This document shows positions 1 to 64,000 of a stretch of 64,000 bases of DNA, piece by piece. The position numbers and the translations under genes were made by a program. The notes under the pieces were generated by a model, which made no database searches, had not been told where the DNA came from, and saw nothing but the letters and a program-made list of their open reading frames with translations. Each line of letters begins with the position of its first letter. Position 1 is the stretch's first letter. The stretch covers positions 2,232,001-2,296,000 of the forward strand of contig NZ_JAFEWC010000001.1 in NCBI RefSeq assembly GCF_017355875.1, in the 5' to 3' direction. The stretch is from Aridibaculum aurantiacum (lineage in GTDB: Bacteria; Bacteroidota; Bacteroidia; Chitinophagales; Chitinophagaceae).

Positions 1-2
1 TA

Positions 3-1151
3 AATACGATCACTAACAACACACTGCAGGCCTTGTTCTTCATGGACGACAGGCAACACTGCACCTATATGAACCCTGCAGCTGAAAAGATGATCGGCTA
101 TAAGCTTGAGGAAATCCAGGAAAAGCCACTGCATTATTATATTCATCATACACACCCTGATGGCCGGCATTTTCCAATAGAGGAATGTGAGATTGACAGG
201 GCATTGCCGAAACTGGCGCAAACGCAGGGAGATGAGGTTTTCATTAAAAAAGACGGTTCTTTTTTCCCTGTTTCCTTCATTGCAAGTCCCATTATTCAAA
301 ATGGCAAACCGGTAGGGACAGTAATAGAAGTAAGGGATACTACAGAAGAGAAAAGAATAAAATCGGAGCTGCGCGATAAAGAGAAGAAGGCGATGGCGAT
401 GCTGGAGCAAAAAGTAAAGGAACGTACACGCGAACTGGAAAAGAGCAATTATGAATTATTGCAATTTACCAGTGTGGCCAGCCATGATCTGAAAGAGCCT
501 GTACGCAAGATCTCAATATTCAGCAACCTGCTGAAGGAACTGAACGAGGCAAGCCTTGACGATCGGTCGCTCCGGTATTTAGATAATATAGCCCAGTCAT
601 CTACTCGTATGGCAAGGCTGATTGATGACCTGCTGAACTTTTCCCGCTTATCTCAATCTGAGTTAGCGTTTTCAGAAGTGAATTTAAATAAACTGGTAAC
701 GCAGGTATTGGAAGACCTTGAGATACAGATAACAGAAAAAGGCGCTACCATCAATTTTCATGAATTGCCGGTAGTGATGGGGATAGAATTCCAGCTTGCA
801 CAACTATTCCAAAACCTATTGTCGAACTCGTTGAAATTTGCTCATCCTGATCGCAGGCCTGTCATCAATATAACAGCTAAGGCTTTATCAGAAGGCAATA
901 AGCAGGTGTACAAAATCTTCTACCGCGACAATGGTATCGGCTTTAAGCCTGAGTACAACGAGAAGATCTTTGGAGTATTTCAGCGGCTTCATACCAAGGA
1001 TCAATACGAAGGAACCGGTGTAGGATTGGCCATTGTAAAGAAGATCATTTCGCTACACAATGGCGAAATCATTGCCTCAGGTGTAGAGGGTGAAGGAGCT
1101 TTATTTGAAATTACTTTACCCGCTGATGAACATTTGCCTGCTGCCTCTTAA
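3..1151 (+). CDS. PAS-domain sensor histidine kinase (5' partial)
   Basis: The reading frame is open to the left edge, so the true start lies outside the window; the leftmost internal start candidates are TTG at 33 and ATG at 42. Counting from the TTG, residues 1-105 form a PAS sensory fold, 110-140 a coiled-coil linker, and the dimerisation/phosphoacceptor region has H151 in SHDLKEPVRKI. The ATPase domain follows, with an N box (QNLLSNSLKFA), a G1 box (DNGIGF) and a G2 box (GTGVGLAIVKKI). No membrane segment is seen in the visible part, which suggests cytoplasmic sensing, though an N-terminal region is missing. No receiver gene is adjacent, so the partner is unknown. It resembles the kinase at 12981-14519. 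A hairpin at 1179-1209 follows the gene. Confidence 0.88.
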   Translation, partial: NTITNNTLQALFFMDDRQHCTYMNPAAEKMIGYKLEEIQEKPLHYYIHHTHPDGRHFPIEECEIDRALPKLAQTQGDEVFIKKDGSFFPVSFIASPIIQNGKPVGTVIEVRDTTEEKRIKSELRDKEKKAMAMLEQKVKERTRELEKSNYELLQFTSVASHDLKEPVRKISIFSNLLKELNEASLDDRSLRYLDNIAQSSTRMARLIDDLLNFSRLSQSELAFSEVNLNKLVTQVLEDLEIQITEKGATINFHELPVVMGIEFQLAQLFQNLLSNSLKFAHPDRRPVINITAKALSEGNKQVYKIFYRDNGIGFKPEYNEKIFGVFQRLHTKDQYEGTGVGLAIVKKIISLHNGEIIASGVEGEGALFEITLPADEHLPAAS

Positions 1152-1178
1152 TAGTATTTGTTATACCTGGTAATAGTG

Positions 1179-1209
1179 AATGCTGTGTGGCTAAGGCTAA
1201 CACAGCATT
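1179..1209 (+). terminator. Stem-loop, probable terminator of the first kinase gene
   Basis: A perfect 10-bp inverted repeat (AATGCTGTGT at 1179-1188, ACACAGCATT at 1200-1209) with an 11-nt loop is followed by a T-rich run. It sits 28 bp after the kinase stop and just before the -7-like element of the next gene. Confidence 0.55.
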
Positions 1210-1215
1210 TTCATT

Positions 1216-1223
1216 TACTTTTG
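1216..1223 (+). promoter_or_regulatory. -7 promoter element (TACTTTTG)
   Basis: TACTTTTG fits the Bacteroidota -7 consensus TAnnTTTG and lies 17 bp upstream of the ATG at 1241. No clear -33 TTTG is visible at the expected distance. Confidence 0.45.
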
Positions 1224-1240
1224 CCAACAAATTTTTTCAT

Positions 1241-1816
1241 ATGAAAAACTACCTATTTATTGTTTTGCTTGCAGTTTTAGCCGCTTGTGGCGGAAGTGAT
1301 CAGCCTGCAGAGGAAGTGAAAAAAGATGAGCCGCTGGCACAAAGCAAGAACAGCTCCCGTTTCAACCAGACCTTTGGTGACTTTCTAAATAACTACTATT
1401 CACTGAAAGATGCGTTGGTAGCCAGCAACCCTGAACAGGCTACCACAGCAGCGAATAATATGGTGAGTTCTGCTAATAACATCGCTTACGATGAAATGAA
1501 GGCTGATAGCAACATTGTACTTACCGCAAAAGATTTTACTAATACCATAACTGGCGATGCACAAAAATTAGCAACAGAAGCTGACCTGGAAGCTAAAAGA
1601 AAAACCTTCCAATCTATAAGCGATAATATGTACACCTTGCTGCGTACGGTTCGCTACGATAATGAAATAGTGTACCAGCAATATTGTCCTATGGCATTTG
1701 ATGATGCAGGAGCTGCCTGGTTAAGTAAAACCTCTGATATAAAAAATCCATATTACGGTAAGAAAATGCTGACTTGCGGAGAGGTAAGAGACTCTCTTGA
1801 CTTCAGGGGCAAATAA
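1241..1816 (+). CDS. DUF3347 family lipoprotein
   Basis: I chose the ATG at 1241 because it gives a lipoprotein signal (MKNYLFIVLLAVLAAC, lipobox LAAC); the frame is open back to 1187 but that extension lacks sense. The 191-residue product carries a helical region (about 35-130) typical of DUF3347, and a C-terminal signature with YCPMAFDDAGAAWLS, NPYYGKKML and TCGEV. In this family that region, with its conserved Cys, Met and His/Tyr positions, is suspected to bind metal, and relatives are often found near heavy-metal efflux genes. A TonB-dependent receptor starts about 60 bp downstream on the same strand, so the two may act together at the cell envelope. The role is inferred; the family assignment is fairly sure. 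Confidence 0.8.
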   Translation: MKNYLFIVLLAVLAACGGSDQPAEEVKKDEPLAQSKNSSRFNQTFGDFLNNYYSLKDALVASNPEQATTAANNMVSSANNIAYDEMKADSNIVLTAKDFTNTITGDAQKLATEADLEAKRKTFQSISDNMYTLLRTVRYDNEIVYQQYCPMAFDDAGAAWLSKTSDIKNPYYGKKMLTCGEVRDSLDFRGK

Positions 1817-1877
1817 ACCTTCTAACGCAATTGCTTGTTGAAAGAAGTTGTTGACGAAAGCTATAAATACATTAAGC

Positions 1878-4229
1878 ATGCGTTATTGGGTAGCAATGAT
1901 GCTGGTTGTGATTTCACAACTGGTATATGGACAAGAAAAGGTGACCATCAATGGTTACATCAAAGACACGCTATCTGGTGAAACGCTGATAGGTGCCAGC
2001 CTGAATGTAAATGGTGTTACACGTGGTGTAACCAGTAACCAATACGGATTTTACTCGCTCACTTTACCAAAAGGCAAATACACCTTTACCTGCACTTTCG
2101 TTGGTTACCTGCCTGTGGATACTACCATAGAACTTTCAGGTAATACCAATCTTACTTTCAACCTGTTTCCCAACAATGTAATTTTTGAAACAGTGACGGT
2201 AACCGGCCGCCGCCGCGACAACAATGTGAAGACAGCGCAGATGGGTAAGATTGACCTGAGTATGGAAACGGTAAAATCGGTGCCGGCACTACTGGGTGAA
2301 GTAGATGTATTGAAGGTGCTACAGTTACTGCCGGGTGTACGCAATGCCGGCGAAGGCAATGCTGGTTTTTATGTACGCGGTGGTGGGCCAGATCAAAATC
2401 TTATTTTACTCGATGATGCGGTGGTGTATAATTCCGGCCACCTGTTTGGGTTCTTTTCTGTTTTCAATTCCGATGCTATCAAAAATGTTTCGCTGATAAA
2501 AGGAGGGATGCCATCGCAATATGGTGGCAGGCTATCATCGGTTGTGGATGTAACACTGAAAGAAGGCAACATGAACAAGACGCAGATAGATGCCGGCATT
2601 GGCGCTATCGCTTCGCGCTTTTCAATTCAGGGGCCAATAGTGAAAGACAAAGCATCGTACATAGTTTCTGCACGCCGTACATATATCGATGTGCTTACAA
2701 AACCTTTCCTTAGTAAAGACAGCGATTTCAGGGGCTCCGGTTATTACTTCTACGACCTGAACCTAAAGATGAACTACATTGTTTCAGAAAAGGACAGGGT
2801 GTACCTGAGTGGCTATTTCGGCCGCGATGTTTTTAACTATAATAACAACCGCCGCGGCTTCAATACCAATATTCCATGGGGAAATTCTACAGCTACTTTT
2901 CGATGGAACCATGTTTTCAACCGCAAGTTGTTTAGTAATGTATCGCTCGTATACAACGATTATAATTTTGCTTTTGCGGCTACACAAAATGATTTCCGCA
3001 TCAAGTTGTCATCAGGCATCCGCGACCTGAATGCAAAGTTTGACTTTGACTACTTCGCTTCTCCAAAACATAAGGTAAAGTTTGGCGGCCTGTATACGCA
3101 TCATACTTTCTTCCCAAATATATTGACAGCAGAGCAAGGCGCTACTACATTTACGCCCAACAATGCCAACAAAAAATACGCTAATGAATATGCCTTATAT
3201 ATACAAGATGATTGGGATGTTTCGGATAAAGTGAAATTGAACTATGGTTTGCGGTATGGAGCCTTTCAGCAGGTAGGACGCTATATGAGTTATAAGAAAG
3301 ATGTGAATGGCAATAAGACTGACAGCACATTTTTCGGAAGTGGAGAGACGGTGAAACTTTATGGTGGTTTGGAACCACGTGCTACGCTGCGGTATTCTCT
3401 GAATGATTATTCTTCTTTGAAATTTGCTGTTAGCAGAAACCTGCAGTATATACACCTGGTAAGTAATTCCGGCACTACGCTTCCTACGGATCTTTGGGTT
3501 CCAAGCACGGAGAATGTGAAGCCGCAGATCAGCTGGCAGTATGCAGCCGGCTACTTCCGCAATTTTGCAAACAGCATGTTTGAAACTTCAGTGGAGTTGT
3601 ATTACAAGAACATGCAGAACCAGATTGAATATCGTGAAGGTTATACGCCATCATTATCCGATCCTGAACAGGATTTTACTTTTGGCCGCGGGTGGAGTTA
3701 TGGTGCAGAGTTTTTTGTAAATAAAGTGAAGGGAAGGTTCACCGGTTGGGTAGGGTATACCCTTAGCTGGACTTGGCGGCGTTTCCCTTTCTTAAACAAC
3801 AACGAGAAGTTTCCCAGCAAGTTTGACCGCAGGCACGACATGAGTGTGGTGGGCACTTACGAGATCAATAAAAAGTGGAAGTTGTCTTCGGTTTTCATTT
3901 ACGGTACAGGCAATGCTGTTACAGTGCCGGAAAGATTTTACTTTATCAATGGCATTTTAACCCAAGAGAATGGGCGCATTAATTCTTACAGGCTTGCGCC
4001 TTATCACAGGTTAGATTTTTCAGCTACTTATGCGCCTACACCTAAGAAGAATAGAAAGTTCCAGTCTAATTGGGTGTTTAGCATTTACAATGTATATAGC
4101 AGGCAAAATCCATATTTCATTTACTTCAACCAATCTGGCAGCCCGGCTACAGGTAATTTAAAAATAGATGCTACCCAGGTGTCACTGTTTCCCATCATCC
4201 CATCAGTCACGTGGAATGTGAAGATCTGA
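1878..4229 (+). CDS. TonB-dependent receptor with carboxypeptidase-regulatory-like domain
   Basis: Outer-membrane gated channel for an unidentified ligand. From the ATG at 1878 the protein has a signal peptide (MRYWVAMMLVVISQLVYG), then a carboxypeptidase D regulatory-like beta domain (about 22-110, IKDTLSGETLIGASLNV), a TonB plug (about 125-240, with LLPGVRNAGEGNAGFYVRGG and LILLDDAVVYN) and a large beta-barrel to the C-terminus. A TTG at 1848 in frame is a less likely start. At 783 residues it is shorter than SusC proteins (about 1000) and no SusD partner follows, so it is not a classical polysaccharide-utilisation receptor. The upstream DUF3347 lipoprotein hints at metal or metal-chelate uptake, which is inference. 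Confidence 0.88.
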   Translation: MRYWVAMMLVVISQLVYGQEKVTINGYIKDTLSGETLIGASLNVNGVTRGVTSNQYGFYSLTLPKGKYTFTCTFVGYLPVDTTIELSGNTNLTFNLFPNNVIFETVTVTGRRRDNNVKTAQMGKIDLSMETVKSVPALLGEVDVLKVLQLLPGVRNAGEGNAGFYVRGGGPDQNLILLDDAVVYNSGHLFGFFSVFNSDAIKNVSLIKGGMPSQYGGRLSSVVDVTLKEGNMNKTQIDAGIGAIASRFSIQGPIVKDKASYIVSARRTYIDVLTKPFLSKDSDFRGSGYYFYDLNLKMNYIVSEKDRVYLSGYFGRDVFNYNNNRRGFNTNIPWGNSTATFRWNHVFNRKLFSNVSLVYNDYNFAFAATQNDFRIKLSSGIRDLNAKFDFDYFASPKHKVKFGGLYTHHTFFPNILTAEQGATTFTPNNANKKYANEYALYIQDDWDVSDKVKLNYGLRYGAFQQVGRYMSYKKDVNGNKTDSTFFGSGETVKLYGGLEPRATLRYSLNDYSSLKFAVSRNLQYIHLVSNSGTTLPTDLWVPSTENVKPQISWQYAAGYFRNFANSMFETSVELYYKNMQNQIEYREGYTPSLSDPEQDFTFGRGWSYGAEFFVNKVKGRFTGWVGYTLSWTWRRFPFLNNNEKFPSKFDRRHDMSVVGTYEINKKWKLSSVFIYGTGNAVTVPERFYFINGILTQENGRINSYRLAPYHRLDFSATYAPTPKKNRKFQSNWVFSIYNVYSRQNPYFIYFNQSGSPATGNLKIDATQVSLFPIIPSVTWNVKI

Positions 4230-4394
4230 TTTAGAAGCTTATTAGTAGATCGATAGCTTGTAAAATGACTTCTCCAGTAGATTATTCATATGAGTATTCC
4301 CCAGGACAATCACAAGATGATCTGTTGTATTAAGTATCGATGAAGGCGATTTTCGCAGCTATATTATTCACAAAAACTAATCGGCTGTAAACGT

Positions 4395-4402
4395 TATTTT
4401 TG
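4395..4402 (+). promoter_or_regulatory. -7 promoter element of glnS (TATTTTTG)
   Basis: TATTTTTG matches TAnnTTTG and lies 17 bp before the ATG at 4420. The 190-bp gap before it (4230-4394) shows no other gene. Confidence 0.5.
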
Positions 4403-4419
4403 CCACCCAAGAAGATAAT

Positions 4420-6087
4420 ATGTCGGAAGAAAAAAGTTTAAATTTTATAGAGGAGATCATTGAGCAGGATCTTGCTGCTGGCAAATACAAAAACATTGTC
4501 ACCCGTTTTCCTCCAGAACCTAATGGTTATTTACATATTGGTCATGCTAAAAGCATCTGCCTGAATTTTGGCCTTGCTATCAAGTATGGCGGAAAAACCA
4601 ACCTTCGTTTCGATGATACCAATCCTGTGAAAGAAGACCAGGAATATGTAGATAGTATAAAGGAAGATGTAAAATGGCTGGGCTTTGAATGGGCGCAGGA
4701 ACTATATGCATCTGACTATTTTCAAACACTATACGACTATGCTGTAAAGCTTATAAAGATAGGGCTGGCATACGTGGATGATAGTACACCGGAAGAAATA
4801 GCCAAACAAAAAGGTACACCAACAGAACCAGGAACCGGTAATGAATTCCGCAACCGTTCAGTAGATGAAAACCTTGACCTTTTTGAGCGAATGAAGAATG
4901 GTGAATTCAAAGACGGCGAAAGAGTATTACGTGCTAAGATAGACCTTGCTAGTCCTAACATGCACATGCGCGACCCGCTGATGTACCGCATCAAGCATGC
5001 ACATCATCACCGCACCGGCAATGAGTGGTGCATTTATCCTATGTATGATTTTGCGCATGGCCAAAGTGATAGCATTGAGAATATCACGCACTCGCTATGT
5101 ACGCTGGAGTTTATTCCGCACCGCGAACTGTATGATTGGTTCATTGAGAAACTGGAGATATTTCCAAGTCATCAATTTGAATTTGCGCGCTTAAACCTGA
5201 ACTACACCGTGATGAGTAAGCGCCGCTTACTGCAGTTGGTAAATGACAAGCATGTGGAAGGATGGGACGATCCACGCATGCCTACCATTGCTGCGCTTCG
5301 CCGCCGTGGTTATACGCCGGAGAGCGTTCGCAACTTTTGCGACAGGATAGGAGTGGCCAAACGTGAGAACATCATTGATGTAGGATTGTTGGAATTCTTT
5401 GTACGCGAACACCTGAATAAAATAGCGCTGCGCCGCATGGCTGTACTCGACCCGGTAAAACTGGTTATTACCAATTATCCTGAAGGACAGGTGGAGCAGT
5501 TGGTTGCTGAAAATAATCCTGAAGCAGAAGATGGTGGTGGTACACGTGAATTACCTTTTGCACGAGAGGTTTGGATAGAGCGGGAAGATTTTATGGAAGA
5601 GCCTCCGAAGAAATTCTTCAGGCTTGGACCAGGCTTAATGGTGCGTTTAAAACATGCTTACATCGTTAAATGCACAGGCTTCAAAAAAGATGATGCAGGC
5701 AATGTGGTAGAAGTGCATGCTGAATATATTCCTGAAAGCCGCAGTGGCAGCGATACCAGCGGTATCAATGTAAAAGGAACCATTCATTGGGTGAGCGTTA
5801 TTCATGCGCTGACTGCCGAAGTAAGGTTGTACGACCGCCTTTTCAAAGTAGAAGAGCCGGGCAATGAAGAAGGTGATTTTAAAGATTATATAAATCCTGA
5901 TAGTTTGCAGGTACTGCCTAAAGTATACATAGAACCAGCTTTGCGTCATGTTAGTTTTGGTGAACGTTACCAGTTCTTGCGCAAGGGCTACTTCTGCCTG
6001 GATGAAGACAGCAGTGAAGACAGGCTCGTATTCAATCGCACGGTTTCTTTAAAAGATACTTGGGCAAAAGAAGCGAAGAAGAATTAA
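4420..6087 (+). CDS. glnS: Glutaminyl-tRNA synthetase
   Basis: Class I aminoacyl-tRNA synthetase charging tRNA-Gln with glutamine in the cytoplasm. The HIGH motif is intact (PNGYLHIGH, residues 35-42), followed by NLRFDDTNP, and the KMSKS-type loop is VMSKRRL near 264-270. The C-terminal half has the two beta-barrel anticodon-binding domains ([16 protein letters not shown] near the end). Its 555 residues match bacterial GlnRS. Presence of GlnRS means Gln-tRNA need not be made by the GatCAB amidation route alone. Start is the ATG 17 bp after a -7 element; a strong terminator follows. Confidence 0.97.
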
Positions 6088-6123
6088 GGCTTTCACAGGC
6101 GTGATAATTTGATTTAAATATTT

Positions 6124-6164
6124 AGATGAAGGTGATCTGGCTAATCACCTTCATCTTATTTTTC
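6124..6164 (+). terminator. Rho-independent terminator after glnS
   Basis: Perfect 13-bp stem (AGATGAAGGTGAT at 6124-6136, complement at 6144-6156) with a 7-nt loop, followed by TATTTTT. Confidence 0.85.
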
Positions 6165-6214
6165 CGCAGTTCCTAGTTCAATGCTTTTAAAAGCACGCTA
6201 CCATTACTTATTAT

Positions 6215-7555
6215 ATGAACCTACTTACAAAGTTCACCGATCACATCAAGCTAAAGAATGGGTTCACCAACCAGCACCAATTTTTATTGGCTGTAAGTGG
6301 AGGTATAGATAGCGTTGTTCTATGCGACCTGTTTCATAAGGCAAAACTTCAGTTTTCAATTGCGCATTGCAACTTCCAATTGCGCGGTGCTGAAAGTGAA
6401 AGAGATGAACTGTTTGTAAAGGAGCTTGCAAAGAAGTACGAGGTAGATATATTTGTACAGCATTTTGATACCAAAGCATATGCTGAAAACAATAAACTAT
6501 CAACGCAGGTTGCTGCTCGTGATCTTCGTTATGATTGGTTCAGACAATTGATAGCTGAAGGCAAAGCCTCTTATATAGTTACTGCACATCATGCGGATGA
6601 TAACATAGAAACGGTTGTAATGAACTTCTTCCGCGGCACGGGGCTGAAAGGATTGATAGGTATGGATGAACACTTTCAGCAAGTGTGGAGACCCTTGTTA
6701 GGCATTAGAAGAAAAGAAATATTAGACTACGCTGCTCAACATGAGTTGCAACATGTAGAAGATTCATCCAATGCCTCCAGCAACTATACCCGTAATTATT
6801 TTCGTAATGAAATGCTCCCTGCTATTGCGCAGGTGTTTCCCCAGGTAGTAGAAAACCTGCTTAAAAATATAGCGCGTCTTACGGAGGTGGAACTGGTGTA
6901 CAAACAGGCTATAGCTAATTACAAAAAGCAACTGGTTGAGATCAAAGGAAAAGAGGCGCATATTCCTATTCTTAAGCTGCTGAAAGCAGAACCTGTGCGT
7001 ACGATCTTGTGGGAGATTTTGAGTGAATACAACTTCACGGCAGCACAGGTGGATGAGATACTTAAACTTATGCAGGCGGATAATGGCAGCTATGTAGAAT
7101 CTCCGTCACATCGCATTATCAAGAATAGGAACTGGCTGATCATTGCGGCAAAGAAAGCTGAAGAAATTTCCAACTTCATAGTAGTTGAGGCACAACAGAA
7201 GAAAGTGGATTTTCCAGGAGGAAGTTTACAATTTGAATATGATATCCCTGCCAGTCATGTTACCATATCTGCCGATGCATCTGTTGCATTTATTGATGCC
7301 CATGAACTTCATTTTCCATTGCTGCTTCGCAAGTGGAAGAAGGGTGATTACTTTTACCCGCTGGGTATGCAGAAAAAGAAAAAGCTAAGCAAGTTCTTTA
7401 TTGATAATAAGCTATCGCTTATTCAAAAGGAAAATACCTGGGTATTGGAAAGCAACAAAAGAATTGTTTGGGTGATAGGGCAACGGCTAGACAACCGCTT
7501 CAAACTACAACCTTCCACAGGGTCTGTTGTAAGAGTTAAGTTGATTAGTAAATAG
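6215..7555 (+). CDS. tilS: tRNA(Ile)-lysidine synthetase
   Basis: Converts the wobble cytidine of the CAU-anticodon tRNA-Ile to lysidine, so that it reads AUA and is charged with isoleucine. The PP-loop ATPase motif SGGIDS is at residues 28-33 and is followed by the AHCNFQLRGAESERDE and TAHHADDNIET blocks conserved in TilS. The C-terminal substrate-binding domain is present (residues about 365-446, including RKWKKGDYFYPLGM and KKLSKFFID). At 446 residues it is full length. It is an essential gene in most bacteria. It converges on the rhomboid gene, about 100 bp away. Confidence 0.96.
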   Translation: MNLLTKFTDHIKLKNGFTNQHQFLLAVSGGIDSVVLCDLFHKAKLQFSIAHCNFQLRGAESERDELFVKELAKKYEVDIFVQHFDTKAYAENNKLSTQVAARDLRYDWFRQLIAEGKASYIVTAHHADDNIETVVMNFFRGTGLKGLIGMDEHFQQVWRPLLGIRRKEILDYAAQHELQHVEDSSNASSNYTRNYFRNEMLPAIAQVFPQVVENLLKNIARLTEVELVYKQAIANYKKQLVEIKGKEAHIPILKLLKAEPVRTILWEILSEYNFTAAQVDEILKLMQADNGSYVESPSHRIIKNRNWLIIAAKKAEEISNFIVVEAQQKKVDFPGGSLQFEYDIPASHVTISADASVAFIDAHELHFPLLLRKWKKGDYFYPLGMQKKKKLSKFFIDNKLSLIQKENTWVLESNKRIVWVIGQRLDNRFKLQPSTGSVVRVKLISK

Positions 7556-7656
7556 TGATTAGAGACTAGAGATTAGTGCCAGGAAGGAAGTCATTGATTA
7601 AGATTACTTGGAAAAGCCACACCAGGAATCAGGAACTTCAAACCTCACACCTCTTC

Positions 7657-8298
7657 CTACAACCCCGTATACATCCTTATCTGGGAAATAAAATTCTGCA
7701 CAGGATCGAAGCTGGAGAATGCATAGCAGAAAATAAGCAACAGAACTATTCCTGAAGCAGCACCAAAGAAGTGAGCAGAGTGGTTGATATTATCTCCACC
7801 ACGTCTTGCCATATACATCGTGATGCCGAGGTAAATAAAACCAAAGATGAAACCAGGGATCCTTATTGGAATTAGTATGATACCTACCCCTGTTAAAGGA
7901 AATAAGAAGATGGTGGCAAACACTACTGCTGATACAGCACCTGATGCTCCCAGACTTTTATAGTAGTAATTATCCTTATTCTGAACATAAGAAGGAATAA
8001 GGCAAATGATCTGCGATATCAAATAAAGTGCTACATAAAGTATGGGTCCTTTTTCTTCGAAAATATAGTTGAAGTTATTCTCCAACATACTGCCAAACAT
8101 ATAGAACGCCCACATATTAAATATGAGGTGCATGGGATCAGCATGAATAAGTGCACAAGACAAAAAGCGATACCACTGGTTGCGGCGCGTTATTGCCGGA
8201 GGATAGAAGATCAAGTCATCAATTACTTTACGATTACTAAATGCAGTAAAAGATATAATGGCTGTAAGTATGAGAATGATTAGAGTGACACTGAGCAT
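7657..8298 (-). CDS. Rhomboid family intramembrane serine protease
   Basis: Multi-pass inner-membrane protein of 213 residues with the rhomboid fold: HADPMHLIFNMWAFYMFG in the first loop and TM2 region, the catalytic serine in GASGAVSA, and the catalytic histidine in HSAHFFGAASG. The N-terminus (MLSVTLIILILTAIISFTAF) is TM1. Such proteases cut single-pass membrane proteins within the bilayer; the substrate cannot be told from sequence. It starts 13 bp downstream of rlmH on the same strand, so the two are probably co-transcribed. Confidence 0.93.
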   Translation of the reverse strand: MLSVTLIILILTAIISFTAFSNRKVIDDLIFYPPAITRRNQWYRFLSCALIHADPMHLIFNMWAFYMFGSMLENNFNYIFEEKGPILYVALYLISQIICLIPSYVQNKDNYYYKSLGASGAVSAVVFATIFLFPLTGVGIILIPIRIPGFIFGFIYLGITMYMARRGGDNINHSAHFFGAASGIVLLLIFCYAFSSFDPVQNFISQIRMYTGL

Positions 8299-8311
8299 GC
8301 GGGCAAGTTAA

Positions 8312-8785
8312 TTATTCATGGTGATACTTTTCGTTGCGGATAATGGTACATGCACGATAAACCTGTTCTGCAAGAATAAGGCGTACCAGCTGGTGCGGGA
8401 AAACCAACGGTGACAAGGCCCATGTATAATTAGCTCTTTCTTTCACAGTCTCATCTACGCCAAAAGCGCCACCAATAAGAAATACCATTTGTCTTACACT
8501 TGTATTTGCTTTTTGCTCAATCAAGGAAGCCAGTTTCGGTGAACTGATCAGCTTTCCTCTCTCATCAAGCAGCACAAGAAAATCATCTTTGTGCAATGCC
8601 TGAAGTATGGTGGATGCTTCATTTCTTTTTATATCAGCCTCCAGTGAAGAAGCCGTTTGACGCGCAGGTGAAAATAGTCTCCAGTCGACAGGATAGTACC
8701 TACCAATGCGTTTTGTAAATTCTGTTATGCCTTCGCGTATATAATCTTCATGTGCTTTGCCAACTGACCACAACTGAATTTTCAT
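8312..8785 (-). CDS. rlmH: 23S rRNA (pseudouridine1915-N3)-methyltransferase RlmH
   Basis: SPOUT-class enzyme that methylates pseudouridine 1915 of helix 69 of 23S rRNA using SAM. Visible marks are LLDERGKLISSPKLA, the SAM-knot segment VFLIGGAFGVDE, the SPLVFPHQLVRLILAEQVYRA block and the typical C-terminal YHHE. The length of 157 residues equals the family norm. It is divergent from the M1 peptidase, whose start lies about 65 bp away, and heads a probable two-gene unit with the rhomboid protease. Confidence 0.97.
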   Translation of the reverse strand: MKIQLWSVGKAHEDYIREGITEFTKRIGRYYPVDWRLFSPARQTASSLEADIKRNEASTILQALHKDDFLVLLDERGKLISSPKLASLIEQKANTSVRQMVFLIGGAFGVDETVKERANYTWALSPLVFPHQLVRLILAEQVYRACTIIRNEKYHHE

Positions 8786-8849
8786 AAGCCAAAGTTAATA
8801 GGATGTGTCCACCACCACATTGGTTCATTATCAATTAAATTGCAAACTT

Positions 8850-10799
8850 ATGATGCGCATATTTCCTGTTGTATTCCTAGCTTTTATGGCAACCCTGGTT
8901 TTGGCTCACGATAATGATAACTGCGATCGCAGGTGTAGTCATCGTTCAGTATTTGGCGCTACTGCTACCAATTATTTTCAGAATACGATAATGAACCGGT
9001 ATGACCTGAAGTACATGAAACTGGAGTTAGACGTAATGCCACAATCACGTAACATTAGTGGAAGCTGTACTTATCATGCCACTACCATTGCAGCCCTCGA
9101 TACTTTTGCTATTGAGTTCAGGCAAAACATGGTGGTAGATTCTGTTTATGTAAACAACATAAAAAGAACGTTTACCCGCGCCAACGATCATATCTATATT
9201 CCTTTTTCTTCACCAGTAGCTGCAGGTACGCAACTACAACTGCAGTTTTATTATAGAGGTACAGCATCAGGGGCGGCTATCTACGCAGGCTCTTCTACCA
9301 GCACAGGGTTGCGTTTTGCTGCATCCTTATCCGAATCATTCCAGGCTCGTGAATGGTATCCTGCAAAGCAATTATTAGCTGATAAAATTGACTCCGCTGA
9401 TTTGTGGTTCAGTACCGATGCACAGTACCTGGTTGGTTCGAATGGTTTGCTGAAAGAAGTAGTAGATCTTCCCGCCAACAGGAAACAGTATCGTTGGGCT
9501 ACGCGTTATCCAATAGCTTATTACCTGCCAAGTTTTGCTGTAGGAAATTATATGCAGTACACCAACTATGCAAAGCCTGCTCATATCACTCCTGATTCTA
9601 TTCCTGTTTTACATTATATCGTGAATAGCCCGAGCTACTTCGGCAACGTAAAGACGAACCTTGATAAGACACCACCTTTCTTAGAAAAGATGAGCGAGTT
9701 GTTTGGCTTATATCCTTTTCATCTTGAAAAATATGGGCACAAACAAGCAAGCATTGGTGGGGGAATGGAACACCAGACCATGAGCACCATGGATAACTTT
9801 GGTACCAGTCTTATAGCTCATGAACTAGGTCATCAATGGTTTGGAAACAATGTAACCTGTGCTACATGGAATGACATCTGGATCAATGAAGGGTTTGCAT
9901 CATATAGTGAATACCTGATGATGGAATACCTGCCGGCATTATATCCTACAACTACTGCGGCAGCTAACATGCTAAATGTTCATAATAATGTAATGAGTGC
10001 AACAGCAGGTAGTGTGTATGTTCCGATTGCTGATTCATATAATGAAAACAGGATCTTCAGTGGAAGGCTTACGTATGATAAGGGATCAGCCATTGTACAT
10101 AACCTGCGTTTCGAAATGCAGAGCGATTCGCTCTTTTTCAGAACGCTGCGTTTGTTCCAGCAGCGGTTTAAAGACTCCGTTGCTACAGGTGAAGATTTTA
10201 GAGCTCTTGCAGAAGAAGTAACAGGTAGAAGTTTCGCCGACTTTTTCAATCAATGGTATTATGGGCAAGGTTATCCTACGTATAGCGTAAACTATGGAAA
10301 GGAATCTACTGATGTACTGCGGGTAACTGTCAGCCAGACCACATCGGCTCCTGCTATTACTCCATTCTTTAAGGGTTTGCTGCAACTAAGAATTAAGTCG
10401 TTGCAGGGCGATACGATCATCACGGTCAATAACACCAGCAACAACCAGGTGTTCAACATCCCTTACAGTAAAAACCCTTCAGGTATTGATGTTGATCCAA
10501 ACAACTGGATCATTAATAAAGTAGGAAGCGTAGTTACATCAATAGACAATATAACAGCAGCACAGGCTGGTGTAAAAATATCTCCTAATCCAACCAAAGG
10601 TGAATTGAATATCTCTCTTCCTCCAACAGGTTTTAAAGCTATCCGTATCACTGATCTTTCAGGTAGAGTAGTGGGTGTGCATACTATTCCAAGTGGAAGC
10701 TTATTGTATAAAGTAAATTTGAATGCGTCGCCGGGCCTTTACCTTGTACAAGTAAGCGGCAATAAAGGAAGGGTGGTAGAAAAGATATTGGTACAATAA
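8850..10799 (+). CDS. Secreted M1-family metallopeptidase with T9SS sorting domain
   Basis: I chose the ATG at 8850 because it gives a clean signal peptide (MMRIFPVVFLAFMATLVLA); the frame extends back to a GTG at 8805. The zinc site is HELGH at 324-328 with the third ligand E347 in NEGFASY, as in gluzincin M1 aminopeptidases. The exopeptidase signature, normally GxMEN, reads GGMEHQT, so one residue differs. The last ~80 residues (ISPNPTKGELNISLP ... GLYLVQVSG) are a type A sorting domain of the type IX secretion system, so the enzyme should be exported across the outer membrane and secreted or surface-anchored. At 649 residues it lacks the long C-terminal helical domain of PepN. A bidirectional terminator follows. 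Confidence 0.92.
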   Translation: MMRIFPVVFLAFMATLVLAHDNDNCDRRCSHRSVFGATATNYFQNTIMNRYDLKYMKLELDVMPQSRNISGSCTYHATTIAALDTFAIEFRQNMVVDSVYVNNIKRTFTRANDHIYIPFSSPVAAGTQLQLQFYYRGTASGAAIYAGSSTSTGLRFAASLSESFQAREWYPAKQLLADKIDSADLWFSTDAQYLVGSNGLLKEVVDLPANRKQYRWATRYPIAYYLPSFAVGNYMQYTNYAKPAHITPDSIPVLHYIVNSPSYFGNVKTNLDKTPPFLEKMSELFGLYPFHLEKYGHKQASIGGGMEHQTMSTMDNFGTSLIAHELGHQWFGNNVTCATWNDIWINEGFASYSEYLMMEYLPALYPTTTAAANMLNVHNNVMSATAGSVYVPIADSYNENRIFSGRLTYDKGSAIVHNLRFEMQSDSLFFRTLRLFQQRFKDSVATGEDFRALAEEVTGRSFADFFNQWYYGQGYPTYSVNYGKESTDVLRVTVSQTTSAPAITPFFKGLLQLRIKSLQGDTIITVNNTSNNQVFNIPYSKNPSGIDVDPNNWIINKVGSVVTSIDNITAAQAGVKISPNPTKGELNISLPPTGFKAIRITDLSGRVVGVHTIPSGSLLYKVNLNASPGLYLVQVSGNKGRVVEKILVQ

Positions 10800-10837
10800 A
10801 AAAAGGCGCCCAGTTGTTTGAGCGCCTTTTTCTTTTT
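10800..10837. terminator. Bidirectional terminator between convergent genes
   Basis: AAAAGGCGC at 10801-10809 pairs with GCGCCTTTT at 10822-10830, with A-run on the left and TTTTTCTTTTT on the right. It can serve both the M1 peptidase (+) and the DUF2911 gene (-). Confidence 0.85.
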
Positions 10838-10849
10838 AATAGTATAACC

Positions 10850-11365
10850 TTACTCGAGGTTGAAGTTCACCAATGTGTTTGCCCACCTTAGTTTTACAAC
10901 ACCTTCTTTATCTACATCAAAAGTGAGTTGTTCTACATGATCAGCGCTTGCAGGTTTTACTTTTAGTCGAAGCGCATCTTCCTGCTCGTTGTAGCGTGTG
11001 CCCCACTGGTTCCAGATCTTGTTAAAGATCACCGTCCATTCGTCTTCACCAGGAATGGTATAAATGCTGTATTTACCTGCAGGCAATGTTTGTCCACTTA
11101 CTTTCAGATCCTTAGTAGTTTCAAATGTGGTGGCTTCGTTGGCACCGGTACGCCATACTTTTCCGTATGCAGCTATGTCTTTACCAATGGTTCTGCCTTT
11201 CACTGAAGGCTGGCTGTAGTTAATAGTTACCACTGCACCACCAGGCAAAGTAGCAGAGGCAACTGCAGGAGGCGAGGCACGTTTTGATTTATCATCTTGT
11301 GCGTTGGCAGAAAGAAAAACAGCAGGTAAAGCGGCAGCAAGTGCCAATACAAATACCTTTTTCAT
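10850..11365 (-). CDS. DUF2911 family exported protein
   Basis: A 171-residue protein with a signal peptide (MKKVFVLALAAALPAVFLSANA) and the DUF2911 signature: VTINYSQPSVKGRTIG, AYGKVWRTGANEATTFET, LPAGKYSIYTIPGEDEWTVIFN, WGTRYNEQEDALRLKV. Proteins of this family are common in Bacteroidota and predicted to be periplasmic beta-rich proteins; no activity is established as far as I know. It is a single-gene unit, convergent with the M1 peptidase. Confidence 0.88.
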   Translation of the reverse strand: MKKVFVLALAAALPAVFLSANAQDDKSKRASPPAVASATLPGGAVVTINYSQPSVKGRTIGKDIAAYGKVWRTGANEATTFETTKDLKVSGQTLPAGKYSIYTIPGEDEWTVIFNKIWNQWGTRYNEQEDALRLKVKPASADHVEQLTFDVDKEGVVKLRWANTLVNFNLE

Positions 11366-11478
11366 GAAATAGTTTTAAGGCTGAAGTTACCTCAAAAGCT
11401 GCTGAAAAATTCATAATATAAACAAGGGTCCCAACAAGGAACCAGGAACAAGAAACAGCTCCAGAGTTTTACATCCTC

Positions 11479-12006
11479 CTACACCGATTCCCGCAGTTGT
11501 TTTTCAAGAACTACAAAATGAAGCGGCTGCTTTGGCTTACCTACACCTGCATCTTCAGGAAAAGGTTTGGTTTCTCCTGTTTCATGGTAGCCCCGTCTTT
11601 TATACCACGCCAGCAGTTCATGTCTTACTGAAATAACTGTCATTATCATTTTAGTAACACCTTGTTGCATGGCAAAAGTCTCAGCCAGTGTTATGAGCTG
11701 TTTACCTATTCCTTCATCCTGCAAGGGTGGCGAAACAGACAGCATACCCAACATCATCTCATCTGCAGTCCTTTCCAGCATTACACAGCCAGCCAGCTCT
11801 TCTTCTTTTTTAAGCAGTAGCATTGTGTTGTCTGGCGATGCCAGCATCTGTACCAATTGCTCTTCGGTTATCCTTGCAGTTCCATCTATCAGGTCAGCTT
11901 CATGTGTCCATCCCTGGCGCGCATCATTTCCGCGGTAGGCGCTATTTACCAGCTTTACCAGTGCCGGCACGTCATCAACGGTTGCTTGTTGAATAACCAA
12001 ACTCAT
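11479..12006 (-). CDS. GNAT family N-acetyltransferase
   Basis: A 175-residue GCN5-related acetyltransferase. The acetyl-CoA pyrophosphate loop is QDEGIGKQL after the beta-4 strand MMLGMLSVSPPL, and the late motif LLAWYKRRGYHETGE is typical. The substrate is unknown. It lies 3 bp downstream of pncA on the same strand and is probably co-transcribed with it. Confidence 0.85.
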   Translation of the reverse strand: MSLVIQQATVDDVPALVKLVNSAYRGNDARQGWTHEADLIDGTARITEEQLVQMLASPDNTMLLLKKEEELAGCVMLERTADEMMLGMLSVSPPLQDEGIGKQLITLAETFAMQQGVTKMIMTVISVRHELLAWYKRRGYHETGETKPFPEDAGVGKPKQPLHFVVLEKQLRESV

Positions 12007-12009
12007 ATG

Positions 12010-12624
12010 CTACTTTTTTAAAACATCTGCTGAAGAAATGATTGAACCGCCTTTAGATCGTATATCATCTTTGGCAGCTTCAAATCCTGCCATGTCTATA
12101 GGGCGTGTTCCATCTTCTACTATAAAGGTTGCGAAGCCTTCTGCAAGTGCATCTTTAGCTGTGAAGTAAACACAGAAATCAGCAGCCAAACCAACCACAT
12201 ACACATCTGTTACCTTCTTTCCCCGCAGGTAATCAGCAAGAGCAGTTGTTTTTCTGTGGCCATTGTCGTAAAAGCCACTGTAGCTATCTATAGTGCTTTC
12301 CATGCCTTTGCGAAAGATGGCCTCCACCTTTTCCATTTCCAGTTCTTTACTGAATTCCGCACCTTCTGAGGCCTGCACACAATGATCCGGCCACAGCGTT
12401 TGCTGAAGTCCATCCAGGTCTATCACATCAAATGGTGCACGTCCTTCATGTTGTGAGGCAAAACTCTTATGATCTGCCGGGTGCCAATCTTGTGTAGCTA
12501 CTACTACATCAAAATATTGCTGTAACTGGTTACAGGTGGCTACTATTTCATTTCCGTGTGGAACGGCCAGTTTGCCGCCGGGTAAAAAGTCGTTCTGTAT
12601 ATCTACAAGAATGAGTGCTTTCAT
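12010..12624 (-). CDS. pncA: Nicotinamidase / pyrazinamidase
   Basis: Hydrolyses nicotinamide to nicotinate and ammonia in the NAD salvage pathway. From the ATG at 12624 (the frame extends to 12690 without a family-like N-terminus) it has 204 residues. The catalytic Asp is D8 in LVDIQNDFLPGG, the metal ligands lie in TQDWHPADHKSFA, and the catalytic Cys is in GLAADFCVYFT. The DGTRPIDMAGFEAAKDD block near the end is typical of PncA. It is divergent from the acylphosphatase gene (52 bp between start codons). Confidence 0.95.
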   Translation of the reverse strand: MKALILVDIQNDFLPGGKLAVPHGNEIVATCNQLQQYFDVVVATQDWHPADHKSFASQHEGRAPFDVIDLDGLQQTLWPDHCVQASEGAEFSKELEMEKVEAIFRKGMESTIDSYSGFYDNGHRKTTALADYLRGKKVTDVYVVGLAADFCVYFTAKDALAEGFATFIVEDGTRPIDMAGFEAAKDDIRSKGGSIISSADVLKK

Positions 12625-12675
12625 ACTAGTGTCGGTGTGGCACGAACATAGTATAAATCCCTGTAAAGTTCCGGT

Positions 12676-12945
12676 TTGAAGACACTGCACTTGTTGATAA
12701 AAGGCAAAGTACAGGGCGTATTTTATAGAGTAAGCGCCAGGGATAAAGCTGTAGAACTAGGGCTGAAAGGATGGGTTAAGAACACGGCTGATGGAAATGT
12801 AGAAGCATTGGTATCCGGGAATGAAGAAAAGGTAGATCAATTTGTAAGCTGGTGCTGGGAAGGACCATCTAGGGCTAGCGTTGCAGCTGTAGAAACCAAA
12901 GAGACAGAAGATGAAGCAGGCGAAGAATTTAAGATCATCAGGTAG
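12676..12945 (+). CDS. acyP: Acylphosphatase
   Basis: Small alpha/beta enzyme of 89 residues that hydrolyses carboxyl-phosphate bonds. The catalytic Arg is in GKVQGVFYRVSARDKA and the catalytic Asn in GWVKNTADGNVEALV, both intact. Translation must begin at TTG 12676: the frame is closed by a TAA at 12664 and there is no ATG before the conserved core. A histidine kinase gene starts 35 bp downstream and may be co-transcribed. Confidence 0.93.
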   Translation: MKTLHLLIKGKVQGVFYRVSARDKAVELGLKGWVKNTADGNVEALVSGNEEKVDQFVSWCWEGPSRASVAAVETKETEDEAGEEFKIIR

Positions 12946-12980
12946 GGCATTTTTAGAAGTAAGATATCCAAAAGAGAAAC

Positions 12981-14519
12981 ATGCACCAGAATAGGAATGA
13001 ATGGGCGAAAAATGAACAGGGGTTTGTAAAAACCATGCTAGATGCATCTATCCATGCTATTCTTTTACTTGAGCCTTTGTACGAACAGGAAACAATCAGA
13101 GATTTTTGTATAAAAGCAGCCAATCGTGCATTAACGGCACATGCAGGGCTACAACCTGCTGATGTAGTAGGTTCAACTTTAAGTTCCATTTTTCCTCATT
13201 ATAAAGAATATGAGTTTTACGACCTGTACCTGCAGGTTATTTCTACCAGTAAAATGGAAAGGAAACAGCTGTATTATAAAGATGCGAAACTGGAAGGATG
13301 GTTTGATGTTGGTGTGGCTCCACATGAGGAAGGACTGGTAGTGACTTTTGCTAATATAACCGAGCTGGTAACTTTTCAAAAAGACCTGGAAAAGCAAACA
13401 AGTCATCTTAATACAATTATCAATACAGCCCAATCCGGGATTTTCATGTTTGCTCCTAAAAGAGATGAAAAAGGTGAAATAGTAGATTTTGTTTTCACTA
13501 ATGTAAATCCTTCACTTGCTTCCTATGTAGGTGAAGATCCAGGAAGGTTACTGGGAGACTTGGGCAGCACGTGGTTTCCTGCTTATAAAACCAATGGATT
13601 ATTTGAAAGTTATAAACGAACATTGGAAACAGGTAATACTGAGCGATTTGAGTTTCATTATAATGACGATGGGATAGATGTGTGGCTGGACATTTTAGCA
13701 ACGCGTGTAGGTGGTGAAGTGCTGGTGACCTTTACTGATCATACACCGATGAAAAGGCTGCAACTGCAGCTGGAAGAAACGGTACATGAACTGAAACGAA
13801 GCAATGCCAACTTACAAGACTTTGCTTATATCGCTTCGCACGACCTGCAGGAGCCACTGCGTAAGATCACCTTCTTTGCTGATAAGGTGAAGCAACGTTA
13901 TAGATCTGAAATAGGCCCGGAAGGAGAGGCAATGGTAGAAAGAATAGAATCTGCCAGTGCAAGAATGGGTACATTAATAAATGACCTGCTTGAATTTTCG
14001 AAGGTTAGTTCATCATTATCTGCTCTTGAGCAGGTTTCGCTACAGGAAATATTCGACGATGTATTGTCTGATTTTGAAGCTACCGTTCAGCAAAAACAAG
14101 CTACCATACACGTAGATCCTTTGCCGGAAACTAAAGCCGATGCTGTAATGATGAGCCAGTTATTCCAGAACCTGCTGAGTAATTCACTTAAATACCAGAG
14201 GCCGGGAGTTGCACCTGTCATCAATATCAATTACAAAAAGACCATAGCGGCTGAAACTCGACTTAAAGTACGCTCTGATGATATGCAACGAATTTTTCAT
14301 GTGATCTCTATATCAGACAATGGAGTTGGTTTTGATCAACAACATGCTGAACGGATATTCCAGATATTTCAACGTTTACACGGACGTGCAGAATATCCCG
14401 GAACCGGCGTTGGATTAGCCATTGTACAAAAAGTAGTAGCACACCACCGCGGTTACATAGAAGCATTTGGAGAACCTGGAAAGGGTGCCACCTTTGTTAT
14501 ACTATTGCCGGCTAAATAA
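12981..14519 (+). CDS. PAS-domain sensor histidine kinase
   Basis: A 512-residue kinase without obvious membrane segments. Two PAS-like sensory domains (about 15-130 and 140-255) precede a coiled coil and the dimerisation domain with H287 in SHDLQEPLRKITFF. The ATPase domain has QNLLSNSLKYQ (N box), DNGVGF (G1) and GTGVGLAIVQKV (G2). The catalytic half is close in sequence to the partial kinase at the left edge (same SHDL.EP.RKI and GTGVGLAIV.K strings), so both belong to one paralogous group. No receiver gene is nearby. Confidence 0.9.
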   Translation: MHQNRNEWAKNEQGFVKTMLDASIHAILLLEPLYEQETIRDFCIKAANRALTAHAGLQPADVVGSTLSSIFPHYKEYEFYDLYLQVISTSKMERKQLYYKDAKLEGWFDVGVAPHEEGLVVTFANITELVTFQKDLEKQTSHLNTIINTAQSGIFMFAPKRDEKGEIVDFVFTNVNPSLASYVGEDPGRLLGDLGSTWFPAYKTNGLFESYKRTLETGNTERFEFHYNDDGIDVWLDILATRVGGEVLVTFTDHTPMKRLQLQLEETVHELKRSNANLQDFAYIASHDLQEPLRKITFFADKVKQRYRSEIGPEGEAMVERIESASARMGTLINDLLEFSKVSSSLSALEQVSLQEIFDDVLSDFEATVQQKQATIHVDPLPETKADAVMMSQLFQNLLSNSLKYQRPGVAPVININYKKTIAAETRLKVRSDDMQRIFHVISISDNGVGFDQQHAERIFQIFQRLHGRAEYPGTGVGLAIVQKVVAHHRGYIEAFGEPGKGATFVILLPAK

Positions 14520-14651
14520 CCTTCTGCATGTACATTTTCTCTTTGTTCCCAGATTAAGGATCGTCCTTTCTTTCCCTAAAACATGCGTCACTGGCTGTAG
14601 CCACCTTAGTTGGAAGTATTTTCCTTTAATTTGTCAAAATTTTTAAGCTAT

Positions 14652-15806
14652 ATGAATTTTCAACTAAGCGAAGAACACCTGATGATACAGAGTGCCGCCA
14701 GGGACTTTGCACGAAACGAATGTTTGCCAGGTGTTATAGAACGCGACGAATTACAACGATTTCCTAAAGAACAAATAATGAAGCTCGCTGAACTGGGTTT
14801 CATGGGTATGATGGTAGACCCACAATATGGTGGCAGTGGCATGGACACTGTTAGCTATGTATTGGCAATGGAAGAGATAAGCAAGATAGATGCAAGTGTA
14901 AGTGTATGTATGAGCGTAAACAATAGTCTTGTTTGCTGGGGATTGGAAGCATACGGAAATGAAGAGCAAAAACAAAAATACCTGACGCCTTTAGCGCAAG
15001 GAACTAAAGATGGAGATTTATACATAGGTGCTTTTCTGCTAAGCGAGCCAGAAGCAGGAAGTGATGCTACTTCTCAAAGAACAACAGCTGAAGATAAAGG
15101 TGATCATTACCTGCTTAACGGAACAAAGAACTGGATCACAAATGGTTCTTCTGCTTCAGTATACCTGGTAATGGCACAAACAGATGAAGGAAAAGGAAGT
15201 AAAGGCATCAATGCTTTTATTGTTGAAAAAAACTGGCCTGGTGTAACTGTATCTGCTAAAGAAAATAAATTAGGTATACGTGGCAGCGATACACATACAA
15301 TCATGTTTACCGATGTGGTGGTTCCAAAAGAGAACAGGATAGGTGAGGATGGCTTCGGTTTCAAATTCGCTATGAAAACGCTTGCCGGCGGTCGTATCGG
15401 AATTGCTTCGCAGGCATTGGGTATAGCCAGTGGCGCTTTTGAATTGGCAGTAAAATATTCTAAGGAGCGTAAGGCTTTTGGTAAAGAAATCATGCATCAC
15501 CAGGCTATCCAGTTCAAACTGGCTGATATGGCTACCAAGGTTGAAGCGGCTCGTTTACTTTGTTTGAAAGCTGCATGGGAAAAAGACCAGGGGAAAGATT
15601 ATACGCTTAGCTCATCAATGGCTAAAGTATTCAGTAGTGAAACTGCTATGTGGACAGCTATAGAAGCGGTACAGGTGCACGGTGGTTATGGTTTTGTAAA
15701 AGAATACCACGTAGAACGATTGATGCGCGATGCGAAGATCACGCAGATATATGAAGGCACCAGCGAAGTGCAACGTATAGTGATTGGACGAGCTATTTTA
15801 CAATAA
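14652..15806 (+). CDS. Acyl-CoA dehydrogenase, short/medium-chain type
   Basis: FAD-dependent enzyme that forms the alpha-beta double bond of acyl-CoA in beta-oxidation. The ATG at 14652 gives the usual N-terminus (MNFQLSEEHLMIQSAARDF); a longer frame begins at 14610. Signatures: GAFLLSEPEAGSDA (FAD/substrate), NWITNGSSA, LGIRGSDTHT, and the catalytic Glu in IYEGTSEVQ near the end, the position used by short- and medium-chain enzymes. The length of 384 residues is standard. No electron-transfer flavoprotein or thiolase gene is next to it. A strong terminator follows. Confidence 0.94.
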   Translation: MNFQLSEEHLMIQSAARDFARNECLPGVIERDELQRFPKEQIMKLAELGFMGMMVDPQYGGSGMDTVSYVLAMEEISKIDASVSVCMSVNNSLVCWGLEAYGNEEQKQKYLTPLAQGTKDGDLYIGAFLLSEPEAGSDATSQRTTAEDKGDHYLLNGTKNWITNGSSASVYLVMAQTDEGKGSKGINAFIVEKNWPGVTVSAKENKLGIRGSDTHTIMFTDVVVPKENRIGEDGFGFKFAMKTLAGGRIGIASQALGIASGAFELAVKYSKERKAFGKEIMHHQAIQFKLADMATKVEAARLLCLKAAWEKDQGKDYTLSSSMAKVFSSETAMWTAIEAVQVHGGYGFVKEYHVERLMRDAKITQIYEGTSEVQRIVIGRAILQ

Positions 15807-15823
15807 CATAATATGCTCTTATA

Positions 15824-15862
15824 GAAAGAGCCACTGCAACCACAGTGGCTCTTTCTTTTCCT
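15824..15862 (+). terminator. Rho-independent terminator after acyl-CoA dehydrogenase
   Basis: Perfect 13-bp stem GAAAGAGCCACTG (15824-15836) with CAGTGGCTCTTTC (15843-15855), followed by TTTTC. Confidence 0.88.
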
Positions 15863-15890
15863 TCATCCAAGAATTAAATGCGCCCAAGAA

Positions 15891-16571
15891 TTATTTACCG
15901 CATTTATTGTATTCATCAATAATATTCATTACTACGTCTACCCGCTTGTCTTTAAAAACAGTTACCTGCCTGTAGAAGTATCCTTCTTCCTGGTTAGCTA
16001 TTTTTTGTGCGAGTGAAGGACAGTCGGCTACAATCTTGCTCATCTTCTCATCAAAGTTGGGCGTAAACTTATTGCTGTTTAGTGCCCATACCTCTCGGTT
16101 CTTTTCATTAGGTAATTCCAGGAGGTAGTTGGTTTCGTAAGTAACAACATCATTATTCCTGCGATCTTTTTCTGTTTTCCGTTCTACATATTCGTACACG
16201 TGAATACGGCTATCTGCCGGTGTGATCCTTTTCATGAAACGGGTATTGCGGCCAAGGATAACACCACTGCGAATATCACGCATGGCATAATAGTCGCCTC
16301 TTACTTTATATCCTTCCACTTCAGAGACAGGAAAACGCATGGCTTCGCTTTCTCCGTTAGGTATCAGCTTTACGGTGCTATTCAAACCGCCTTCGGTGTT
16401 TATGTTCAGCCTGCCATCATACGATCTGCCATTTGTCAGGTAAATGGTGCCTGCAATATTCCGCATAGAATTAGGTGAATCAAAAACCACTACAGATCCA
16501 CAGCCATAGGTAAGAAGTGATAAGCTGGCAAGAACAGGCATCAATCTCAAATTCATCATCTTTAAGTGCAT
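15891..16571 (-). CDS. Lipoprotein of unknown function
   Basis: A 226-residue protein with a lipoprotein signal (LASLSLLTYGC, Cys near residue 24). The N-terminal start is uncertain because ATGs at residues 1, 5, 6 and 11 all precede the signal core. The mature part is beta-rich with IYLTNGRSYDGRLNI, PVSEVEGYKVRGDYYA and VYEYVERKTEKDRRN, then a C-terminal helical region ending in two cysteine-containing stretches (VADCPSL, YNKCGK). I do not recognise the family. It is divergent from the YggS-type gene. Confidence 0.72.
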   Translation of the reverse strand: MHLKMMNLRLMPVLASLSLLTYGCGSVVVFDSPNSMRNIAGTIYLTNGRSYDGRLNINTEGGLNSTVKLIPNGESEAMRFPVSEVEGYKVRGDYYAMRDIRSGVILGRNTRFMKRITPADSRIHVYEYVERKTEKDRRNNDVVTYETNYLLELPNEKNREVWALNSNKFTPNFDEKMSKIVADCPSLAQKIANQEEGYFYRQVTVFKDKRVDVVMNIIDEYNKCGK

Positions 16572-16609
16572 TATATAGTTTGGTTATAAATTGCAGGCAA
16601 TTATTAGTT

Positions 16610-17281
16610 ATGCCTGTAAACGAAGCCAAATATCAAGAGATAAGAAGTTTAATATCTGCTAAAAATGTACGAATGGTGGCTGTAAGTAAAGTGCAGTCTG
16701 TACAGGATATAAAAAAGCTATACGACCTGGGTCAACGCGACTTTGGCGAGAACTATGTGCAGGAACTTATAGAAAAGCAAGACGTTCTTCCGAAAGATAT
16801 AAGATGGCACTTCATCGGGCACCTGCAAACCAATAAAGTAAAATATATAGCAGGCTTTGTTCATCTTATTCATGGTGTAGATAGCCTTAAGTTGCTTAAA
16901 GAAATAAACAAGCAGGCGAAAAAGGAAAATCGTACTATATCATGTTTGTTACAGGTATTCATTGCGCAGGAAGAAACCAAGTTTGGGATGGACGAAGATG
17001 AACTAAAAGAGGTAGTGCATGCATTATCAGTAGATGATACCATCAGGAATGTACGTATAGAAGGACTGATGGGAATGGCCAGCTTTTCTGATGATGAGCA
17101 AAAAGTGAGAAATGAAATGCGATACCTGAAGCAGTTGTATGATCTGTATGCACAAGTAAGTGCACCATGCCTGGAGTTCACTACTTTATCTATGGGTATG
17201 AGTGGCGATTACCAGTTAGCAATTGAAGAAGGTAGCAATATGGTACGCATTGGCAGCCTGCTGTTTGGTGCACGCCTTTAG
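16610..17281 (+). CDS. YggS/ALDOA-type pyridoxal-phosphate homeostasis protein
   Basis: Single-domain alanine-racemase-like barrel of 223 residues from the ATG at 16610; the extension back to 16517 overlaps the divergent lipoprotein and lacks family sequence. The PLP lysine is in VRMVAVSKVQ, followed by GENYVQEL, WHFIGHLQTNK and the phosphate-binding LSMGMSGDYQLAIEEGSNMV. The family binds PLP without known catalysis and helps to balance vitamin B6 and amino-acid pools. The 3' end overlaps, on the other strand, the stop of a small membrane-protein gene. Confidence 0.93.
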   Translation: MPVNEAKYQEIRSLISAKNVRMVAVSKVQSVQDIKKLYDLGQRDFGENYVQELIEKQDVLPKDIRWHFIGHLQTNKVKYIAGFVHLIHGVDSLKLLKEINKQAKKENRTISCLLQVFIAQEETKFGMDEDELKEVVHALSVDDTIRNVRIEGLMGMASFSDDEQKVRNEMRYLKQLYDLYAQVSAPCLEFTTLSMGMSGDYQLAIEEGSNMVRIGSLLFGARL

Positions 17282-17391
17282 TCGTTGGTGTCTTTCCGTG
17301 GGTTTTTCTTAAGTATCACATAAGCAGCCATACCTATTGCCAATATTAATGCTACTCCCAATAACCACCACCAGCTTTGATCTTCTTTCAT
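17278..17391 (-). CDS. Small single-pass membrane protein, 37 residues
   Basis: Read directly from the minus strand: it starts MKEDQSWWWLLGVALI, has one hydrophobic segment of about 20 residues and a positively charged tail (KKNPRKD) ending NTND-like in TND. The composition (acidic N-cap, WWW at the interface, Lys/Arg after the membrane segment) is what a real small membrane protein looks like rather than random translation. Its stop overlaps the yggS-type stop region by 3 bp on the opposite strand. Function unknown. Confidence 0.55.
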   Translation of the reverse strand: MKEDQSWWWLLGVALILAIGMAAYVILKKNPRKDTND

Positions 17392-17501
17392 AATAAAATT
17401 TTTTCTTAGCTAATTTACATGAACAAACTTTAGTTACGAATAAACCATGCCCTTTGCTGGCGTATCTTTTGACTATAATTCTTTACTAGCTAAATCCAGG
17501 T

Positions 17502-18335
17502 ATGTCAACAGAACCATCATCAACTGCTCCTCATAATGGTTGGCGGGCTAAACTGCATGAGATCATATACGAGTCCCACACGAAGGAAGGTAAACTCTTT
17601 GATGTGATTTTGCTGGTACTCATCTTTTTTAGCATCTCCATTGTAATGCTGGATAGTGTTCCTCTATACCATGAATTGTATGGTGATCTCTTTTACAAGA
17701 TAGAGTGGGGGCTTACGATCTTCTTTACGCTTGAGTACATCCTTCGGATTTTATCTATACAACGGCCGGTGGCATATATGGTCAGCGTGCTTGGCATAAT
17801 AGACCTGCTGGCAATTGTGCCCACTTACCTCAGCCTATTTTTTGTTGGTACACAATCCTTACTGGTAGTAAGAGGCTTAAGGCTCTTACGCGTCTTCCGG
17901 ATATTCAAGCTTAATCATTATGTATCTGAAATGCGCTATCTCACCACAGCGTTATCCAACAGCTTTAGGAAGATCAGCATATTCTTATTCTTTGTGTTGA
18001 CAGCTGTTATCATCATGGGCTCTGTGATTTACCTGGTAGAGGATGCCGAAGATGGTTTCACCAGTATTCCGCAATGTATCTATTGGGCCATCGTTACCAT
18101 TACTACTGTAGGTTATGGCGATATTTCTCCCGTGACGCCACTGGGGAAATTTATCTCGTGTATTATCATGCTCTTAGGTTATGGGATAATAGCTGTACCC
18201 ACGGGCATTGTTTCTTCAGAAATGGCTATGATGGCAAAAGGAAAAGGAAACAGCCCGGATGTTTGCAGGAACTGTGGTAAAGAAGGCCACGATGTAGATG
18301 CCAGGTTTTGTAAAACATGTGGCTATAAATTGTAG
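17502..18335 (+). CDS. Voltage-gated-type potassium channel with C-terminal zinc ribbon
   Basis: Six-transmembrane ion channel of 277 residues. S4 carries regularly spaced arginines (RGLRLLRVFRIFKL), and the pore loop has TITTVGYGDISPVTP, whose TVGYGD filter is potassium-selective. After S6 (LGYGIIAVPTGIVSSEMA) there is a short cytosolic tail with two CxxC pairs (CRNCGKEG and CKTCGYKL), a zinc-ribbon fold. No RCK domain is present. The tail may tune gating or assembly; that is inference. Confidence 0.9.
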   Translation: MSTEPSSTAPHNGWRAKLHEIIYESHTKEGKLFDVILLVLIFFSISIVMLDSVPLYHELYGDLFYKIEWGLTIFFTLEYILRILSIQRPVAYMVSVLGIIDLLAIVPTYLSLFFVGTQSLLVVRGLRLLRVFRIFKLNHYVSEMRYLTTALSNSFRKISIFLFFVLTAVIIMGSVIYLVEDAEDGFTSIPQCIYWAIVTITTVGYGDISPVTPLGKFISCIIMLLGYGIIAVPTGIVSSEMAMMAKGKGNSPDVCRNCGKEGHDVDARFCKTCGYKL

Positions 18336-18397
18336 CAGAAACACAAACACCTCAGTATTTTTAAATGAAGGCTTAAAACTGCCAGCTGTCATCTCAT

Positions 18398-18405
18398 TAC
18401 CTTTG
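18398..18405 (+). promoter_or_regulatory. -7 promoter element (TACCTTTG)
   Basis: TACCTTTG fits TAnnTTTG and lies 16 bp upstream of the TTG start of the ABC transporter gene. Confidence 0.45.
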
Positions 18406-18421
18406 CATCCAAATAACAGGT

Positions 18422-20245
18422 TTGAAACATCTAAAGGCGCTTAATAAATATTTCTGGAAGTATAGGTTCAGGTTTAGTATTGGGATGTTGTTTGTGATCG
18501 CCTCCAACTATTTTGCTGTTCTGGCTCCGCAGGTAACTGGTTTTGTTGTCAACCAGGTACAGATGCGCCTACCAAATGCCCGCCCTGTAGTGGAGCGCGA
18601 AAGACACGATATACTGGTTGAGTGGTTCATTGATGCGCTTGCTCCTTATCAAAATGATTTTTTCACCATTGTTGCTTTATCAAGTATCACCATCCTTGTA
18701 TTAGCCATTATTCGTGGTGTCTTTATGTTCTTTATGCGGCAAACCATCATTGTGATGAGCCGCCACATAGAATATGACCAGAAGAACCAGGTATACAAGC
18801 ATTACCAGGAGCTTGACATCAACTTCTTTAAAACGCATAGCACCGGCGACATGATGAACAGGATAACGGAAGATGTAAGCCGTGTGCGTATGTACACAGG
18901 CCCCGCCATCATGTACCTCATAAACCTTGTGGCATTGATCTGGTTTAGCGTTGTAAACATGTTGCGCAAGGATCCATTGCTGACACTATATGTACTTGCG
19001 CCACTACCAGTTCTTGCCATTACTATTTATGTAGTAAATCAGATCATTCATAAGCGCAGCGAAAAGATACAATCGCTGTTGTCTGATCTTACCACCAATG
19101 CGCAGGAAAGCTTTTCAGGGATAAGAGTAATAAAATCTTTTGTGCAGGAAAAGGCAATGTTCAGGTTCTTCAACAACAATAGTGAGAACTATAAGCAGAA
19201 TGCAGTGCAACTGGCTAAAGTAGAAGCACTTTACTTCCCAAGCATGGCTTTGATGATTGGTTTAAGTACGCTCATCACCATCATGGTGGGTGGCATCCAG
19301 GCGCTGAACAATCCAATGAAAGTGGGTGTGATAGTGGAGTTTGTGATCTACATCAACATGTTGACCTTTCCCGTAAGTTCTATCGGATGGGTAGCAAGTA
19401 TGATACAACGCGCATCGGCATCTCAAAAGCGCATCAATGAATTTTTAGAAACAACACCTGCTATAAAAAACGAGGCTACCACACAGCCTCCGGCTATTCA
19501 AGGCCATCTTGAGTTTAAAGATGTTAGTTTTACTTATCCTCATACAGGCATCAAAGCCTTGAAGAATATTAGCCTTTTTGTTTCGCCAGGCGAAAAGGTA
19601 TTAATATTAGGTAAAACAGGAAGTGGCAAATCAACCATTGCTCAACTGCTGCTACGCTTTTATGATCCTGCGTCAGGCACCATTACTTTAGATGGAAAAC
19701 CGTTGAAAGATTACCCTCTTCATTACCTGCGCGAACAGGTAAGTTATGTACCTCAGGATGTATTCCTTTTTAGCGATACCATTCACGACAATATTGGCTT
19801 TGGCTTGCATAAACCAGCCACGCACGAAGAAGTGATTGATGCAGCCAACAATGCAAACATTTTAAAAGAGATAAGCTTGTTTGCAAAGAAGTTTGATACA
19901 ATGGTAGGCGAAAGAGGTGTAACACTTAGCGGCGGTCAAAAGCAACGTATATCTATTGCCCGTGCTTTGGTAAAACAACCTGCGTTGGTAGTGTTGGATG
20001 ATAGTTTAAGTGCTGTAGACACAGCTACAGAAAACACTATTTTAAACAACCTAAATACAAGACTGAAGGATAAAACTGCACTCATCATTACGCATCGGAT
20101 CTTCAGGCAAATACGTTTTGATAAAATAGTAGTAATGGAAGATGGAGTGATAACAGAGCAGGGAAATCATGATGATTTGATAGGCAAAAACGGCTATTAT
20201 GCACAACTGTATGCCATGCAGGGAAGGCAGCATGAGCAACATTAA
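18422..20245 (+). CDS. ABC exporter half-transporter (permease-ATPase fusion)
   Basis: A 607-residue half-transporter with six membrane helices (about 15-330) and an ATPase domain (about 365-600). Walker A is LGKTGSGKST, the signature is LSGGQKQR, and the switch His lies in LIITHR. The Walker B region reads VVLDDSLSAVD, so the usual catalytic Glu is Asp, as in the degenerate site of heterodimeric multidrug exporters of the BmrC type; no partner gene is adjacent. Translation most likely starts at the TTG (18422), since no ATG occurs before the first membrane helix. Substrate unknown. Confidence 0.9.
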   Translation: MKHLKALNKYFWKYRFRFSIGMLFVIASNYFAVLAPQVTGFVVNQVQMRLPNARPVVERERHDILVEWFIDALAPYQNDFFTIVALSSITILVLAIIRGVFMFFMRQTIIVMSRHIEYDQKNQVYKHYQELDINFFKTHSTGDMMNRITEDVSRVRMYTGPAIMYLINLVALIWFSVVNMLRKDPLLTLYVLAPLPVLAITIYVVNQIIHKRSEKIQSLLSDLTTNAQESFSGIRVIKSFVQEKAMFRFFNNNSENYKQNAVQLAKVEALYFPSMALMIGLSTLITIMVGGIQALNNPMKVGVIVEFVIYINMLTFPVSSIGWVASMIQRASASQKRINEFLETTPAIKNEATTQPPAIQGHLEFKDVSFTYPHTGIKALKNISLFVSPGEKVLILGKTGSGKSTIAQLLLRFYDPASGTITLDGKPLKDYPLHYLREQVSYVPQDVFLFSDTIHDNIGFGLHKPATHEEVIDAANNANILKEISLFAKKFDTMVGERGVTLSGGQKQRISIARALVKQPALVVLDDSLSAVDTATENTILNNLNTRLKDKTALIITHRIFRQIRFDKIVVMEDGVITEQGNHDDLIGKNGYYAQLYAMQGRQHEQH

Positions 20246-20285
20246 AATCTTTCATCAGATTTTAATTGACAGCATTCCATTTAAA

Positions 20286-20316
20286 TTTTGGCATTTCAAA
20301 ATGAGCCCTATATTTG
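20286..20316 (+). promoter_or_regulatory. Promoter with -33 TTTTG and -7 TATATTTG
   Basis: TTTTG at 20286-20290 and TATATTTG at 20309-20316, separated by 18 bp, form one of the best matches to the Bacteroidota promoter in the window. Transcription should begin near 20323, which puts the upstream ATG at 20314 outside the transcript and favours the GTG at 20362 as start of the DUF3276 gene. Confidence 0.65.
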
Positions 20317-20361
20317 TGCCTCATTGTTTTTATACAATCCTTAACAACAAAACTAACCACT

Positions 20362-20835
20362 GTGGCGTACGACAACAACGAACAAAAAATTGAGAGTGTT
20401 TACAGTAAGAGAATCAGGGCGGGAAAAAGAAGAACTTATTTTTTTGATGTTAGAGCAACCCGAAGCAATGACTACTTTTTAACCATAACAGAAAGCAGGA
20501 AGCGTTTCAACGATAATGGTTACGACAGGCATAAGATTTTTTTGTATAAAGAAGACTTCAACAAGTTTATAAAAGCTTTGAACGAAGCCGTTGATTATGT
20601 GAAGACAGACCTGATGCCGGATTTTGATTTTGATGCATTTAACCACGACTACGATGAGAACGGAAATGGTTATGCAGAAGGAACAAACGGTTATCATGAA
20701 AGTGTAGCTGAAGTGGCTGCAGAGGTAGAAGAGGTTGTAGAAACAATTGCTGTTTCATCTCATTCTGCTGCAGTTGCTGAAGTTCCGGTATCGGAGCCAG
20801 TAAACCTGAGCAGCGAGGAAGTAGACAAATGGTAA
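20362..20835 (+). CDS. DUF3276 / PUR-alpha-like nucleic-acid-binding protein
   Basis: Protein of about 157 residues from the GTG at 20362 (an in-frame ATG at 20314 lies upstream of the predicted transcription start). The N-terminal part is a PUR-like repeat: IESVYSKRIRAGKRRTYFFDVR, YFLTITESRKRF and HKIFLYKEDFNKFIKALNEAVDYV. PUR-alpha relatives bind single-stranded nucleic acid. The C-terminal third is acidic and low-complexity (many Glu, Val, Ala) and probably unstructured. Widespread in Bacteroidota; cellular role not established. Confidence 0.87.
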   Translation: MAYDNNEQKIESVYSKRIRAGKRRTYFFDVRATRSNDYFLTITESRKRFNDNGYDRHKIFLYKEDFNKFIKALNEAVDYVKTDLMPDFDFDAFNHDYDENGNGYAEGTNGYHESVAEVAAEVEEVVETIAVSSHSAAVAEVPVSEPVNLSSEEVDKW

Positions 20836-20856
20836 AACCAAAATGGATCTATAAAT

Positions 20857-20888
20857 AAAGCCGCAGTTTTAATACTGTGGCTTTTCTG
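20857..20888 (+). terminator. Terminator after the DUF3276 gene
   Basis: AAAGCCGCAG (20857-20866) pairs with CTGTGGCTTT (20875-20884) with one G-U pair, followed by TCTGTTTT. Confidence 0.75.
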
Positions 20889-21026
20889 TTTTATAGCGGT
20901 TATGGTTACTTCTTTAATCCACTGCTACATCTTCTCAAAGCTTCACATTTCTTCATGCAATATTGCTCTATATAATTTTCAATTCTATTGCATCTTCTGC
21001 AGGCATAGAATTTTAGCATTTGATGC

Positions 21027-22088
21027 ATGCAAACAAGTCTGCTGCAACAAATCAACCGTTTACTGTTAGGCATCTTGCTTTTCTTTAGCTTGCTTTATCT
21101 TGGAAGGCCTTTTTTGATTCCTGTTTCTATTGGTCTACTATTCTCCATTCTACTATTGCCTGTTGCTTCTAAACTAGAAGAAAAAGCTTTTAGCAGGACT
21201 GCCGCAGCAGGTACATGTATCATAGGTTTGGTGATTATTATTTTTGCTTTATCATTCTTTCTCACCAATCAGGTAATAGGTTTCATTAATGATCTGCCTG
21301 CTATAAAAGGCAACCTCGAAAATAAGCTTGATAGTATACAGGATTATATAGATGATAAGCTGGACATGCCACGGGAAGAGCAGGCTAGAAAGATGGATGT
21401 ACAAGTATCTAACCTTTTTCAACGAATGGGAAATATGCTTACCACCATGTTGTACAGCACAGGCACGCTGTTAATGGATTTCTTCATCATTGCCTTGTAT
21501 GCCTTCTTCTTTATAAGCTATAGGAGACGCTTCAAGAACTTTATTCTGAAACTTATATCAAAGAAGCAGGAAGGAAAGGCTGATGAGATTTTTGAAAAAG
21601 TAGCGAACGTTGCTAACTCTTATATTGTTGGTGTATCGCTGGTGGTGCTCATACTTGCTGCTTGTAATACTATCGCACTATCACTTATTGGCATCAGGCA
21701 GGCTTTATTCTTTGGCGTGCTTGCAGGGTTGCTGAATATTATCCCATTCATTGGTTCGTTGGTAGGCAGCGCTATTCCTGTTTTGGTACTGTTGTTAACC
21801 CGAGATTCTTATTCAGCAGCGCTTACTGCGGCTATATATTTCCTCGGAATCCAGTTGGTGGAAAGTTATTTTCTTACACCCAATATAACAGGTAATAAAG
21901 TAAAACTAAATCCCATGGCTACCATTATGGCGCTTATGCTTGGTGCTTTGGTTTGGGGTGTTGCCGGGATGATATTGTTCATTCCGTACCTGGGTGTGCT
22001 AAAGGTTTTATTCGATAATGTAGAGTCGCTAAAACCCTTTGGCGCCATCATTGGAAATGAACAGGATATCAAAGAAAGGAGAAATTAG
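21027..22088 (+). CDS. AI-2E family transporter
   Basis: A 353-residue polytopic membrane protein with seven to eight predicted helices. The conserved features of the family are present: the N-terminal pair LLLGILLFFSLLYLGRPFLIPV, the mid-protein soluble segment (about 85-150), and the C-terminal LAGLLNIIPFIGSLVGSAIPV and LNPMATIMALMLGALVWG. Members export AI-2 in E. coli (TqsA), act as Na+/H+ antiporters, or are uncharacterised, so the substrate here is unknown. Confidence 0.9.
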   Translation: MQTSLLQQINRLLLGILLFFSLLYLGRPFLIPVSIGLLFSILLLPVASKLEEKAFSRTAAAGTCIIGLVIIIFALSFFLTNQVIGFINDLPAIKGNLENKLDSIQDYIDDKLDMPREEQARKMDVQVSNLFQRMGNMLTTMLYSTGTLLMDFFIIALYAFFFISYRRRFKNFILKLISKKQEGKADEIFEKVANVANSYIVGVSLVVLILAACNTIALSLIGIRQALFFGVLAGLLNIIPFIGSLVGSAIPVLVLLLTRDSYSAALTAAIYFLGIQLVESYFLTPNITGNKVKLNPMATIMALMLGALVWGVAGMILFIPYLGVLKVLFDNVESLKPFGAIIGNEQDIKERRN

Positions 22089-22254
22089 TGGCCTTCAAGT
22101 CAGGTTCATTCACTCCACAGCGCAACTGAATGAAATGATTAAGCATCTTCAACTAATTATGGTTGTGCTATCGATTAATCTTTATATTGCTGTAGCAGCA
22201 GTAGGTTGATCAACCGGCATGCCGCTCTAACGATTGTAAACTATACTCCTTTAT

Positions 22255-25200
22255 ATGCCAATTCGGAAATTGCTTGTCGCAAACCGTGGTGAAATTGCTA
22301 TACGTGTACTTCGCGCCGCCACGGAACTACTTATCAAAACAGTTGCTATTTACACCTACGAAGACCGCTACTCATTGCATAGGTACAAAGCTGATGAATC
22401 GTACCAGGTAGGTAAAAACGATGATCCACTGAAGCCTTATCTTGACATTGAAGAGATCATTCGTGTGGCCAAGCGAGAGCAGGTAGATGCCATTCATCCT
22501 GGGTATGGATTTCTTAGTGAAAATGCAGTTTTCGCCCGCCGGTGCAGGGAAGAAGGGATAATTTTTGTTGGCCCTACACCTGAGGTAATGGAACAGCTCG
22601 GTGATAAAATTGCCGCTAAAAAAGTAGCTAAGGCTGCAAATGTGCCCCTTATAGAAGATTGCGAAGTAGATTCATCAACGCCTGGCGAGGCAATAACCGA
22701 AGCAGAAAAAATTGGTTTTCCTGTGATTATCAAAGCAGCTGCGGGTGGCGGTGGAAGGGGTATGCGTGTAGTTCGTTCTGCAGAAGAGCTGGTGAAGAAC
22801 ATAACAGAAGCAGGCAATGAAGCACGTGTTGCTTTTGGCAATGCTACAGTATTTCTTGAAAAGTTTATCGAAGAGCCCAAGCATATAGAAGTGCAGGTAA
22901 TGGGCGACAACCATGGCAATCTTGTTCACATATTTGAACGGGATTGTTCTGTACAGCGGCGCTTCCAAAAAGTTGTGGAAGTGGCACCAGCTACTTCATT
23001 GAAAGAGATAACGAAACAGAAGCTGTATGATTATGCTATCCGCATTTGCAAGCAGGTAAATTATAATAATGTTGGTACGGTTGAATTCCTGGTTGACAGG
23101 GAAGAGAATATCTTCTTTATAGAAGTGAATCCGCGCATACAAGTGGAGCATACGGTAACGGAAGAAATAACTGGAATTGATATTGTAAAGAACCAACTGC
23201 TAATAGCGCAAGGACACAAGCTTACTGATCCGGAAATCAATATACAGTCGCAGGCGCAGATCACTTACTCTGGTGTGGCCATACAATGTAGAGTTACAAC
23301 AGAAGATCCTTCCAATGGTTTCAAACCTGACTACGGTACCATCATCGCGTACCGCAATGCCGGCGGACCCGGGATACGATTGGATGAAGGAAGTTCTTAC
23401 CCCGGTGTAAGCATTTCACCTTTCTTTGATTCTTTATTGGTGAAAGTAACAGCATCGGGACGCAACCTTGCAGAGAGTTGCGAAAGACTGGTGAGGACTT
23501 TACGCGAGTTCAGGATTCGCGGCGTCAATACCAATATTGCATTTCTTGAGAATGTATTGCAGAACCAGATATTTCAAAATGGAGCCGCTACAGTAGGTTT
23601 CATTGATGCACATCCTGAACTATTTCACCTGGTGCCTCGCCAGGACCGGGGTACCAAGGCTTTAAAATACATAGCAGAAGTGATTGTAAATGGCAATCCT
23701 GATGTAAACAAAGTAGACCCCTCAGTTACTTTCAGAACACCTGTTGTGCCTGATATTGATCATTCTAAAAATATAGAAGGAAGTAAGGAACGGCTAATAA
23801 GACTTGGCAGAGAAGGTTTTGTTGAATGGCTAAAAAACGAGAAGGCAATTCAATATACTGATACCACTTTCAGAGATGCACACCAATCGTTGCTGGCTAC
23901 GAGGGTGAGAAGCATCGACATGCTCAAAGTAGCAGAAGCCGTTTCTAAAAATCATCCTGAACTGTTCTCGCTGGAGATGTGGGGTGGGGCAACGTTTGAT
24001 GTAGCATTGCGCTTTTTACACGAAAACCCATGGCAGCGCCTGCGCATGTTAAGGGAACGCATACCCAACATCCTTTTCCAGATGTTGATTCGCGGTTCCA
24101 ACGCGGTTGGTTATACAGCCTATCCTGATAATCTTGTTGAAACCTTTATCGAGAAATCATGGGAGGAGGGTATTGACATCTTCAGGATATTCGATTCGCT
24201 CAACTGGCTGGAAGGAATGAAGGTGAGCATCAATGCAGTGAAAGAAAGAACAGGTGGACTTGCAGTAGCTTGCATCTGCTATACCGGCGACTTCCTTGAT
24301 AAAGAACGAAACCACAAGTTCAACCTGCAATACTATCTTGATCTTGCACGGCAACTGGAAGATGCAGGTACACATATTTTAGGAATCAAAGATATGGCTG
24401 GCTTGCTGAAGCCTATGCAGGCGCAGGTACTGGTACAAGAGCTGAAAAAAGTAGTAGACATCCCTATCCATCTTCATACGCACGATACATCTTCAATACA
24501 GCCTGCTACCTATTTAAAAGCCATTGAAGCTGGTGTAGATGTGATAGATGTTGCATTGGCTTCTATGTCAGGACTTACGTCACAACCTAATTTCAATTCC
24601 ATCGTCGCGATGATGAAAGGGCATGAAAGGGAGCAACCGATGGATCTTCAAAAGCTGAATAAGCTGTCGACATATTGGGAAGATGTGAGAGAGATATATT
24701 ACCCATTTGAATCAGAACTCAAAGCCGGTACTGCCGAGGTATTTGATCATGAGATCCCGGGAGGACAATACAGTAACCTTCGGCCGCAGGCGCGTAGTCT
24801 TGGGCTGGAAGACAAGTTTGAACTGGTGAAGAAGAACTATGAAGTAGTGAATAGGATGTTCGGTGATATTGTTAAGGTAACACCATCATCTAAAGTAGTG
24901 GGTGACATGGCTTTATTCATGACAGCCAATGGTTATACAGAAGAAGATGTATATGAAAAAGGAGAAGGGATGTCTTTCCCCGACTCTGTCATAGGTTTAA
25001 TCAAAGGTGACCTTGGACAAACAGAAGGGGGCTTCCCGACCAAGCTTTCGCAGATCATTTTAAAAAATGAAAAGCCTTATACTGACAGGCCAAACGCGCA
25101 TTTAAAGCCTATAGATTTTGAGGCAGCAATGCAACAATTTCAACAGCAGTTTGGGCAGCAGTACACCTTCTTAGACCTGTTGTCATACCTGTTCTATCCA

Positions 25201-25689
25201 AAGGTCTTCAGAGAATATCATGACCATTTAAACAAGTTTGGAGATCTTGATTACCTGCCTACAGATGTTTTCTTCTTTGGACTGAAGCCAAACCAGGAAA
25301 CGCTTATTGAGCTTTCTCCGGGTAAAAGCATACTGGTGCGAATGCTATATACAAGTGCAACAGACGAAAACGGTGTGAAGCAGGTTTTCTTTAAACTAAA
25401 TGGGCAAACGCGTTCAATTGAAGTGCGTGATAATAGCTTCACTGTAACGAAGCAGACAAATAAAAAAGTTAGTTCAGAGAAAGAGATCGGTGCGCCTTTA
25501 CAAGGTCGACTTTCAGGAATTATGATAAAGCCGGGCGACCAGGTGGAGAAAAACCTCGCGCTATTCACCATTGAAGCAATGAAGATGGAGTCTACCATAG
25601 TAGCCTCTAAAACAGGTAAGGTGAAAAATGTAGTGCTGCAGGAAGGTGTGCTGGTAGAGCAGGATGATGTGGTGATAGAACTTGAATAG
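22255..25689 (+). CDS. pyc: Pyruvate carboxylase
   Basis: Biotin enzyme converting pyruvate to oxaloacetate with bicarbonate and ATP, an anaplerotic step. At 1144 residues all domains are in one chain: biotin carboxylase (about 1-460; ATP-grasp loop KAAAGGGGRGM, FIEVNPRIQVEHTVTEE), carboxyltransferase barrel (about 535-800; TTFRDAHQSLLATR, metal ligands in HLHTHDTS), conserved PYC/OADA domain (about 830-1010), and the C-terminal biotinyl domain with the biotin lysine in EAMKMES. No nearby pckA or lipid genes. A single-gene unit by spacing. Confidence 0.97.
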   Translation: MPIRKLLVANRGEIAIRVLRAATELLIKTVAIYTYEDRYSLHRYKADESYQVGKNDDPLKPYLDIEEIIRVAKREQVDAIHPGYGFLSENAVFARRCREEGIIFVGPTPEVMEQLGDKIAAKKVAKAANVPLIEDCEVDSSTPGEAITEAEKIGFPVIIKAAAGGGGRGMRVVRSAEELVKNITEAGNEARVAFGNATVFLEKFIEEPKHIEVQVMGDNHGNLVHIFERDCSVQRRFQKVVEVAPATSLKEITKQKLYDYAIRICKQVNYNNVGTVEFLVDREENIFFIEVNPRIQVEHTVTEEITGIDIVKNQLLIAQGHKLTDPEINIQSQAQITYSGVAIQCRVTTEDPSNGFKPDYGTIIAYRNAGGPGIRLDEGSSYPGVSISPFFDSLLVKVTASGRNLAESCERLVRTLREFRIRGVNTNIAFLENVLQNQIFQNGAATVGFIDAHPELFHLVPRQDRGTKALKYIAEVIVNGNPDVNKVDPSVTFRTPVVPDIDHSKNIEGSKERLIRLGREGFVEWLKNEKAIQYTDTTFRDAHQSLLATRVRSIDMLKVAEAVSKNHPELFSLEMWGGATFDVALRFLHENPWQRLRMLRERIPNILFQMLIRGSNAVGYTAYPDNLVETFIEKSWEEGIDIFRIFDSLNWLEGMKVSINAVKERTGGLAVACICYTGDFLDKERNHKFNLQYYLDLARQLEDAGTHILGIKDMAGLLKPMQAQVLVQELKKVVDIPIHLHTHDTSSIQPATYLKAIEAGVDVIDVALASMSGLTSQPNFNSIVAMMKGHEREQPMDLQKLNKLSTYWEDVREIYYPFESELKAGTAEVFDHEIPGGQYSNLRPQARSLGLEDKFELVKKNYEVVNRMFGDIVKVTPSSKVVGDMALFMTANGYTEEDVYEKGEGMSFPDSVIGLIKGDLGQTEGGFPTKLSQIILKNEKPYTDRPNAHLKPIDFEAAMQQFQQQFGQQYTFLDLLSYLFYPKVFREYHDHLNKFGDLDYLPTDVFFFGLKPNQETLIELSPGKSILVRMLYTSATDENGVKQVFFKLNGQTRSIEVRDNSFTVTKQTNKKVSSEKEIGAPLQGRLSGIMIKPGDQVEKNLALFTIEAMKMESTIVASKTGKVKNVVLQEGVLVEQDDVVIELE

Positions 25690-25763
25690 GAATAGCTTGA
25701 TGTTTAGAAATTGCTACTGGTACTGGCGAGGTATTTTTACATCCTCATCCTAAACCAGCATCG

Positions 25764-27212
25764 ATGGATATTAAGGAAGGAGAACATAATCTTTCATCGC
25801 CTGCAGGACTACCTGCAGGCTTTGATGTTTTAATAAAGACGTTGTCGCCACAAGGCTATCATTTCACAATAACAGCTAAAGACAGCGATGCAGCGATCTC
25901 AACTTTTTCATACAATCTTACATCTACAGATCACCAGTCTTATCTCGATCTTTTCGAAAAACTATCGAAGCTTTTTGGGCTGCGAATGCCGCAAAACCGG
26001 CGGCCGGTAATACAACCCACTTCTACAGCGCCTTACCGGGTGGTGCTAACAGATAACCTGCATCCAGGCATGTTGTATGGCTATGGTGATCCGGCAATTT
26101 TGAAAGTAGATGAACATGGAGAAACTTATTACTACCTGGCAGTTACTTCCAATGATGCACCCAATGCCTTCCCAATTCTTCGTTCTGCCGACCTGGTAAA
26201 CTGGTCATTTGTAGATTATGTTTTTCCAAAAGGCAGAACGCCTGAATGGGCCAGCACCGGTGAAAACAATAGCGACTATTGGGCGCCTGAGATACACAAG
26301 ATAGGAGATGAGTACAGGATATATTTTGTAGCACGCGAAAAACACACAAGCGAGTTGTGCATTGGAATGGCAAGCGCTCCTTCGCCAGCAGGGCCTTTTG
26401 TGCCGGCAGACAAACCTATGCTTACCAATAATGTAATAGATCCGCATGTTTTTGTAACTGCTGGTAATGATGCTTACCTGTACTGGAAGGAGGACAACAA
26501 CGATGTATGGCCTGCAAAAATGCTGGATCTTCTTTACCAACATCCACAACTGGTAAGCGAATTAATAGCTGTTGAAGAAGACAAACGAACTGCTTCATTG
26601 ATCATTACCTTATGGCTTTGGGCAAAGAAGCTACCACCAATGGAGCGGTTCCAGGCCATTCAAATCTTCATAGAGATCATCATAGCAGATTATACCTCTT
26701 ACTACCAGCAACTGTTGCAAATGCAAAAGCAGCAGCCAGGTTTAAATGAACTGATAGCACCTGTAGTTCACTTCATGAAGACTCCGATGTATGCACAACA
26801 ACTATCACCTGATGGGCAACAACTGGTGGGCGAAAAGGTAAAGGTGTTGGAAAATGACCTGGATTGGGAGGCTCACCTGATAGAAGGAATGTGGGTGACA
26901 GAACAGGATAATAAATACTATTTCTTTTATGCTGGTAACGACTTTTCAACTGATAAATATGGAATTGGCGTTGCTGTAGCCGATCACCCGCTAGGGCCAT
27001 ACCAAAAGATGCAAGCACCTTTCTTACAATCAACAAAGGATTGGTGGGCACCGGGGCATCCTTCGGTTACTACCTCGCCTGCGGGTAAGCCACTGCTGGT
27101 ACTGCATGCCTACCATCCCGGCAAAGCAGGGTATAAACAGCTGCGTGTTTTGCTCATGGTGCAATTGCAATTTTCAGCCGGAGAAGTAAAAGCAATAGAA
27201 CCTATGCTGTAA
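25764..27212 (+). CDS. GH43-like five-bladed propeller protein with a helical insertion
   Basis: A 482-residue protein whose propeller resembles glycoside hydrolase family 43. The usual three acidic residues can be placed: D109 in GYGDPAIL, D226 in VIDPHVF and E374 in IEGMW; other blade motifs are DYWAPEIHKIGDEYRIYF and WWAPGHPSV. Two features are unusual: an N-terminal domain of about 85 residues and an alpha-helical insertion (about 249-352, rich in Gln, Leu and Ile) between the second and third acidic residues. There is no signal peptide, so it should act in the cytoplasm, unlike most polymer-degrading members. No SusCD genes or other glycosidases are adjacent. Substrate unknown. Confidence 0.75.
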   Translation: MDIKEGEHNLSSPAGLPAGFDVLIKTLSPQGYHFTITAKDSDAAISTFSYNLTSTDHQSYLDLFEKLSKLFGLRMPQNRRPVIQPTSTAPYRVVLTDNLHPGMLYGYGDPAILKVDEHGETYYYLAVTSNDAPNAFPILRSADLVNWSFVDYVFPKGRTPEWASTGENNSDYWAPEIHKIGDEYRIYFVAREKHTSELCIGMASAPSPAGPFVPADKPMLTNNVIDPHVFVTAGNDAYLYWKEDNNDVWPAKMLDLLYQHPQLVSELIAVEEDKRTASLIITLWLWAKKLPPMERFQAIQIFIEIIIADYTSYYQQLLQMQKQQPGLNELIAPVVHFMKTPMYAQQLSPDGQQLVGEKVKVLENDLDWEAHLIEGMWVTEQDNKYYFFYAGNDFSTDKYGIGVAVADHPLGPYQKMQAPFLQSTKDWWAPGHPSVTTSPAGKPLLVLHAYHPGKAGYKQLRVLLMVQLQFSAGEVKAIEPML

Positions 27213-27330
27213 GTTCTAAAGCTTCTGGTAGATAATAGCCGCTGTAGCTGGCATTGAAGCTTGGTTCAACTTATTGATTTCTTTAGATAAATGTTTCATT
27301 ACCGCTTCCTGAACTGTGGGTGCAACGTGC

Positions 27331-27338
27331 TATTTTTG
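27331..27338 (+). promoter_or_regulatory. -7 promoter element (TATTTTTG)
   Basis: TATTTTTG matches TAnnTTTG, 38 bp upstream of the MutS2-like start codon. Confidence 0.45.
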
Positions 27339-27376
27339 CAGCCAAAAGTTTGCGCTAGTAGCGTGTAGAGGAGCAT

Positions 27377-29479
27377 ATGAAATTATTCCCGGAATCGGCA
27401 GCAGTACAGTTAGAGTTTGACAAGGTAAAAGACCTGCTGGTAGAGCATTGTAAAAGTGAATATGGTAAGAGTAAGGCAGCATCATTACGCATCCATACAC
27501 GCAAAGATTTTTTAGAAAGAGAACTTAACCAGTCAAACGAATACATGTTAATAGCTGGAGCCGGCCAGCATTTTCCCAATGATTATGTACTAAACATCCA
27601 GAAAGACCTGAAGCTTCTTGGTATACCAGGCGCCGTACTGGTAGGCGATCAGTTCATGAGCATCAGGAAACTGGCACTTAGCCTGCAATCTATTTTCCGA
27701 TGGTTTGATAACGAACGGCGTTTAGCTTATCCTGCACTTACTCATGTGATAGAAGACACCTATTACGAAAAGAATATTCTTGAGTGGATAGACCTGGTAC
27801 TGGATGAACTGGGCAATGTAAAGGATAATGCAAGTGAAGAATTGCAGCGCATCCGGATGGCTCTTTTCCGCAAAAGAAATGAACTGAGACGGGTGTTTGA
27901 AAAAGTGATCGCACGACTGGCTAAGCAAGGTTATACTGCTGATATAGATGAAAGCTTTAGCAACGGCAGGCGAGTGGTTGCCGTTTTTTCTGAATACAAG
28001 CGCCAGGTAAAAGGTATCCTTCACGGAGAAAGTGATACGCGCAAAACGGCATATATAGAACCGGAAGAAACCACTGAATTAAACAACGACATCTTTAGCC
28101 TGGAGAACGAAGAGCGGAAAGAGGTGCAAAGGATCTTTAGAAAACTTACCGCCGACCTTTCTGTTTATGCACACTTGCTACAGGGTTATCACACCATCAT
28201 TGGAGAATATGATTTTATAAGAGCAAAAGCTCTGCTGGCGCTGGATATGAACGCCGCAATGCCAACGCTTATGGATAAGGCTCATATTGAACTCATCAAT
28301 GCCTACCACCCGCTGTTGTACCTGTACAACAAAGCTGCTAATAAACCTACCATTCCAGTTACCATTACATTGAATGACAAGAACAGGATACTGGTAATAA
28401 GCGGGCCGAATGCCGGGGGTAAAACTGTTACTTTAAAAACTGTTGGGCTGTTGCAGATCATGATGCAAAGCGGCTTGCTGGTTCCTGTTGGTGGTCTGTC
28501 GCAGATGGGGATTTTCAAACAGCTGATGATACATATTGGCGATACCCAAAGCCTGGAGTTTGAACTGAGTACCTATAGCAGTCACCTGAAAAACATGCGT
28601 CACTTTATGGAAGTGGCAAATGGTAAAACACTATTTTTTATAGACGAATTGGGTAGCGGTAGTGACCCTAATTTAGGTGGTGCTTTTGCTGAAGTTATCA
28701 TGGAAGAACTGGCGCACAAACATTCTTTTGGAATTGTTACTACACACTACCTCAACCTGAAGGTGATGGCCAATAAAGTTCCCGGTATCATCAATGGAGC
28801 TATGGCCTTTGACGAGATCAACCTGCTGCCGATGTACCGGCTCATCGTAGGTAAACCAGGTAGTTCCTATACATTTTCGATAGCGGAAAGAATAGGCTTA
28901 CCAAAGCACCTGATAAACAAAGCACGTAAACTGGTAGATGAAGAGCATTTTACTTTAGATAAATTACTGAACCGCACTGAGCAGGACCTTCGTGAACTGG
29001 AGCAGAAAGAGAAGGAGCTTCATAAACTTATTCGCGAAAATGAAAAGCTGAAAAAAGAGATGACGCAGGTAATGGATAAAGAGCGTCATCGCCAGCAGGT
29101 AGAAATTTTAAAACAACAAAACCAGCTGACAGATGAAAAGCTGGCAAACCTGAAAGACCTGGAAAGAAAGATCAGGCAAATACTGATTGACTGGCGTAAA
29201 GCCGAAGACAAGGCAGAAATCATCAAGCAGATGCACAACTTGTTGTTTAAAAAGAAAGAGCAGGTAGTGGTGAATAAACTTGCTAAAAAAGTTGAAGGGA
29301 AGTATAAGGAAGTGAAAGGCGAAATAGTGGTAGGTGCTAAAGTAAAGTTGAAGAAAAACTACCAGGTAGGAGAGGTGAAGGAAATACGCGGCAAGCGGGC
29401 TGTTGTGCAGGTGGGCATGTTACCTATGAGTGTAGAGATGAATGATCTAGTGCTGGTGGAAGAAAAAGCCGCGGAATAG
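27377..29479 (+). CDS. MutS2-like DNA-binding ATPase without Smr domain
   Basis: A 700-residue MutS-superfamily protein. It has the clamp/lever region (about 30-320), then the ATPase domain with Walker A SGPNAGGKTVTLKT, ELSTYSSHLKNM, Walker B FFIDELGSGSDPNLGGA and the switch HYLNLK. A long coiled coil (about 505-605) and a small KOW-like beta domain (GAKVKLKKNYQVGEVKEI) end the protein. The canonical MutS2 has about 780 residues with a C-terminal Smr nuclease domain, which is missing here, and no N-terminal mismatch-recognition domain of MutS1 is present. MutS2 proteins act on recombination intermediates or rescue collided ribosomes. Confidence 0.88.
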   Translation: MKLFPESAAVQLEFDKVKDLLVEHCKSEYGKSKAASLRIHTRKDFLERELNQSNEYMLIAGAGQHFPNDYVLNIQKDLKLLGIPGAVLVGDQFMSIRKLALSLQSIFRWFDNERRLAYPALTHVIEDTYYEKNILEWIDLVLDELGNVKDNASEELQRIRMALFRKRNELRRVFEKVIARLAKQGYTADIDESFSNGRRVVAVFSEYKRQVKGILHGESDTRKTAYIEPEETTELNNDIFSLENEERKEVQRIFRKLTADLSVYAHLLQGYHTIIGEYDFIRAKALLALDMNAAMPTLMDKAHIELINAYHPLLYLYNKAANKPTIPVTITLNDKNRILVISGPNAGGKTVTLKTVGLLQIMMQSGLLVPVGGLSQMGIFKQLMIHIGDTQSLEFELSTYSSHLKNMRHFMEVANGKTLFFIDELGSGSDPNLGGAFAEVIMEELAHKHSFGIVTTHYLNLKVMANKVPGIINGAMAFDEINLLPMYRLIVGKPGSSYTFSIAERIGLPKHLINKARKLVDEEHFTLDKLLNRTEQDLRELEQKEKELHKLIRENEKLKKEMTQVMDKERHRQQVEILKQQNQLTDEKLANLKDLERKIRQILIDWRKAEDKAEIIKQMHNLLFKKKEQVVVNKLAKKVEGKYKEVKGEIVVGAKVKLKKNYQVGEVKEIRGKRAVVQVGMLPMSVEMNDLVLVEEKAAE

Positions 29480-29579
29480 CAGGTAAGTTTTTAGCCTAAT
29501 TATAAAGTGATTAAATAAATACAATATTTATTCGTTATAGACTTACCATGACTATTACAGGTTAATATTGCAGTCCCCA

Positions 29580-32201
29580 ATGTACCAACCGCTACACCTT
29601 TCACAATCCAATATTGATCGCCCCGATCACGGGACGCTTCATACATTCATGGAAAGGCATGTTGGTTATCTTTTGGTCGACAGAAAAAAGAGAGTAGAAG
29701 ACGTAAATACTCATTACCATTTATTTCATTCCTGCTTTAATACCCATTTACCGGAGCGCTTCTCTATTTTGGAAAAATCCACATTTGAAAATTTTCCTGC
29801 AAATTTCTACACCAATTTATCCTCTTTAATTTCCGGAGAAGCAGAAAGCTTTATATTTCAGGTTCAAGATCCAAATCAAAAACATATTTCTTACCAGGTA
29901 CAGTTGCAAAACCTTTCAGGTGCTATTCCTGGTAAGTCTTCTGTAGGGATATTTGTTCAACCAATGAGACTAACAATTTCTGCTAACCAACCTGCCTCAA
30001 TCGAACTGTTTGAGGTGCTTGTACAACAATCAACTGATGTGTACCAACTTGCCGATGCAGGTTTTATCATCAACTACACCAGCAATGCCGTAGAGAATGT
30101 ACTGGGTTATGCTCCTCATCATTTTATTGGTAAATCTGTATTGGAGGCCATTCACCCTGATGACAGGGATAATGTGAAAGAGTGGCTGATAAGCTTACGA
30201 GCAATAAAAGAAAGGCTGGTAACACTTGAATACCGTGTAAAGAATAAAGAAGGCGACTGGGTTTGGATTGAGAACAATGGAAGAAACATGCTGGATCACC
30301 CACATGTGGGCAGCATTGTTATGAACTTCAGGAATATTCAATCCAAGAAGATAGCAGACCATGCGCTGGTGCAGGCAGAACAAAGGTTATCAATGCTGCT
30401 GAACAATACTGAAGAATCGTTCATCATAGTCAACAGCAGGCTGCGTATCATTACTTACAATAAGGCTGCACAGGTTCACTCACCTTTCTTTTTTCAGCGT
30501 GAACTGCAGTCAGGTCTTTCTGTGCTTGAGCTGATAAAAAAGGAAGAGATCAATGAACTGATAGAAGTTTTCGAAATTGTTTTTACTGGTGAAGAAGTGG
30601 TGAAGGAAACCGTCTTCACTGATGAGAACCATCATGTTCATATTTACAACCACACGTACCGCCCACTGTTCGACCAGAACGGGGAGATCTTCGGCGTTTT
30701 CATTACTTCCACCAATATTACCGAGCGTAAAAAATTAACTGAAGAGTTAGCAGCTAACAGCAACCGGCTGGAGACAGCTCAACAAATAGCAAGGCTGGGG
30801 TATTTCGAAAACAACTTTACCAATAAAGAGATATTCTGCTCGCCGCAGTTTTACGAGATTCTTGGGATACAAGAAGCAGAAGCCACTTTTAAAGATTTCA
30901 ATTTCCTTCACCAAGTTGTTCATCCAGAGGATAAGGAACTCCTGAGGAATGCACTTGAAAATTCATTTAGTACCGGCGAAAGTTTTAATATAGAATTCAG
31001 GGTGACAGGCGAGAAGGAAAAAGTGATACTGGCTATTGGCGTTGTAGAGAAAGATGCGGATGGATTGCCAACCAAATTCCGTGTAACCATACAGGATATT
31101 ACAGATAGTAAGATGGCCATACTGGCTATTCAAACGTTGGAATCCCGGTTCCGCTCTTTGTTTGAAAACAGCATTGATGGTGTCATTTTATCTAAATGGG
31201 AGGGAGCCATCACTTCGGGTAATCCTTCTATCTGCAAAATGCTTGGTTATACTTCTGATGAATTGTTAAGCCTTACCCGTCACGACCTGTTGCAACTGGA
31301 GTCTCCGCTTGTGCAGGAAATGATGGACCAGCGTGAGAAAACTGGTTCTTACATGGGTGAGTTGATGATCCGTCATAAGGACGGTTATTATATACCTGCG
31401 GAAGTTACTTCCATGATGATGAAGGATGGAGAAGGTCATAATTATATTTCATCCATCATAAGAGATATAACTGAGAAGAAAAAAATAGAAAAGGAACAAA
31501 AAGCACTTACAGAAGAATTGCTGAAAAACAACCAGGACCTGCAGCAGTTTTCTTTCATCACATCGCATAACCTGCGGGCTCCGGTGGCTAACCTTATGAG
31601 CTTACTCAGCTTGTACAATAAGAGCAATCCTGGTGATGATTTTAACCTGGTATTGGTTGATAAATTTGCTGAGGCCACTCAGCAGTTGAACCAAACATTA
31701 AATGATTTGGTGAACGTACTGGTGATAAAGTCAAATAACAATATCAGCAGCGATACCGTGTTTCTTTCTGCTGTATTTGCTGATGTACTGAAGAATGTAG
31801 AAAGCTTACTGGAGCAGCAACATGGAGTTATAAATACTGATTTTTCTGCCGTTGATGAAATACGCTATAACAGGATACATGTTGAAAGCATATTTTTGAA
31901 CATGATCTCCAACGCGATCCGTTATCGTTCAGCAGATCGTAAGCCAGTTATCAATATACGTTCGTATGTAGTTCCAGGGTATATTGTTGTTGACTTTAAT
32001 GATAACGGGATGGGGATGGATTTAAAACGTTATGGTGACAGACTGTTTGGATTGTACCAGAGGTTTCACGATAACAGGGAAGGCAAGGGTTTAGGTTTAT
32101 ATATGACCCGTTCGCAGGTAATGGCGATGGGTGGAAAAATAGAAGTAGAAAGTGAGCCCGGCGTAGGTAGTACTTTCAAAGTTTTTTTCAAATCACTATA
32201 A
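29580..32201 (+). CDS. Multi-PAS sensor histidine kinase (HN-type H box)
   Basis: Soluble kinase of about 873 residues from the ATG at 29580 (a TTG lies at 29568). At least four PAS/PAC-like units occupy about residues 10-640 (for example VLGYAPHHFIGKSVLEAIHPDD and MLGYTSDELLSLTRHDLLQLE). The phosphoacceptor is in SHNLRAPVANL, near residue 663; the residue after His is Asn rather than Asp, a known subgroup in Bacteroidota. The ATPase domain has NMISNAIRYR, DNGMGMD and GKGLGLYMTRSQ. A stand-alone receiver gene begins 4 bp after its stop, so the two form a transmitter-receiver pair. Confidence 0.9.
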   Translation: MYQPLHLSQSNIDRPDHGTLHTFMERHVGYLLVDRKKRVEDVNTHYHLFHSCFNTHLPERFSILEKSTFENFPANFYTNLSSLISGEAESFIFQVQDPNQKHISYQVQLQNLSGAIPGKSSVGIFVQPMRLTISANQPASIELFEVLVQQSTDVYQLADAGFIINYTSNAVENVLGYAPHHFIGKSVLEAIHPDDRDNVKEWLISLRAIKERLVTLEYRVKNKEGDWVWIENNGRNMLDHPHVGSIVMNFRNIQSKKIADHALVQAEQRLSMLLNNTEESFIIVNSRLRIITYNKAAQVHSPFFFQRELQSGLSVLELIKKEEINELIEVFEIVFTGEEVVKETVFTDENHHVHIYNHTYRPLFDQNGEIFGVFITSTNITERKKLTEELAANSNRLETAQQIARLGYFENNFTNKEIFCSPQFYEILGIQEAEATFKDFNFLHQVVHPEDKELLRNALENSFSTGESFNIEFRVTGEKEKVILAIGVVEKDADGLPTKFRVTIQDITDSKMAILAIQTLESRFRSLFENSIDGVILSKWEGAITSGNPSICKMLGYTSDELLSLTRHDLLQLESPLVQEMMDQREKTGSYMGELMIRHKDGYYIPAEVTSMMMKDGEGHNYISSIIRDITEKKKIEKEQKALTEELLKNNQDLQQFSFITSHNLRAPVANLMSLLSLYNKSNPGDDFNLVLVDKFAEATQQLNQTLNDLVNVLVIKSNNNISSDTVFLSAVFADVLKNVESLLEQQHGVINTDFSAVDEIRYNRIHVESIFLNMISNAIRYRSADRKPVINIRSYVVPGYIVVDFNDNGMGMDLKRYGDRLFGLYQRFHDNREGKGLGLYMTRSQVMAMGGKIEVESEPGVGSTFKVFFKSL

Positions 32202-32205
32202 TCGA

Positions 32206-32595
32206 ATGTCCAGATATTCTAACGTATTACTAGTAGAAGATGATCCGATAACAATAATGGTTTGCGACAGGATCATTAAAATGAGCGATTTTGCTCAAAA
32301 TGTTGTTTCGTGCGAAAACGGTAAATATGCCATAGACCATATCAAACGTATAATAGACGAAGGCAAACAATTTCCAGAAATCATTTTCCTTGATATAAAC
32401 ATGCCGGTTATGAACGGCTGGGATTTCCTGGAAGAGTTTGAGGCATTGAAAGATATGATAAGCCCTATGCCTCGCATCTTCATTCTTTCTTCTACTGTAG
32501 ACCCGGAAGATTACAAAAGAGCCAAATCATTTACAGCTGTAGATAATTTTATCTCGAAGCCACTGAGCAAAGAATTTTTAGATGATATAAAATAA
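32206..32595 (+). CDS. Single-domain response regulator
   Basis: A 129-residue receiver domain with no output domain. The acidic pocket is E11-D12-D13 (LLVEDDPIT), the phosphoacceptor D63 is in FLDINMPVMNGW, the conserved Ser/Thr is in ILSSTVD and the Lys in ISKPLS. It probably accepts phosphate from the kinase encoded 4 bp upstream and signals through protein contacts. A terminator follows directly. Confidence 0.93.
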   Translation: MSRYSNVLLVEDDPITIMVCDRIIKMSDFAQNVVSCENGKYAIDHIKRIIDEGKQFPEIIFLDINMPVMNGWDFLEEFEALKDMISPMPRIFILSSTVDPEDYKRAKSFTAVDNFISKPLSKEFLDDIK

Positions 32596-32620
32596 AAGAG
32601 GACCTAAATCCTCTTTTATT
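32591..32620. terminator. Bidirectional terminator between receiver gene and rmuC
   Basis: Perfect 12-bp inverted repeat AATAAAAGAGGA (32591-32602) and TCCTCTTTTATT (32609-32620), with T runs on either side in the respective direction. It overlaps both 3' ends. Confidence 0.85.
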
Positions 32621-34011
32621 TATTCAAGCGCCAGGTATTTTTCAGGTAATTGCTTTGCAGTTTTAGCACCCATTTTCTTCAATTCTTCTACACGATTTAC
32701 CAGGTTTCCTCTTCCCGTTGCTAATTGTTTGAAAGCTTCATTATAGCTATTGTTAGCTTCAGCCAGTCTCTTACCCACTAATTCCATATTGTCTATAAAA
32801 CCGCAGAACTTCTCGTACAATGCACCCGCTTTTTCTGCAATGTCTACAGCATGCTTTTGTTGTTGCTCTACCTTCCACAGGTCGGCAATTATCTTTAGCA
32901 CACTGAAGAGGTTGGTAGGACTAACTAGTAAAATCTTTTTATCGTAAGCATATTTCCAAAGTTGTACATCAGCTTTTATGGCTTCTAAAAATGCTGGCTC
33001 TATAGGTATAAATAGCAAGACGTAATCTAACGCGCCAGCATACTTTGGATAGTTCTTCCTGCTAAGGCCATCTATATGCTGCTTAACAGAACGTATATGT
33101 TCTTTAAGAAACGCCACCTGCTGTTCCTTATCATCGCAACCTATGCATTGCTCCCACGCCACCAGCGACACTTTAGAATCAATGATTACCCTGCGCTGGT
33201 CAGGGTAGTAAATGATGATGTCAGGTTGCAGACCCTTTCCCTGTTCATCTTTTATAACATTGCCTGCTGCATCACGTATATATTCCTGCACAGCGAACTC
33301 CCTGCCTTTGGTAAGGCCGCTGTTCTCCAGCAATCCTTCCAGGATCATTTCGCCCCAGTTGCCTTGTAGCTTGTTATTGCCTTTTAGTGCAGTGGTAAGA
33401 TTGTTTGCTTCCTGGCTTACCTGCTTGCTCATCTCTACCAGCCTGTGCACCTCCTTTTCCAACGAAAATCTTTCTTTGGATTCCTTATCATACGTCTCTT
33501 CTACCTTTTGCTTAAACGCTACCAGGTTCTCTTTCAGCGGGTCAAGCAAGAGTTTCAATTTCTCTTCGTTGGCTTGAGTAAATCGCAGCGATTGCTCGTT
33601 CAGTATCCTGTTTGAGATCTCACCAAATTCAAGTTTGAATTGTTCTCTCAGTCGCAACATTTCATTTTGCTGCAGGTCAAGCTTTTCGCGCATATACTTA
33701 AGGTTTGCAGTCAGGTCTGCTACCTGCGACAAAGCTTGTTGATGCTGCTCCTGCAATTGCGTATACGCCACATATTGTTGCTTCAACAATTCATTCTGGC
33801 TTTCGGCTTTATTAGCCCTTTGCAGCAGCTCATTTACATTAGCTAAAGCTTGTTGCTTTTCCTGTTTCGCCTGTTGCAATGCTAACTCTTGCTGACGAAT
33901 ATGCTCGTTAGCCGCAGCTACAGTTTTTGATACAGATGCATTGTGCAACAGGTAGGCAACAACCGCAGTAACTGCAATAGCCATAGCTGCTATTAGAATA
34001 TACACTTCCAT
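32620..34011 (-). CDS. rmuC: RmuC family protein
   Basis: A 463-residue protein with an N-terminal membrane anchor (VYILIAAMAIAVTAVVAYLL), a long coiled coil (about 25-190) and a C-terminal nuclease-like domain of the PD-(D/E)xK type (GNWGEMILEGLLENSGL, QPDIIIYYPDQRRVIIDSKVSLVAWE). RmuC limits inversions at short inverted repeats and has been linked to defence and DNA quality control in some bacteria. The D...DSK residues expected for the fold are present. Downstream of the TonB receptor on the same strand, with a 170-bp gap holding a 41-bp repeat. Confidence 0.92.
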   Translation of the reverse strand: MEVYILIAAMAIAVTAVVAYLLHNASVSKTVAAANEHIRQQELALQQAKQEKQQALANVNELLQRANKAESQNELLKQQYVAYTQLQEQHQQALSQVADLTANLKYMREKLDLQQNEMLRLREQFKLEFGEISNRILNEQSLRFTQANEEKLKLLLDPLKENLVAFKQKVEETYDKESKERFSLEKEVHRLVEMSKQVSQEANNLTTALKGNNKLQGNWGEMILEGLLENSGLTKGREFAVQEYIRDAAGNVIKDEQGKGLQPDIIIYYPDQRRVIIDSKVSLVAWEQCIGCDDKEQQVAFLKEHIRSVKQHIDGLSRKNYPKYAGALDYVLLFIPIEPAFLEAIKADVQLWKYAYDKKILLVSPTNLFSVLKIIADLWKVEQQQKHAVDIAEKAGALYEKFCGFIDNMELVGKRLAEANNSYNEAFKQLATGRGNLVNRVEELKKMGAKTAKQLPEKYLALE

Positions 34012-34091
34012 ATTTTTTGTAGTTATGCCAATGAGTTTTGGCAGGTTTTAAAGGTATAGCAAATAGGAGAGAAGCTGCCATAGCTGCTGCG

Positions 34092-34132
34092 TAGAATTAC
34101 TGAAAGCACAAGTGAGTGACACAACCAAAGAT
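34092..34132 (+). repeat. 41-bp intergenic repeat, copy 1
   Basis: TAGAATTAC, then 7 variable bases, then ACAAGTGAGTGACACAAC, one variable base and AAAGAT. The same arrangement with identical spacing occurs at 46654-46694 on the same strand. It lies between a TonB receptor stop and the rmuC start and matches no coding frame. Confidence 0.7.
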
Positions 34133-34181
34133 GCTGGCTGTACAACTGCTGGCAAAACAAAGTTCTCTTTCAATAAATAGG

Positions 34182-36341
34182 CTACAACCTGATCTTCACG
34201 CCACCATTTACAACAAAACCTTCTACCGGTGCATAGATGTCCCTGAAGTTAGGATTGCTGACAGAGCCGGTGTAGATGGTATCGAACCTGGTTTGGCGGG
34301 TGTTGGTGAAGTTTTCGAAGTTGAGGAAGATGGAAAAGTTATCCCACAGTTTTTCGGCCATGAAACCCATGATCCAGTACGACTTGCCGAATGTGCCATC
34401 ATTCAATCTTTGCCTGCTAAAGTGGTATGCTTCCAGGCCAAGCTTTAGTTTATCTTCTATTTCGTACATCAGCACATTGTTGAGGCGGTGGCGTGCAGTT
34501 AGCGGCAGCCATTCCTGCTGGTTGTTGAAGTAGGTATTGGCATCGGTAAACGTATAACCTATGAACAGTTTGAAGTGGTCGTAGGTCAGGCGCAGGTTGG
34601 TTTCTGTTCCTTTAGTGTCAAGGTAGCCTGTAGAATTTTGAAACTGCACCTTGCCACCAGGAGCGCCAACCATCACCAGCGGGTTGTTTAGCCTGGTGTA
34701 AAAAAACAAATGATTGAAGCTTACACCGAGTTCACCAATTGTAGTGCGATAATTGATGTCCCAGTTACCTCCGATAGAACGTTCATTTTTTGAGTTGTTC
34801 AGATCGATAGGCAGGAGGTTCTGGAACTGGCGACGTTCTGCTTCTTCTGTAAAAATAGTAGGTGTTTTATAACCATAGCCACCGCCAATGCGGGTGGTGA
34901 GTTTTGGATTTACTCTAAACATGGCAGATACACGCGGCAACAGTTCAAAGCCAAATTCGTTAACATAATCGCCTCTTAAACCTGTTTCTAAAACTACCTT
35001 CTCAGAAATATTCCAGGCGTTTTGTACAAAGATGCCATAGGTGTTGAAGCTATAGTCTCTTTTAGGATCTGTTGTTTGCGCCTGCTCCTTCAAATTATCC
35101 GTTATCACGTTTGTACCAATGATCCAGTCGGCATTTTCTCCCTGCCTGTTCCAGGTAAGTTCTGAAAAAGAAGATTGCTGTAAAGCATCGAAAGTATATG
35201 CAGGAATATTGATCACCCTGTTGAACCTGCTATAGCTGTTCTTGAACTGCAGCGTGAATTGCTCATTCAATTTGTGTGCAATGCCGAACTGCGTGGTGAT
35301 GCGGTCTGTATTGTTCTTCTCAAAGAAGCCATTGCCGCCGTTCTTGATATAAGTGATACTACCACCGGTGCGGTCTTCAGTTATGTAGGTGACACCTACA
35401 TCTGCTGTTGTCTTGTTGCCGTACAGGAACAGCCGTGGGTTGATGGTGTATCGTTCAAATTTTGGTATAGCTGTAAATCCAATTGCCGCAGGATCAAAAG
35501 GGGCATTGCTGTTGCGTGATGCAAAAACTGTCAGCCCTGCTTTTCCATAACGTTCACTATAAAACCCACTTAGGTCTAATCCTCCGGCAGATGTACCATT
35601 AGCCAGGAAGTTCAACTCTCTTTCATTGCCGGGCGTCTTGCTTACAAGATTTACTAAACCTGCTATAGCTCCGCCTCCGTACAATGTAGAAGCAGCTCCT
35701 TTGATCACCTCCACCTGTCGCAGGTCGAGTGGTGCGATCTGTAATATGGATAGACCTCCAGAGAAACCAGAATACATGGGATAGCCATCTCTCAACAGCT
35801 GGGTATATCTTCCTTCCAAACCTTGTATACGAATACCTGCATTGAAAGATGTTGCAGAAGTTTGTTGTGTTTGAATGCCGGTGCTTTCGTTAAGCAACAT
35901 CCTTATGTCGCCAGGTTTCATATTTCCTTTTTCAGTTAACTCTTCACCCGATATGACTTCGACACGTGTTGGTATATTGGCAATGGTACGGCTGATACGA
36001 GTAGCTGTTACAATGACCTCTTCTTCTTCGTGTTCTTCGCCTTCTTCTAACAGCACTTCCACTATTGTATCATCCGGCTGAGGTACCTGGATGGTTATCT
36101 CATTCTCTTCCATCCCTACAAAAGACACTTTCACTTTATAGGTTCCTGCAGCGACACCAGAGAAAGTTGCTATACCCATACTATCTGCTATTGCAGTTTG
36201 TTTGATAGATGAAATAGAAACGGTAGCACCTGCAAGAGGTGTCTTTTCTTCACTTGTTTTTACTGATAACCTGATGGTGTGTTGCGCATATGTAGTAAAT
36301 GCACAAAGCATTAGTATGAATAGCAGAAAATTTTTCTTCAT
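34182..36341 (-). CDS. TonB-dependent receptor
   Basis: A 719-residue outer-membrane receptor with a signal peptide (MKKNFLLFILMLCAFTTYA), a carboxypeptidase-regulatory-like domain (about 22-100, VKTSEEKTPLAGATVSI), a plug (about 110-235; IATVIVTATRISR-type TonB box region, GIRIQGLEGRYTQLLRDGYPMYSG, VIKGAASTLYGGGAIAGLVNLVS) and a barrel to the end. The plug resembles siderophore and cobalamin/heme receptors (BtuB/FecA style) rather than SusC, and there is no SusD. Ligand not determinable; a metal chelate is a fair guess. A -7 element lies 32 bp upstream. Confidence 0.9.
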   Translation of the reverse strand: MKKNFLLFILMLCAFTTYAQHTIRLSVKTSEEKTPLAGATVSISSIKQTAIADSMGIATFSGVAAGTYKVKVSFVGMEENEITIQVPQPDDTIVEVLLEEGEEHEEEEVIVTATRISRTIANIPTRVEVISGEELTEKGNMKPGDIRMLLNESTGIQTQQTSATSFNAGIRIQGLEGRYTQLLRDGYPMYSGFSGGLSILQIAPLDLRQVEVIKGAASTLYGGGAIAGLVNLVSKTPGNERELNFLANGTSAGGLDLSGFYSERYGKAGLTVFASRNSNAPFDPAAIGFTAIPKFERYTINPRLFLYGNKTTADVGVTYITEDRTGGSITYIKNGGNGFFEKNNTDRITTQFGIAHKLNEQFTLQFKNSYSRFNRVINIPAYTFDALQQSSFSELTWNRQGENADWIIGTNVITDNLKEQAQTTDPKRDYSFNTYGIFVQNAWNISEKVVLETGLRGDYVNEFGFELLPRVSAMFRVNPKLTTRIGGGYGYKTPTIFTEEAERRQFQNLLPIDLNNSKNERSIGGNWDINYRTTIGELGVSFNHLFFYTRLNNPLVMVGAPGGKVQFQNSTGYLDTKGTETNLRLTYDHFKLFIGYTFTDANTYFNNQQEWLPLTARHRLNNVLMYEIEDKLKLGLEAYHFSRQRLNDGTFGKSYWIMGFMAEKLWDNFSIFLNFENFTNTRQTRFDTIYTGSVSNPNFRDIYAPVEGFVVNGGVKIRL

Positions 36342-36372
36342 TAGAAAAGATTGAGGATGTGAGACACCGGCG

Positions 36373-36380
36373 CAAAAGTA
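36373..36380 (-). promoter_or_regulatory. -7 promoter element (TACTTTTG, minus strand)
   Basis: Reads TACTTTTG on the minus strand, 31 bp upstream of the TonB receptor start. Confidence 0.45.
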
Positions 36381-36431
36381 ACTGATAGGTTTTATTGGAT
36401 ACGCCAGTATCTACACCTGGTAGGTAAGAGA

Positions 36432-36460
36432 TAAAAAAAAGCTACCGAAGTAGCTTTCAT
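36432..36460 (-). terminator. Terminator of the NmrA-like oxidoreductase gene
   Basis: On the minus strand, an 8-bp stem (AAAGCTAC / GTAGCTTT) closes a TTCG tetraloop and is followed by a T run. It lies 26 bp after the stop at 36486. Confidence 0.85.
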
Positions 36461-36485
36461 ACTTTCTGAAACAAATGAAGAAGTC

Positions 36486-37337
36486 TTAACTAGTTTTCAA
36501 TGCTTCGGCTACGGTTGCCGACAATGAAGTAGTAGGTCTTCCTATCAAAGAAGATAGTTGACGGCTGTTATCATACAAGTCACCGTTAGCAGCACTAGTA
36601 TCCCACCCGGCTATGGCTTTTGCAAATCCTTCAGGAATTCCAAAGCTTGAAAGTATACTTGCATACTCTTCCTCTGGAAGATTCTTATACGGAATATCCT
36701 TACCAGTTTGCTTTGAAATTTCGGCGGCAAGATCAGTTAAGGTAAATGACTCGTCACCAGCAAGCTCATAGACTTTGCCCTGGTGACCTTCTCCTGTTAA
36801 CACAGCAACTGCAGCTTCTGCATAATCAGCCCTGGCAGCGCCTGATATTTTTCCTTCGCCAGCGCTGCCTATAAATGCACCGCCTGCCAAAGCACCTCCA
36901 ATAGATCCTGTATAGTTTTCGGTATACCAGCCATTGCGCAGGATGGTATAAGGTATGCCTGCTTGTTTCAATGTAGCTTCAGTTTCAAGGTGCTCTCCTG
37001 CAAGACTAAGCGTGGAAGTGTCAGCATGTAACAAACTGGTGTAGACGATCCATTTCACGCCGGCGTTTTTGGCAGCTTCTATTGTGTTGCGGTGCTGTGC
37101 TGCTCTTTGTCCAATTTCGCTGGAAGAAATAAGCAAAAGCGTATCTACACCCGCAAGCGCTGTATCCAGCGTGCCGGGAATAGAGTAGTCAGCATGTCTT
37201 AGTTCTACACCAAGATCTTCCGCTTTAGATGTAGTGCGTGCCATGGCCACAATATTATCGGCAGCTAATTTTTCCTTTAGCTTACTTACTACTATGCGAC
37301 CCAGTTGTCCTGATGCTCCTGTGATGGCTATTTTCAT
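36486..37337 (-). CDS. NmrA-like NAD(P)H:quinone oxidoreductase (QOR2 type)
   Basis: A 283-residue Rossmann protein of the atypical short-chain dehydrogenase group. The N-terminal nucleotide motif is ITGASGQLGRIV, the Arg in MARTTSKA suggests NADPH, and VKWIVYTSLLHAD and ILRNGWYTENY match the QorB/YtfG quinone oxidoreductases. It probably reduces quinones or senses the NADP(H) ratio. A single-gene unit with its own terminator. Confidence 0.87.
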   Translation of the reverse strand: MKIAITGASGQLGRIVVSKLKEKLAADNIVAMARTTSKAEDLGVELRHADYSIPGTLDTALAGVDTLLLISSSEIGQRAAQHRNTIEAAKNAGVKWIVYTSLLHADTSTLSLAGEHLETEATLKQAGIPYTILRNGWYTENYTGSIGGALAGGAFIGSAGEGKISGAARADYAEAAVAVLTGEGHQGKVYELAGDESFTLTDLAAEISKQTGKDIPYKNLPEEEYASILSSFGIPEGFAKAIAGWDTSAANGDLYDNSRQLSSLIGRPTTSLSATVAEALKTS

Positions 37338-37666
37338 TTTTTATTTTTTTTGTTTAGTTATCAAGATCACACAAAGGTCCTTCCTTCTTTCAAACCAGCA
37401 ATGAAATTTTCGAAACGTATTATGCATAAACAAGACTTGAACTGGTTGTTCTAGTAGAGATGTAAGCGATTTTTTAACCTTGGCCTCTTACGCTCTTGAA
37501 TGTCTATTTACAACATTCCTTCTTAGGTATAAACAGCCACTTTAGCAGCTTCAGGATCTTTTTCACTATCATCGGTAAGTGTCTTTTTATTTTCCATTTA
37601 AATGCCCGGTGTCAACAGGCATTTGTGTAGATGCAAAAGTAGATGTTTTGTTACCCGTTATTTAAT
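37338..37666. other. Intergenic stretch with tiny minus-strand reading frames
   Basis: 329 bp between the oxidoreductase start and the HMA-MauE stop. The only coding hints are two tiny overlapping minus-strand frames at 37504-37572 (22 codons) and 37523-37597 (24 codons). No strong hairpin or promoter match beyond a TTTG next to the oxidoreductase was seen. Confidence 0.5.
37504..37572 (-). CDS. Possible 22-residue cationic peptide ending in Cys-Cys-Lys
   Basis: ATG at 37572 to TAG at 37504. The peptide starts MIVKKILKLLKWLF and ends IPKKECCK: an amphipathic basic helix followed by a vicinal Cys pair. It lies about 95 bp downstream of the HMA-MauE fusion gene, so a metal-related role is conceivable. 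The length is so short that chance is a serious alternative, and a second overlapping frame exists. Confidence 0.25.
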   Translation of the reverse strand: MIVKKILKLLKWLFIPKKECCK

Positions 37667-38398
37667 TTATAACATCATCAATAGCATCACACCGCTCATG
37701 GCTATCATCAAAGCATCTTCAATAATGGTAATGGTGCTCATAGGAAGATTGAAAACTGCACCTAAACAGGCACATTGAATTTTTCTTTTGTTCAAAACAC
37801 TTTGCAGCACTCCAATGATGCTGATACCCATTACTACAAAAGTGACTGCATTGGTAAGTACTGGATTGAAGTTGATCAGGTAGGCAATGCCGAGGCTAAG
37901 CTCGATAAAAGGATAAACATAACCCCACCCAAACCATCTTTTAGCAATGATGTCATAAGATGAATAGCTCTCAGCAAAACCTCGCAGGTTCGATAGCTTG
38001 AAGAATGAGAAAACCAAAAAGAAAACAGCCATGAAATTCTCCATCCACGAGTGCCAGTTGAACCTGTCATTGATTGCTTCTATCAATAATGTAGCTCCAG
38101 TGATATATGCACCAATTAAAAGGATGGGCTTATATGTTTCCAACCATGATCCTGTTTCTTCGGCAGGTGCTGCGTGGTGCATGCCTCCGTCCGCTTCTGT
38201 AATGGTATAATTCCCTGCCTTGGTCAATGCATCCTGTAGTTTCGCAACAGGGATATGTTTCTGCATAGTAATAGTAGCCTGTGGTGCTGTTAGCTGAACG
38301 TCTGCTGATGTTACGTCTCCTAACATTAGCAACTGGCTTTTTGCTTTTGCTACACATTTGCCACAGGTCATTCCGGCTATGTTATAGGTGTGTGTCAT
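37667..38398 (-). CDS. Heavy-metal-associated (HMA) domain fused to MauE-like membrane domain
   Basis: From the ATG at 38398 (a TTG at 38419 is in frame upstream) the product has 243 residues. Residues 1-68 are an HMA fold with metal ligands in AGMTCGKCVAKAK. The rest is a four-helix membrane domain of the MauE/DoxX type (YVYPFIELSLGIAYLINF, CACLGAVFNLPMSTITIIEDALM); MauE members with CxC are thought to help in thiol-redox or metal handling. Fusing a copper-chaperone-like domain to it suggests copper or thiol transfer across the inner membrane, which is inference. The AraC-type regulator upstream shares a CxxC N-terminus. Confidence 0.82.
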   Translation of the reverse strand: MTHTYNIAGMTCGKCVAKAKSQLLMLGDVTSADVQLTAPQATITMQKHIPVAKLQDALTKAGNYTITEADGGMHHAAPAEETGSWLETYKPILLIGAYITGATLLIEAINDRFNWHSWMENFMAVFFLVFSFFKLSNLRGFAESYSSYDIIAKRWFGWGYVYPFIELSLGIAYLINFNPVLTNAVTFVVMGISIIGVLQSVLNKRKIQCACLGAVFNLPMSTITIIEDALMIAMSGVMLLMML

Positions 38399-38487
38399 AA
38401 TAAAAAATTTATAACACAAAACTACCGCCGGTGCTACCGGTGACTGTTACAGAATTATGGATAAGGTTTACAAGATTATTGGTTCAG

Positions 38488-39048
38488 CTAAATCCCATCT
38501 AAAGGCTTCCGTTTATTTTGCCCTACTTTTTTGAAATGGGTTGGGGTTAAACCTGTAACTTTTTTGAACTGCGATGAAAGATGCGCAATGCTGCTATAGC
38601 CTAATTGGTAAGCTATTTCTGAAAGGCTCAATTCATCATAGATGATGAGCTCTTTCACTTTCTCGATCTTTTGATTGATCAGGTATTTCTCAATGGTTAT
38701 GCCTTCAACTTCTGAAAACAGGCTGCTCAGGTAGGAGTAGTCTTTATGTAGCGATTTAGAAAGTATATCTGAAAAGTTCAGGTTGTTTCCATCCTGTTTA
38801 TAGTGTACTTGCTGGATTATGATGTTTTTTATCTTTTCTATCAGCTGCTGTTTGCTGTTGTCCAACAACTCGAACCCATAAACCTGGAGGTTCTTTTCAA
38901 GCTGCTCTATCTTTTCTTTTGGCAGTACTTCACTTGTTTCTACCTCACCCAATGTCACTTTGCAGCTACCTATCTGTAGCTTTTGTAGTTCCTGTTCTAC
39001 TACATTTATACAGCGATTGCATACCATGTTCTTGATATAAAGGTGCAT
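38488..39048 (-). CDS. AraC-family regulator with HMA-like N-terminal domain
   Basis: A 186-residue protein. Residues 1-70 resemble an HMA fold and start with a CxxC (IKNMVCNRCINVVEQEL); residues 95-180 are an AraC DNA-binding domain with two helix-turn-helix motifs (LSLSEIAYQLGYSSIAHLSSQF and TGLTPTHFKK). A likely reading is a metal-responsive regulator of the HMA-MauE gene 89 bp downstream. A -7 element (TAACTTTG) ends only 4 bp before the ATG, which would give a leaderless or near-leaderless transcript. Confidence 0.82.
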   Translation of the reverse strand: MHLYIKNMVCNRCINVVEQELQKLQIGSCKVTLGEVETSEVLPKEKIEQLEKNLQVYGFELLDNSKQQLIEKIKNIIIQQVHYKQDGNNLNFSDILSKSLHKDYSYLSSLFSEVEGITIEKYLINQKIEKVKELIIYDELSLSEIAYQLGYSSIAHLSSQFKKVTGLTPTHFKKVGQNKRKPLDGI

Positions 39049-39052
39049 AGTG

Positions 39053-39060
39053 CAAAGTTA
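39053..39060 (-). promoter_or_regulatory. -7 promoter element (TAACTTTG, minus strand)
   Basis: TAACTTTG on the minus strand, 4 bp from the AraC-type ATG at 39048. The expected start of transcription would fall at or within a few bases of the start codon. Confidence 0.5.
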
Positions 39061-39085
39061 GGTTACTAAACAGGTGGTTTACTTG

Positions 39086-39114
39086 TAAAAAAAACAGCTC
39101 CCAGGCTGGGAGCT
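39086..39114 (-). terminator. Terminator of the alcohol dehydrogenase gene
   Basis: Minus strand: AGCTCCCA / TGGGAGCT stem (39107-39114 with 39096-39103), 3-nt loop, followed by GTTTTTTTT. Confidence 0.85.
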
Positions 39115-39186
39115 TTAATTTTGGTAAAACCGTCTTGATGAACGAAACATAAATACCTTGATCGCTGCACTAAGAACAAAACAGTA

Positions 39187-40281
39187 CTACCTTTTCAAAG
39201 ATGCCATATCAATCACAAAGCGATATTTCACATCACCCTTCAGCAAACGTTCATAGGCTTCATTTACCTGCTGGATGTTGATCATTTCTATGTCGGAAAT
39301 GATATTGTGTTTGCCGCAGAAGTCAAGCATCTCCTTTGTTTCAGCAATGCCACCGATCATAGATCCTGCAAAGCTTCTGCGATATGGGATGAGGCTAAAT
39401 GCTGCTACAGGTAGCGGTTGTTCTGGCGCACCTACTAAAGCTAATGAGCCATCTACGCGCAATAAGTTCAGGTAAGCATTTATATCATGCTGTGCAGATA
39501 CCGCATCTAAAACAAAATGAAGTTTACCAGCATAACGTTTCATTTGTTCCTCATCTTTTGAAAGAATGACATCATCAGCTCCTAGGCGTTTTGCATCTTC
39601 TACCTTTGAAGGAGAAGTGGTGTAAACAATCACTTCTGCACCCATTGCCTTAGCAATCTTTACTCCCATATGTCCTAATCCTCCCAGTCCAACTACACCT
39701 ACTTTTTTTCCAGGACCCACATTCCAATGCTTCAATGGTGAATATGTTGTAATGCCTGCACATAATAAAGGCGCAGTGGCTGCCAGGTCAAGATTCTCCG
39801 GTACACGCAATACAAACGCTTCATCCACTACAATGCTCTCTGAATAACCACCATAGGTTTGCGTGCCGAGGAATTTATCAAGCGAATTATAAGTCCCGGT
39901 ATTTCCTACTTCACAATATTGTTCTAATCCTTCTTCGCAATAATCACATTGCCTGCAGCTATCTACCATACATCCAACCGCTGCATGATCGCCAACCTTA
40001 AACTTCTTTACATGATTGCCTACACTTACAACTCTACCTACAATCTCATGACCGGGCACACAAGGATAGATGGTGCTATGCCATTCATTTCTTGCTGTGT
40101 GCAGGTCTGAGTGACATACACCACAGAACAATATCTCTATCTCCACATCATGTGGAGTAGGATTACGCCTGCTAATGTTCAGTTCATTCAAGGTAGCATC
40201 CGCCGCTTCTGTTCCAAATGCTTTTACTTATTTGGCATTGATCACTCTTGCGCCTTCTGCTGTTGGTCTCACTGCTTCCAT
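39187..40281 (-). pseudogene. Zinc alcohol dehydrogenase (cinnamyl-alcohol/YahK type) with N-terminal stop codon
   Basis: The main frame (39187-40191) encodes 334 residues of a medium-chain zinc dehydrogenase: catalytic zinc ligands in CGVCHSDLH and PGHEIVG, structural zinc ligands in CRQCDYCEEGLEQYC, and the NAD(P) motif GLGGLGHMG. Translation of the same frame upstream continues family-like as VKAFGTEAADATLNELNIS, but is cut from an upstream ATG (40281) by a TAA at 40228-40230. Without that segment the first beta strand of the GroES-like domain is lost, and the only start is a TTG at 40191. It may be a recent nonsense mutation, a sequencing error, or a gene using an unrecognised start. It would reduce aldehydes if functional. 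Confidence 0.6.
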
Positions 40282-40369
40282 ATTACTACTTGTTTATAGG
40301 TTTATTAAATGAGCTGCTGGCAACATGCTCTATACAGATGATGATCACATATGACTGCATAAAGTTCTA

Positions 40370-41503
40370 TTATTTTGCACCTACGCTTTTCCACCATTCG
40401 GTGAAAACCTGTGCACTATCATTTAAGTTAACCAGTTCGCCTATTTTAGGTGTAACCAAAGGCAAGCCAACCTTTTTGTTTCGCTCAATTATTTCTTTTA
40501 GTGGTTCATCCCAATCATGCAATGCCAAAGCAAATTTGGCTGAATGCACCGGCATCAGTCGTTTCGCTTGCAGGTCTATTGCTGCCTGCAGGTTCTCGCC
40601 TGGCAGAAAATGTATTGCTTTCCATGCTTCGTTGTATTGTCCATTCTCCAATATGGCAAAATCAATTGGACCATGCAGGGCTCCAATCTCCTTAAAGTGT
40701 TTATCAAAGCCACTGTCTCCACCAATATAGATTTTCCTGTTAGGCGTTTGTAGCAAAAATGACATCCATAGCGTTTGATCCCGTTTAAATGTTCTTCCTG
40801 AAAAATGCCGTGCTGTCAATCCGTGAACTTGTACGCCATGCTGCAATTCAATTGCAGTGTCCCAATCCATTTCAATTATATCCGCCGGCTTAAAACCCCA
40901 TTTTTCCAAGTGAGCGCCTACACCAAGACCACAGATCACTTTCTGTACTTTACCCTTCAACTTTTTTATGGTCTCATAATCGAGATGGTCATAATGATCA
41001 TGGGTAATGAACAGGTAGTCTATAGCCGGTAGATCGTCCGCTCCATAAACATCTGTTCCCTCAAAAGCTTTTGTTGTAAATGAAACAGGCGAAGCATTGC
41101 CACTAAAAACAGGGTCAACTAAAACCTTCATTCCATCAGCCTGTATAAAATAAGATGAATGACCAAACCATACCAGCCAATCGCCTGGAGGAAGATTTTT
41201 CAGATCAGTATGGATAGAAGGTATAGGAACTTTAGGCGTGGTGCCTGGTCCTTTACCAAAAAGAAAGTTGAACATCACCTTGATCATGGAATGGCCTTCG
41301 GTAAGTGATGGTGTATGGGAACGATTTACGAAAGACCCATTTTTGTAGTTAGGAGAGGCCATCATCTTTTCAAGCCTTTTACCTGCAGGCTTTGCACCAA
41401 ACATTGGCTGCTGCATATAGATAACGGCAACTACTACCAGTACCAATGCTATAGAAAAAAATACGATCATGATCCGGGTGAATATTTTTAAAAATCTCTT
41501 CAT
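40370..41503 (-). CDS. Membrane-anchored MBL-fold hydrolase (UlaG/NAPE-PLD-like)
   Basis: A 377-residue protein with an N-terminal membrane anchor (IMIVFFSIALVLVVVAVIYM) and a metallo-beta-lactamase fold. Metal ligands are in FITHDHYDHLDY, with further ones in GLTARHFSGRT, IGGDSGFDKHFKEIG and the late HSAKFALALHDW. The order of motifs is that of the NAPE-PLD/UlaG group, which includes phosphodiesterases and lactonases. It should face the periplasm if the anchor is a simple N-in helix. Substrate unknown. Confidence 0.88.
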   Translation of the reverse strand: MKRFLKIFTRIMIVFFSIALVLVVVAVIYMQQPMFGAKPAGKRLEKMMASPNYKNGSFVNRSHTPSLTEGHSMIKVMFNFLFGKGPGTTPKVPIPSIHTDLKNLPPGDWLVWFGHSSYFIQADGMKVLVDPVFSGNASPVSFTTKAFEGTDVYGADDLPAIDYLFITHDHYDHLDYETIKKLKGKVQKVICGLGVGAHLEKWGFKPADIIEMDWDTAIELQHGVQVHGLTARHFSGRTFKRDQTLWMSFLLQTPNRKIYIGGDSGFDKHFKEIGALHGPIDFAILENGQYNEAWKAIHFLPGENLQAAIDLQAKRLMPVHSAKFALALHDWDEPLKEIIERNKKVGLPLVTPKIGELVNLNDSAQVFTEWWKSVGAK

Positions 41504-41637
41504 TATGTAATTCGTGGTTCTAAAACATAACCATGCAAGTCATTGTTCAAGCTTGTTTAACTGCGCCAGTTAGGTGACAAGAATATGGCGAACTGTGTTA
41601 TGTGCATTTCCCGTGAGAGGATAGGAAAGGAAGCAAA

Positions 41638-41668
41638 GAAGCCTGTAAATTTTAGGTTTACAGGCTTC
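41638..41668 (-). terminator. Hairpin downstream of the SNase gene
   Basis: GAAGCCTGTAAA and TTTACAGGCTTC form a 12-bp stem with a 7-nt loop. On the minus strand it is followed by only a short T stretch (TTTGC), so termination is plausible but not certain. It is 120 bp past the SNase stop. Confidence 0.5.
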
Positions 41669-41718
41669 AGCGATTTTGATTTATTATCTGGCGGAGAGAG
41701 AGGCTCTTGAACCTTTCT

Positions 41719-41747
41719 CTGAAACCCTTATCAGATAAGCATTTCAG
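41719..41747. repeat. 29-bp near-perfect palindrome
   Basis: CTGAAA at 41719-41724 and TTTCAG at 41742-41747 flank CTTATC-A-GATAAG (41727-41739); only the CC/CA dinucleotides between the arms do not pair. It lies 16 bp from the tRNA-Ser-like string and 42 bp from the SNase stop. It could be a recombinase or regulator binding site. Confidence 0.6.
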
Positions 41748-41788
41748 CAAATACTAAATCTTAGGTCTCGTTTTAGTCTCGACCATCA

Positions 41789-42259
41789 TTAGAACTTTTC
41801 GACAATGCTGTAAAGACCTTTGCTCTGTTGCTTTGCAAATGTATTCAATAATTGGTACGTGGGCAACTGGTTGCAATAGACATTGCAGTACGGTTTTGCG
41901 TATCCTTCAGCAACTAATAATTCGTTTATGCAGCTTCCATCCTGTCGGTAGGCATAACATAGTTTTCTACCGTATTTATCTGCCATATTTCGGCTTTCTT
42001 GTTTTATATGAACCAAAGTATCAACTGGAACAGCGGAACGAAAATAAGCGGCTGCAATGCTGCCTAATTCAATCAGTAAACTGCCAGGCAAATGCAGTTC
42101 TTTTTCATCCTGCTTCAACTTTTTACAAACTTTTATCTCGGGTGCATCTATACCCAACAACCTAAATTCAACTACTTCATTTGAAATAAAATGAGCACCA
42201 ATGAAGCCATCTCCATCAACGACACGCAAAACCTTATAAAGTCCATCAAAGTGTATCAT
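41789..42259 (-). CDS. SNase-like (thermonuclease family) protein
   Basis: A 156-residue staphylococcal-nuclease fold protein. The conserved motifs are there: VLRVVDGDGF (metal Asp), FRLLGIDAPE (catalytic Arg and Glu), DKYGRKLCY (second Arg) and NELLVAEGYAKPY. No signal peptide is visible, so it is probably cytoplasmic, unlike secreted thermonuclease. Such genes are frequent on mobile elements. Divergent from the unknown gene at 42374. Confidence 0.85.
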   Translation of the reverse strand: MIHFDGLYKVLRVVDGDGFIGAHFISNEVVEFRLLGIDAPEIKVCKKLKQDEKELHLPGSLLIELGSIAAAYFRSAVPVDTLVHIKQESRNMADKYGRKLCYAYRQDGSCINELLVAEGYAKPYCNVYCNQLPTYQLLNTFAKQQSKGLYSIVEKF

Positions 42260-42373
42260 TCTATATCAATATAAATGTTTGATTTTCAGCTGTTTAGGTG
42301 CATAAAATTACGTTTTTTAGTGTATCTTTATCTCGTGTAAAATCTTTTATTCTACCCATTAAATTTTACAAAA

Positions 42374-43177
42374 ATGGCAATTCAAAAAGGTCACGTTAAG
42401 TATGTTGGAACTTTAGGAGAAATCCGCCACTTTAAAATAAAAGGCTTGCCTGATTATTTCGCAGGCTTAAAAGGTGGTCCTACTGAAGAACAGGTGAAGA
42501 ATGACCCTGTATTTGAGAGAACCCGTGAGAACATGAATGAGTTTGCAGGTTGTGCAAAGGCTGGTAAATCTGTAAGGACTGCCTTTTCTTCTTTACTCAC
42601 TACAATGGCTGACAGTCGGTTAACCGGAAGACTTACTTCTATTATGAAGAAGATTAACCTGGAAGACCAAACAGAAGCCAGGGGTTACCGTGCTATCCTG
42701 ATTACTGCTCAACCACAGTATTTGCAACAAGTGGTGTTTGACCAATCTGTCAACTTTGATAGTGTTGTAACTGCACCTTATATTGTTTCTCATGTTGCAG
42801 CACGAAATGAAGCAACATTAGATGTACCGTCTTTTAATCCGGCAGCATCACTTGTGGCGCCAGCTGGTGCTACTCACTTTCGTTTGATTAACGCCATTGG
42901 CGTTATTTCTGATTTCGCTTACAATGCAAACACAAATTCTTATGAACCCATTGATGCAACAAATAATGAAAAGGGCATTGTTGCTTACTCTTCTTATTTA
43001 CCTATTGATAGTGCTGCTTCAGCACAAAGTCTGGTTGCCACTCTTGCTGGTTCACCCACATTAGGAACTGATGTAAGTGTAATGCAGGTTATCGGAATTG
43101 AGTTTTCTCAAAAAGTTGGTCCTAACTACTATCCGTTTTCATCTGGTAACAGTTTGAAGATGGTTGAAATATTCTAA
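42374..43177 (+). CDS. Bacteroidota protein of unknown function, 267 residues
   Basis: I recognise the type from its N-terminus but know no function: a GTLGEIRHFKI strand, then an almost fixed block NDPVFERTRENMNEFAGCAKAGKS followed by a basic helix (RTAFSSLLTTMADSRLTGRLTS). Similar proteins (short beta hairpin, paF.RTREN..EF block) occur widely in Bacteroidota, often in accessory DNA. The C-terminal half is beta-rich with no membrane segment, signal peptide or catalytic motif that I can identify. It is a single-gene unit with its own terminator, divergent from the SNase gene. Confidence 0.75.
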   Translation: MAIQKGHVKYVGTLGEIRHFKIKGLPDYFAGLKGGPTEEQVKNDPVFERTRENMNEFAGCAKAGKSVRTAFSSLLTTMADSRLTGRLTSIMKKINLEDQTEARGYRAILITAQPQYLQQVVFDQSVNFDSVVTAPYIVSHVAARNEATLDVPSFNPAASLVAPAGATHFRLINAIGVISDFAYNANTNSYEPIDATNNEKGIVAYSSYLPIDSAASAQSLVATLAGSPTLGTDVSVMQVIGIEFSQKVGPNYYPFSSGNSLKMVEIF

Positions 43178-43202
43178 GAATTAATATCTGGTGATTTTTA
43201 CG

Positions 43203-43227
43203 AGCCCTGTTTCTCCAGGGCTTTTTC
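43203..43227 (+). terminator. Terminator after the unknown gene
   Basis: AGCCCTG (43203-43209) pairs with CAGGGCT (43216-43222), followed by TTTTCG. Confidence 0.85.
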
Positions 43228-44025
43228 GTTTATGTTATGTTTCTCTATAAAGTCGGAATATGGTGCAATCAAGGTGCAAATAAATAGCAGTCATGTATTA
43301 ATGCGTATGGTCAAACGAAAGCAGCAAAGCCCCTAAAAGGGCAATGCGCAGAGCTGACGACGACCGGAAGGATAGCACCAGATGAACCAGCCACCAGGAA
43401 GCAGATAAACACTAACGCCTGCTACCGGATGGTAATGAACCCGAAGCCTGCGAAGATGCCGGCTGCTGAAAACGGAAGAAGGAATGAAAGGCACTGAAAA
43501 GATGGAGCTGCTAAGAGGGCAAACTGCCAAACGACGACTGCTGATGATACGAAGCTGCTTTTGCATAACTGATGATTTTTATGAGCTTCACACCAGCGAA
43601 GGCAGATAAAAAACCAAAAGGAAACGGAATAAAAGATGGCTTTGTGCGAAAGGTCTTGTGTTTATGCCGTAGTCTTTTGGTTCTTTTTGTAGGGTCTGTG
43701 CGGTTGCCTGCCGTAGCTAACTTGGCTTATAAAAAACATTCAGGCAAAAGCTATGTGTCATTGCTGTAGTTGGTCAGGTGTACTTGTCAGCCTGTAGTCC
43801 TTTTGTATTATTGCAACAGGTCATTCTATCCAGCTTTTCTATATAAATACTTTTAAAAGAAAAAAGGAAAAAAAAGAAAGTCACTACATCAGGCGGCGTA
43901 GCCGGCTGCAAAGAAGCAACGCAATAAATGCAGGCTTTGTGCGGTGGTATTGTGTTTATGGCGGAATTTCTTTGCAGCCGTAAGTTAGGGGCTGTGGAAG
44001 CCGCCTAACTTGCTGCACTTTTTTA
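43228..44025. other. Gene-free stretch with degenerate repeats and large inverted repeats
   Basis: About 800 bp without a credible gene. It holds two copies of a 31-32-bp imperfect repeat (43638-43669 and 43933-43963, both beginning GGCTTTGTGCG and containing TTGTGTTTATG), a nested inverted repeat (43891-44006) and a hairpin (43982-44011). Short frames inside have no protein-like sequence. Confidence 0.6.
43891..44006. repeat. Nested inverted repeat next to the GNAT gene
   Basis: Outer arms AGGCGGC (43891-43897) and GCCGCCT (44000-44006); inner arms CGGCTGCAAAGAA (43903-43915) and its perfect 13-bp complement at 43968-43980. The right side contains a further hairpin, AAGTTAGG at 43982-43989 with CCTAACTT at 44004-44011, continued by GGCT/AGCC with one bulged G. 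Confidence 0.65.
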
Positions 44026-44553
44026 TTATTTGGCGTTCAACTGTAGTTTCATCATTATGTCCGTCTGCTCGTCATCGCCTAATTTGAATACATGCTTGTC
44101 AAATTCAACAAAGCCATTCTTCTTGTAAAAGTTGATTGCTCTTGGGTTTTTTTCCCATACTCCTAACCAAACATAGTCTGCATTCTTCTGACTTGCAATC
44201 TCCATTGCTTTCTCGTAAAGTACTTGCCCCACTTTCTTGCCATGAAATTTCTTCAGTACATATATCCTTTCTATTTCAAGAGATTTATCATCTTGCAACT
44301 CCGTTTGCGACTGACCAAAGTTCAACTTTAGGTAACCAATAATCTTATTGTCAAGTGTAGCAAAATAAAATTCCGAGTTAGGGTCAGTAAGTTCAGCAGT
44401 CAACTTTTCTCTTGAAAACCCTTCTTCTAAATATTTGGTCATATTCTCTTCCGTATTTCCAGAAGAAAAAGTCTCATAGAAAGTTTGCCTGCCAATTTCT
44501 TGCAACTGGTCAATATCGCTTAATGCTATTTTCCTTACTTCAATGTGTTCCAT
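44026..44553 (-). CDS. GNAT family N-acetyltransferase (PaiA-like)
   Basis: A 175-residue acetyltransferase. The acetyl-CoA site is in LEIERIYVLKKFHGKKVGQVLYEKA, preceded by IGYLKLNFG and followed by WLGVWEKNPRAINFYKKNGFVEFD; the ending FKLGDDEQTDIMMKL is characteristic of the spermidine/spermine acetyltransferase PaiA group. Polyamines are therefore plausible substrates (inference). It is alone, lies inside gene-free repeat-bearing DNA on both sides, and is more A/T-rich than its flanks, like a captured cassette. Confidence 0.87.
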   Translation of the reverse strand: MEHIEVRKIALSDIDQLQEIGRQTFYETFSSGNTEENMTKYLEEGFSREKLTAELTDPNSEFYFATLDNKIIGYLKLNFGQSQTELQDDKSLEIERIYVLKKFHGKKVGQVLYEKAMEIASQKNADYVWLGVWEKNPRAINFYKKNGFVEFDKHVFKLGDDEQTDIMMKLQLNAK

Positions 44554-45783
44554 ACTTGCTCAATGTGTAGAGTTATAAAGAACGAAAATAAATGTTGAAT
44601 TGTATACCACCTGTGCGTTGGCAAAAAAGGTAAAAGCGCCTGCGGCAAAAAGAAGCGTTAGCCGCCGCTGGGAGTAACAGCGGCTGTAGCGTGGCAGCGT
44701 AGCGAGCCGTCAAAGACGCCAAAGAGAAGCCCTGTGAAGCGTCAGGCTTTGTGTCAGGGTCAGGGCAGAACGAAGGCGGCTGCGAGCACCACCGGCTGGG
44801 GCGGACAGTAAAGTGACCGTAGGGAACGATGGACGCACAGTGAAGGGGCGGAACGTGCCATGCACTACAAGGCTTTGTGTCAAGGTCAGTGCATGAGCAA
44901 GGGTCTCTGTGTCAGTGCAGCCCCGTAACGCAGACGGTGGTACGCAAGGCGAGCAAAATTATTGGCAGCGGGTGGACTGAATGCGACCGAAGTGAATGTA
45001 GGACGTAGTGGAGCGGAATGGAACCCAGTGAGTATTGTAGCGTGGGTTTGCGGAATGGTATGTGCATCACTTGTGCTTTGCTTTGTGCTTTGGATAGTGT
45101 GCCATGCCTTGCAGCAAATGGGCGGGCTACGAACGAGTGTAATGTAGCGGAACGAAGGACGAAATGAATGAGGTGGCATGAAGGACACAGGAGCTGCCGT
45201 GACGAATGCCGTATGAGCTGCAAGCAGTGTGACAAACTGCGAAGCGTAGCGAAGCACCCGAAGGGCAGTGCAGGTGCAGCAATACCATAAAAGTGCTTTA
45301 AACAGATGTGTTGCTGCTGCTGCACTGGTTTGGCGCATCTGCTTGCCGAATAGGCATGAGGAACACCGCTTTACCTTGCAGCGTGGGCATAGTTGATGTG
45401 AGAATTACTATTGTTGGGATATATTCTGAAGCTGAAAAGAAGCGTTGGCAGAAAGCTGACGACGATGAACGAATGAATGTAGTGAAACGGAATGAGTGAG
45501 TGAAGAGTTGTGAGCTTGTGCAGTGGGTCTAACTGGTGGGTAAAAGCATTTGGCTGCGAAGCATTGGCGTTGTGAGCAAGCGCAGCTATATGCTTTGTTC
45601 AAGGGCTATTCTTCTTCTTTTCTTTAATCAATTTGCTTGTAAGCTCAACGTTTGCATCTGGTTTAACTTTCCAGGTGGTACTTTAAATGTACCTTCACCG
45701 ATATTCACGTTTCTACACTCTGTCGTATCTGACACCTATTGCAGCCTGTACAAATTGGGGTTCACTTTTTAAGCAGGCTATTT
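44554..45783. other. Long G-rich gene-free region with short repeats
   Basis: 1.2 kb in which no frame looks like protein. The plus strand is visibly richer in G and A than in C and T, with recurring short strings such as GCGTAGCGA, GAACGAAGG and GAATGAG. A 24-bp direct repeat occurs at 44744-44767 and 44870-44893 (22 of 24 identical, core GGCTTTGTGTC), sharing GGCTTTGTG with the repeats on the other side of the GNAT gene. A 7-bp hairpin GCCGCTG/CAGCGGC is at 44664-44684. Confidence 0.6.
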
Positions 45784-46473
45784 ATGGCAATGACAGTTTC
45801 TGTGCAGTTAGACGGTTCTTCTGCGACCTATGAAGTAAAGCATGAAATAGACGGCGTCTACAAGGCAACACTTCTAAGTAATGCCTTTCTAATATCCCTT
45901 CACTTTCCGAAAAAGATTATCCTGATTAGGTCAAATGAGGGATGGACATCTGATTGCCCCATGAAGGCAATTGGTTTGAAGATTGGTCAGAAAATCAGTG
46001 AACATGAAGGTTCATCTATACTTCCCAACATAAAGGCTGAAGTTAATCTGCTCAACAGTGAGCAACCAATCACCACTGTGGTTCCTTGTACAATTTTGAT
46101 TATCGACGATGATGAAGATGATGTTGCAATTTTGTCAGAAGCCTTTACACAATGTGGTGTTGATGGGGTTCATTATGTTTTTTCGGGCATGAAGGCTTTT
46201 ATGTACCTGCAAGGGGTAGAGCCTGATTGTTTGCCTAAACTTATTATTACAGACCACTTTTTGCCTGGAATGACCGGGGCAGAGTTCCTGAAAGATTTGA
46301 AAGGGATGGAAAAGTATAAACATATTCATGTGGTCGTACTATCTACTACCAAGTCCGAAAAGGAAATAGAAAAGTACAGAGAAATGGGAGCACTTGATTA
46401 CTTAATCAAACCTACCAGCTATGATGATTATGTTAGGGTTGCTGCTGACATGAAAAGTAGGGCTGGTTTGTAG
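45784..46473 (+). CDS. Response regulator with an unknown N-terminal domain
   Basis: A 229-residue protein from the ATG at 45784 (a TTG at 45739 is in frame). Residues 1-95 form a small beta-rich domain (VSVQLDGSSATYEVKHEIDG, FPKKIILIRS) that I do not recognise. Residues 100-229 are a receiver: acidic pocket IIDDDEDD, phosphoacceptor D157 in IITDHFLPGM, VVLSTTKS and the Lys in YLIKPTS. An N-terminal effector before the receiver is an unusual order. No histidine kinase is adjacent (the KdpD-like kinase is 1.1 kb away and has its own partner). Confidence 0.85.
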   Translation: MAMTVSVQLDGSSATYEVKHEIDGVYKATLLSNAFLISLHFPKKIILIRSNEGWTSDCPMKAIGLKIGQKISEHEGSSILPNIKAEVNLLNSEQPITTVVPCTILIIDDDEDDVAILSEAFTQCGVDGVHYVFSGMKAFMYLQGVEPDCLPKLIITDHFLPGMTGAEFLKDLKGMEKYKHIHVVVLSTTKSEKEIEKYREMGALDYLIKPTSYDDYVRVAADMKSRAGL

Positions 46474-46720
46474 AAGTAAACTGTTTTCCAAACTGGCAAA
46501 CCGATATGAGGGAGATTTAAATGGATAGAAGTGTTGGCGAAAAGCAAGTGCCATGAGGAACGAATGGCTCTTGCTGTGGGAAGCCGAAGGTGGCTAATGT
46601 TTTGCCTTGCGTGTGCTGGCTTAGCTACCGTAGGCTGAAGCCAAATTGCTCAATAGAATTACAGAATGTACAAGTGAGTGACACAACGAAAGATTAATCA
46701 AGGTACAGAAGCTGGCTACA
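46474..46720. other. Intergenic region between convergent genes, with hairpin-like motifs and repeat copy 2
   Basis: No gene seen. A GGCTT...AAGCC stem surrounds 46618-46642. The second copy of the 41-bp repeat lies at 46654-46694. Confidence 0.5.
46654..46694 (+). repeat. 41-bp intergenic repeat, copy 2
   Basis: TAGAATTAC (46654-46662), 7 variable bases, ACAAGTGAGTGACACAAC (46670-46687), one variable base, AAAGAT. Same orientation and internal spacing as the copy at 34092-34132. Confidence 0.7.
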
Positions 46721-46921
46721 TCACTGGTCTTTTGAGTACCACATTCGGTATTTCAGATATACCATGAAAAGCATACACAATATTATACCGATAAGTAAAG
46801 CCTGAACCCGTAAACGGTGTCGTTCTACATTGAAAGAAAGTATAATGGCATTTACAGAAAATATGGCAAGCACTACCCTGGCTACGCTGTACGTGTTTTG
46901 ATATTTACCTTGTACTTTCAA
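46721..46921 (-). CDS. Small two-helix membrane protein
   Basis: A 66-residue product starting at a TTG (46921-46919) that overlaps the TGA of the KdpE-like gene in a TTGA arrangement, which suggests translational coupling. It has two hydrophobic segments (VVLAIFSVNAIILSF and ALLIGIILCMLFMVYL) separated by a basic loop (NVERHRLRVQ). I do not recognise the family. Being the last gene of the kinase operon, it may modulate the sensor or transport; that is inference. Confidence 0.6.
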   Translation of the reverse strand: MKVQGKYQNTYSVARVVLAIFSVNAIILSFNVERHRLRVQALLIGIILCMLFMVYLKYRMWYSKDQ

Positions 46922-47607
46922 ATTGCATTACTTACAAAACGGTAACCCACTCCGGCTTCGGTTAACAGGTATTCTGGTCGGTTTGGGTCGTCTTCAATTT
47001 TCTTTCGTATCTGTGCTATGAACACTCTTAGGTATTGTGACTGACTGATGTAGCCAGGACCCCAAATTGCTCTTAGTAAATATTGATGTGTCAACACTTT
47101 GCCTTCGTTTCGGATAAGTAGTGCTAAAAGGTTGTATTCTGTTGCTGTGAGCTTTACTAATTGCTCTTTCTTCCAAACTGACCTTGTACTTAAATCAACT
47201 TTTAAACCTTTTGCATTGAAAACAGTGTCTCCTTCATCGGTGTTGATGGTACGTAATGCAGAACGAATACGTGCCAACAGTTCACCTGTACGAAAAGGTT
47301 TCGAGAGATAATCGTTTGCTCCGTTGTCCAATGCTTTGATGATGTCTTCTTCGCTCTTTTGAACGGAAAGGATAATGATTGGGTTGGTGAACCATTGTCT
47401 AAGTTTCTTCAATACATTATGACCACTATCATCCGGTAAGCCCAGGTCTAATAATATCAGCTCGGGTGGATGGTTTTCAGCCATTATCAAGCCTTCTTTT
47501 GCAGATGTTGCAGCCTTTGGTAGATAACCATTGCTTTGCAAGGTTATGTCCAGCAGCTTCCGTATTTGTGGCTCATCATCTATTATCAATATCTCTGCTT
47601 TGCTCAT
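46918..47607 (-). CDS. KdpE-like response regulator (OmpR family)
   Basis: A 229-residue transcription factor. The receiver domain (1-120) has D11-D12 in IIDDEPQIR, phosphoacceptor D54 in ILLDLGLPDDSG and Lys in YLSKPF. The C-terminal winged helix (130-225) contains LTATEYNLLALLIRNEGKVLTHQYLLRAIWG and YLLTEAGVGYRF, very close to KdpE. Its ATG overlaps the kinase stop (ATGA), so kinase and regulator are co-translated. Likely targets are the divergent kup-porin genes (inference from context). Confidence 0.9.
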   Translation of the reverse strand: MSKAEILIIDDEPQIRKLLDITLQSNGYLPKAATSAKEGLIMAENHPPELILLDLGLPDDSGHNVLKKLRQWFTNPIIILSVQKSEEDIIKALDNGANDYLSKPFRTGELLARIRSALRTINTDEGDTVFNAKGLKVDLSTRSVWKKEQLVKLTATEYNLLALLIRNEGKVLTHQYLLRAIWGPGYISQSQYLRVFIAQIRKKIEDDPNRPEYLLTEAGVGYRFVSNAI

Positions 47608-48680
47608 GCTTCTACTGACTGAAATTGTGTTGTTTTAACCGGTAGTGAAACAATGAACTTTGCTCCGCCATATTGTGACCTGCTTAGTTCCACACTTCCG
47701 TTCAACGCTTCTGTAAATCCTTTGACTATGGAAAGTCCTAAACCTGAACCGGCTGTTTTACTCTTGTTTGTTCTTAAAAATTTATTGAATACGTCAACAG
47801 GATTGATGTCGGTAAAACCTTTTCCGCTGTCTTCAATGGTTATTTCCAATACATCTGCATGACAGGTGGCAGCTATATCTATCCTGCAATCTGATGGTGT
47901 ATGTATGGCTGCATTATTCAGCAAGTTGTAGATAATCTGTTCTAACATGCCTTTATCCAAGCTGCAGAGTGGTAAGCCTGGTTTAATGCTGATGTGTATC
48001 TTTCTGCCTGCATTGTTTTCTTCAACTGCTTTCACTGTATGGTAAATTAATTCACCAATGTCCACCCAATCATATTTTGGTTGTATGTGCCCCGACTGCA
48101 AACGGGAAATGTTCAGCAGGTTTTCTACCTGTTGGTTTAGCCGTAGTGACGCTTTTGAAATTTCAGCAATCAACTGTTCCTGGTTTTCTTTGGTCAGGTA
48201 TGGATTTGTTTGCAAATTATCAGTTGCTCCTATGATTGCTGCAATCGGTGTTCGTAGTTCGTGTGATAGTGAGTTCAGGATGGTGTTGTACAATTTTACA
48301 CTGTTTGCCCTTTCTTCCTTCAGCCTTGCTTCCTTTTCTATTTGCCTGATTTTGTAGGTAAGCACACCACTAATCATGGCAATGATGAAGTACATGATAA
48401 ATAGTATCAGGTCTTCTGTGGCATCAACATGAATGGTGAAGCGTGGCGGTATAAAAAAGAAGTTCCAGATAAAAGCACTAAGCGCTGCTGAAAGGAGTAC
48501 CGGCAGTATGTCAAACGTGATAGCCAGTAACGATACCGTTACTAATAAAACCAATGCGGCTACCCTGTAGCCCATGTAACCTGAAAAGACGAAGCAAACT
48601 GCTGCAACAGCCATAATGACGGCGATACTTATCAGGTACTGCTTCGACTTATCGAGTGTATTGAACAAAAACTTATTCAT
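47604..48680 (-). CDS. KdpD-like sensor histidine kinase, short form
   Basis: A 358-residue kinase that corresponds to the C-terminal part of KdpD: four closely packed membrane helices of the DUF4118 type (about 12-110, including LPVLLSAALSAFIWNFFFIPPRFTIH), then the H box SLSHELRTPIAAIIG, N box EQIIYNLLNNAAIHTP, G1 EDSGKGF and G2 TAGSGLGLSIVKG. The N-terminal KdpD and universal-stress domains of the full 900-residue protein are absent, so it can sense K+ or turgor only through the membrane part. The kdpFABC genes are not in this window. Confidence 0.9.
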   Translation of the reverse strand: MNKFLFNTLDKSKQYLISIAVIMAVAAVCFVFSGYMGYRVAALVLLVTVSLLAITFDILPVLLSAALSAFIWNFFFIPPRFTIHVDATEDLILFIMYFIIAMISGVLTYKIRQIEKEARLKEERANSVKLYNTILNSLSHELRTPIAAIIGATDNLQTNPYLTKENQEQLIAEISKASLRLNQQVENLLNISRLQSGHIQPKYDWVDIGELIYHTVKAVEENNAGRKIHISIKPGLPLCSLDKGMLEQIIYNLLNNAAIHTPSDCRIDIAATCHADVLEITIEDSGKGFTDINPVDVFNKFLRTNKSKTAGSGLGLSIVKGFTEALNGSVELSRSQYGGAKFIVSLPVKTTQFQSVEA

Positions 48681-48802
48681 GCTTTTGACGATGGGACAAA
48701 ATTAGTCTACAGTGCTCACCGCTGGCTAAGGTCCGGCTGCAATACGCATAAAGATTTTATAAGGATTTTGCCTGCACAGAGCACATTGCCTTTCCCCGCT
48801 TC

Positions 48803-48810
48803 TACTTTTG
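48803..48810 (+). promoter_or_regulatory. -7 promoter element of kup (TACTTTTG)
   Basis: TACTTTTG matches TAnnTTTG, 21 bp upstream of the kup ATG at 48832. Confidence 0.5.
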
Positions 48811-48831
48811 ACACCCAAATTTCAGATTATA

Positions 48832-50799
48832 ATGTCAGCACATAACCGGGTAAGTGGTGCAGGTCTTTTGATTGCACTCGGTATCATCTTCGGTGACATT
48901 GGGACGTCGCCGTTGTACGTACTCAATGCTATTACCAGCGGTAAGGTTATCACTGAAGAATTGATAATAGGGGCACTGTCGCTGGTTATCTGGACGCTGA
49001 CGTTGCAAACAACTATTAAGTATGTAATACTTACGCTACAGGCAGATAACAAAGGTGAAGGTGGTGTTTTCTCCCTGTATGCACTCGTAAGAAGAAGGAG
49101 AAAGTGGCTGGTGATACCGGCAATGATTGGCGGTGCTGCGCTGTTGGCAGATGGAATGATTACACCGCCTATCTCTGTTACATCAGCCATTGAAGGATTG
49201 AAGCAAGTACCGGCACTTCATGATATTAGCCAATGGACGGTGATTTGGATTGTGATTGGCATCCTGACTGTCATCTTCTTTTTTCAGCAATTCGGAACTG
49301 CCTTCATTGGTCGGTCGTTCGGACCTGTCATGACGGTGTGGTTTACCATGCTTGCCACACTTGGCTTTGTACACCTGGTGCAGGACTTATCCATATTACG
49401 GGCTTTCAATCCGTACTATGGCATTAAGCTGTTGATTACTTACCCAAATGGTTTTTACATACTGGCAGGTGTGTTTCTCTGTACTACTGGTGCAGAAGCC
49501 TTGTATTCTGATTTAGGACACTGTGGCAAGTGGAATATCCGGTACTCGTGGGTTATGGTAAAGACCTGCCTTATCATTAATTATCTTGGGCAAGGTGCAT
49601 GGTTGTTGATGCATCATAATGGTGAACTCATAAGCCCGGAAATGATAGAAGGCGGGTTCAATCCTTTCTATGGTGTAATGCCAAAGTGGTTCATCTATTT
49701 TGGAATTACCATTGCCACCGCTGCTACCATCATCGCCAGCCAGGCACTTATTTCCGGTTCGTTTACATTGGTGAGTGAAGCCATGCGATTGAATTTAGCC
49801 CCCAAGCTCAAAATCAATTATCCTACTGAAGCCAAAGGACAACTATTTGTACCGGCAGTGAACCTGCTGCTTTATCTCGGTTGCATCGGTATTGTCCTTT
49901 ATTTCAAAAAAGCATCGAACATGGAAGCAGCGTATGGGTTAGCTATCACCATTACGATGATAGCAACGTCCATATTGTTTGCCAACTATCTTGTATTGCG
50001 ACGGACGAAGCCTGCCCTGATTTACCTGTATCTGGCTGTTTACCTGACTATCGAGTTGAGCTTCTTCTATGCCAATCTGGAGAAGTTTCCGCATGGTGGT
50101 TATGTTACTTTAATTGTAGGTGGCTTGTTGTTCTTCGTAATGTATGATTGGTTCCGGGCACGGAAAATCAAGAACCGCTATGTGGAGTTTGTACGGCTGG
50201 AACATTACATTCCCAAAATACAAGAGTTGAGCAATGACAAAACTATTCCGAAATATGCTACGCATCTTGTGTACCTGACGAGTGCTGATAATCCAAAGGA
50301 GATAGAACATAAAATCATTTACTCCATTCTGAACCGCAAACCGAAACGAGCTGATATTTTCTGGTTTATCCATGTAGATACAGTGGATGAACCTTATACA
50401 ATGGAGTACACGGTTTCGCATATCATTCCTAATGACATTATCCGGGTGGAGTTCCGACTGGGTTTCAGGGTGCAGCCGAGAATTGATTATATGTTTCGTA
50501 AGGTAGTAGAAGATTTGGTACGCAACAAAGAAGTAAACATTACCAGCCGGTACACCAGTCTTGAAAAAGCGAATGTTGTGGGTGATTTTCAGTTTGTGGT
50601 GATGGAGAAGTACCTAAGCCAGGATAACGAATTGCCATTTTATGAAAAACTGATTATGAAGTTTCACTTCTGGCTGAAGGAAATTTCCTTATCGGAAGAA
50701 AGGGGGTTTGGCTTAGACCCTGCTAACGTGGTGGTTGAGAAGTTTCCGCTAATAGTAGCACCGGTTACTAATCTGCGGCTTAAAAGAATTGATGATTGA
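48832..50799 (+). CDS. kup: KUP-family potassium transporter
   Basis: A 655-residue K+/H+ symporter from the ATG at 48832. The N-terminal signature GIIFGDIGTSPLYV, the ADNKGEGGVFSLYALVRRR loop, LLADGMITPPISV and TTGAEALYSDLGHCG are classic KUP motifs; about twelve membrane helices are followed by a cytoplasmic C-terminal domain (about 450-655). Its stop overlaps the porin start (TGATG). The divergent KdpD/KdpE-like system suggests regulation by potassium limitation. Confidence 0.95.
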   Translation: MSAHNRVSGAGLLIALGIIFGDIGTSPLYVLNAITSGKVITEELIIGALSLVIWTLTLQTTIKYVILTLQADNKGEGGVFSLYALVRRRRKWLVIPAMIGGAALLADGMITPPISVTSAIEGLKQVPALHDISQWTVIWIVIGILTVIFFFQQFGTAFIGRSFGPVMTVWFTMLATLGFVHLVQDLSILRAFNPYYGIKLLITYPNGFYILAGVFLCTTGAEALYSDLGHCGKWNIRYSWVMVKTCLIINYLGQGAWLLMHHNGELISPEMIEGGFNPFYGVMPKWFIYFGITIATAATIIASQALISGSFTLVSEAMRLNLAPKLKINYPTEAKGQLFVPAVNLLLYLGCIGIVLYFKKASNMEAAYGLAITITMIATSILFANYLVLRRTKPALIYLYLAVYLTIELSFFYANLEKFPHGGYVTLIVGGLLFFVMYDWFRARKIKNRYVEFVRLEHYIPKIQELSNDKTIPKYATHLVYLTSADNPKEIEHKIIYSILNRKPKRADIFWFIHVDTVDEPYTMEYTVSHIIPNDIIRVEFRLGFRVQPRIDYMFRKVVEDLVRNKEVNITSRYTSLEKANVVGDFQFVVMEKYLSQDNELPFYEKLIMKFHFWLKEISLSEERGFGLDPANVVVEKFPLIVAPVTNLRLKRIDD

Positions 50800-51899
50800 T
50801 GAAAAAGACTTCATTTAAGATATTGGCTGCTTTGGGTTGTTTATTACTTTCATTGATAGGTACTTCACAAGATACTGCTACGCAAACGTCAACACTTGAA
50901 AGCAGGGTGTATCTCGATGCCTATTATTCGTATGACTTCGCTAAACCTGCTTCACACCTGAAAGCTCCTTTCCTGTACAACCACAACCGGCACAATGAAG
51001 TGAATGTAAATCTTGCTTTAGCAAGTCTCACTTACAAAGGAAAAACAACAAGGGCTGCGCTGGGGCTAATGACCGGAACGTATGCACAATATAACCTGGC
51101 AGCTGAACCACAGGTATTGCAATATGTATTTGAAGCGAATGCAGGCGTCAAGTTATCGTCAGATAAAAACCTTTGGATGGACATTGGCATCATGCCTTCC
51201 CATATCGGTTTTGAAAGTGCTATCAGCAAAGATTGTTGGACACTGACCAGAAGCGTTTTGGCTGAAAACTCTCCATACTATGAAACCGGTGCAAGGCTTT
51301 CTTATACTACTAAAAATGAGAAGTGGTATGCTGCTGCTTTACTGCTAAACGGATGGCAAAGAATAACTCGTGTACCGGGTAACAACACACCTACATTTGG
51401 TACACAGTTGACTTACTCACCAACAGATAAACTAAGCCTTAACTGGAGCACCTTCATCGGCAATGATAAGCCGGATACTGCAAGGCAATGGCGGTATTTC
51501 AATAACCTGTATGCCGTATGGCAACTAAATAAAAACTGGGGCTTGACATTGGGCTTTGACTATGGACTGGAACAAAAACAGCGTGTCTCTTCCAGTTTCA
51601 ACAAGTGGTATTCGCCAGTTGCTATCCTGCGGTATGAAAGCAACCATTGGGCTGTAGCGGCAAGAGCCGAATACTACAGTGATAAAGCAGGTGTGATTGT
51701 GCCGTTGGTCAATACAAAGCCTTTTCAAATGCAGGGCTACTCTATAAATGTTGACAGAAAGATTGGCGGCAATGCTTTATGGAGAATGGAATGGAGAATG
51801 ATGCATAACAGCTCACCCTACTTTGAGCAAAGTGGTGGTTTTGCTTCCACTAACCATTTTGTTACTGCTTCGGTTGTGATTGATTTGGTCCGGAAGTAA
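50799..51899 (+). CDS. Outer-membrane porin of the Kdp/Kup-associated type
   Basis: A 366-residue protein with a signal peptide (KILAALGCLLLSLIGTSQ) and alternating beta strands rich in Tyr, Trp and Asn to a C-terminal VTASVVIDLVRK, typical of an outer-membrane barrel. Motifs such as YLDAYYSYDFAKP, HNRHNEVNVNLALASLTYKG and GIMPSHIGFESAISKD mark the porin family that accompanies kdp genes in Bacteroidota. The ATG overlaps the kup stop by one base, so it is coupled to kup and probably lets K+ cross the outer membrane (inference). Confidence 0.85.
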   Translation: MKKTSFKILAALGCLLLSLIGTSQDTATQTSTLESRVYLDAYYSYDFAKPASHLKAPFLYNHNRHNEVNVNLALASLTYKGKTTRAALGLMTGTYAQYNLAAEPQVLQYVFEANAGVKLSSDKNLWMDIGIMPSHIGFESAISKDCWTLTRSVLAENSPYYETGARLSYTTKNEKWYAAALLLNGWQRITRVPGNNTPTFGTQLTYSPTDKLSLNWSTFIGNDKPDTARQWRYFNNLYAVWQLNKNWGLTLGFDYGLEQKQRVSSSFNKWYSPVAILRYESNHWAVAARAEYYSDKAGVIVPLVNTKPFQMQGYSINVDRKIGGNALWRMEWRMMHNSSPYFEQSGGFASTNHFVTASVVIDLVRK

Positions 51900-51922
51900 A
51901 AGAACCATAACGATGGTATTAT

Positions 51923-52537
51923 CTATTTCTTTTTGAAACTACAAAACAAGAAATTCTGAACAGTATTAAAAGGGGTAGTATGGTCTTCAGTAATGCATTT
52001 AATCCTGTCAAATGCCACTTCAAATCTTGCTGACATGGATGCTTCGGAGTATTGCTTTATGTCTAACCCACTGCATTTGGTCGGACCCTGTTCAGAGAAT
52101 GTGCCAAGAACTAAGTAACCATCTTTTTTAATTGCATCTTCCGCAATGGATACATACTTGTAAATCTTTTCTTCGCTGGACAGAAAATGGAAAGCAGCAC
52201 GGTCATGCCACAAATCAAATTGTACCGGTGGTACAAAGGCTGTGATGTCAGAAACAATCCAGTGTACCTGTGAAGCTCTTGCACCTAATCGCTTCTTAGA
52301 CTTTTCAATTGCGGCAGCAGAAATATCCAATACATAAATGTTGCGATAACCCTTGTCTAATAATGCATCAACAAAGTGACTGTCGCCACCGCCAATATCA
52401 ATGATATTGGCAGATAGCGGCAAGTCATATAATTGTATAAAATCCATTGATGTTTTTGGATATGGCTGAAACCAGCTTACTTCATGTTCTGCTTTTGTTT
52501 CATATACCTTATCCCAATGGTTCTTTATATCCATCAT
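51923..52537 (-). CDS. Class I SAM-dependent methyltransferase
   Basis: A 204-residue methyltransferase with the SAM motif IIDIGGGDSHFVDALL (Gly-rich loop), the acidic residue after the second strand (VLDISAAAIE) and WIVSDITAF. The N-terminal HWDKVYETKAEHEVSWFQPYP is typical of a group of small-molecule methyltransferases annotated near thiol or chalcogen metabolism, such as thiopurine/sulfide methyltransferase-like proteins. It lies 18 bp downstream of the persulfide dioxygenase fusion and is probably co-transcribed, so methylation of sulfide or a thiol is a reasonable guess. Confidence 0.85.
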   Translation of the reverse strand: MMDIKNHWDKVYETKAEHEVSWFQPYPKTSMDFIQLYDLPLSANIIDIGGGDSHFVDALLDKGYRNIYVLDISAAAIEKSKKRLGARASQVHWIVSDITAFVPPVQFDLWHDRAAFHFLSSEEKIYKYVSIAEDAIKKDGYLVLGTFSEQGPTKCSGLDIKQYSEASMSARFEVAFDRIKCITEDHTTPFNTVQNFLFCSFKKK

Positions 52538-52555
52538 AGTTTCTTTTCTTGATTT

Positions 52556-53905
52556 TTAAAACTTCTTTACTTCTTCACTCAAGTCAAACACACTAATCTT
52601 ACCATCCAGCTTTGAATGTACCAATGAGCTTGCGGCTGCACTTCTGTAACCACCTGCACAGTGTATCACCACCGGCTTATCTGTTGGTATTTCATTCACT
52701 CTTTCTCTTATCTCTGCCAACGGTATGGATATGCTGTTGCTGAATATCTTTTTCTCTTTCACTTCAGATGTGTTCCTTACGTCAACTACTGTGTAGGCAT
52801 CAAGGTTATTCCTGAACATGTTCACATCTATCTCTGCTTCTTTTACAGGACCACCATTGATAACAAATGCACCTTCAACAGCTGCTTCATACCCTATAGC
52901 TGCTGCCCTTTCTATTGCCTTTTGCAACTGCTCTTTGCTTTCGCCTGCCAGGTAAAACTTTTCTTCAGGGTTGATGATGCTACCGAGCCACGTTTCAAAT
53001 TTACCATCAATCATCAGGTTTATTGAGTGTGGCAAATGCCCTTCTTTAAAATCTGCTTCTTTCCTTATATCTACTATCCACAATGAACTTTCAAGATTGT
53101 TGAGTAACTCTTCTGATGGGTTTTCATTGACTGTTATTTTTGAAATGCTTTCCTGCAAAGGAGCTGCACCTTTCCTGTTTACTTCTACGTTGAATGGGAA
53201 ATAAGCAGGAATGAAAGGCTGGTCGGCTAACAGGTTCTGTACAAACTCTTCTTCTGTAGCTTCCTGTAAGCTCCAGTTGGTTTGCTTTTCCTGACCAATG
53301 GTGCTGCTGCTTTCTTTGCTTAAATTCTTACCACATAATGTGCCTGCTCCATGTGCCGGGTATACCAGAACATCATCTTTCAAGGTCGCCAGTTTCTCTC
53401 TCAATGAATGATACATCTGCTTTGCAAGGTCTTCTCTTTTGGATTGTAGGTTACCTGCACCTTCTCTTAAATCAGGTCTGCCGCAATCGCCAATGAAAAG
53501 TGTATCGCCGGTGAATACTGCCTTTTGCTTACCATCATGCTCTAATAAGATGCTGATACCATCAGGTGAGTGACCGGGTGCATGTATAGATGTGAGTTTT
53601 ATCTTACCCAATTCAATGGTAGCACCTTCGTCAAAATCCTGGTGCTCATAGGAAGCGCCAACAAGGCTATGCGTATAAATAGTGGCACCTGTAAGCTGCC
53701 TTAGCTCTGCATGACTACTCACAAAATCAGCATGTGGATGTGTTTCGATGATGCCAACTATGGTTGCATCGTGCTCCTTTGCATAATCCAGGTAAGGCTG
53801 TGGGTTGCGTGAAGGGTCAATCAGTATTATCTTCTTTTCGCAATCGCTCAATACTGCATAACTGAACTGTGCAAGGTTCTTATCTTCCCATTGTTTTATT
53901 TTCAT
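52556..53905 (-). CDS. Persulfide dioxygenase-rhodanese fusion (CstB-like)
   Basis: A 449-residue protein from the ATG at 53905. Residues 1-240 are an ETHE1-type metallo-beta-lactamase fold (IETHPHADFVSSH, HAPGHSPDGISILL, FTGDTLFIGDCGRPDLR, VYPAHGAGTLCG). Residues about 260-350 are a rhodanese homology domain without an active-site Cys, and 355-449 a second rhodanese with the active-site loop HCAGGYRSAAAS. This order and length match CstB, which oxidises persulfides and releases thiosulfate. A Crp/Fnr-type operator lies 51 bp upstream with a TTTG element at the right distance. Confidence 0.9.
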   Translation of the reverse strand: MKIKQWEDKNLAQFSYAVLSDCEKKIILIDPSRNPQPYLDYAKEHDATIVGIIETHPHADFVSSHAELRQLTGATIYTHSLVGASYEHQDFDEGATIELGKIKLTSIHAPGHSPDGISILLEHDGKQKAVFTGDTLFIGDCGRPDLREGAGNLQSKREDLAKQMYHSLREKLATLKDDVLVYPAHGAGTLCGKNLSKESSSTIGQEKQTNWSLQEATEEEFVQNLLADQPFIPAYFPFNVEVNRKGAAPLQESISKITVNENPSEELLNNLESSLWIVDIRKEADFKEGHLPHSINLMIDGKFETWLGSIINPEEKFYLAGESKEQLQKAIERAAAIGYEAAVEGAFVINGGPVKEAEIDVNMFRNNLDAYTVVDVRNTSEVKEKKIFSNSISIPLAEIRERVNEIPTDKPVVIHCAGGYRSAAASSLVHSKLDGKISVFDLSEEVKKF

Positions 53906-53955
53906 TGTTCTTTGATTTAATAATGCAAATTTCGATTGTCTCATTCATGTTATCA

Positions 53956-53969
53956 GTGACTGTTATCAC
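53956..53969. promoter_or_regulatory. Crp/Fnr-type operator 1 (GTGACTGTTATCAC)
   Basis: Palindrome GTGA-N6-TCAC, centred at 53962.5 and 35 bp upstream of a TTTG (53926-53929, minus strand) before the CstB-like gene. Flanked by TCA on the left and ATAA on the right. Confidence 0.7.
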
Positions 53970-53979
53970 ATAACAAATA

Positions 53980-53997
53980 AGCTGCTCGAAGGCAGCT
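53980..53997 (-). terminator. Hairpin after the ArsR gene
   Basis: AGCTGC/GCAGCT 6-bp stem with a small loop, followed on the minus strand by TTATTTG. It is 70 bp beyond the ArsR stop and resembles the TTCG hairpin at 54521. The weak T run makes termination likely but not certain. Confidence 0.5.
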
Positions 53998-54066
53998 CTT
54001 ATAACAAACAATCGTCTCACTACTGGAACTTATTTTGATTACATTAGACACGTCATCGGATAAAAG

Positions 54067-54378
54067 CTAACTCACAAGCCTATCTAAAATGTGATTTAAT
54101 TCATCCAATTTATTATAGTTTACACTGTAAAATATCGTCTTACCGTCTCTTGCAGTTGTTACCAATCCGGCTCTTCTAAGTATGGCTAAATGTTGCGATG
54201 CAACTGATTGTTCTAATTTGAGCAGTCTATATAATTCCGTCACATTAATGTTTCCATTCCGGTGCATCAAAGTAAGCATCTCTTGCCTTAAAGAGTGATT
54301 GATTGCTCTTATTACAAGGGCTCCTTTTTTGATTTGTAGTTTGTTAATTGATAGTTCTCTTTTTTCTGTGGTTTGCAT
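54067..54378 (-). CDS. ArsR-family regulator without cysteines
   Basis: A 103-residue winged helix: INHSLRQEMLTLMHR, the recognition region LEQSVASQHLAILRRAGLVTTARDGKTIFYSV. It contains no Cys at all, so it cannot sense persulfide or metal through thiols as SqrR/BigR or ArsR do; Asp, Glu or His ligands, or a partner, would be needed. It has its own promoter with a Crp/Fnr-type operator and lies between the YeeE/YedE genes and the CstB-like gene, so it probably contributes to sulfur control. Confidence 0.9.
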   Translation of the reverse strand: MQTTEKRELSINKLQIKKGALVIRAINHSLRQEMLTLMHRNGNINVTELYRLLKLEQSVASQHLAILRRAGLVTTARDGKTIFYSVNYNKLDELNHILDRLVS

Positions 54379-54397
54379 TTAGTTTTTATTTATGACA

Positions 54398-54405
54398 ACA
54401 AACGT
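54398..54405 (-). promoter_or_regulatory. -7 promoter element of the ArsR gene (TACGTTTG)
   Basis: TACGTTTG on the minus strand is a full TAnnTTTG match, 36 bp from the centre of operator 2 and 20 bp from the ArsR ATG. Confidence 0.65.
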
Positions 54406-54428
54406 AAATACAACGCTTTTTGTAGTCA

Positions 54429-54442
54429 GTGACTTTTATCAC
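54429..54442. promoter_or_regulatory. Crp/Fnr-type operator 2 (GTGACTTTTATCAC)
   Basis: Centred at 54435.5 and 51 bp before the ArsR ATG. Same flanks (TCAGTGAC..., ...TCACATTA) as operator 1. Confidence 0.72.
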
Positions 54443-54520
54443 ATTAAGGTTAAGTAGCAAATGAAAATTAGCTATACACATAAACCCGTATTGATGAATA
54501 GAAGTAATATTAAGGTTATA

Positions 54521-54546
54521 AAAAAAGCTGCCCGAAGGCAGCTCTT
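54521..54546 (-). terminator. Terminator of the YeeE/YedE genes
   Basis: Minus strand: AGCTGCC-TTCG-GGCAGCT followed by seven T. Located 20 bp after the stop at 54565. Confidence 0.9.
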
Positions 54547-54564
54547 ACAACATAACCAACCATA

Positions 54565-55116
54565 TCAATGCGGTAGCTTCTCTCTGAAATAACCATACAC
54601 CCACGTACCTGCTACTGCACTTAACAACACCACGCTTACTACTAAAAACCCTGTACCTATCTGTGCAAACAAAGGACCTGGACAAGCACCTGTCATTGCC
54701 CAGCCTAAACCAAATATCAATCCACCAATTATCTGCCCTTTGTTGAATTTCTTAGGATGAAACTTTATAGGTTCACCATGTATTGTTTTTATCTTAAACT
54801 TCTTAATCAGCCAAACTGAAATCATACCTACCACTACAGCAGTGCCGATAACACCATACATGTGAAAGCTCTGCAACCTGAACATCTCCTGTATCCTGAA
54901 CCACGAAATCACTTCTGCTTTTACAAACACGACCCCAAATACAAGACCGACTGCCAGGTATTTAAAATTGTACCACCACGGATGTTTCAGTACGGTATCG
55001 TTGATGCACATTGTATCCAATGAACGCACTTCATAATCAGTAACTGAAAAATCTTTTACAGTATCGCTACCGGTGATGGTACTTGGGGGTTGTTGTACTT
55101 TATTATTGAATGACAT
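54565..55116 (-). CDS. YeeE/YedE (TsuA-like) transporter, C-terminal half protein
   Basis: A 183-residue membrane protein with four helices. The conserved Cys-containing pore motif is MTGACPGPLFAQIGTG, preceded by QIIGGLIFGLGWA. In the thiosulfate transporter TsuA two such repeats lie in one chain; here the halves are separate genes 12 bp apart. The N-terminal ~50 residues are a soluble extension (TVKDFSVTDYEVRSLD). Uptake of thiosulfate or a related sulfur species is the likely role. Confidence 0.87.
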   Translation of the reverse strand: MSFNNKVQQPPSTITGSDTVKDFSVTDYEVRSLDTMCINDTVLKHPWWYNFKYLAVGLVFGVVFVKAEVISWFRIQEMFRLQSFHMYGVIGTAVVVGMISVWLIKKFKIKTIHGEPIKFHPKKFNKGQIIGGLIFGLGWAMTGACPGPLFAQIGTGFLVVSVVLLSAVAGTWVYGYFREKLPH

Positions 55117-55128
55117 AAAACTTCTTTA

Positions 55129-55692
55129 TTACAGATTTAGAATGAAAGGAAGCAGCAGGTTCGCCATAATGAAGCCACCTACCATAAAACTTATTGTTGC
55201 TATGAGTGAAGGAACCTGTAAGTCACTTAAACCCATTATGGCATGACCGCTGGTGCAACCACCTGCATACCGTGCTCCAAAGCCTACTAAAAAGCCACCG
55301 CCAATTAGCATGATAAAACCCCTTAGCGTGAACAGGCTTTCCCAACTGAACAACTCTGATGGCAATAGCGAAGTAGTATCATTGATACCATAACCTTTCA
55401 CTTCTTCTACCAAAGCTGGGGCTACTTCTAAACCTGCGGGGTTAGATAGGTATTGTGCAGCCAGAAAGCCACCAATAAGAATACCGGCTACAAAAAACAG
55501 GTTCCATACTTCTTTCTTCCAGTCGTACTGGAAGAACTTGATGTTAGCAGGAAAACACGCTGCACAGGCATGACGCAGATTGGCTGAAATACCAAAGTGC
55601 TTGTTTCCTAAAATTAATAATGCTGGTACTATTAAGCCAATGATAGCGCCTGCTACATACCACGACCAGGGCTGCTGTAAAAACTCTAACAT
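55129..55692 (-). CDS. YeeE/YedE (TsuA-like) transporter, N-terminal half protein
   Basis: A 187-residue membrane protein with the pore motif GARYAGGCTSGHAIMGLSDL, including the conserved Cys, and RHACAACFPANIKFF after the first helix. It forms a pair with the downstream half protein. The promoter has a Crp/Fnr-type operator 52 bp upstream of the ATG. Confidence 0.88.
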   Translation of the reverse strand: MLEFLQQPWSWYVAGAIIGLIVPALLILGNKHFGISANLRHACAACFPANIKFFQYDWKKEVWNLFFVAGILIGGFLAAQYLSNPAGLEVAPALVEEVKGYGINDTTSLLPSELFSWESLFTLRGFIMLIGGGFLVGFGARYAGGCTSGHAIMGLSDLQVPSLIATISFMVGGFIMANLLLPFILNL

Positions 55693-55743
55693 ATTTTATT
55701 GCTGATTTTGATGCAAAACTCGTGTATTGTACCTACACCTTCA

Positions 55744-55757
55744 GTGACATTAGTCAC
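55744..55757. promoter_or_regulatory. Crp/Fnr-type operator 3 (GTGACATTAGTCAC)
   Basis: A perfect palindrome in its arms (GTGAC/GTCAC), centred at 55750.5, 35 bp from a TTTG (minus strand, 55714-55717) before the YeeE/YedE genes. Confidence 0.75.
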
Positions 55758-55788
55758 ACGATGCAAATCCATTTAAATTGAATTTGTT

Positions 55789-55992
55789 CTAACGTTTATC
55801 ATCTAACGAACATTTACCACCTACACAACCAACAGGTTTGAAGAATGAAGTAATTATGAAAAGCCCGCCAAAGGCATAGGCAATCTATGCATCTTCATAC
55901 AATATGGCTACTGTTATGAAAATTGCACCAAATACCCATCGTACTAATCGATGTGCCCAAACGGGTGATATGGTGTATTTAGATTGTTTCAT
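55789..55992 (-). pseudogene. DUF2892/YgaP-like small membrane protein interrupted by an amber codon
   Basis: Reading the minus strand from an ATG at 55992 to a TAG at 55789 gives 67 codons of convincing sequence with one in-frame TAG at 55885-55887 (codon 36). Before it: MKQSKYTISPVWAHRLVRWV then VFGAIFITVAILYEDA; after it: IAYAFGGLFIITSFFKPVGC and VGGKCSLDDKR. The stop falls between two helices, where a Trp (TGG) would fit. The start overlaps the end of the DUF6132 gene by 14 bp, as expected for the last gene of the operon. Either a recent nonsense mutation or a sequencing error. Confidence 0.75.
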
Positions 55993-56209
55993 CAGGCTGT
56001 ATTGCTTTGTCTTGTTTTTGTTCTTTTTTAAATAATCCAAAAAGCAAAGCGCCCATCAATGCAAAATAGATGGTGCTGTTAACCGGGCTGGATGTAATGG
56101 AACAAGTACCGGTAAGACAACCCACATATTTCCAATACAGATACCCTGCTACGGCACCAACGATGGCACCTATCCAGTACAGCTTATTTTTTAATATCCA
56201 GTTCTTCAT
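55979..56209 (-). CDS. DUF6132 family membrane protein
   Basis: A 76-residue protein from the ATG at 56209, with two helices and the typical core IGAIVGAVAGYLYWKYVGCLTG, CSITSSPVNSTIYFALMGALLFGLF. The Cys pair (GCLTGTCSIT) is characteristic. Overlaps the upstream gene by 26 bp. Function unknown; in Bacteroidota it is common in rhodanese and sulfur gene clusters. Confidence 0.83.
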   Translation of the reverse strand: MKNWILKNKLYWIGAIVGAVAGYLYWKYVGCLTGTCSITSSPVNSTIYFALMGALLFGLFKKEQKQDKAIQPDETI

Positions 56210-56423
56210 ATTCAATTGTTGTTTTTGTATTGGATGAACGTATGTCAACTGCGCAACCGGCAGTACCACAACAACCAACATTTGCCAGTGCAAGACCACC
56301 TAAAGCCAACCCTAATACTATCGTGAGGGTATCTTTTGTGTAAATGCCTTGCACTATAATGCCAATAGCTAAGACCATTCTTAGTATCCGCATAAAGTTC
56401 CACTGTTGCCATATTGCTTTCAT
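56184..56423 (-). CDS. DUF2892/YgaP-type inner-membrane protein
   Basis: A 79-residue protein with two hydrophobic helices (MRILRMVLAIGIIVQGIY and TIVLGLALGGLALANVGCC) and a Cys-rich end of the second helix (VGCCGTAGC). YgaP of E. coli fuses such a membrane part to a rhodanese domain; here the rhodanese is the separate gene 2 bp upstream. The tail (SSNTKTTIEYEELDIKK) is hydrophilic. Confidence 0.83.
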   Translation of the reverse strand: MKAIWQQWNFMRILRMVLAIGIIVQGIYTKDTLTIVLGLALGGLALANVGCCGTAGCAVDIRSSNTKTTIEYEELDIKK

Positions 56424-56425
56424 AA

Positions 56426-56734
56426 CTATTTAATTTGTTTTTTTAGGTTACTCCATGCACCACCATTATACACTTCAATGTTAGCGGCAGCTAATATTGA
56501 TTTTGCCATGCCGCTCCTGTTGCCGCTGCGGCAAACTGTAATGATAGGTGCATTCAGGCTTTGCAGCCGTTTGATTTCCTGCCGGATGCTGTCAAGCGGA
56601 ATGTTTTTAGAACCGGATATATGACCAGCCTTATATTCTGACGGGGTTCTTACATCTACTATTACAGCACCATTCTTTACCAGTTGTGCCATGTCTGTCT
56701 TGCTCTTAAACAGAGACTTTATAAAATCTAACAT
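56426..56734 (-). CDS. Small rhodanese-domain protein
   Basis: A 102-residue single rhodanese domain with active-site loop CRSGNRSG and the CDC25-like VDVRTPSEYKAGHISGSKNIPLD. It should carry a persulfide on the Cys and pass sulfur to an acceptor. No signal peptide, so cytoplasmic, in contrast to the exported paralogue upstream. Confidence 0.92.
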   Translation of the reverse strand: MLDFIKSLFKSKTDMAQLVKNGAVIVDVRTPSEYKAGHISGSKNIPLDSIRQEIKRLQSLNAPIITVCRSGNRSGMAKSILAAANIEVYNGGAWSNLKKQIK

Positions 56735-56737
56735 CTG

Positions 56738-57103
56738 CTACTTTTTTAATGTTTGGGCTACTTCATCTAAACCGCCGGCATTCACAGCTTCTGTAATGCC
56801 ATGTTGTTTCAATATGGCAACAGCCATCCCGCTTCTGTTACCACTACGGCAGTATGCAACAACTGGTTTCGGCATTTTCTTAAATTCTTCTACCCTTGCT
56901 GCCACTTCATCTAAAGGAATATTCACTGCATTTGGATAATGTCCGGCAGCATATTCTTCAGGTGTTCTTACGTCAACTATCGTTGCGTTTTTATATGTGT
57001 CTTTCATAACTACTTTTTTATTGATGGAGCAAAATTGAAAAGAAACAAGGAGCAGTATGGTGACAAAAGTTACATACCGGTGTTTGTTAATGAATGTTAG
57101 CAT
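56738..57103 (-). CDS. Exported rhodanese-domain protein
   Basis: A 121-residue protein with an N-terminal hydrophobic segment (YVTFVTILLLVSFQFC) that resembles a lipoprotein signal, then a rhodanese domain with VDVRTPEEYAAGHYPNAVNIPLD and active-site loop CRSGNRSG. It is therefore likely periplasmic or membrane-attached. Its ATG overlaps the upstream DUF2490 stop in TAATG. Confidence 0.9.
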   Translation of the reverse strand: MLTFINKHRYVTFVTILLLVSFQFCSINKKVVMKDTYKNATIVDVRTPEEYAAGHYPNAVNIPLDEVAARVEEFKKMPKPVVAYCRSGNRSGMAVAILKQHGITEAVNAGGLDEVAQTLKK

Positions 57104-57795
57104 TATATATTGATGGTTAAATAGATTAAGAATTGATTTCGTACCTGTAAACCTTTTTGAATGCTTAGCTGGTAGCCTGCATTCAGTTCATGGTGTTTGT
57201 TCTTTAGCCGAATGCCATTGTACAGCCGGTTTTGGTCAAAGCCGGATGAACCGTTTAATGTTCGGAAGAGCACTTCGTTTGAGACCTGGTAGCTTGTTAC
57301 AGTACCTGTACCCTTTTTTACCAGTGGCAGTACAAAACTGTTTTGCAACCTGTATCTATGCCTTACAGATGGAGCTGATACGTTAGCCCCTGTGACTGTA
57401 ATTTCATAAAGCACCCGATGTGTAGTAGCAGCATTTCCTATTCTCCAATTCTTAGCAATGCCTGCCATACTTCTTACATCATCAACCTTTGTAGCTGTTT
57501 CTGCATTTATTGAGAAACTATGATTTTGAAAATATGCAACAGGTGACACAATGATAGTGGTGCTGCTATCAGGTTTGTAATGTAGCCACAACCTATAACT
57601 GTTAAGCAATTGTTCACTACACAATGCCTTACCTTCTCCTGTACCATTACTGCGGCGGTGCTGGTAGTCAAAGGCAAAGAGCAGATGTTTACTGATGGTT
57701 TTATTTACCTGCAATCTTGTCCAAAGTTCATTGTCAGCTTGTGCTAATACAGCATGAGATACCAATAGGAGTATAAAGAAAAGTAGTGGCTTCAT
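57103..57795 (-). CDS. DUF2490 family outer-membrane beta-barrel protein
   Basis: A 230-residue protein from the ATG at 57795 with a signal peptide (MKPLLFFILLLVSHAVLA); an in-frame ATG at 57810 overlaps the TauE stop. DUF2490 marks: ELWTRLQVNKTISKHLLFAFDYQHRR, RLWLHYKP, RHRYRLQNSFVLPL and a final LIYLTINI strand. Function unknown; an outer-membrane pore for sulfur compounds would fit the operon (inference). Confidence 0.82.
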   Translation of the reverse strand: MKPLLFFILLLVSHAVLAQADNELWTRLQVNKTISKHLLFAFDYQHRRSNGTGEGKALCSEQLLNSYRLWLHYKPDSSTTIIVSPVAYFQNHSFSINAETATKVDDVRSMAGIAKNWRIGNAATTHRVLYEITVTGANVSAPSVRHRYRLQNSFVLPLVKKGTGTVTSYQVSNEVLFRTLNGSSGFDQNRLYNGIRLKNKHHELNAGYQLSIQKGLQVRNQFLIYLTINI

Positions 57796-57802
57796 TGTTT
57801 GA

Positions 57803-58606
57803 TTAACCATTACTTAGTTCACGAATAATGATGTAAATGCCCATGAGCAATATGAACCAGCCAAAGCCTTTCTTCAACTTATCTGAAGCAATCTTGTTAT
57901 TGAGCCATCCACCAATGAAGATGCCGACAATAGAAATGGCAGTTATGATGAGAAGCATTTGCCAGTTGATAGTATAATTGGCTACATCTCCTGTAAATCC
58001 AATTAATGACTTAGCGGCAATAATCAGCAATGAAGTGCCCACTGCCTGCTTCATGGGTAGCTTACTAAACAACACCAAAGCAGGAATGATAAGGAAGCCA
58101 CCACCTGCACCTACCAATCCTGTAAGCACGCCGACAACTGCGCCTTCAATCAAGATTAACGGGTAGTTGAATTGTTGGATGGCAGGTTCTTCTGCTTGTT
58201 TGACGGTCTTATTTCTAATCATGGAAATAGATGCAAACACCATCAGCACTGCAAACAGTACCATCAATGCAATGCTTTTTGTAAGCTCAAAACCATCGAT
58301 GGTTATCAGCACATCGGGTATAGCCGGAACAAGGAATTTGCGGGTAAGAAATACGGCAACAATGGATGGTATACCAAAAACAATTGCTGTTTTGATATTG
58401 ACCAGCCCTTGCCTGTGCTTTGGCAATACACCTACTAAACTTGCACTTCCTACAATGAACAGAGAATAGGCTGTAGCTAAAACAGGCTGAATGCCGAACA
58501 AATAAACCAACACCGGCACGGTGAGTACAGAACCGCCACCACCTATCAAGCCTAATGAAATTCCTATCAGCAACGCTGCTATGTAACCAATGACTTCTAT
58601 TAACAT
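57803..58606 (-). CDS. TauE/SafE-type sulfite (anion) exporter
   Basis: A 267-residue inner-membrane protein with about eight helices and both internal-repeat motifs: GGGGSVLTVPVLVYL near the N-terminus and GAGGGFLIIPALVL in the middle. Members move sulfite, sulfonates or related anions out of the cell. As first gene of the operon with rhodaneses, it is probably the sulfite/thiosulfate exit route. Operator 4 lies 35 bp upstream of the ATG. Confidence 0.9.
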   Translation of the reverse strand: MLIEVIGYIAALLIGISLGLIGGGGSVLTVPVLVYLFGIQPVLATAYSLFIVGSASLVGVLPKHRQGLVNIKTAIVFGIPSIVAVFLTRKFLVPAIPDVLITIDGFELTKSIALMVLFAVLMVFASISMIRNKTVKQAEEPAIQQFNYPLILIEGAVVGVLTGLVGAGGGFLIIPALVLFSKLPMKQAVGTSLLIIAAKSLIGFTGDVANYTINWQMLLIITAISIVGIFIGGWLNNKIASDKLKKGFGWFILLMGIYIIIRELSNG

Positions 58607-58640
58607 GCAGCAAAATTGAACTCAAAGGTTCTGGAGTACA

Positions 58641-58654
58641 GTGATAATAGTCAC
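58641..58654. promoter_or_regulatory. Crp/Fnr-type operator 4 (GTGATAATAGTCAC)
   Basis: Centred at 58647.5, 35 bp from a TTTG (minus strand, 58611-58614) before the TauE/SafE gene, and 11 bp from the 3' end of the Crp/Fnr gene. Confidence 0.7.
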
Positions 58655-58664
58655 ACAGGAGCAA

Positions 58665-59294
58665 TTACTTTTTAATCCACTCAATAGCGTTGCGGTGAAT
58701 GATTAGCCAGCCTTTTGCTTCCATCTTTTTCAGTAAGCGGCTGACGACTTCCCTGGAAGAGTTCAGGTCATTGGCAATGTCCTGGTGGGTCATCTTGAGT
58801 GTGGAGCCTAACGTTTCTGACTGCTTCTGAAGATAGTTTTCCAGCCTTTCATCCATGTTGGTAAAGGCAATGGCATCAATGGTTCTGAGCAGTTCTTCAA
58901 AGCGACTGCGGTATTGGGTAATAACAAACTGATACCAGCTTTTGTATTTGCTCATCCACCTGTCCATGTATTCAAACGGAATACTTAATACAGTGGCATC
59001 AGTTAATGCTTTTGCCAGTACTTCACTGCTTTCGTATTTGGCTGCACATACCATTGACAGCGAGCAAGCCTGCCCTGCATTCAGGTGGTAAATGAAAAAC
59101 TCCTTGCCTTCTTCATCTTCACGGTATAGCTTAACAATACCGTCCAATATGAGCATGGTAGAACGAATGGTTTGCCCTACACGCAGCATGGTATCACCTG
59201 CCTTCACTTCTTTGATAGAAGTATGTTGCTGTATTTCGTTGTACAGTTCATCTTCCAGACCGGGAAAGAGTTTCTTTATGTGGTTGATGTCCAT
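58665..59294 (-). CDS. Crp/Fnr-family transcription regulator
   Basis: A 209-residue protein from the ATG at 59294 (an extension to 59336 is in frame). The N-terminal half is a cyclic-nucleotide-binding-like barrel (VKAGDTMLRVGQTIRSTMLILDGIVKLYREDEEGKEFFIYHL), with one Cys pair region (NAGQACSLSMVCAAK) but no Fnr-type Cys cluster. The C-terminal winged helix has MTHQDIANDLNSSREVVSRLLKKMEAKG with the recognition helix SREVVSRLLKK, like the Bacteroidota regulators of the Crp/Fnr family. It is the natural candidate to bind the four operators downstream. Confidence 0.9.
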   Translation of the reverse strand: MDINHIKKLFPGLEDELYNEIQQHTSIKEVKAGDTMLRVGQTIRSTMLILDGIVKLYREDEEGKEFFIYHLNAGQACSLSMVCAAKYESSEVLAKALTDATVLSIPFEYMDRWMSKYKSWYQFVITQYRSRFEELLRTIDAIAFTNMDERLENYLQKQSETLGSTLKMTHQDIANDLNSSREVVSRLLKKMEAKGWLIIHRNAIEWIKK

Positions 59295-59351
59295 GAGTTG
59301 TTCCTTTTGCTTTAGAATATTGACTACATTATGCACTCACCGCTGCCGGTG

Positions 59352-59373
59352 TTGCTTCCTTTTTTGGAAGCAA
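59352..59373. promoter_or_regulatory. Palindrome upstream of the Crp/Fnr gene
   Basis: TTGCTTCC and GGAAGCAA (8-bp arms, 6-bp spacer) lie 58-79 bp upstream of the ATG at 59294. No T run follows on the minus strand, so an operator or 5' leader hairpin is more likely than a terminator. Confidence 0.45.
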
Positions 59374-59408
59374 AATATTTGAAATATACATGCGGGAAGA
59401 TAGAAGAA

Positions 59409-60278
59409 TTATACTTCTAAAAATTGACTTGCATTAGTCCTTTCTATGTCTTCAGCAACTACATCAGATTGCTCGGCATAAAGGAGTGTGACGGCAGGAT
59501 TGTTTTTGATATTCTCCCAAGTACGATGTTCTCTTGAATTAATGTCTGAAGGTTCGTCACCAATGATATAGAATTTATCACTTCCTTTTCTGTTTTGATA
59601 CATTAGTCCAAGTGTAGTAATAAGACCTAAATAATGGCTTAGTTCTTTATCAATCGTCTCGTTCTTTTTGTTGAATGGTATGACTTTCGCACCTACAAAA
59701 GCACCGTTCTTTCCTAAACATTCTATATTGAAATTGAAATAGAGACCAGGTAGTTTTTCAGGTGTTAATTCCAGATTTGTATGCACTTTATTCTGAACTC
59801 TCTTAATCAATTTCTTTTCAACAGTAGCCTTGAACTTTGTTTCCTTTGTGTCAACTTCAGGCTTTTCTTTCTGGAATGTTTTATCAATCAACAACTGAAA
59901 CAGCTTTACAAACTTCTCTTCTGTTATTGTATCATTTAAAAAGGCTGGTTCTGTAAATCTTACAATGCCATTTGAATAGGTGCTTAAATGGTTGAACCTA
60001 TCTGAAGTGAGCAATTGTGTAATGCCAAACAAGCTGTTTTGTTCGCTTCTAAGGGCTTCATTTGCTTCGTTAACTTTTTGCTGAATTTGCTTTACTGTAA
60101 AGTCAACAATGTCATTTTTACTCCCTAAAAGCTGCTTAGCAACTGATTTCTTCTCGTTTGAAAAATGCAGCCAAAAACGGTTACCATCACGCAATAACAA
60201 CCCTATTGACAAGCTATCGCCTGCAATGGAGTTTGGTGCTATTTTGATTATGGTATAAAAGGTTTCCATTATTTCCAC
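59409..60278 (-). CDS. DUF3037-like protein, third gene of the methyltransferase-kinase operon
   Basis: A 289-residue protein. The N-terminus (FYTIIKIAPNSIAGDSLSIGLLL) matches the start of DUF3037 proteins, which are commonly encoded next to HipA-like kinases. A long helical middle (SVAKQLLGSKNDIVDFTVKQIQQ and onward) follows; the C-terminal third has ITTLGLMYQNR and FYIIGDEPSDINSREHR. Its start overlaps the kinase stop by 10 bp, so the two are translationally coupled. Family function unknown; I cannot see catalytic motifs. Confidence 0.7.
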   Translation of the reverse strand: MEIMETFYTIIKIAPNSIAGDSLSIGLLLRDGNRFWLHFSNEKKSVAKQLLGSKNDIVDFTVKQIQQKVNEANEALRSEQNSLFGITQLLTSDRFNHLSTYSNGIVRFTEPAFLNDTITEEKFVKLFQLLIDKTFQKEKPEVDTKETKFKATVEKKLIKRVQNKVHTNLELTPEKLPGLYFNFNIECLGKNGAFVGAKVIPFNKKNETIDKELSHYLGLITTLGLMYQNRKGSDKFYIIGDEPSDINSREHRTWENIKNNPAVTLLYAEQSDVVAEDIERTNASQFLEV

Positions 60279-61090
60279 ATTCTTACATACTCATTATAGA
60301 CGGTTTCGTTCCTTTTTTCGTCAAATAAGTAGTTGTATAATACCGTTATTGTTTCGTCAAAAAAACCCCATTCCGGGGGTATTAGCTGTACAATGTCGCT
60401 AAAGTGGCGCTGACATTTTTCAATGCAAAGGTAGAAGTTTTCCTGTTCCTTTCTGCACCACTCCTTGTCTAATTTCAAAAAGCGTCGTAACTGCTTGAAA
60501 AACAATGACTGAAGCATATACTGGTCTTCTGTAGCCCAAAACGTTCTATCAGCCAAAGTATTGTATGCGCCTGTGCGAAAAGCCATTGCATGGTCAATGG
60601 CAAGGAAATGGTATCGTTCATCTTCTTCATACAGCATCAGGTTCTTCAGGTCTGGCGGTCTGTCTTCGTTTTCTACCCATAAATCAAATAGACCAATGTG
60701 TGCAAACATTTCAGGTCTGTAGTAATTCCGAAAATCCACCTTGCCTTTTACCTGTAGAAACTCTGTAAAGTCAAAAGCTCCTTCTTGTTCCTTTGAGCCA
60801 AAAGCAGGGCGGCTGTAAAAAGCTGGTTTGTGCCGTGCTCCGTAGTCCTGCCTTATCGTTTCTTCTTCCAGGTTTATCAGGCATATATCAGGGGTATTGA
60901 TGTTCCATAATCGCAAAAAGTAATGACAAAGCACTTCATTGATTATAGAAATGGCAGGGCTGTTCTGCCGGTCGTTCTTCACATAATAACTCTCGTAATC
61001 ATCACAAATCAGGTGCAAAGGCTCACTACCTATAGTGTCTAATTTCCTTTGTATTGAAATTACTCTACGATATGGAAGTGGCTCAATCAA
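60269..61090 (-). CDS. HipA-like kinase-domain protein
   Basis: A 273-residue protein with the compact HipA-type kinase core. The ATP-site region is in YESYYVKNDRQNS and IINEVLCHYFLRLWNI; the catalytic segment is FDLWVENEDRPPDLKNLML (Asp, Asn) and the metal-binding segment FLAIDHAMAF (DHxxAF). It lacks the extra N-terminal region of true HipA toxins and has no HipB antitoxin beside it. Its start overlaps the methyltransferase stop by 8 bp. Kinases of this class phosphorylate proteins or possibly other substrates; target unknown. Confidence 0.78.
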   Translation of the reverse strand: MIEPLPYRRVISIQRKLDTIGSEPLHLICDDYESYYVKNDRQNSPAISIINEVLCHYFLRLWNINTPDICLINLEEETIRQDYGARHKPAFYSRPAFGSKEQEGAFDFTEFLQVKGKVDFRNYYRPEMFAHIGLFDLWVENEDRPPDLKNLMLYEEDERYHFLAIDHAMAFRTGAYNTLADRTFWATEDQYMLQSLFFKQLRRFLKLDKEWCRKEQENFYLCIEKCQRHFSDIVQLIPPEWGFFDETITVLYNYLFDEKRNETVYNEYVRMWK

Positions 61091-64000
61091 TTGCTTCGGT
61101 TACTGCTTTTGGTGCTTCCTTTTTTGTTGCGCCTTCTACGATGGCTATTTCTTCAGGGGTAAGGTTGTAGAGTTGATAAACGAGTTGGTCAATTTGTATT
61201 TCCAAATCCGTAGTATCTGCTTTTGGATTACTACTTTTTAACAACAAGATTTCTTCCACCAGCTGCGCAATTTCTGAACAGGTTGTAAATTTCTTTGCAA
61301 TAGGCATTTCCTTAATATCATTTGGATTGAGTTTCGGAAATATTTCTTTACCAAAATTTGAGAAAGAGTTGACAGCATACCACGAAATAAGTTTGGAATT
61401 TACAATACCAAGCAGTATTCTTAATTGCTGCATATCATCAAAATGGGGTTTGAATGGCGATATACTATGACCATAGTAATAAACTTCATCAACAATGCTT
61501 GCTTGGATAGCCCTGTTCTTCCCTGGGACTTCCCGAAATAAAATTCTGTTTCCTTCAAAGAACTTAGGCAACCTAGGAGCAGCTAACCAATCACCATAAC
61601 TTAACCATTTGTCATTCCATGTAACAGAGTACCGATTTAAGTTTTTTCCTTCTAACCACTTTCCGCAGCTTTCATCTTTTTTAAAGTCAAAATGATATGC
61701 TCTTGATTTTATTATTTCTTGACTTTGCCCACGATAGCTGTCGTATGGAGTAATTCCTTGAATAACATCGCCAAACTTTGACAAGGGTTCAGAAACTTTC
61801 TTAATCTTTTTTATTAGGTTATTGGTAGCTGTACTTGAGCGATATTCAATGACATACGTCTTAGCTGGTATCCACTCATCTTTACTAACGACGAAATCCA
61901 TTTGACCGTTAATAATTTGAATAAGATGATGTTTCTTCCTTTTTCTTACCTGGAATGAACATGTATTTACAACAGCTTCGTCAAATACATTTTCGCCGTG
62001 TATCATAACTCTTGCTAAGTCATAATCATTTGCTACTATTTTTCTGATTTTGACACAATTTTCAAGTGTTAGCCATAGTATTGGTGTTATCAATTCAATA
62101 ACGCCATTCTCCTTACAAATGTTGATTGAAAGTTCAACAAAGTATAAGTAAGCGTCAAACTTGTATTGGTATGACTTATAGTGTTCAGTAATGTACTTTT
62201 TTTCAAAGGTGTTTAAACTTGTTCCATAAGGTGGATTGCCAATAATCACATCAAATCCAATGAAATCACCTTCATCATTCAGCACTTCAGGAAATTCAAA
62301 CCGCCATTCAAATGCATTGTTGTAAATGGGGCTTTTCACATAGGCTTCCAAATCCTTATTCAGCTTTTCTATATCAGCTTCCAGTCTTTGCTTGTCTTTC
62401 TTTTGTGCTGCGGTTAGGTTTTGCTCAAACAACTTGTTGTTAACATACTTGTTCAGAAACTCATTGGTTATTTTATTCAGCTTTTTCTTTACCGGGTTCT
62501 GGTCGGTGATTTTAGAAAGAAATCCTTTCTTCAAATCGGTCATCAACTGCTGTATGCCACGCTTCTTATCCTTGTCAGCTTCATGCTTATAATCAGATAC
62601 CCACTTTTTGTATTCCAGTATCTTCTTTTCAAAGTAAGGTGTGGCGGCTTTCAGGTCTTCATCCAGCCCAAACCTGCTAACTAAAGAATTACCTGTCTTA
62701 ATGTTTATATCAATGTTTGGCAGGGTTTGCAACTCACCATTGCTGTTGCTGCCATCGGCAATGTAGTAGGCATTCTTCAGCAGTTCTATCCATAAGCGTA
62801 AACGGCATATCTGTACGGATTTTGGGTTGATGTCCACACCAAATAAGCTGTTTTCTATCAGGCTTTGCTTTTCGTGAAAAAGCGTTTCCTGCACCCTTTG
62901 TATTTCAGCATTGGGTATGGTTATATTATCACCTGCATCCTGCACATAGTACGTAAAGAAGTTGCGCTCCTTATCTGTTACAAGCAGTTCATCATTTTCT
63001 ACCGTTGCAATGTGGTCGGTTAATCGTTTGCCAGCCGCATCAGCCAAAATGCCTAACTCACTTTTAATGGCTATGAGTTCATTCAATGCAGAAACCAAAA
63101 AGTGACCGGAACCAACTGCCGGGTCGCAAATGGTGAGCGAATTAATCAGTGCATTGTATTCTTTGATGGCTTTGGCGGAACGGTCGTCTGAAATATAGTT
63201 GTGCAGGTCTTCAAAGCTGTCTGCCTTCCAGTTGTACTTTTCCTTAAACTTATTTACCACTGCCTGCCTGATAGCCTGCCGGCACATATACATGGTGATG
63301 AAGCCAGGTGTAAAGATGGAGCCGTCTTTGTAGCCGTTTATCTTTTCAAAGATGAGCCCCAGCACCGATGCATTGATAAGTGTCTTCCGCTCTTCCTGTA
63401 TCTCTTCGCTGCCTTCGCTGGCAAAGTCGTAGGCATTCAGGAAATCAAACAGGTATTGTAGTGTGTTGAGCTTTTGTGTTACCGGCTTGTTTTTATCATC
63501 CTTCAGCACTGTGTTAGCCAGTAATGGCATTTCTGCTGCATCATCCAGCATGTTAATGCGGATGGTCTGGTCTTCCAGTGGCGTTATATCAAACAAAGAA
63601 CTATTCAGGTAAGGAATGTGCTTGTATTTGGCTCTTACACGTTCTATACGTTCCTGTTGCTTACGTGCCAGTACCTGGAAGAAGAGTTTGTACAATTCAT
63701 CGTACTGTGGTAAGGTCTTGTAGTTCAGGAAACGGTAATTTTCGTTGCCTTTGTGGTATTTGAGTAACTGCGCTTCCAATAACTTCAGGAACAGCACACG
63801 GTTCACCCATGTAATACACAACTCGAGGGCTACACTGAAAAGCTGGTCTTCTGTGGTCTCTCCATACGACTGCCGGTCTGATACCTTGTGCAGGCAGTTT
63901 TCTGTTTCCAGTTGTACAATGGTGTTTTCCAGCAATGAGCCATCAAGGCGTTTGCCTTCCTGCCTGCGGCGAATGAGCTTCTTGTTTCCTTCCTTTACTT
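61083..64000 (-). CDS. N6-adenine DNA methyltransferase, type IIG/IIL restriction-modification-like (5' partial)
   Basis: The frame is open to the right edge; 971 residues are visible, of which those before TTG 63935 continue without a start (VKEGNKKLIRRRQEGKRLDGS). SAM motif I is DPAVGSGHFLVSAL (visible residue ~292), preceded by the FTPGFITMYMCRQAI motif X, and the catalytic motif IV is NPPYG (~588). Downstream is a TaqI/Eco57I-type specificity region (WLEGKNLNRYSVTWNDKWLSYG, PKFFEGNRILFREV). The nuclease domain expected at the N-terminus would lie outside the window. PglX of BREX is a similar class but no other brx genes are seen. It leads an overlapping operon with a kinase and a DUF3037-like gene. 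Confidence 0.87.
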   Translation of the reverse strand, partial: VKEGNKKLIRRRQEGKRLDGSLLENTIVQLETENCLHKVSDRQSYGETTEDQLFSVALELCITWVNRVLFLKLLEAQLLKYHKGNENYRFLNYKTLPQYDELYKLFFQVLARKQQERIERVRAKYKHIPYLNSSLFDITPLEDQTIRINMLDDAAEMPLLANTVLKDDKNKPVTQKLNTLQYLFDFLNAYDFASEGSEEIQEERKTLINASVLGLIFEKINGYKDGSIFTPGFITMYMCRQAIRQAVVNKFKEKYNWKADSFEDLHNYISDDRSAKAIKEYNALINSLTICDPAVGSGHFLVSALNELIAIKSELGILADAAGKRLTDHIATVENDELLVTDKERNFFTYYVQDAGDNITIPNAEIQRVQETLFHEKQSLIENSLFGVDINPKSVQICRLRLWIELLKNAYYIADGSNSNGELQTLPNIDINIKTGNSLVSRFGLDEDLKAATPYFEKKILEYKKWVSDYKHEADKDKKRGIQQLMTDLKKGFLSKITDQNPVKKKLNKITNEFLNKYVNNKLFEQNLTAAQKKDKQRLEADIEKLNKDLEAYVKSPIYNNAFEWRFEFPEVLNDEGDFIGFDVIIGNPPYGTSLNTFEKKYITEHYKSYQYKFDAYLYFVELSINICKENGVIELITPILWLTLENCVKIRKIVANDYDLARVMIHGENVFDEAVVNTCSFQVRKRKKHHLIQIINGQMDFVVSKDEWIPAKTYVIEYRSSTATNNLIKKIKKVSEPLSKFGDVIQGITPYDSYRGQSQEIIKSRAYHFDFKKDESCGKWLEGKNLNRYSVTWNDKWLSYGDWLAAPRLPKFFEGNRILFREVPGKNRAIQASIVDEVYYYGHSISPFKPHFDDMQQLRILLGIVNSKLISWYAVNSFSNFGKEIFPKLNPNDIKEMPIAKKFTTCSEIAQLVEEILLLKSSNPKADTTDLEIQIDQLVYQLYNLTPEEIAIVEGATKKEAPKAVTEAID

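Follow-up and report, generated by a model that had tools for sequence, protein, structure and literature searches.

A putative Crp/Fnr-type sulfur regulon with operators at a fixed promoter position in Aridibaculum aurantiacum

In a 64-kb stretch of the Aridibaculum aurantiacum genome, analysed here as a whole and called the window, five CRP-type palindromes precede genes of a sulfur block, and at all five the distance from the palindrome centre to the centre of a TTTG is 35.0 bp. Very probably they are bound by the Crp/Fnr-family protein whose gene lies at 58665-59294, a predicted class II activator that may, more tentatively, be switched by reactive sulfur. We infer binding, a dimer, and activation rather than repression. 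The covariation of an operator base with residue 182 of the linked regulator is the best evidence for the predicted binding by this protein.

Sites and genes of the sulfur block

A pattern scan of the window (GTGAY-N4-RTCAC, at most one mismatch) gave the five palindromes, all on the minus strand. The four of the preliminary description, at 53956, 54429, 55744 and 58641, were each found in place; they share a consensus, but are four differing sequences and not identical as had been claimed. Four was also too low a total, a fifth site at 57060-57073, with one mismatch and before a rhodanese gene, having been overlooked. The earlier distances (35, 36, 35 and 35 bp) were right for three sites and wrong for 54429, where 36 bp had been given and 35.0 bp was measured. 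The sites are listed below with the TTTG of each -7 element, as placed by the spacing measurement; each operator lies 35.0 bp from its TTTG.

58641..58654, minus strand: operator 4, TGTGACTATTATCAC, before tauE
58611..58614, minus strand: TTTG of the tauE promoter
57060..57073, minus strand: operator 5, TGTAACTTTTGTCAC, within the extended rhodanese frame
57030..57033, minus strand: TTTG for the short rhodanese start (ATG at 57007)
55744..55757, minus strand: operator 3, TGTGACTAATGTCAC, before the YeeE/YedE pair
55714..55717, minus strand: TTTG of the yeeE promoter
54429..54442, minus strand: operator 2, TGTGATAAAAGTCAC, before arsR
54399..54402, minus strand: TTTG of the arsR promoter
53956..53969, minus strand: operator 1, TGTGATAACAGTCAC, before the MBL-rhodanese gene
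53926..53929, minus strand: TTTG of the MBL-rhodanese promoter

The genes of the block are as follows.

58665..59294, minus strand: Crp/Fnr-family regulator, 209 aa (Pfam cNMP_binding, HTH_Crp_2 and Crp above cut-off)
57803..58606, minus strand: TauE/SafE-family sulfite exporter-like protein (PF01925, E=2.1e-45)
57103..57810, minus strand: DUF2490 protein (PF10677), overlapping the end of tauE and presumed to be in the same operon
56738..57007, minus strand: rhodanese A, short form (PF00581); an in-frame extension to 57103 exists
56426..56734, minus strand: rhodanese B (PF00581)
56184..56423, minus strand: small protein A of the rhodanese operon, membrane protein by eye (open reading frame, gap of 2 bp, no Pfam match; homologues in relatives' loci)
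55979..56209, minus strand: small membrane protein B, by eye (open reading frame taken from its shorter start; relatives' loci have homologues)
55129..55692, minus strand: YeeE/YedE half-transporter A (PF04143)
54565..55116, minus strand: YeeE/YedE half-transporter B (PF04143; also DUF6691, PF20398)
54067..54378, minus strand: ArsR-family regulator (NF033788 above cut-off), without cysteine in its translation
52556..53905, minus strand: MBL-fold protein with two rhodanese stretches (PF00753, PF00581 twice), CstB-like in architecture
51923..52537, minus strand: protein judged methyltransferase-like by eye, its gene following the MBL gene after a gap of 18 bp and presumed to be in the same operon

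Judged by the gaps between genes, presumed promoters lie before tauE, the short rhodanese start, yeeE, arsR and the MBL gene, and each has a site, in agreement with the earlier claim that every promoter of the block that could be delimited carries one. The tauE ATG at 58606 is itself the predicted +1, which would make this transcript leaderless. Upstream of the crp gene, the window scan gave no palindrome with 0 or 1 mismatch.

With its MBL domain and two rhodanese domains, the product of the MBL gene has the architecture of a CstB-type persulfide dioxygenase, which is its predicted activity, and its closest solved chains were 3tp9 and 3r2u. Homologues of the methyltransferase-like gene follow mbl in the relative locus L072 and yeeB in L123. 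The ArsR protein scored 44.5 bits against the BigR model (cut-off 155) and has no cysteine, and was thus not assigned to the BigR/SqrR type; nor was the YeeE/YedE pair assigned to NCBIfam TsuA, at 38.8 and 28.2 bits against a cut-off of 400 and with 187 and 183 aa against the 330 positions of that model.

Promoter position and recurrence of the composite site

According to PMC9723704, the -7 box TAnnTTTG of Flavobacterium psychrophilum lies at -12 to -5. With this borrowed box position, the 35.0 bp seen at 5/5 sites puts the operator centre at -41.5, so that the site described earlier as close to the class II position falls exactly on it. An A at -11, a base not imposed by the search pattern, was present in 90% of 144 distinct composite sites.

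In the 4,856,584-base genome, the composite TGTRAYN4RTCAC-N26-TTTG had 5 exact matches, every one inside the sulfur block, and the whole-genome frequency check proposed earlier thus found it confined there rather than frequent and unlinked. With up to one mismatch, 10 composites were found, 5 of them scattered outside the block, and the reversed pattern gave 4. The bare palindrome occurred at 11 places (4 in the block) against 14 for its reversed pattern; therefore the genome as a whole shows no enrichment of the bare palindrome, and it is in the block that it is clustered and phased. A scan with up to three mismatches gave mostly noise (173 and 200 matches against 271 and 226 for the reversed control) and was set aside.

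For comparison with relatives, 80 loci were fetched from 135 crp-like places, namely the higher-scoring ones and some weaker, with a few second copies omitted. A search for related loci gave 4, of which L072-L074 were kept, L074 (Pontibacter) being counted among the family loci, and L075 (33%, partial query) was excluded from all counts. The 83 relatives' loci held 96 strict palindromes against 6 reversed (89 against 4 near crp), and a TTTG at distance 35 was found 58 times, the sole peak, with at most 4 at any other distance. Across 104 loci, degenerate GTRAYN4RTYAC with a gap of 26 was found 131 times, and with eight other gaps 1 to 6 times each. When one mismatch was tolerated, twenty loci of other families, 18 of them from one genus, gave 45 palindromes and 36 TTTG at distance 35, the next most frequent distance having 5. 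The arrangement is thus kept over many genera. This signal outside the family emerges only when one mismatch is allowed; strict palindromes numbered 3 in 25 short loci (two being family loci), one with TTTG at 35.

The composite site was present in 46 of the 58 genomes whose best crp match had E<=5.6e-53, a cut-off for a close ortholog that was picked after the data had been seen, and in 22 of the 89 others. Alternative cuts gave 47/61 versus 21/86 (44% identity) and 44/56 versus 24/91 (E<=2.2e-60). The 22 genomes without a close ortholog carry 28 composite sites, against 12 for the reversed pattern. Of 137 composite sites, two were left out of the fetch (G037:C48 and G137:C399); in relatives, composite sites also occur away from the crp loci. 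The GTAAC composite with a full TAnnTTTG occurred in 9 of 395 phylum genomes against 3 for the reversed control; perfect Val-type sites are thus rare and add little.

A homologue of tauE, MBL, yeeE or rhodanese lies within 6.5 kb of crp in 70 of the 83 loci and is absent in 13. Downstream genes were assigned by mechanical choice of open reading frames, which found one at 132/145 composite sites (117 at an offset of at most 60 nt). For 68/145 sites no window protein was matched downstream (at 13 there was no open reading frame). Ten downstream proteins were scanned against Pfam, nine from these 68 and one rhodanese-domain match, and a family was found for all but one. The names SQR-like, thioredoxin reductase-like and peroxiredoxin-like were given by eye.

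The regulator and residue 182

Matches to PF00027, PF13545 and PF00325 above cut-off place the 58665-59294 protein in the Crp/Fnr superfamily, and a search of its own genome gave one match at E<=1e-3. Its recognition helix is SSREVVSR (R181, E182, R186), and R181 and R186 are present in 84/84 of the Crp proteins compared. An AlphaFold2 model from a 4-row alignment (the window protein and L072-L074) had a mean pLDDT of 65.8 and a pTM of 0.41, too poor for distances or a fold search.

Residue 182 varies together with the operator. Relatives with Glu182 had 66 GG, 17 mixed and no AA operators; those with Val182 had 12 AA, 1 mixed and no GG. GTGA operators thus go with Glu182 and GTAA operators with Val182, at an unchanged promoter position, and one genome, G028, has both types. 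Eleven of 13 Val-type sites precede either genes of the sulfur, thiol or efflux families that are also found behind Glu-type sites, or peroxiredoxin-like genes (two by eye). No gap-26 site was found in 17/69 Glu-type loci, 5/14 Val-type loci and the one Ala-type locus. On the best tree the Glu/Val switch takes 4 changes, 2 of them forced by well-supported branches, so that independent covariation events are few and a sign test is unable to reach significance. Glu-type proteins of other families had mixed GTGA/GTAA sites in 34/35 cases, and residue 182 is therefore not the whole code. The E. coli CAP substitutions E181V, E181K and E181L were reportedly described by Ebright in 1984 as altered-specificity mutants. 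As in these, losing the recognition-helix Glu goes with G to A at the matching operator base; unlike them, the change is natural, lies between related regulators, and leaves the promoter position before sulfur genes as it was.

Proposed mechanism, alternatives and known systems

In the mechanism that we propose, a dimer of the Crp/Fnr protein would centre at -41.5, over a weak -33 region, and, as a class II activator, would turn on promoters of the sigma-A type (TAnnTTTG). More tentatively, persulfide, polysulfide or sulfide would react with Cys77, alone or together with Cys83, in the counterpart of the pocket where CRP binds cAMP, and genes for oxidizing sulfide, exporting sulfite and transporting sulfane sulfur would be switched on jointly. 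C77 and C83 are the only cysteines of the regulator, and its CxxxxxC, aligned by eye, falls in the cAMP-pocket region. Among the Crp proteins compared, Val-type relatives included, C77 is present in 84/84 and C83 in 77/84; 5/69 proteins of the Glu type lack C83, and sites accompany three of these five, so a two-cysteine switch would not be general. Cys77 is accordingly a candidate sensor of reactive sulfur, and its inducer is guessed from gene content. We regard it as quite possible, with real doubt, that a Crp/Fnr clade spanning several families (taken as Bacteroidota) is an undescribed sensor that takes up sulfane sulfur on Cys77, in the former cyclic-nucleotide pocket, and so drives class II activation of sulfide-handling genes, with two DNA dialects, Glu182/GTGA and Val182/GTAA. 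If so, the dialects can separate paralogous regulons within one cell, as in G028.

There is an appreciable chance that binding and activation are correct and that the signal is another one, such as oxygen limitation, NO, thiol redox or another small ligand. Most Crp/Fnr proteins are sensors of redox state, gases or nucleotides, and genes of outer membrane efflux, OsmC, thioredoxin and (by eye) peroxiredoxin type are also found behind composite sites. Against this, the assigned targets are mainly of sulfide and sulfane-sulfur function, tauE, MBL-rhodanese, yeeE and rhodanese genes lying behind 69/145 composite sites; the regulator's two cysteines do not make the four-cysteine cluster of FNR, whose model it matched at 42.5 bits (cut-off 228); and its 60.6 bits against the NCBIfam CRP equivalog (cut-off 266) do not assign it to cAMP-CRP.

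It is improbable that the Crp protein is instead a repressor at these sites, released by reactive sulfur like BigR, SqrR and CstR. The known regulators of such genes BigR and sHdrR/SoxR are described as repressors, and the operator does cover part of the -33 region; but a repressor has no need of exact spacing, and 35 bp is kept at more than 100 sites, -41.5 is the position of a class II activator, and the -33 region is poorly conserved, as in activator-dependent promoters. Very improbably, the palindromes are read by the block's ArsR or by one of the 10 other proteins among the genome's 11 cNMP_binding matches, of which nine, when checked, had neither RExxxR nor CxxxxxC and the tenth had no RExxxR helix in its C-terminal tail, the part examined, while arsR lies behind 2/145 composite sites, operators persist without it, and the operator base tracks residue 182 of the linked Crp.

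Activation by the Crp protein remains the preferred reading. The regulon can be read from its letters alone and yields clean predictions, namely start sites, operator bases and a cysteine. Specificity evolution under a fixed promoter architecture has a ready case in the Glu/Val switch, which occurs naturally and is matched by the operator, and the invariant -41.5 position gives a handle on activator contacts with the unusual sigma factor of the phylum. In the open-licence literature, where part of the searching was weak, we found no Crp/Fnr-type sulfur regulon in Bacteroidota.

Crp of A. baumannii, which has about 50% identity with its E. coli counterpart, is persulfidated in sulfide-exposed cells and has a Cys opposite the ligand pocket, and the excerpts of PMC7315123 describe no sulfur regulon for it; what the two cases share is a Crp family protein with a link, putative in ours, to sulfide stress.

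BigR, SqrR, CstR and FisR, regulators of persulfide genes, belong to the ArsR, CsoR or sigma-54 families. The predicted targets here are of the same kinds as theirs (persulfide dioxygenase, rhodanese, YeeE/YedE, TauE), whereas several of those regulators are repressors and ours is a putative activator of the Crp/Fnr family. In CstB two rhodanese stretches come after an MBL domain, and the window protein shares this layout with CstB and Blh fusions; against the NCBIfam Blh model it scored 55.9 bits, below the cut-off of 625. Class II CRP promoters of E. coli combine a TGTGA-N6-TCACA operator centred at -41.5 with an RExxxR helix. The system described here resembles them in its CRP-type Pfam domains, RExxxR helix, TGTGA-N6-TCACA-type operator and predicted -41.5 position, and differs in its TAnnTTTG -7 box, CRP score below cut-off, CxxxxxC and local sulfur regulon.

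Operators and promoter geometry of the sulfur block

Twelve genes on the minus strand, from 51.9 to 59.3 kb of the window, make up the sulfur block:

58665..59294 (-), 209-aa Crp/Fnr regulator
(-), TauE/SafE, DUF2490 and two rhodaneses
(-), two small membrane proteins (membrane nature by eye)
(-), YeeE/YedE pair, ArsR regulator, and MBL protein with two rhodanese stretches
(-), methyltransferase-like protein (by eye)

Among solved structures, the MBL protein came closest to 3tp9 (named beta-lactamase and rhodanese domain protein) and to 3r2u (named metallo-beta-lactamase family protein, 466 aa), each aligned across nearly full length. The translation of arsR (54067-54378) contains no cysteine and scored under the cut-off of the BigR model; the gene has its own Crp-type operator, and in one relative's locus (L217) a site likewise accompanies a similar arsR. 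The stretch beside it (59409-63935) encodes two proteins that by eye resemble HipA and a DNA methylase, the latter 950 aa long. Because of these neighbours, and since the sole other drawn genome of the genus is without a Crp homologue at E<=1e-20, the sulfur block may lie in or near a genomic island.

The four exact GTGAY-N4-RTCAC palindromes of the preliminary description were found at 53956, 54429, 55744 and 58641. A fifth operator, with one mismatch, was located at 57060, ahead of the first rhodanese in its short form; five other one-mismatch palindromes are present elsewhere in the window. The spacing to TTTG, described earlier as 35 or 36 bp at four sites, is indeed constant, but the sites number five and every centre-to-centre distance is 35.0 bp on the minus strand. 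The bare palindrome occurred at 11 places genome-wide versus 14 for the reversed control. Scanning the genome with the composite pattern TGTRAYN4RTCAC-N26-TTTG gave exactly five perfect matches, all of them the block sites, and 10 matches with up to one mismatch versus 4 for the reversed control, in keeping with the local regulon proposed earlier; in substance that proposal was right.

In the 5'-end map of Flavobacterium psychrophilum, TAnnTTTG lies at -12 to -5 (PMC9723704). By this placement the TTTG centre would be at -6.5 and the palindrome centre at -41.5, and we infer a corresponding start site for Aridibaculum aurantiacum. When 144 distinct composite sites of the window and its relatives were profiled, 90% carried A at -11, which the pattern did not demand, and conservation was weak from -34 to -31; such a profile would be expected where a promoter has a real -7 box and depends on an activator. 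At 58606-58614 the predicted +1 falls on the tauE start codon and a leaderless tauE mRNA is therefore expected, a geometry (offset 4) seen at 6/26 tauE sites including that of the window. The frame of rhodanese A can be extended at the N terminus (56738-57103 in all), and operator 5 falls within this extension, FVTILLLVSFQFC, which by eye resembles a lipoprotein or membrane signal; exported and cytoplasmic forms of one enzyme might arise from the upstream and the internal promoter.

Conservation and regulon content among relatives

A Crp homologue (E<=1e-20) was present in 110 of the 147 drawn genomes of the family. We compared 83 relatives' loci, 80 fetched out of 135 crp-like places plus three named ones (L072-L074). 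A tauE, MBL, yeeE or rhodanese homologue lay within 6.5 kb of crp in 70/83 loci (51/83 when rhodanese was left out) and none of the four in 13/83. Strict palindromes numbered 96 versus 6 for the reversed control (89 versus 4 near crp), and their distance to TTTG was 35 bp in 58 cases, every other distance occurring at most 4 times. Twenty loci from other families of the class, 18 of them from one genus, held 45 palindromes with up to one mismatch; the distance was 35 in 36, many of which look orthologous between sister species and are not independent, and the next commonest distance occurred 5 times. Composite sites, counted anywhere in the genome, are commoner in genomes having a close crp ortholog: 109 in 58 such genomes (reversed control 10), as compared to 28 in the 89 others (reversed control 12).

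In all, 145 composite sites were collected, 66 in crp loci (10 of them in L072-L074) and 79 at other places in genomes of the family. By BLAST against the proteins of the window, the genes behind them were assigned to tauE (26), MBL-rhodanese (19), rhodanese-domain (15), yeeE (9), crp homologues (4), arsR (2) and small membrane protein (2); 68/145 had no window-protein match downstream, 13 of these for lack of an ORF. Families found by Pfam scanning of ten representative downstream genes included an outer membrane efflux protein, a thioredoxin, two OsmC proteins, a YgaP-like membrane domain and pyridine nucleotide-disulfide oxidoreductases, of which one is fused to rhodanese and another matches sulfide dehydrogenase weakly, under the cut-off; a single representative matched no family. 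Recurrent clusters comprised 11 efflux-type and 7 thioredoxin-type proteins. The operator before the outer membrane efflux-type cluster (one member Pfam-scanned) is often GTGATATATGTCAC, and is located at L126:12157, L139:14507, L140:9329, L198, L218, L219, L230, L232, L234, L241 and L243. These genes of relatives would form an efflux branch of the putative regulon.

Recognition helix and operator base

The recognition helix of the window protein carries R181, E182 and R186, as in the CRP pattern. The genome has 11 cNMP_binding and 7 HTH_Crp_2 matches; RExxxR or CxxxxxC was absent from the 9 tested of its ten other cNMP-domain proteins, whose helices include TESLIR, VETVIR and PESLSR. All of the 84 Crp proteins compared have R181 and R186; at position 182, 69 have Glu, 14 have Val and 1 has Ala. 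At a palindrome-to-TTTG gap of 26, Glu-type loci had 66 GTGA-type, 17 mixed and no GTAA-type operators, and Val-type loci had 0, 1 and 12, respectively. When any perfect 5-4-5 inverted repeat was accepted at the same position ahead of A-N2-TTTG, the scan returned GTGA in 21/26 (68 Glu loci) and GTAA in 11/14 (13 Val loci). The 13 Val-type sites precede, by BLAST, MBL-rhodanese (2), tauE (1), small membrane protein (2), efflux (1) and SQR-like (1) genes; the others precede YgaP-like membrane protein relatives (2), peroxiredoxin-like (2, by eye) and unassigned genes (2). One relative's genome (G028) harbours both Crp types, with two GTGA-type operators at the Glu182 locus and one GTAA-type plus one mixed operator at the Val182 locus (L115 and L157).

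Substitutions at Glu181 of E. coli CAP reportedly alter which base is favoured at the corresponding position of the operator (Ebright 1984). According to PMC3265434, a contact with Glu181 is affected when C is changed to A in a CRP site. The Crp tree needs 4 Glu/Val changes, 2 of them forced by starred branches, too few independent pairs for a test; sister groups L144/L147 (Val, GTAA-type operators) and L145/L148/L150 (Glu, GTGA-type operators) show a recent switch. In other families the proteins are Glu-type (20/20), yet 34/35 half-site pairs are mixed, and thus residues besides 182 matter too.

Candidate signal and kind of regulator

The window protein scored far under the cut-offs of the CRP and FNR family models. 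Cys77 is present in 84/84 Crp proteins and Cys83 in 77/84, and their region aligns by eye with the CRP phosphate-binding cassette. Since the predicted targets make, move and remove sulfane sulfur, we infer that reactive sulfur acting on Cys77 would be the most economical signal. A two-cysteine mechanism is disfavoured, as three loci without Cys83 (L139, L140 and L141) retain sites. The evidence for reading the regulator as a putative class II Crp/Fnr activator, drawn from sequence, is unusually clean; such a regulator would be machinery of an ordinary kind put to a seemingly undescribed use.
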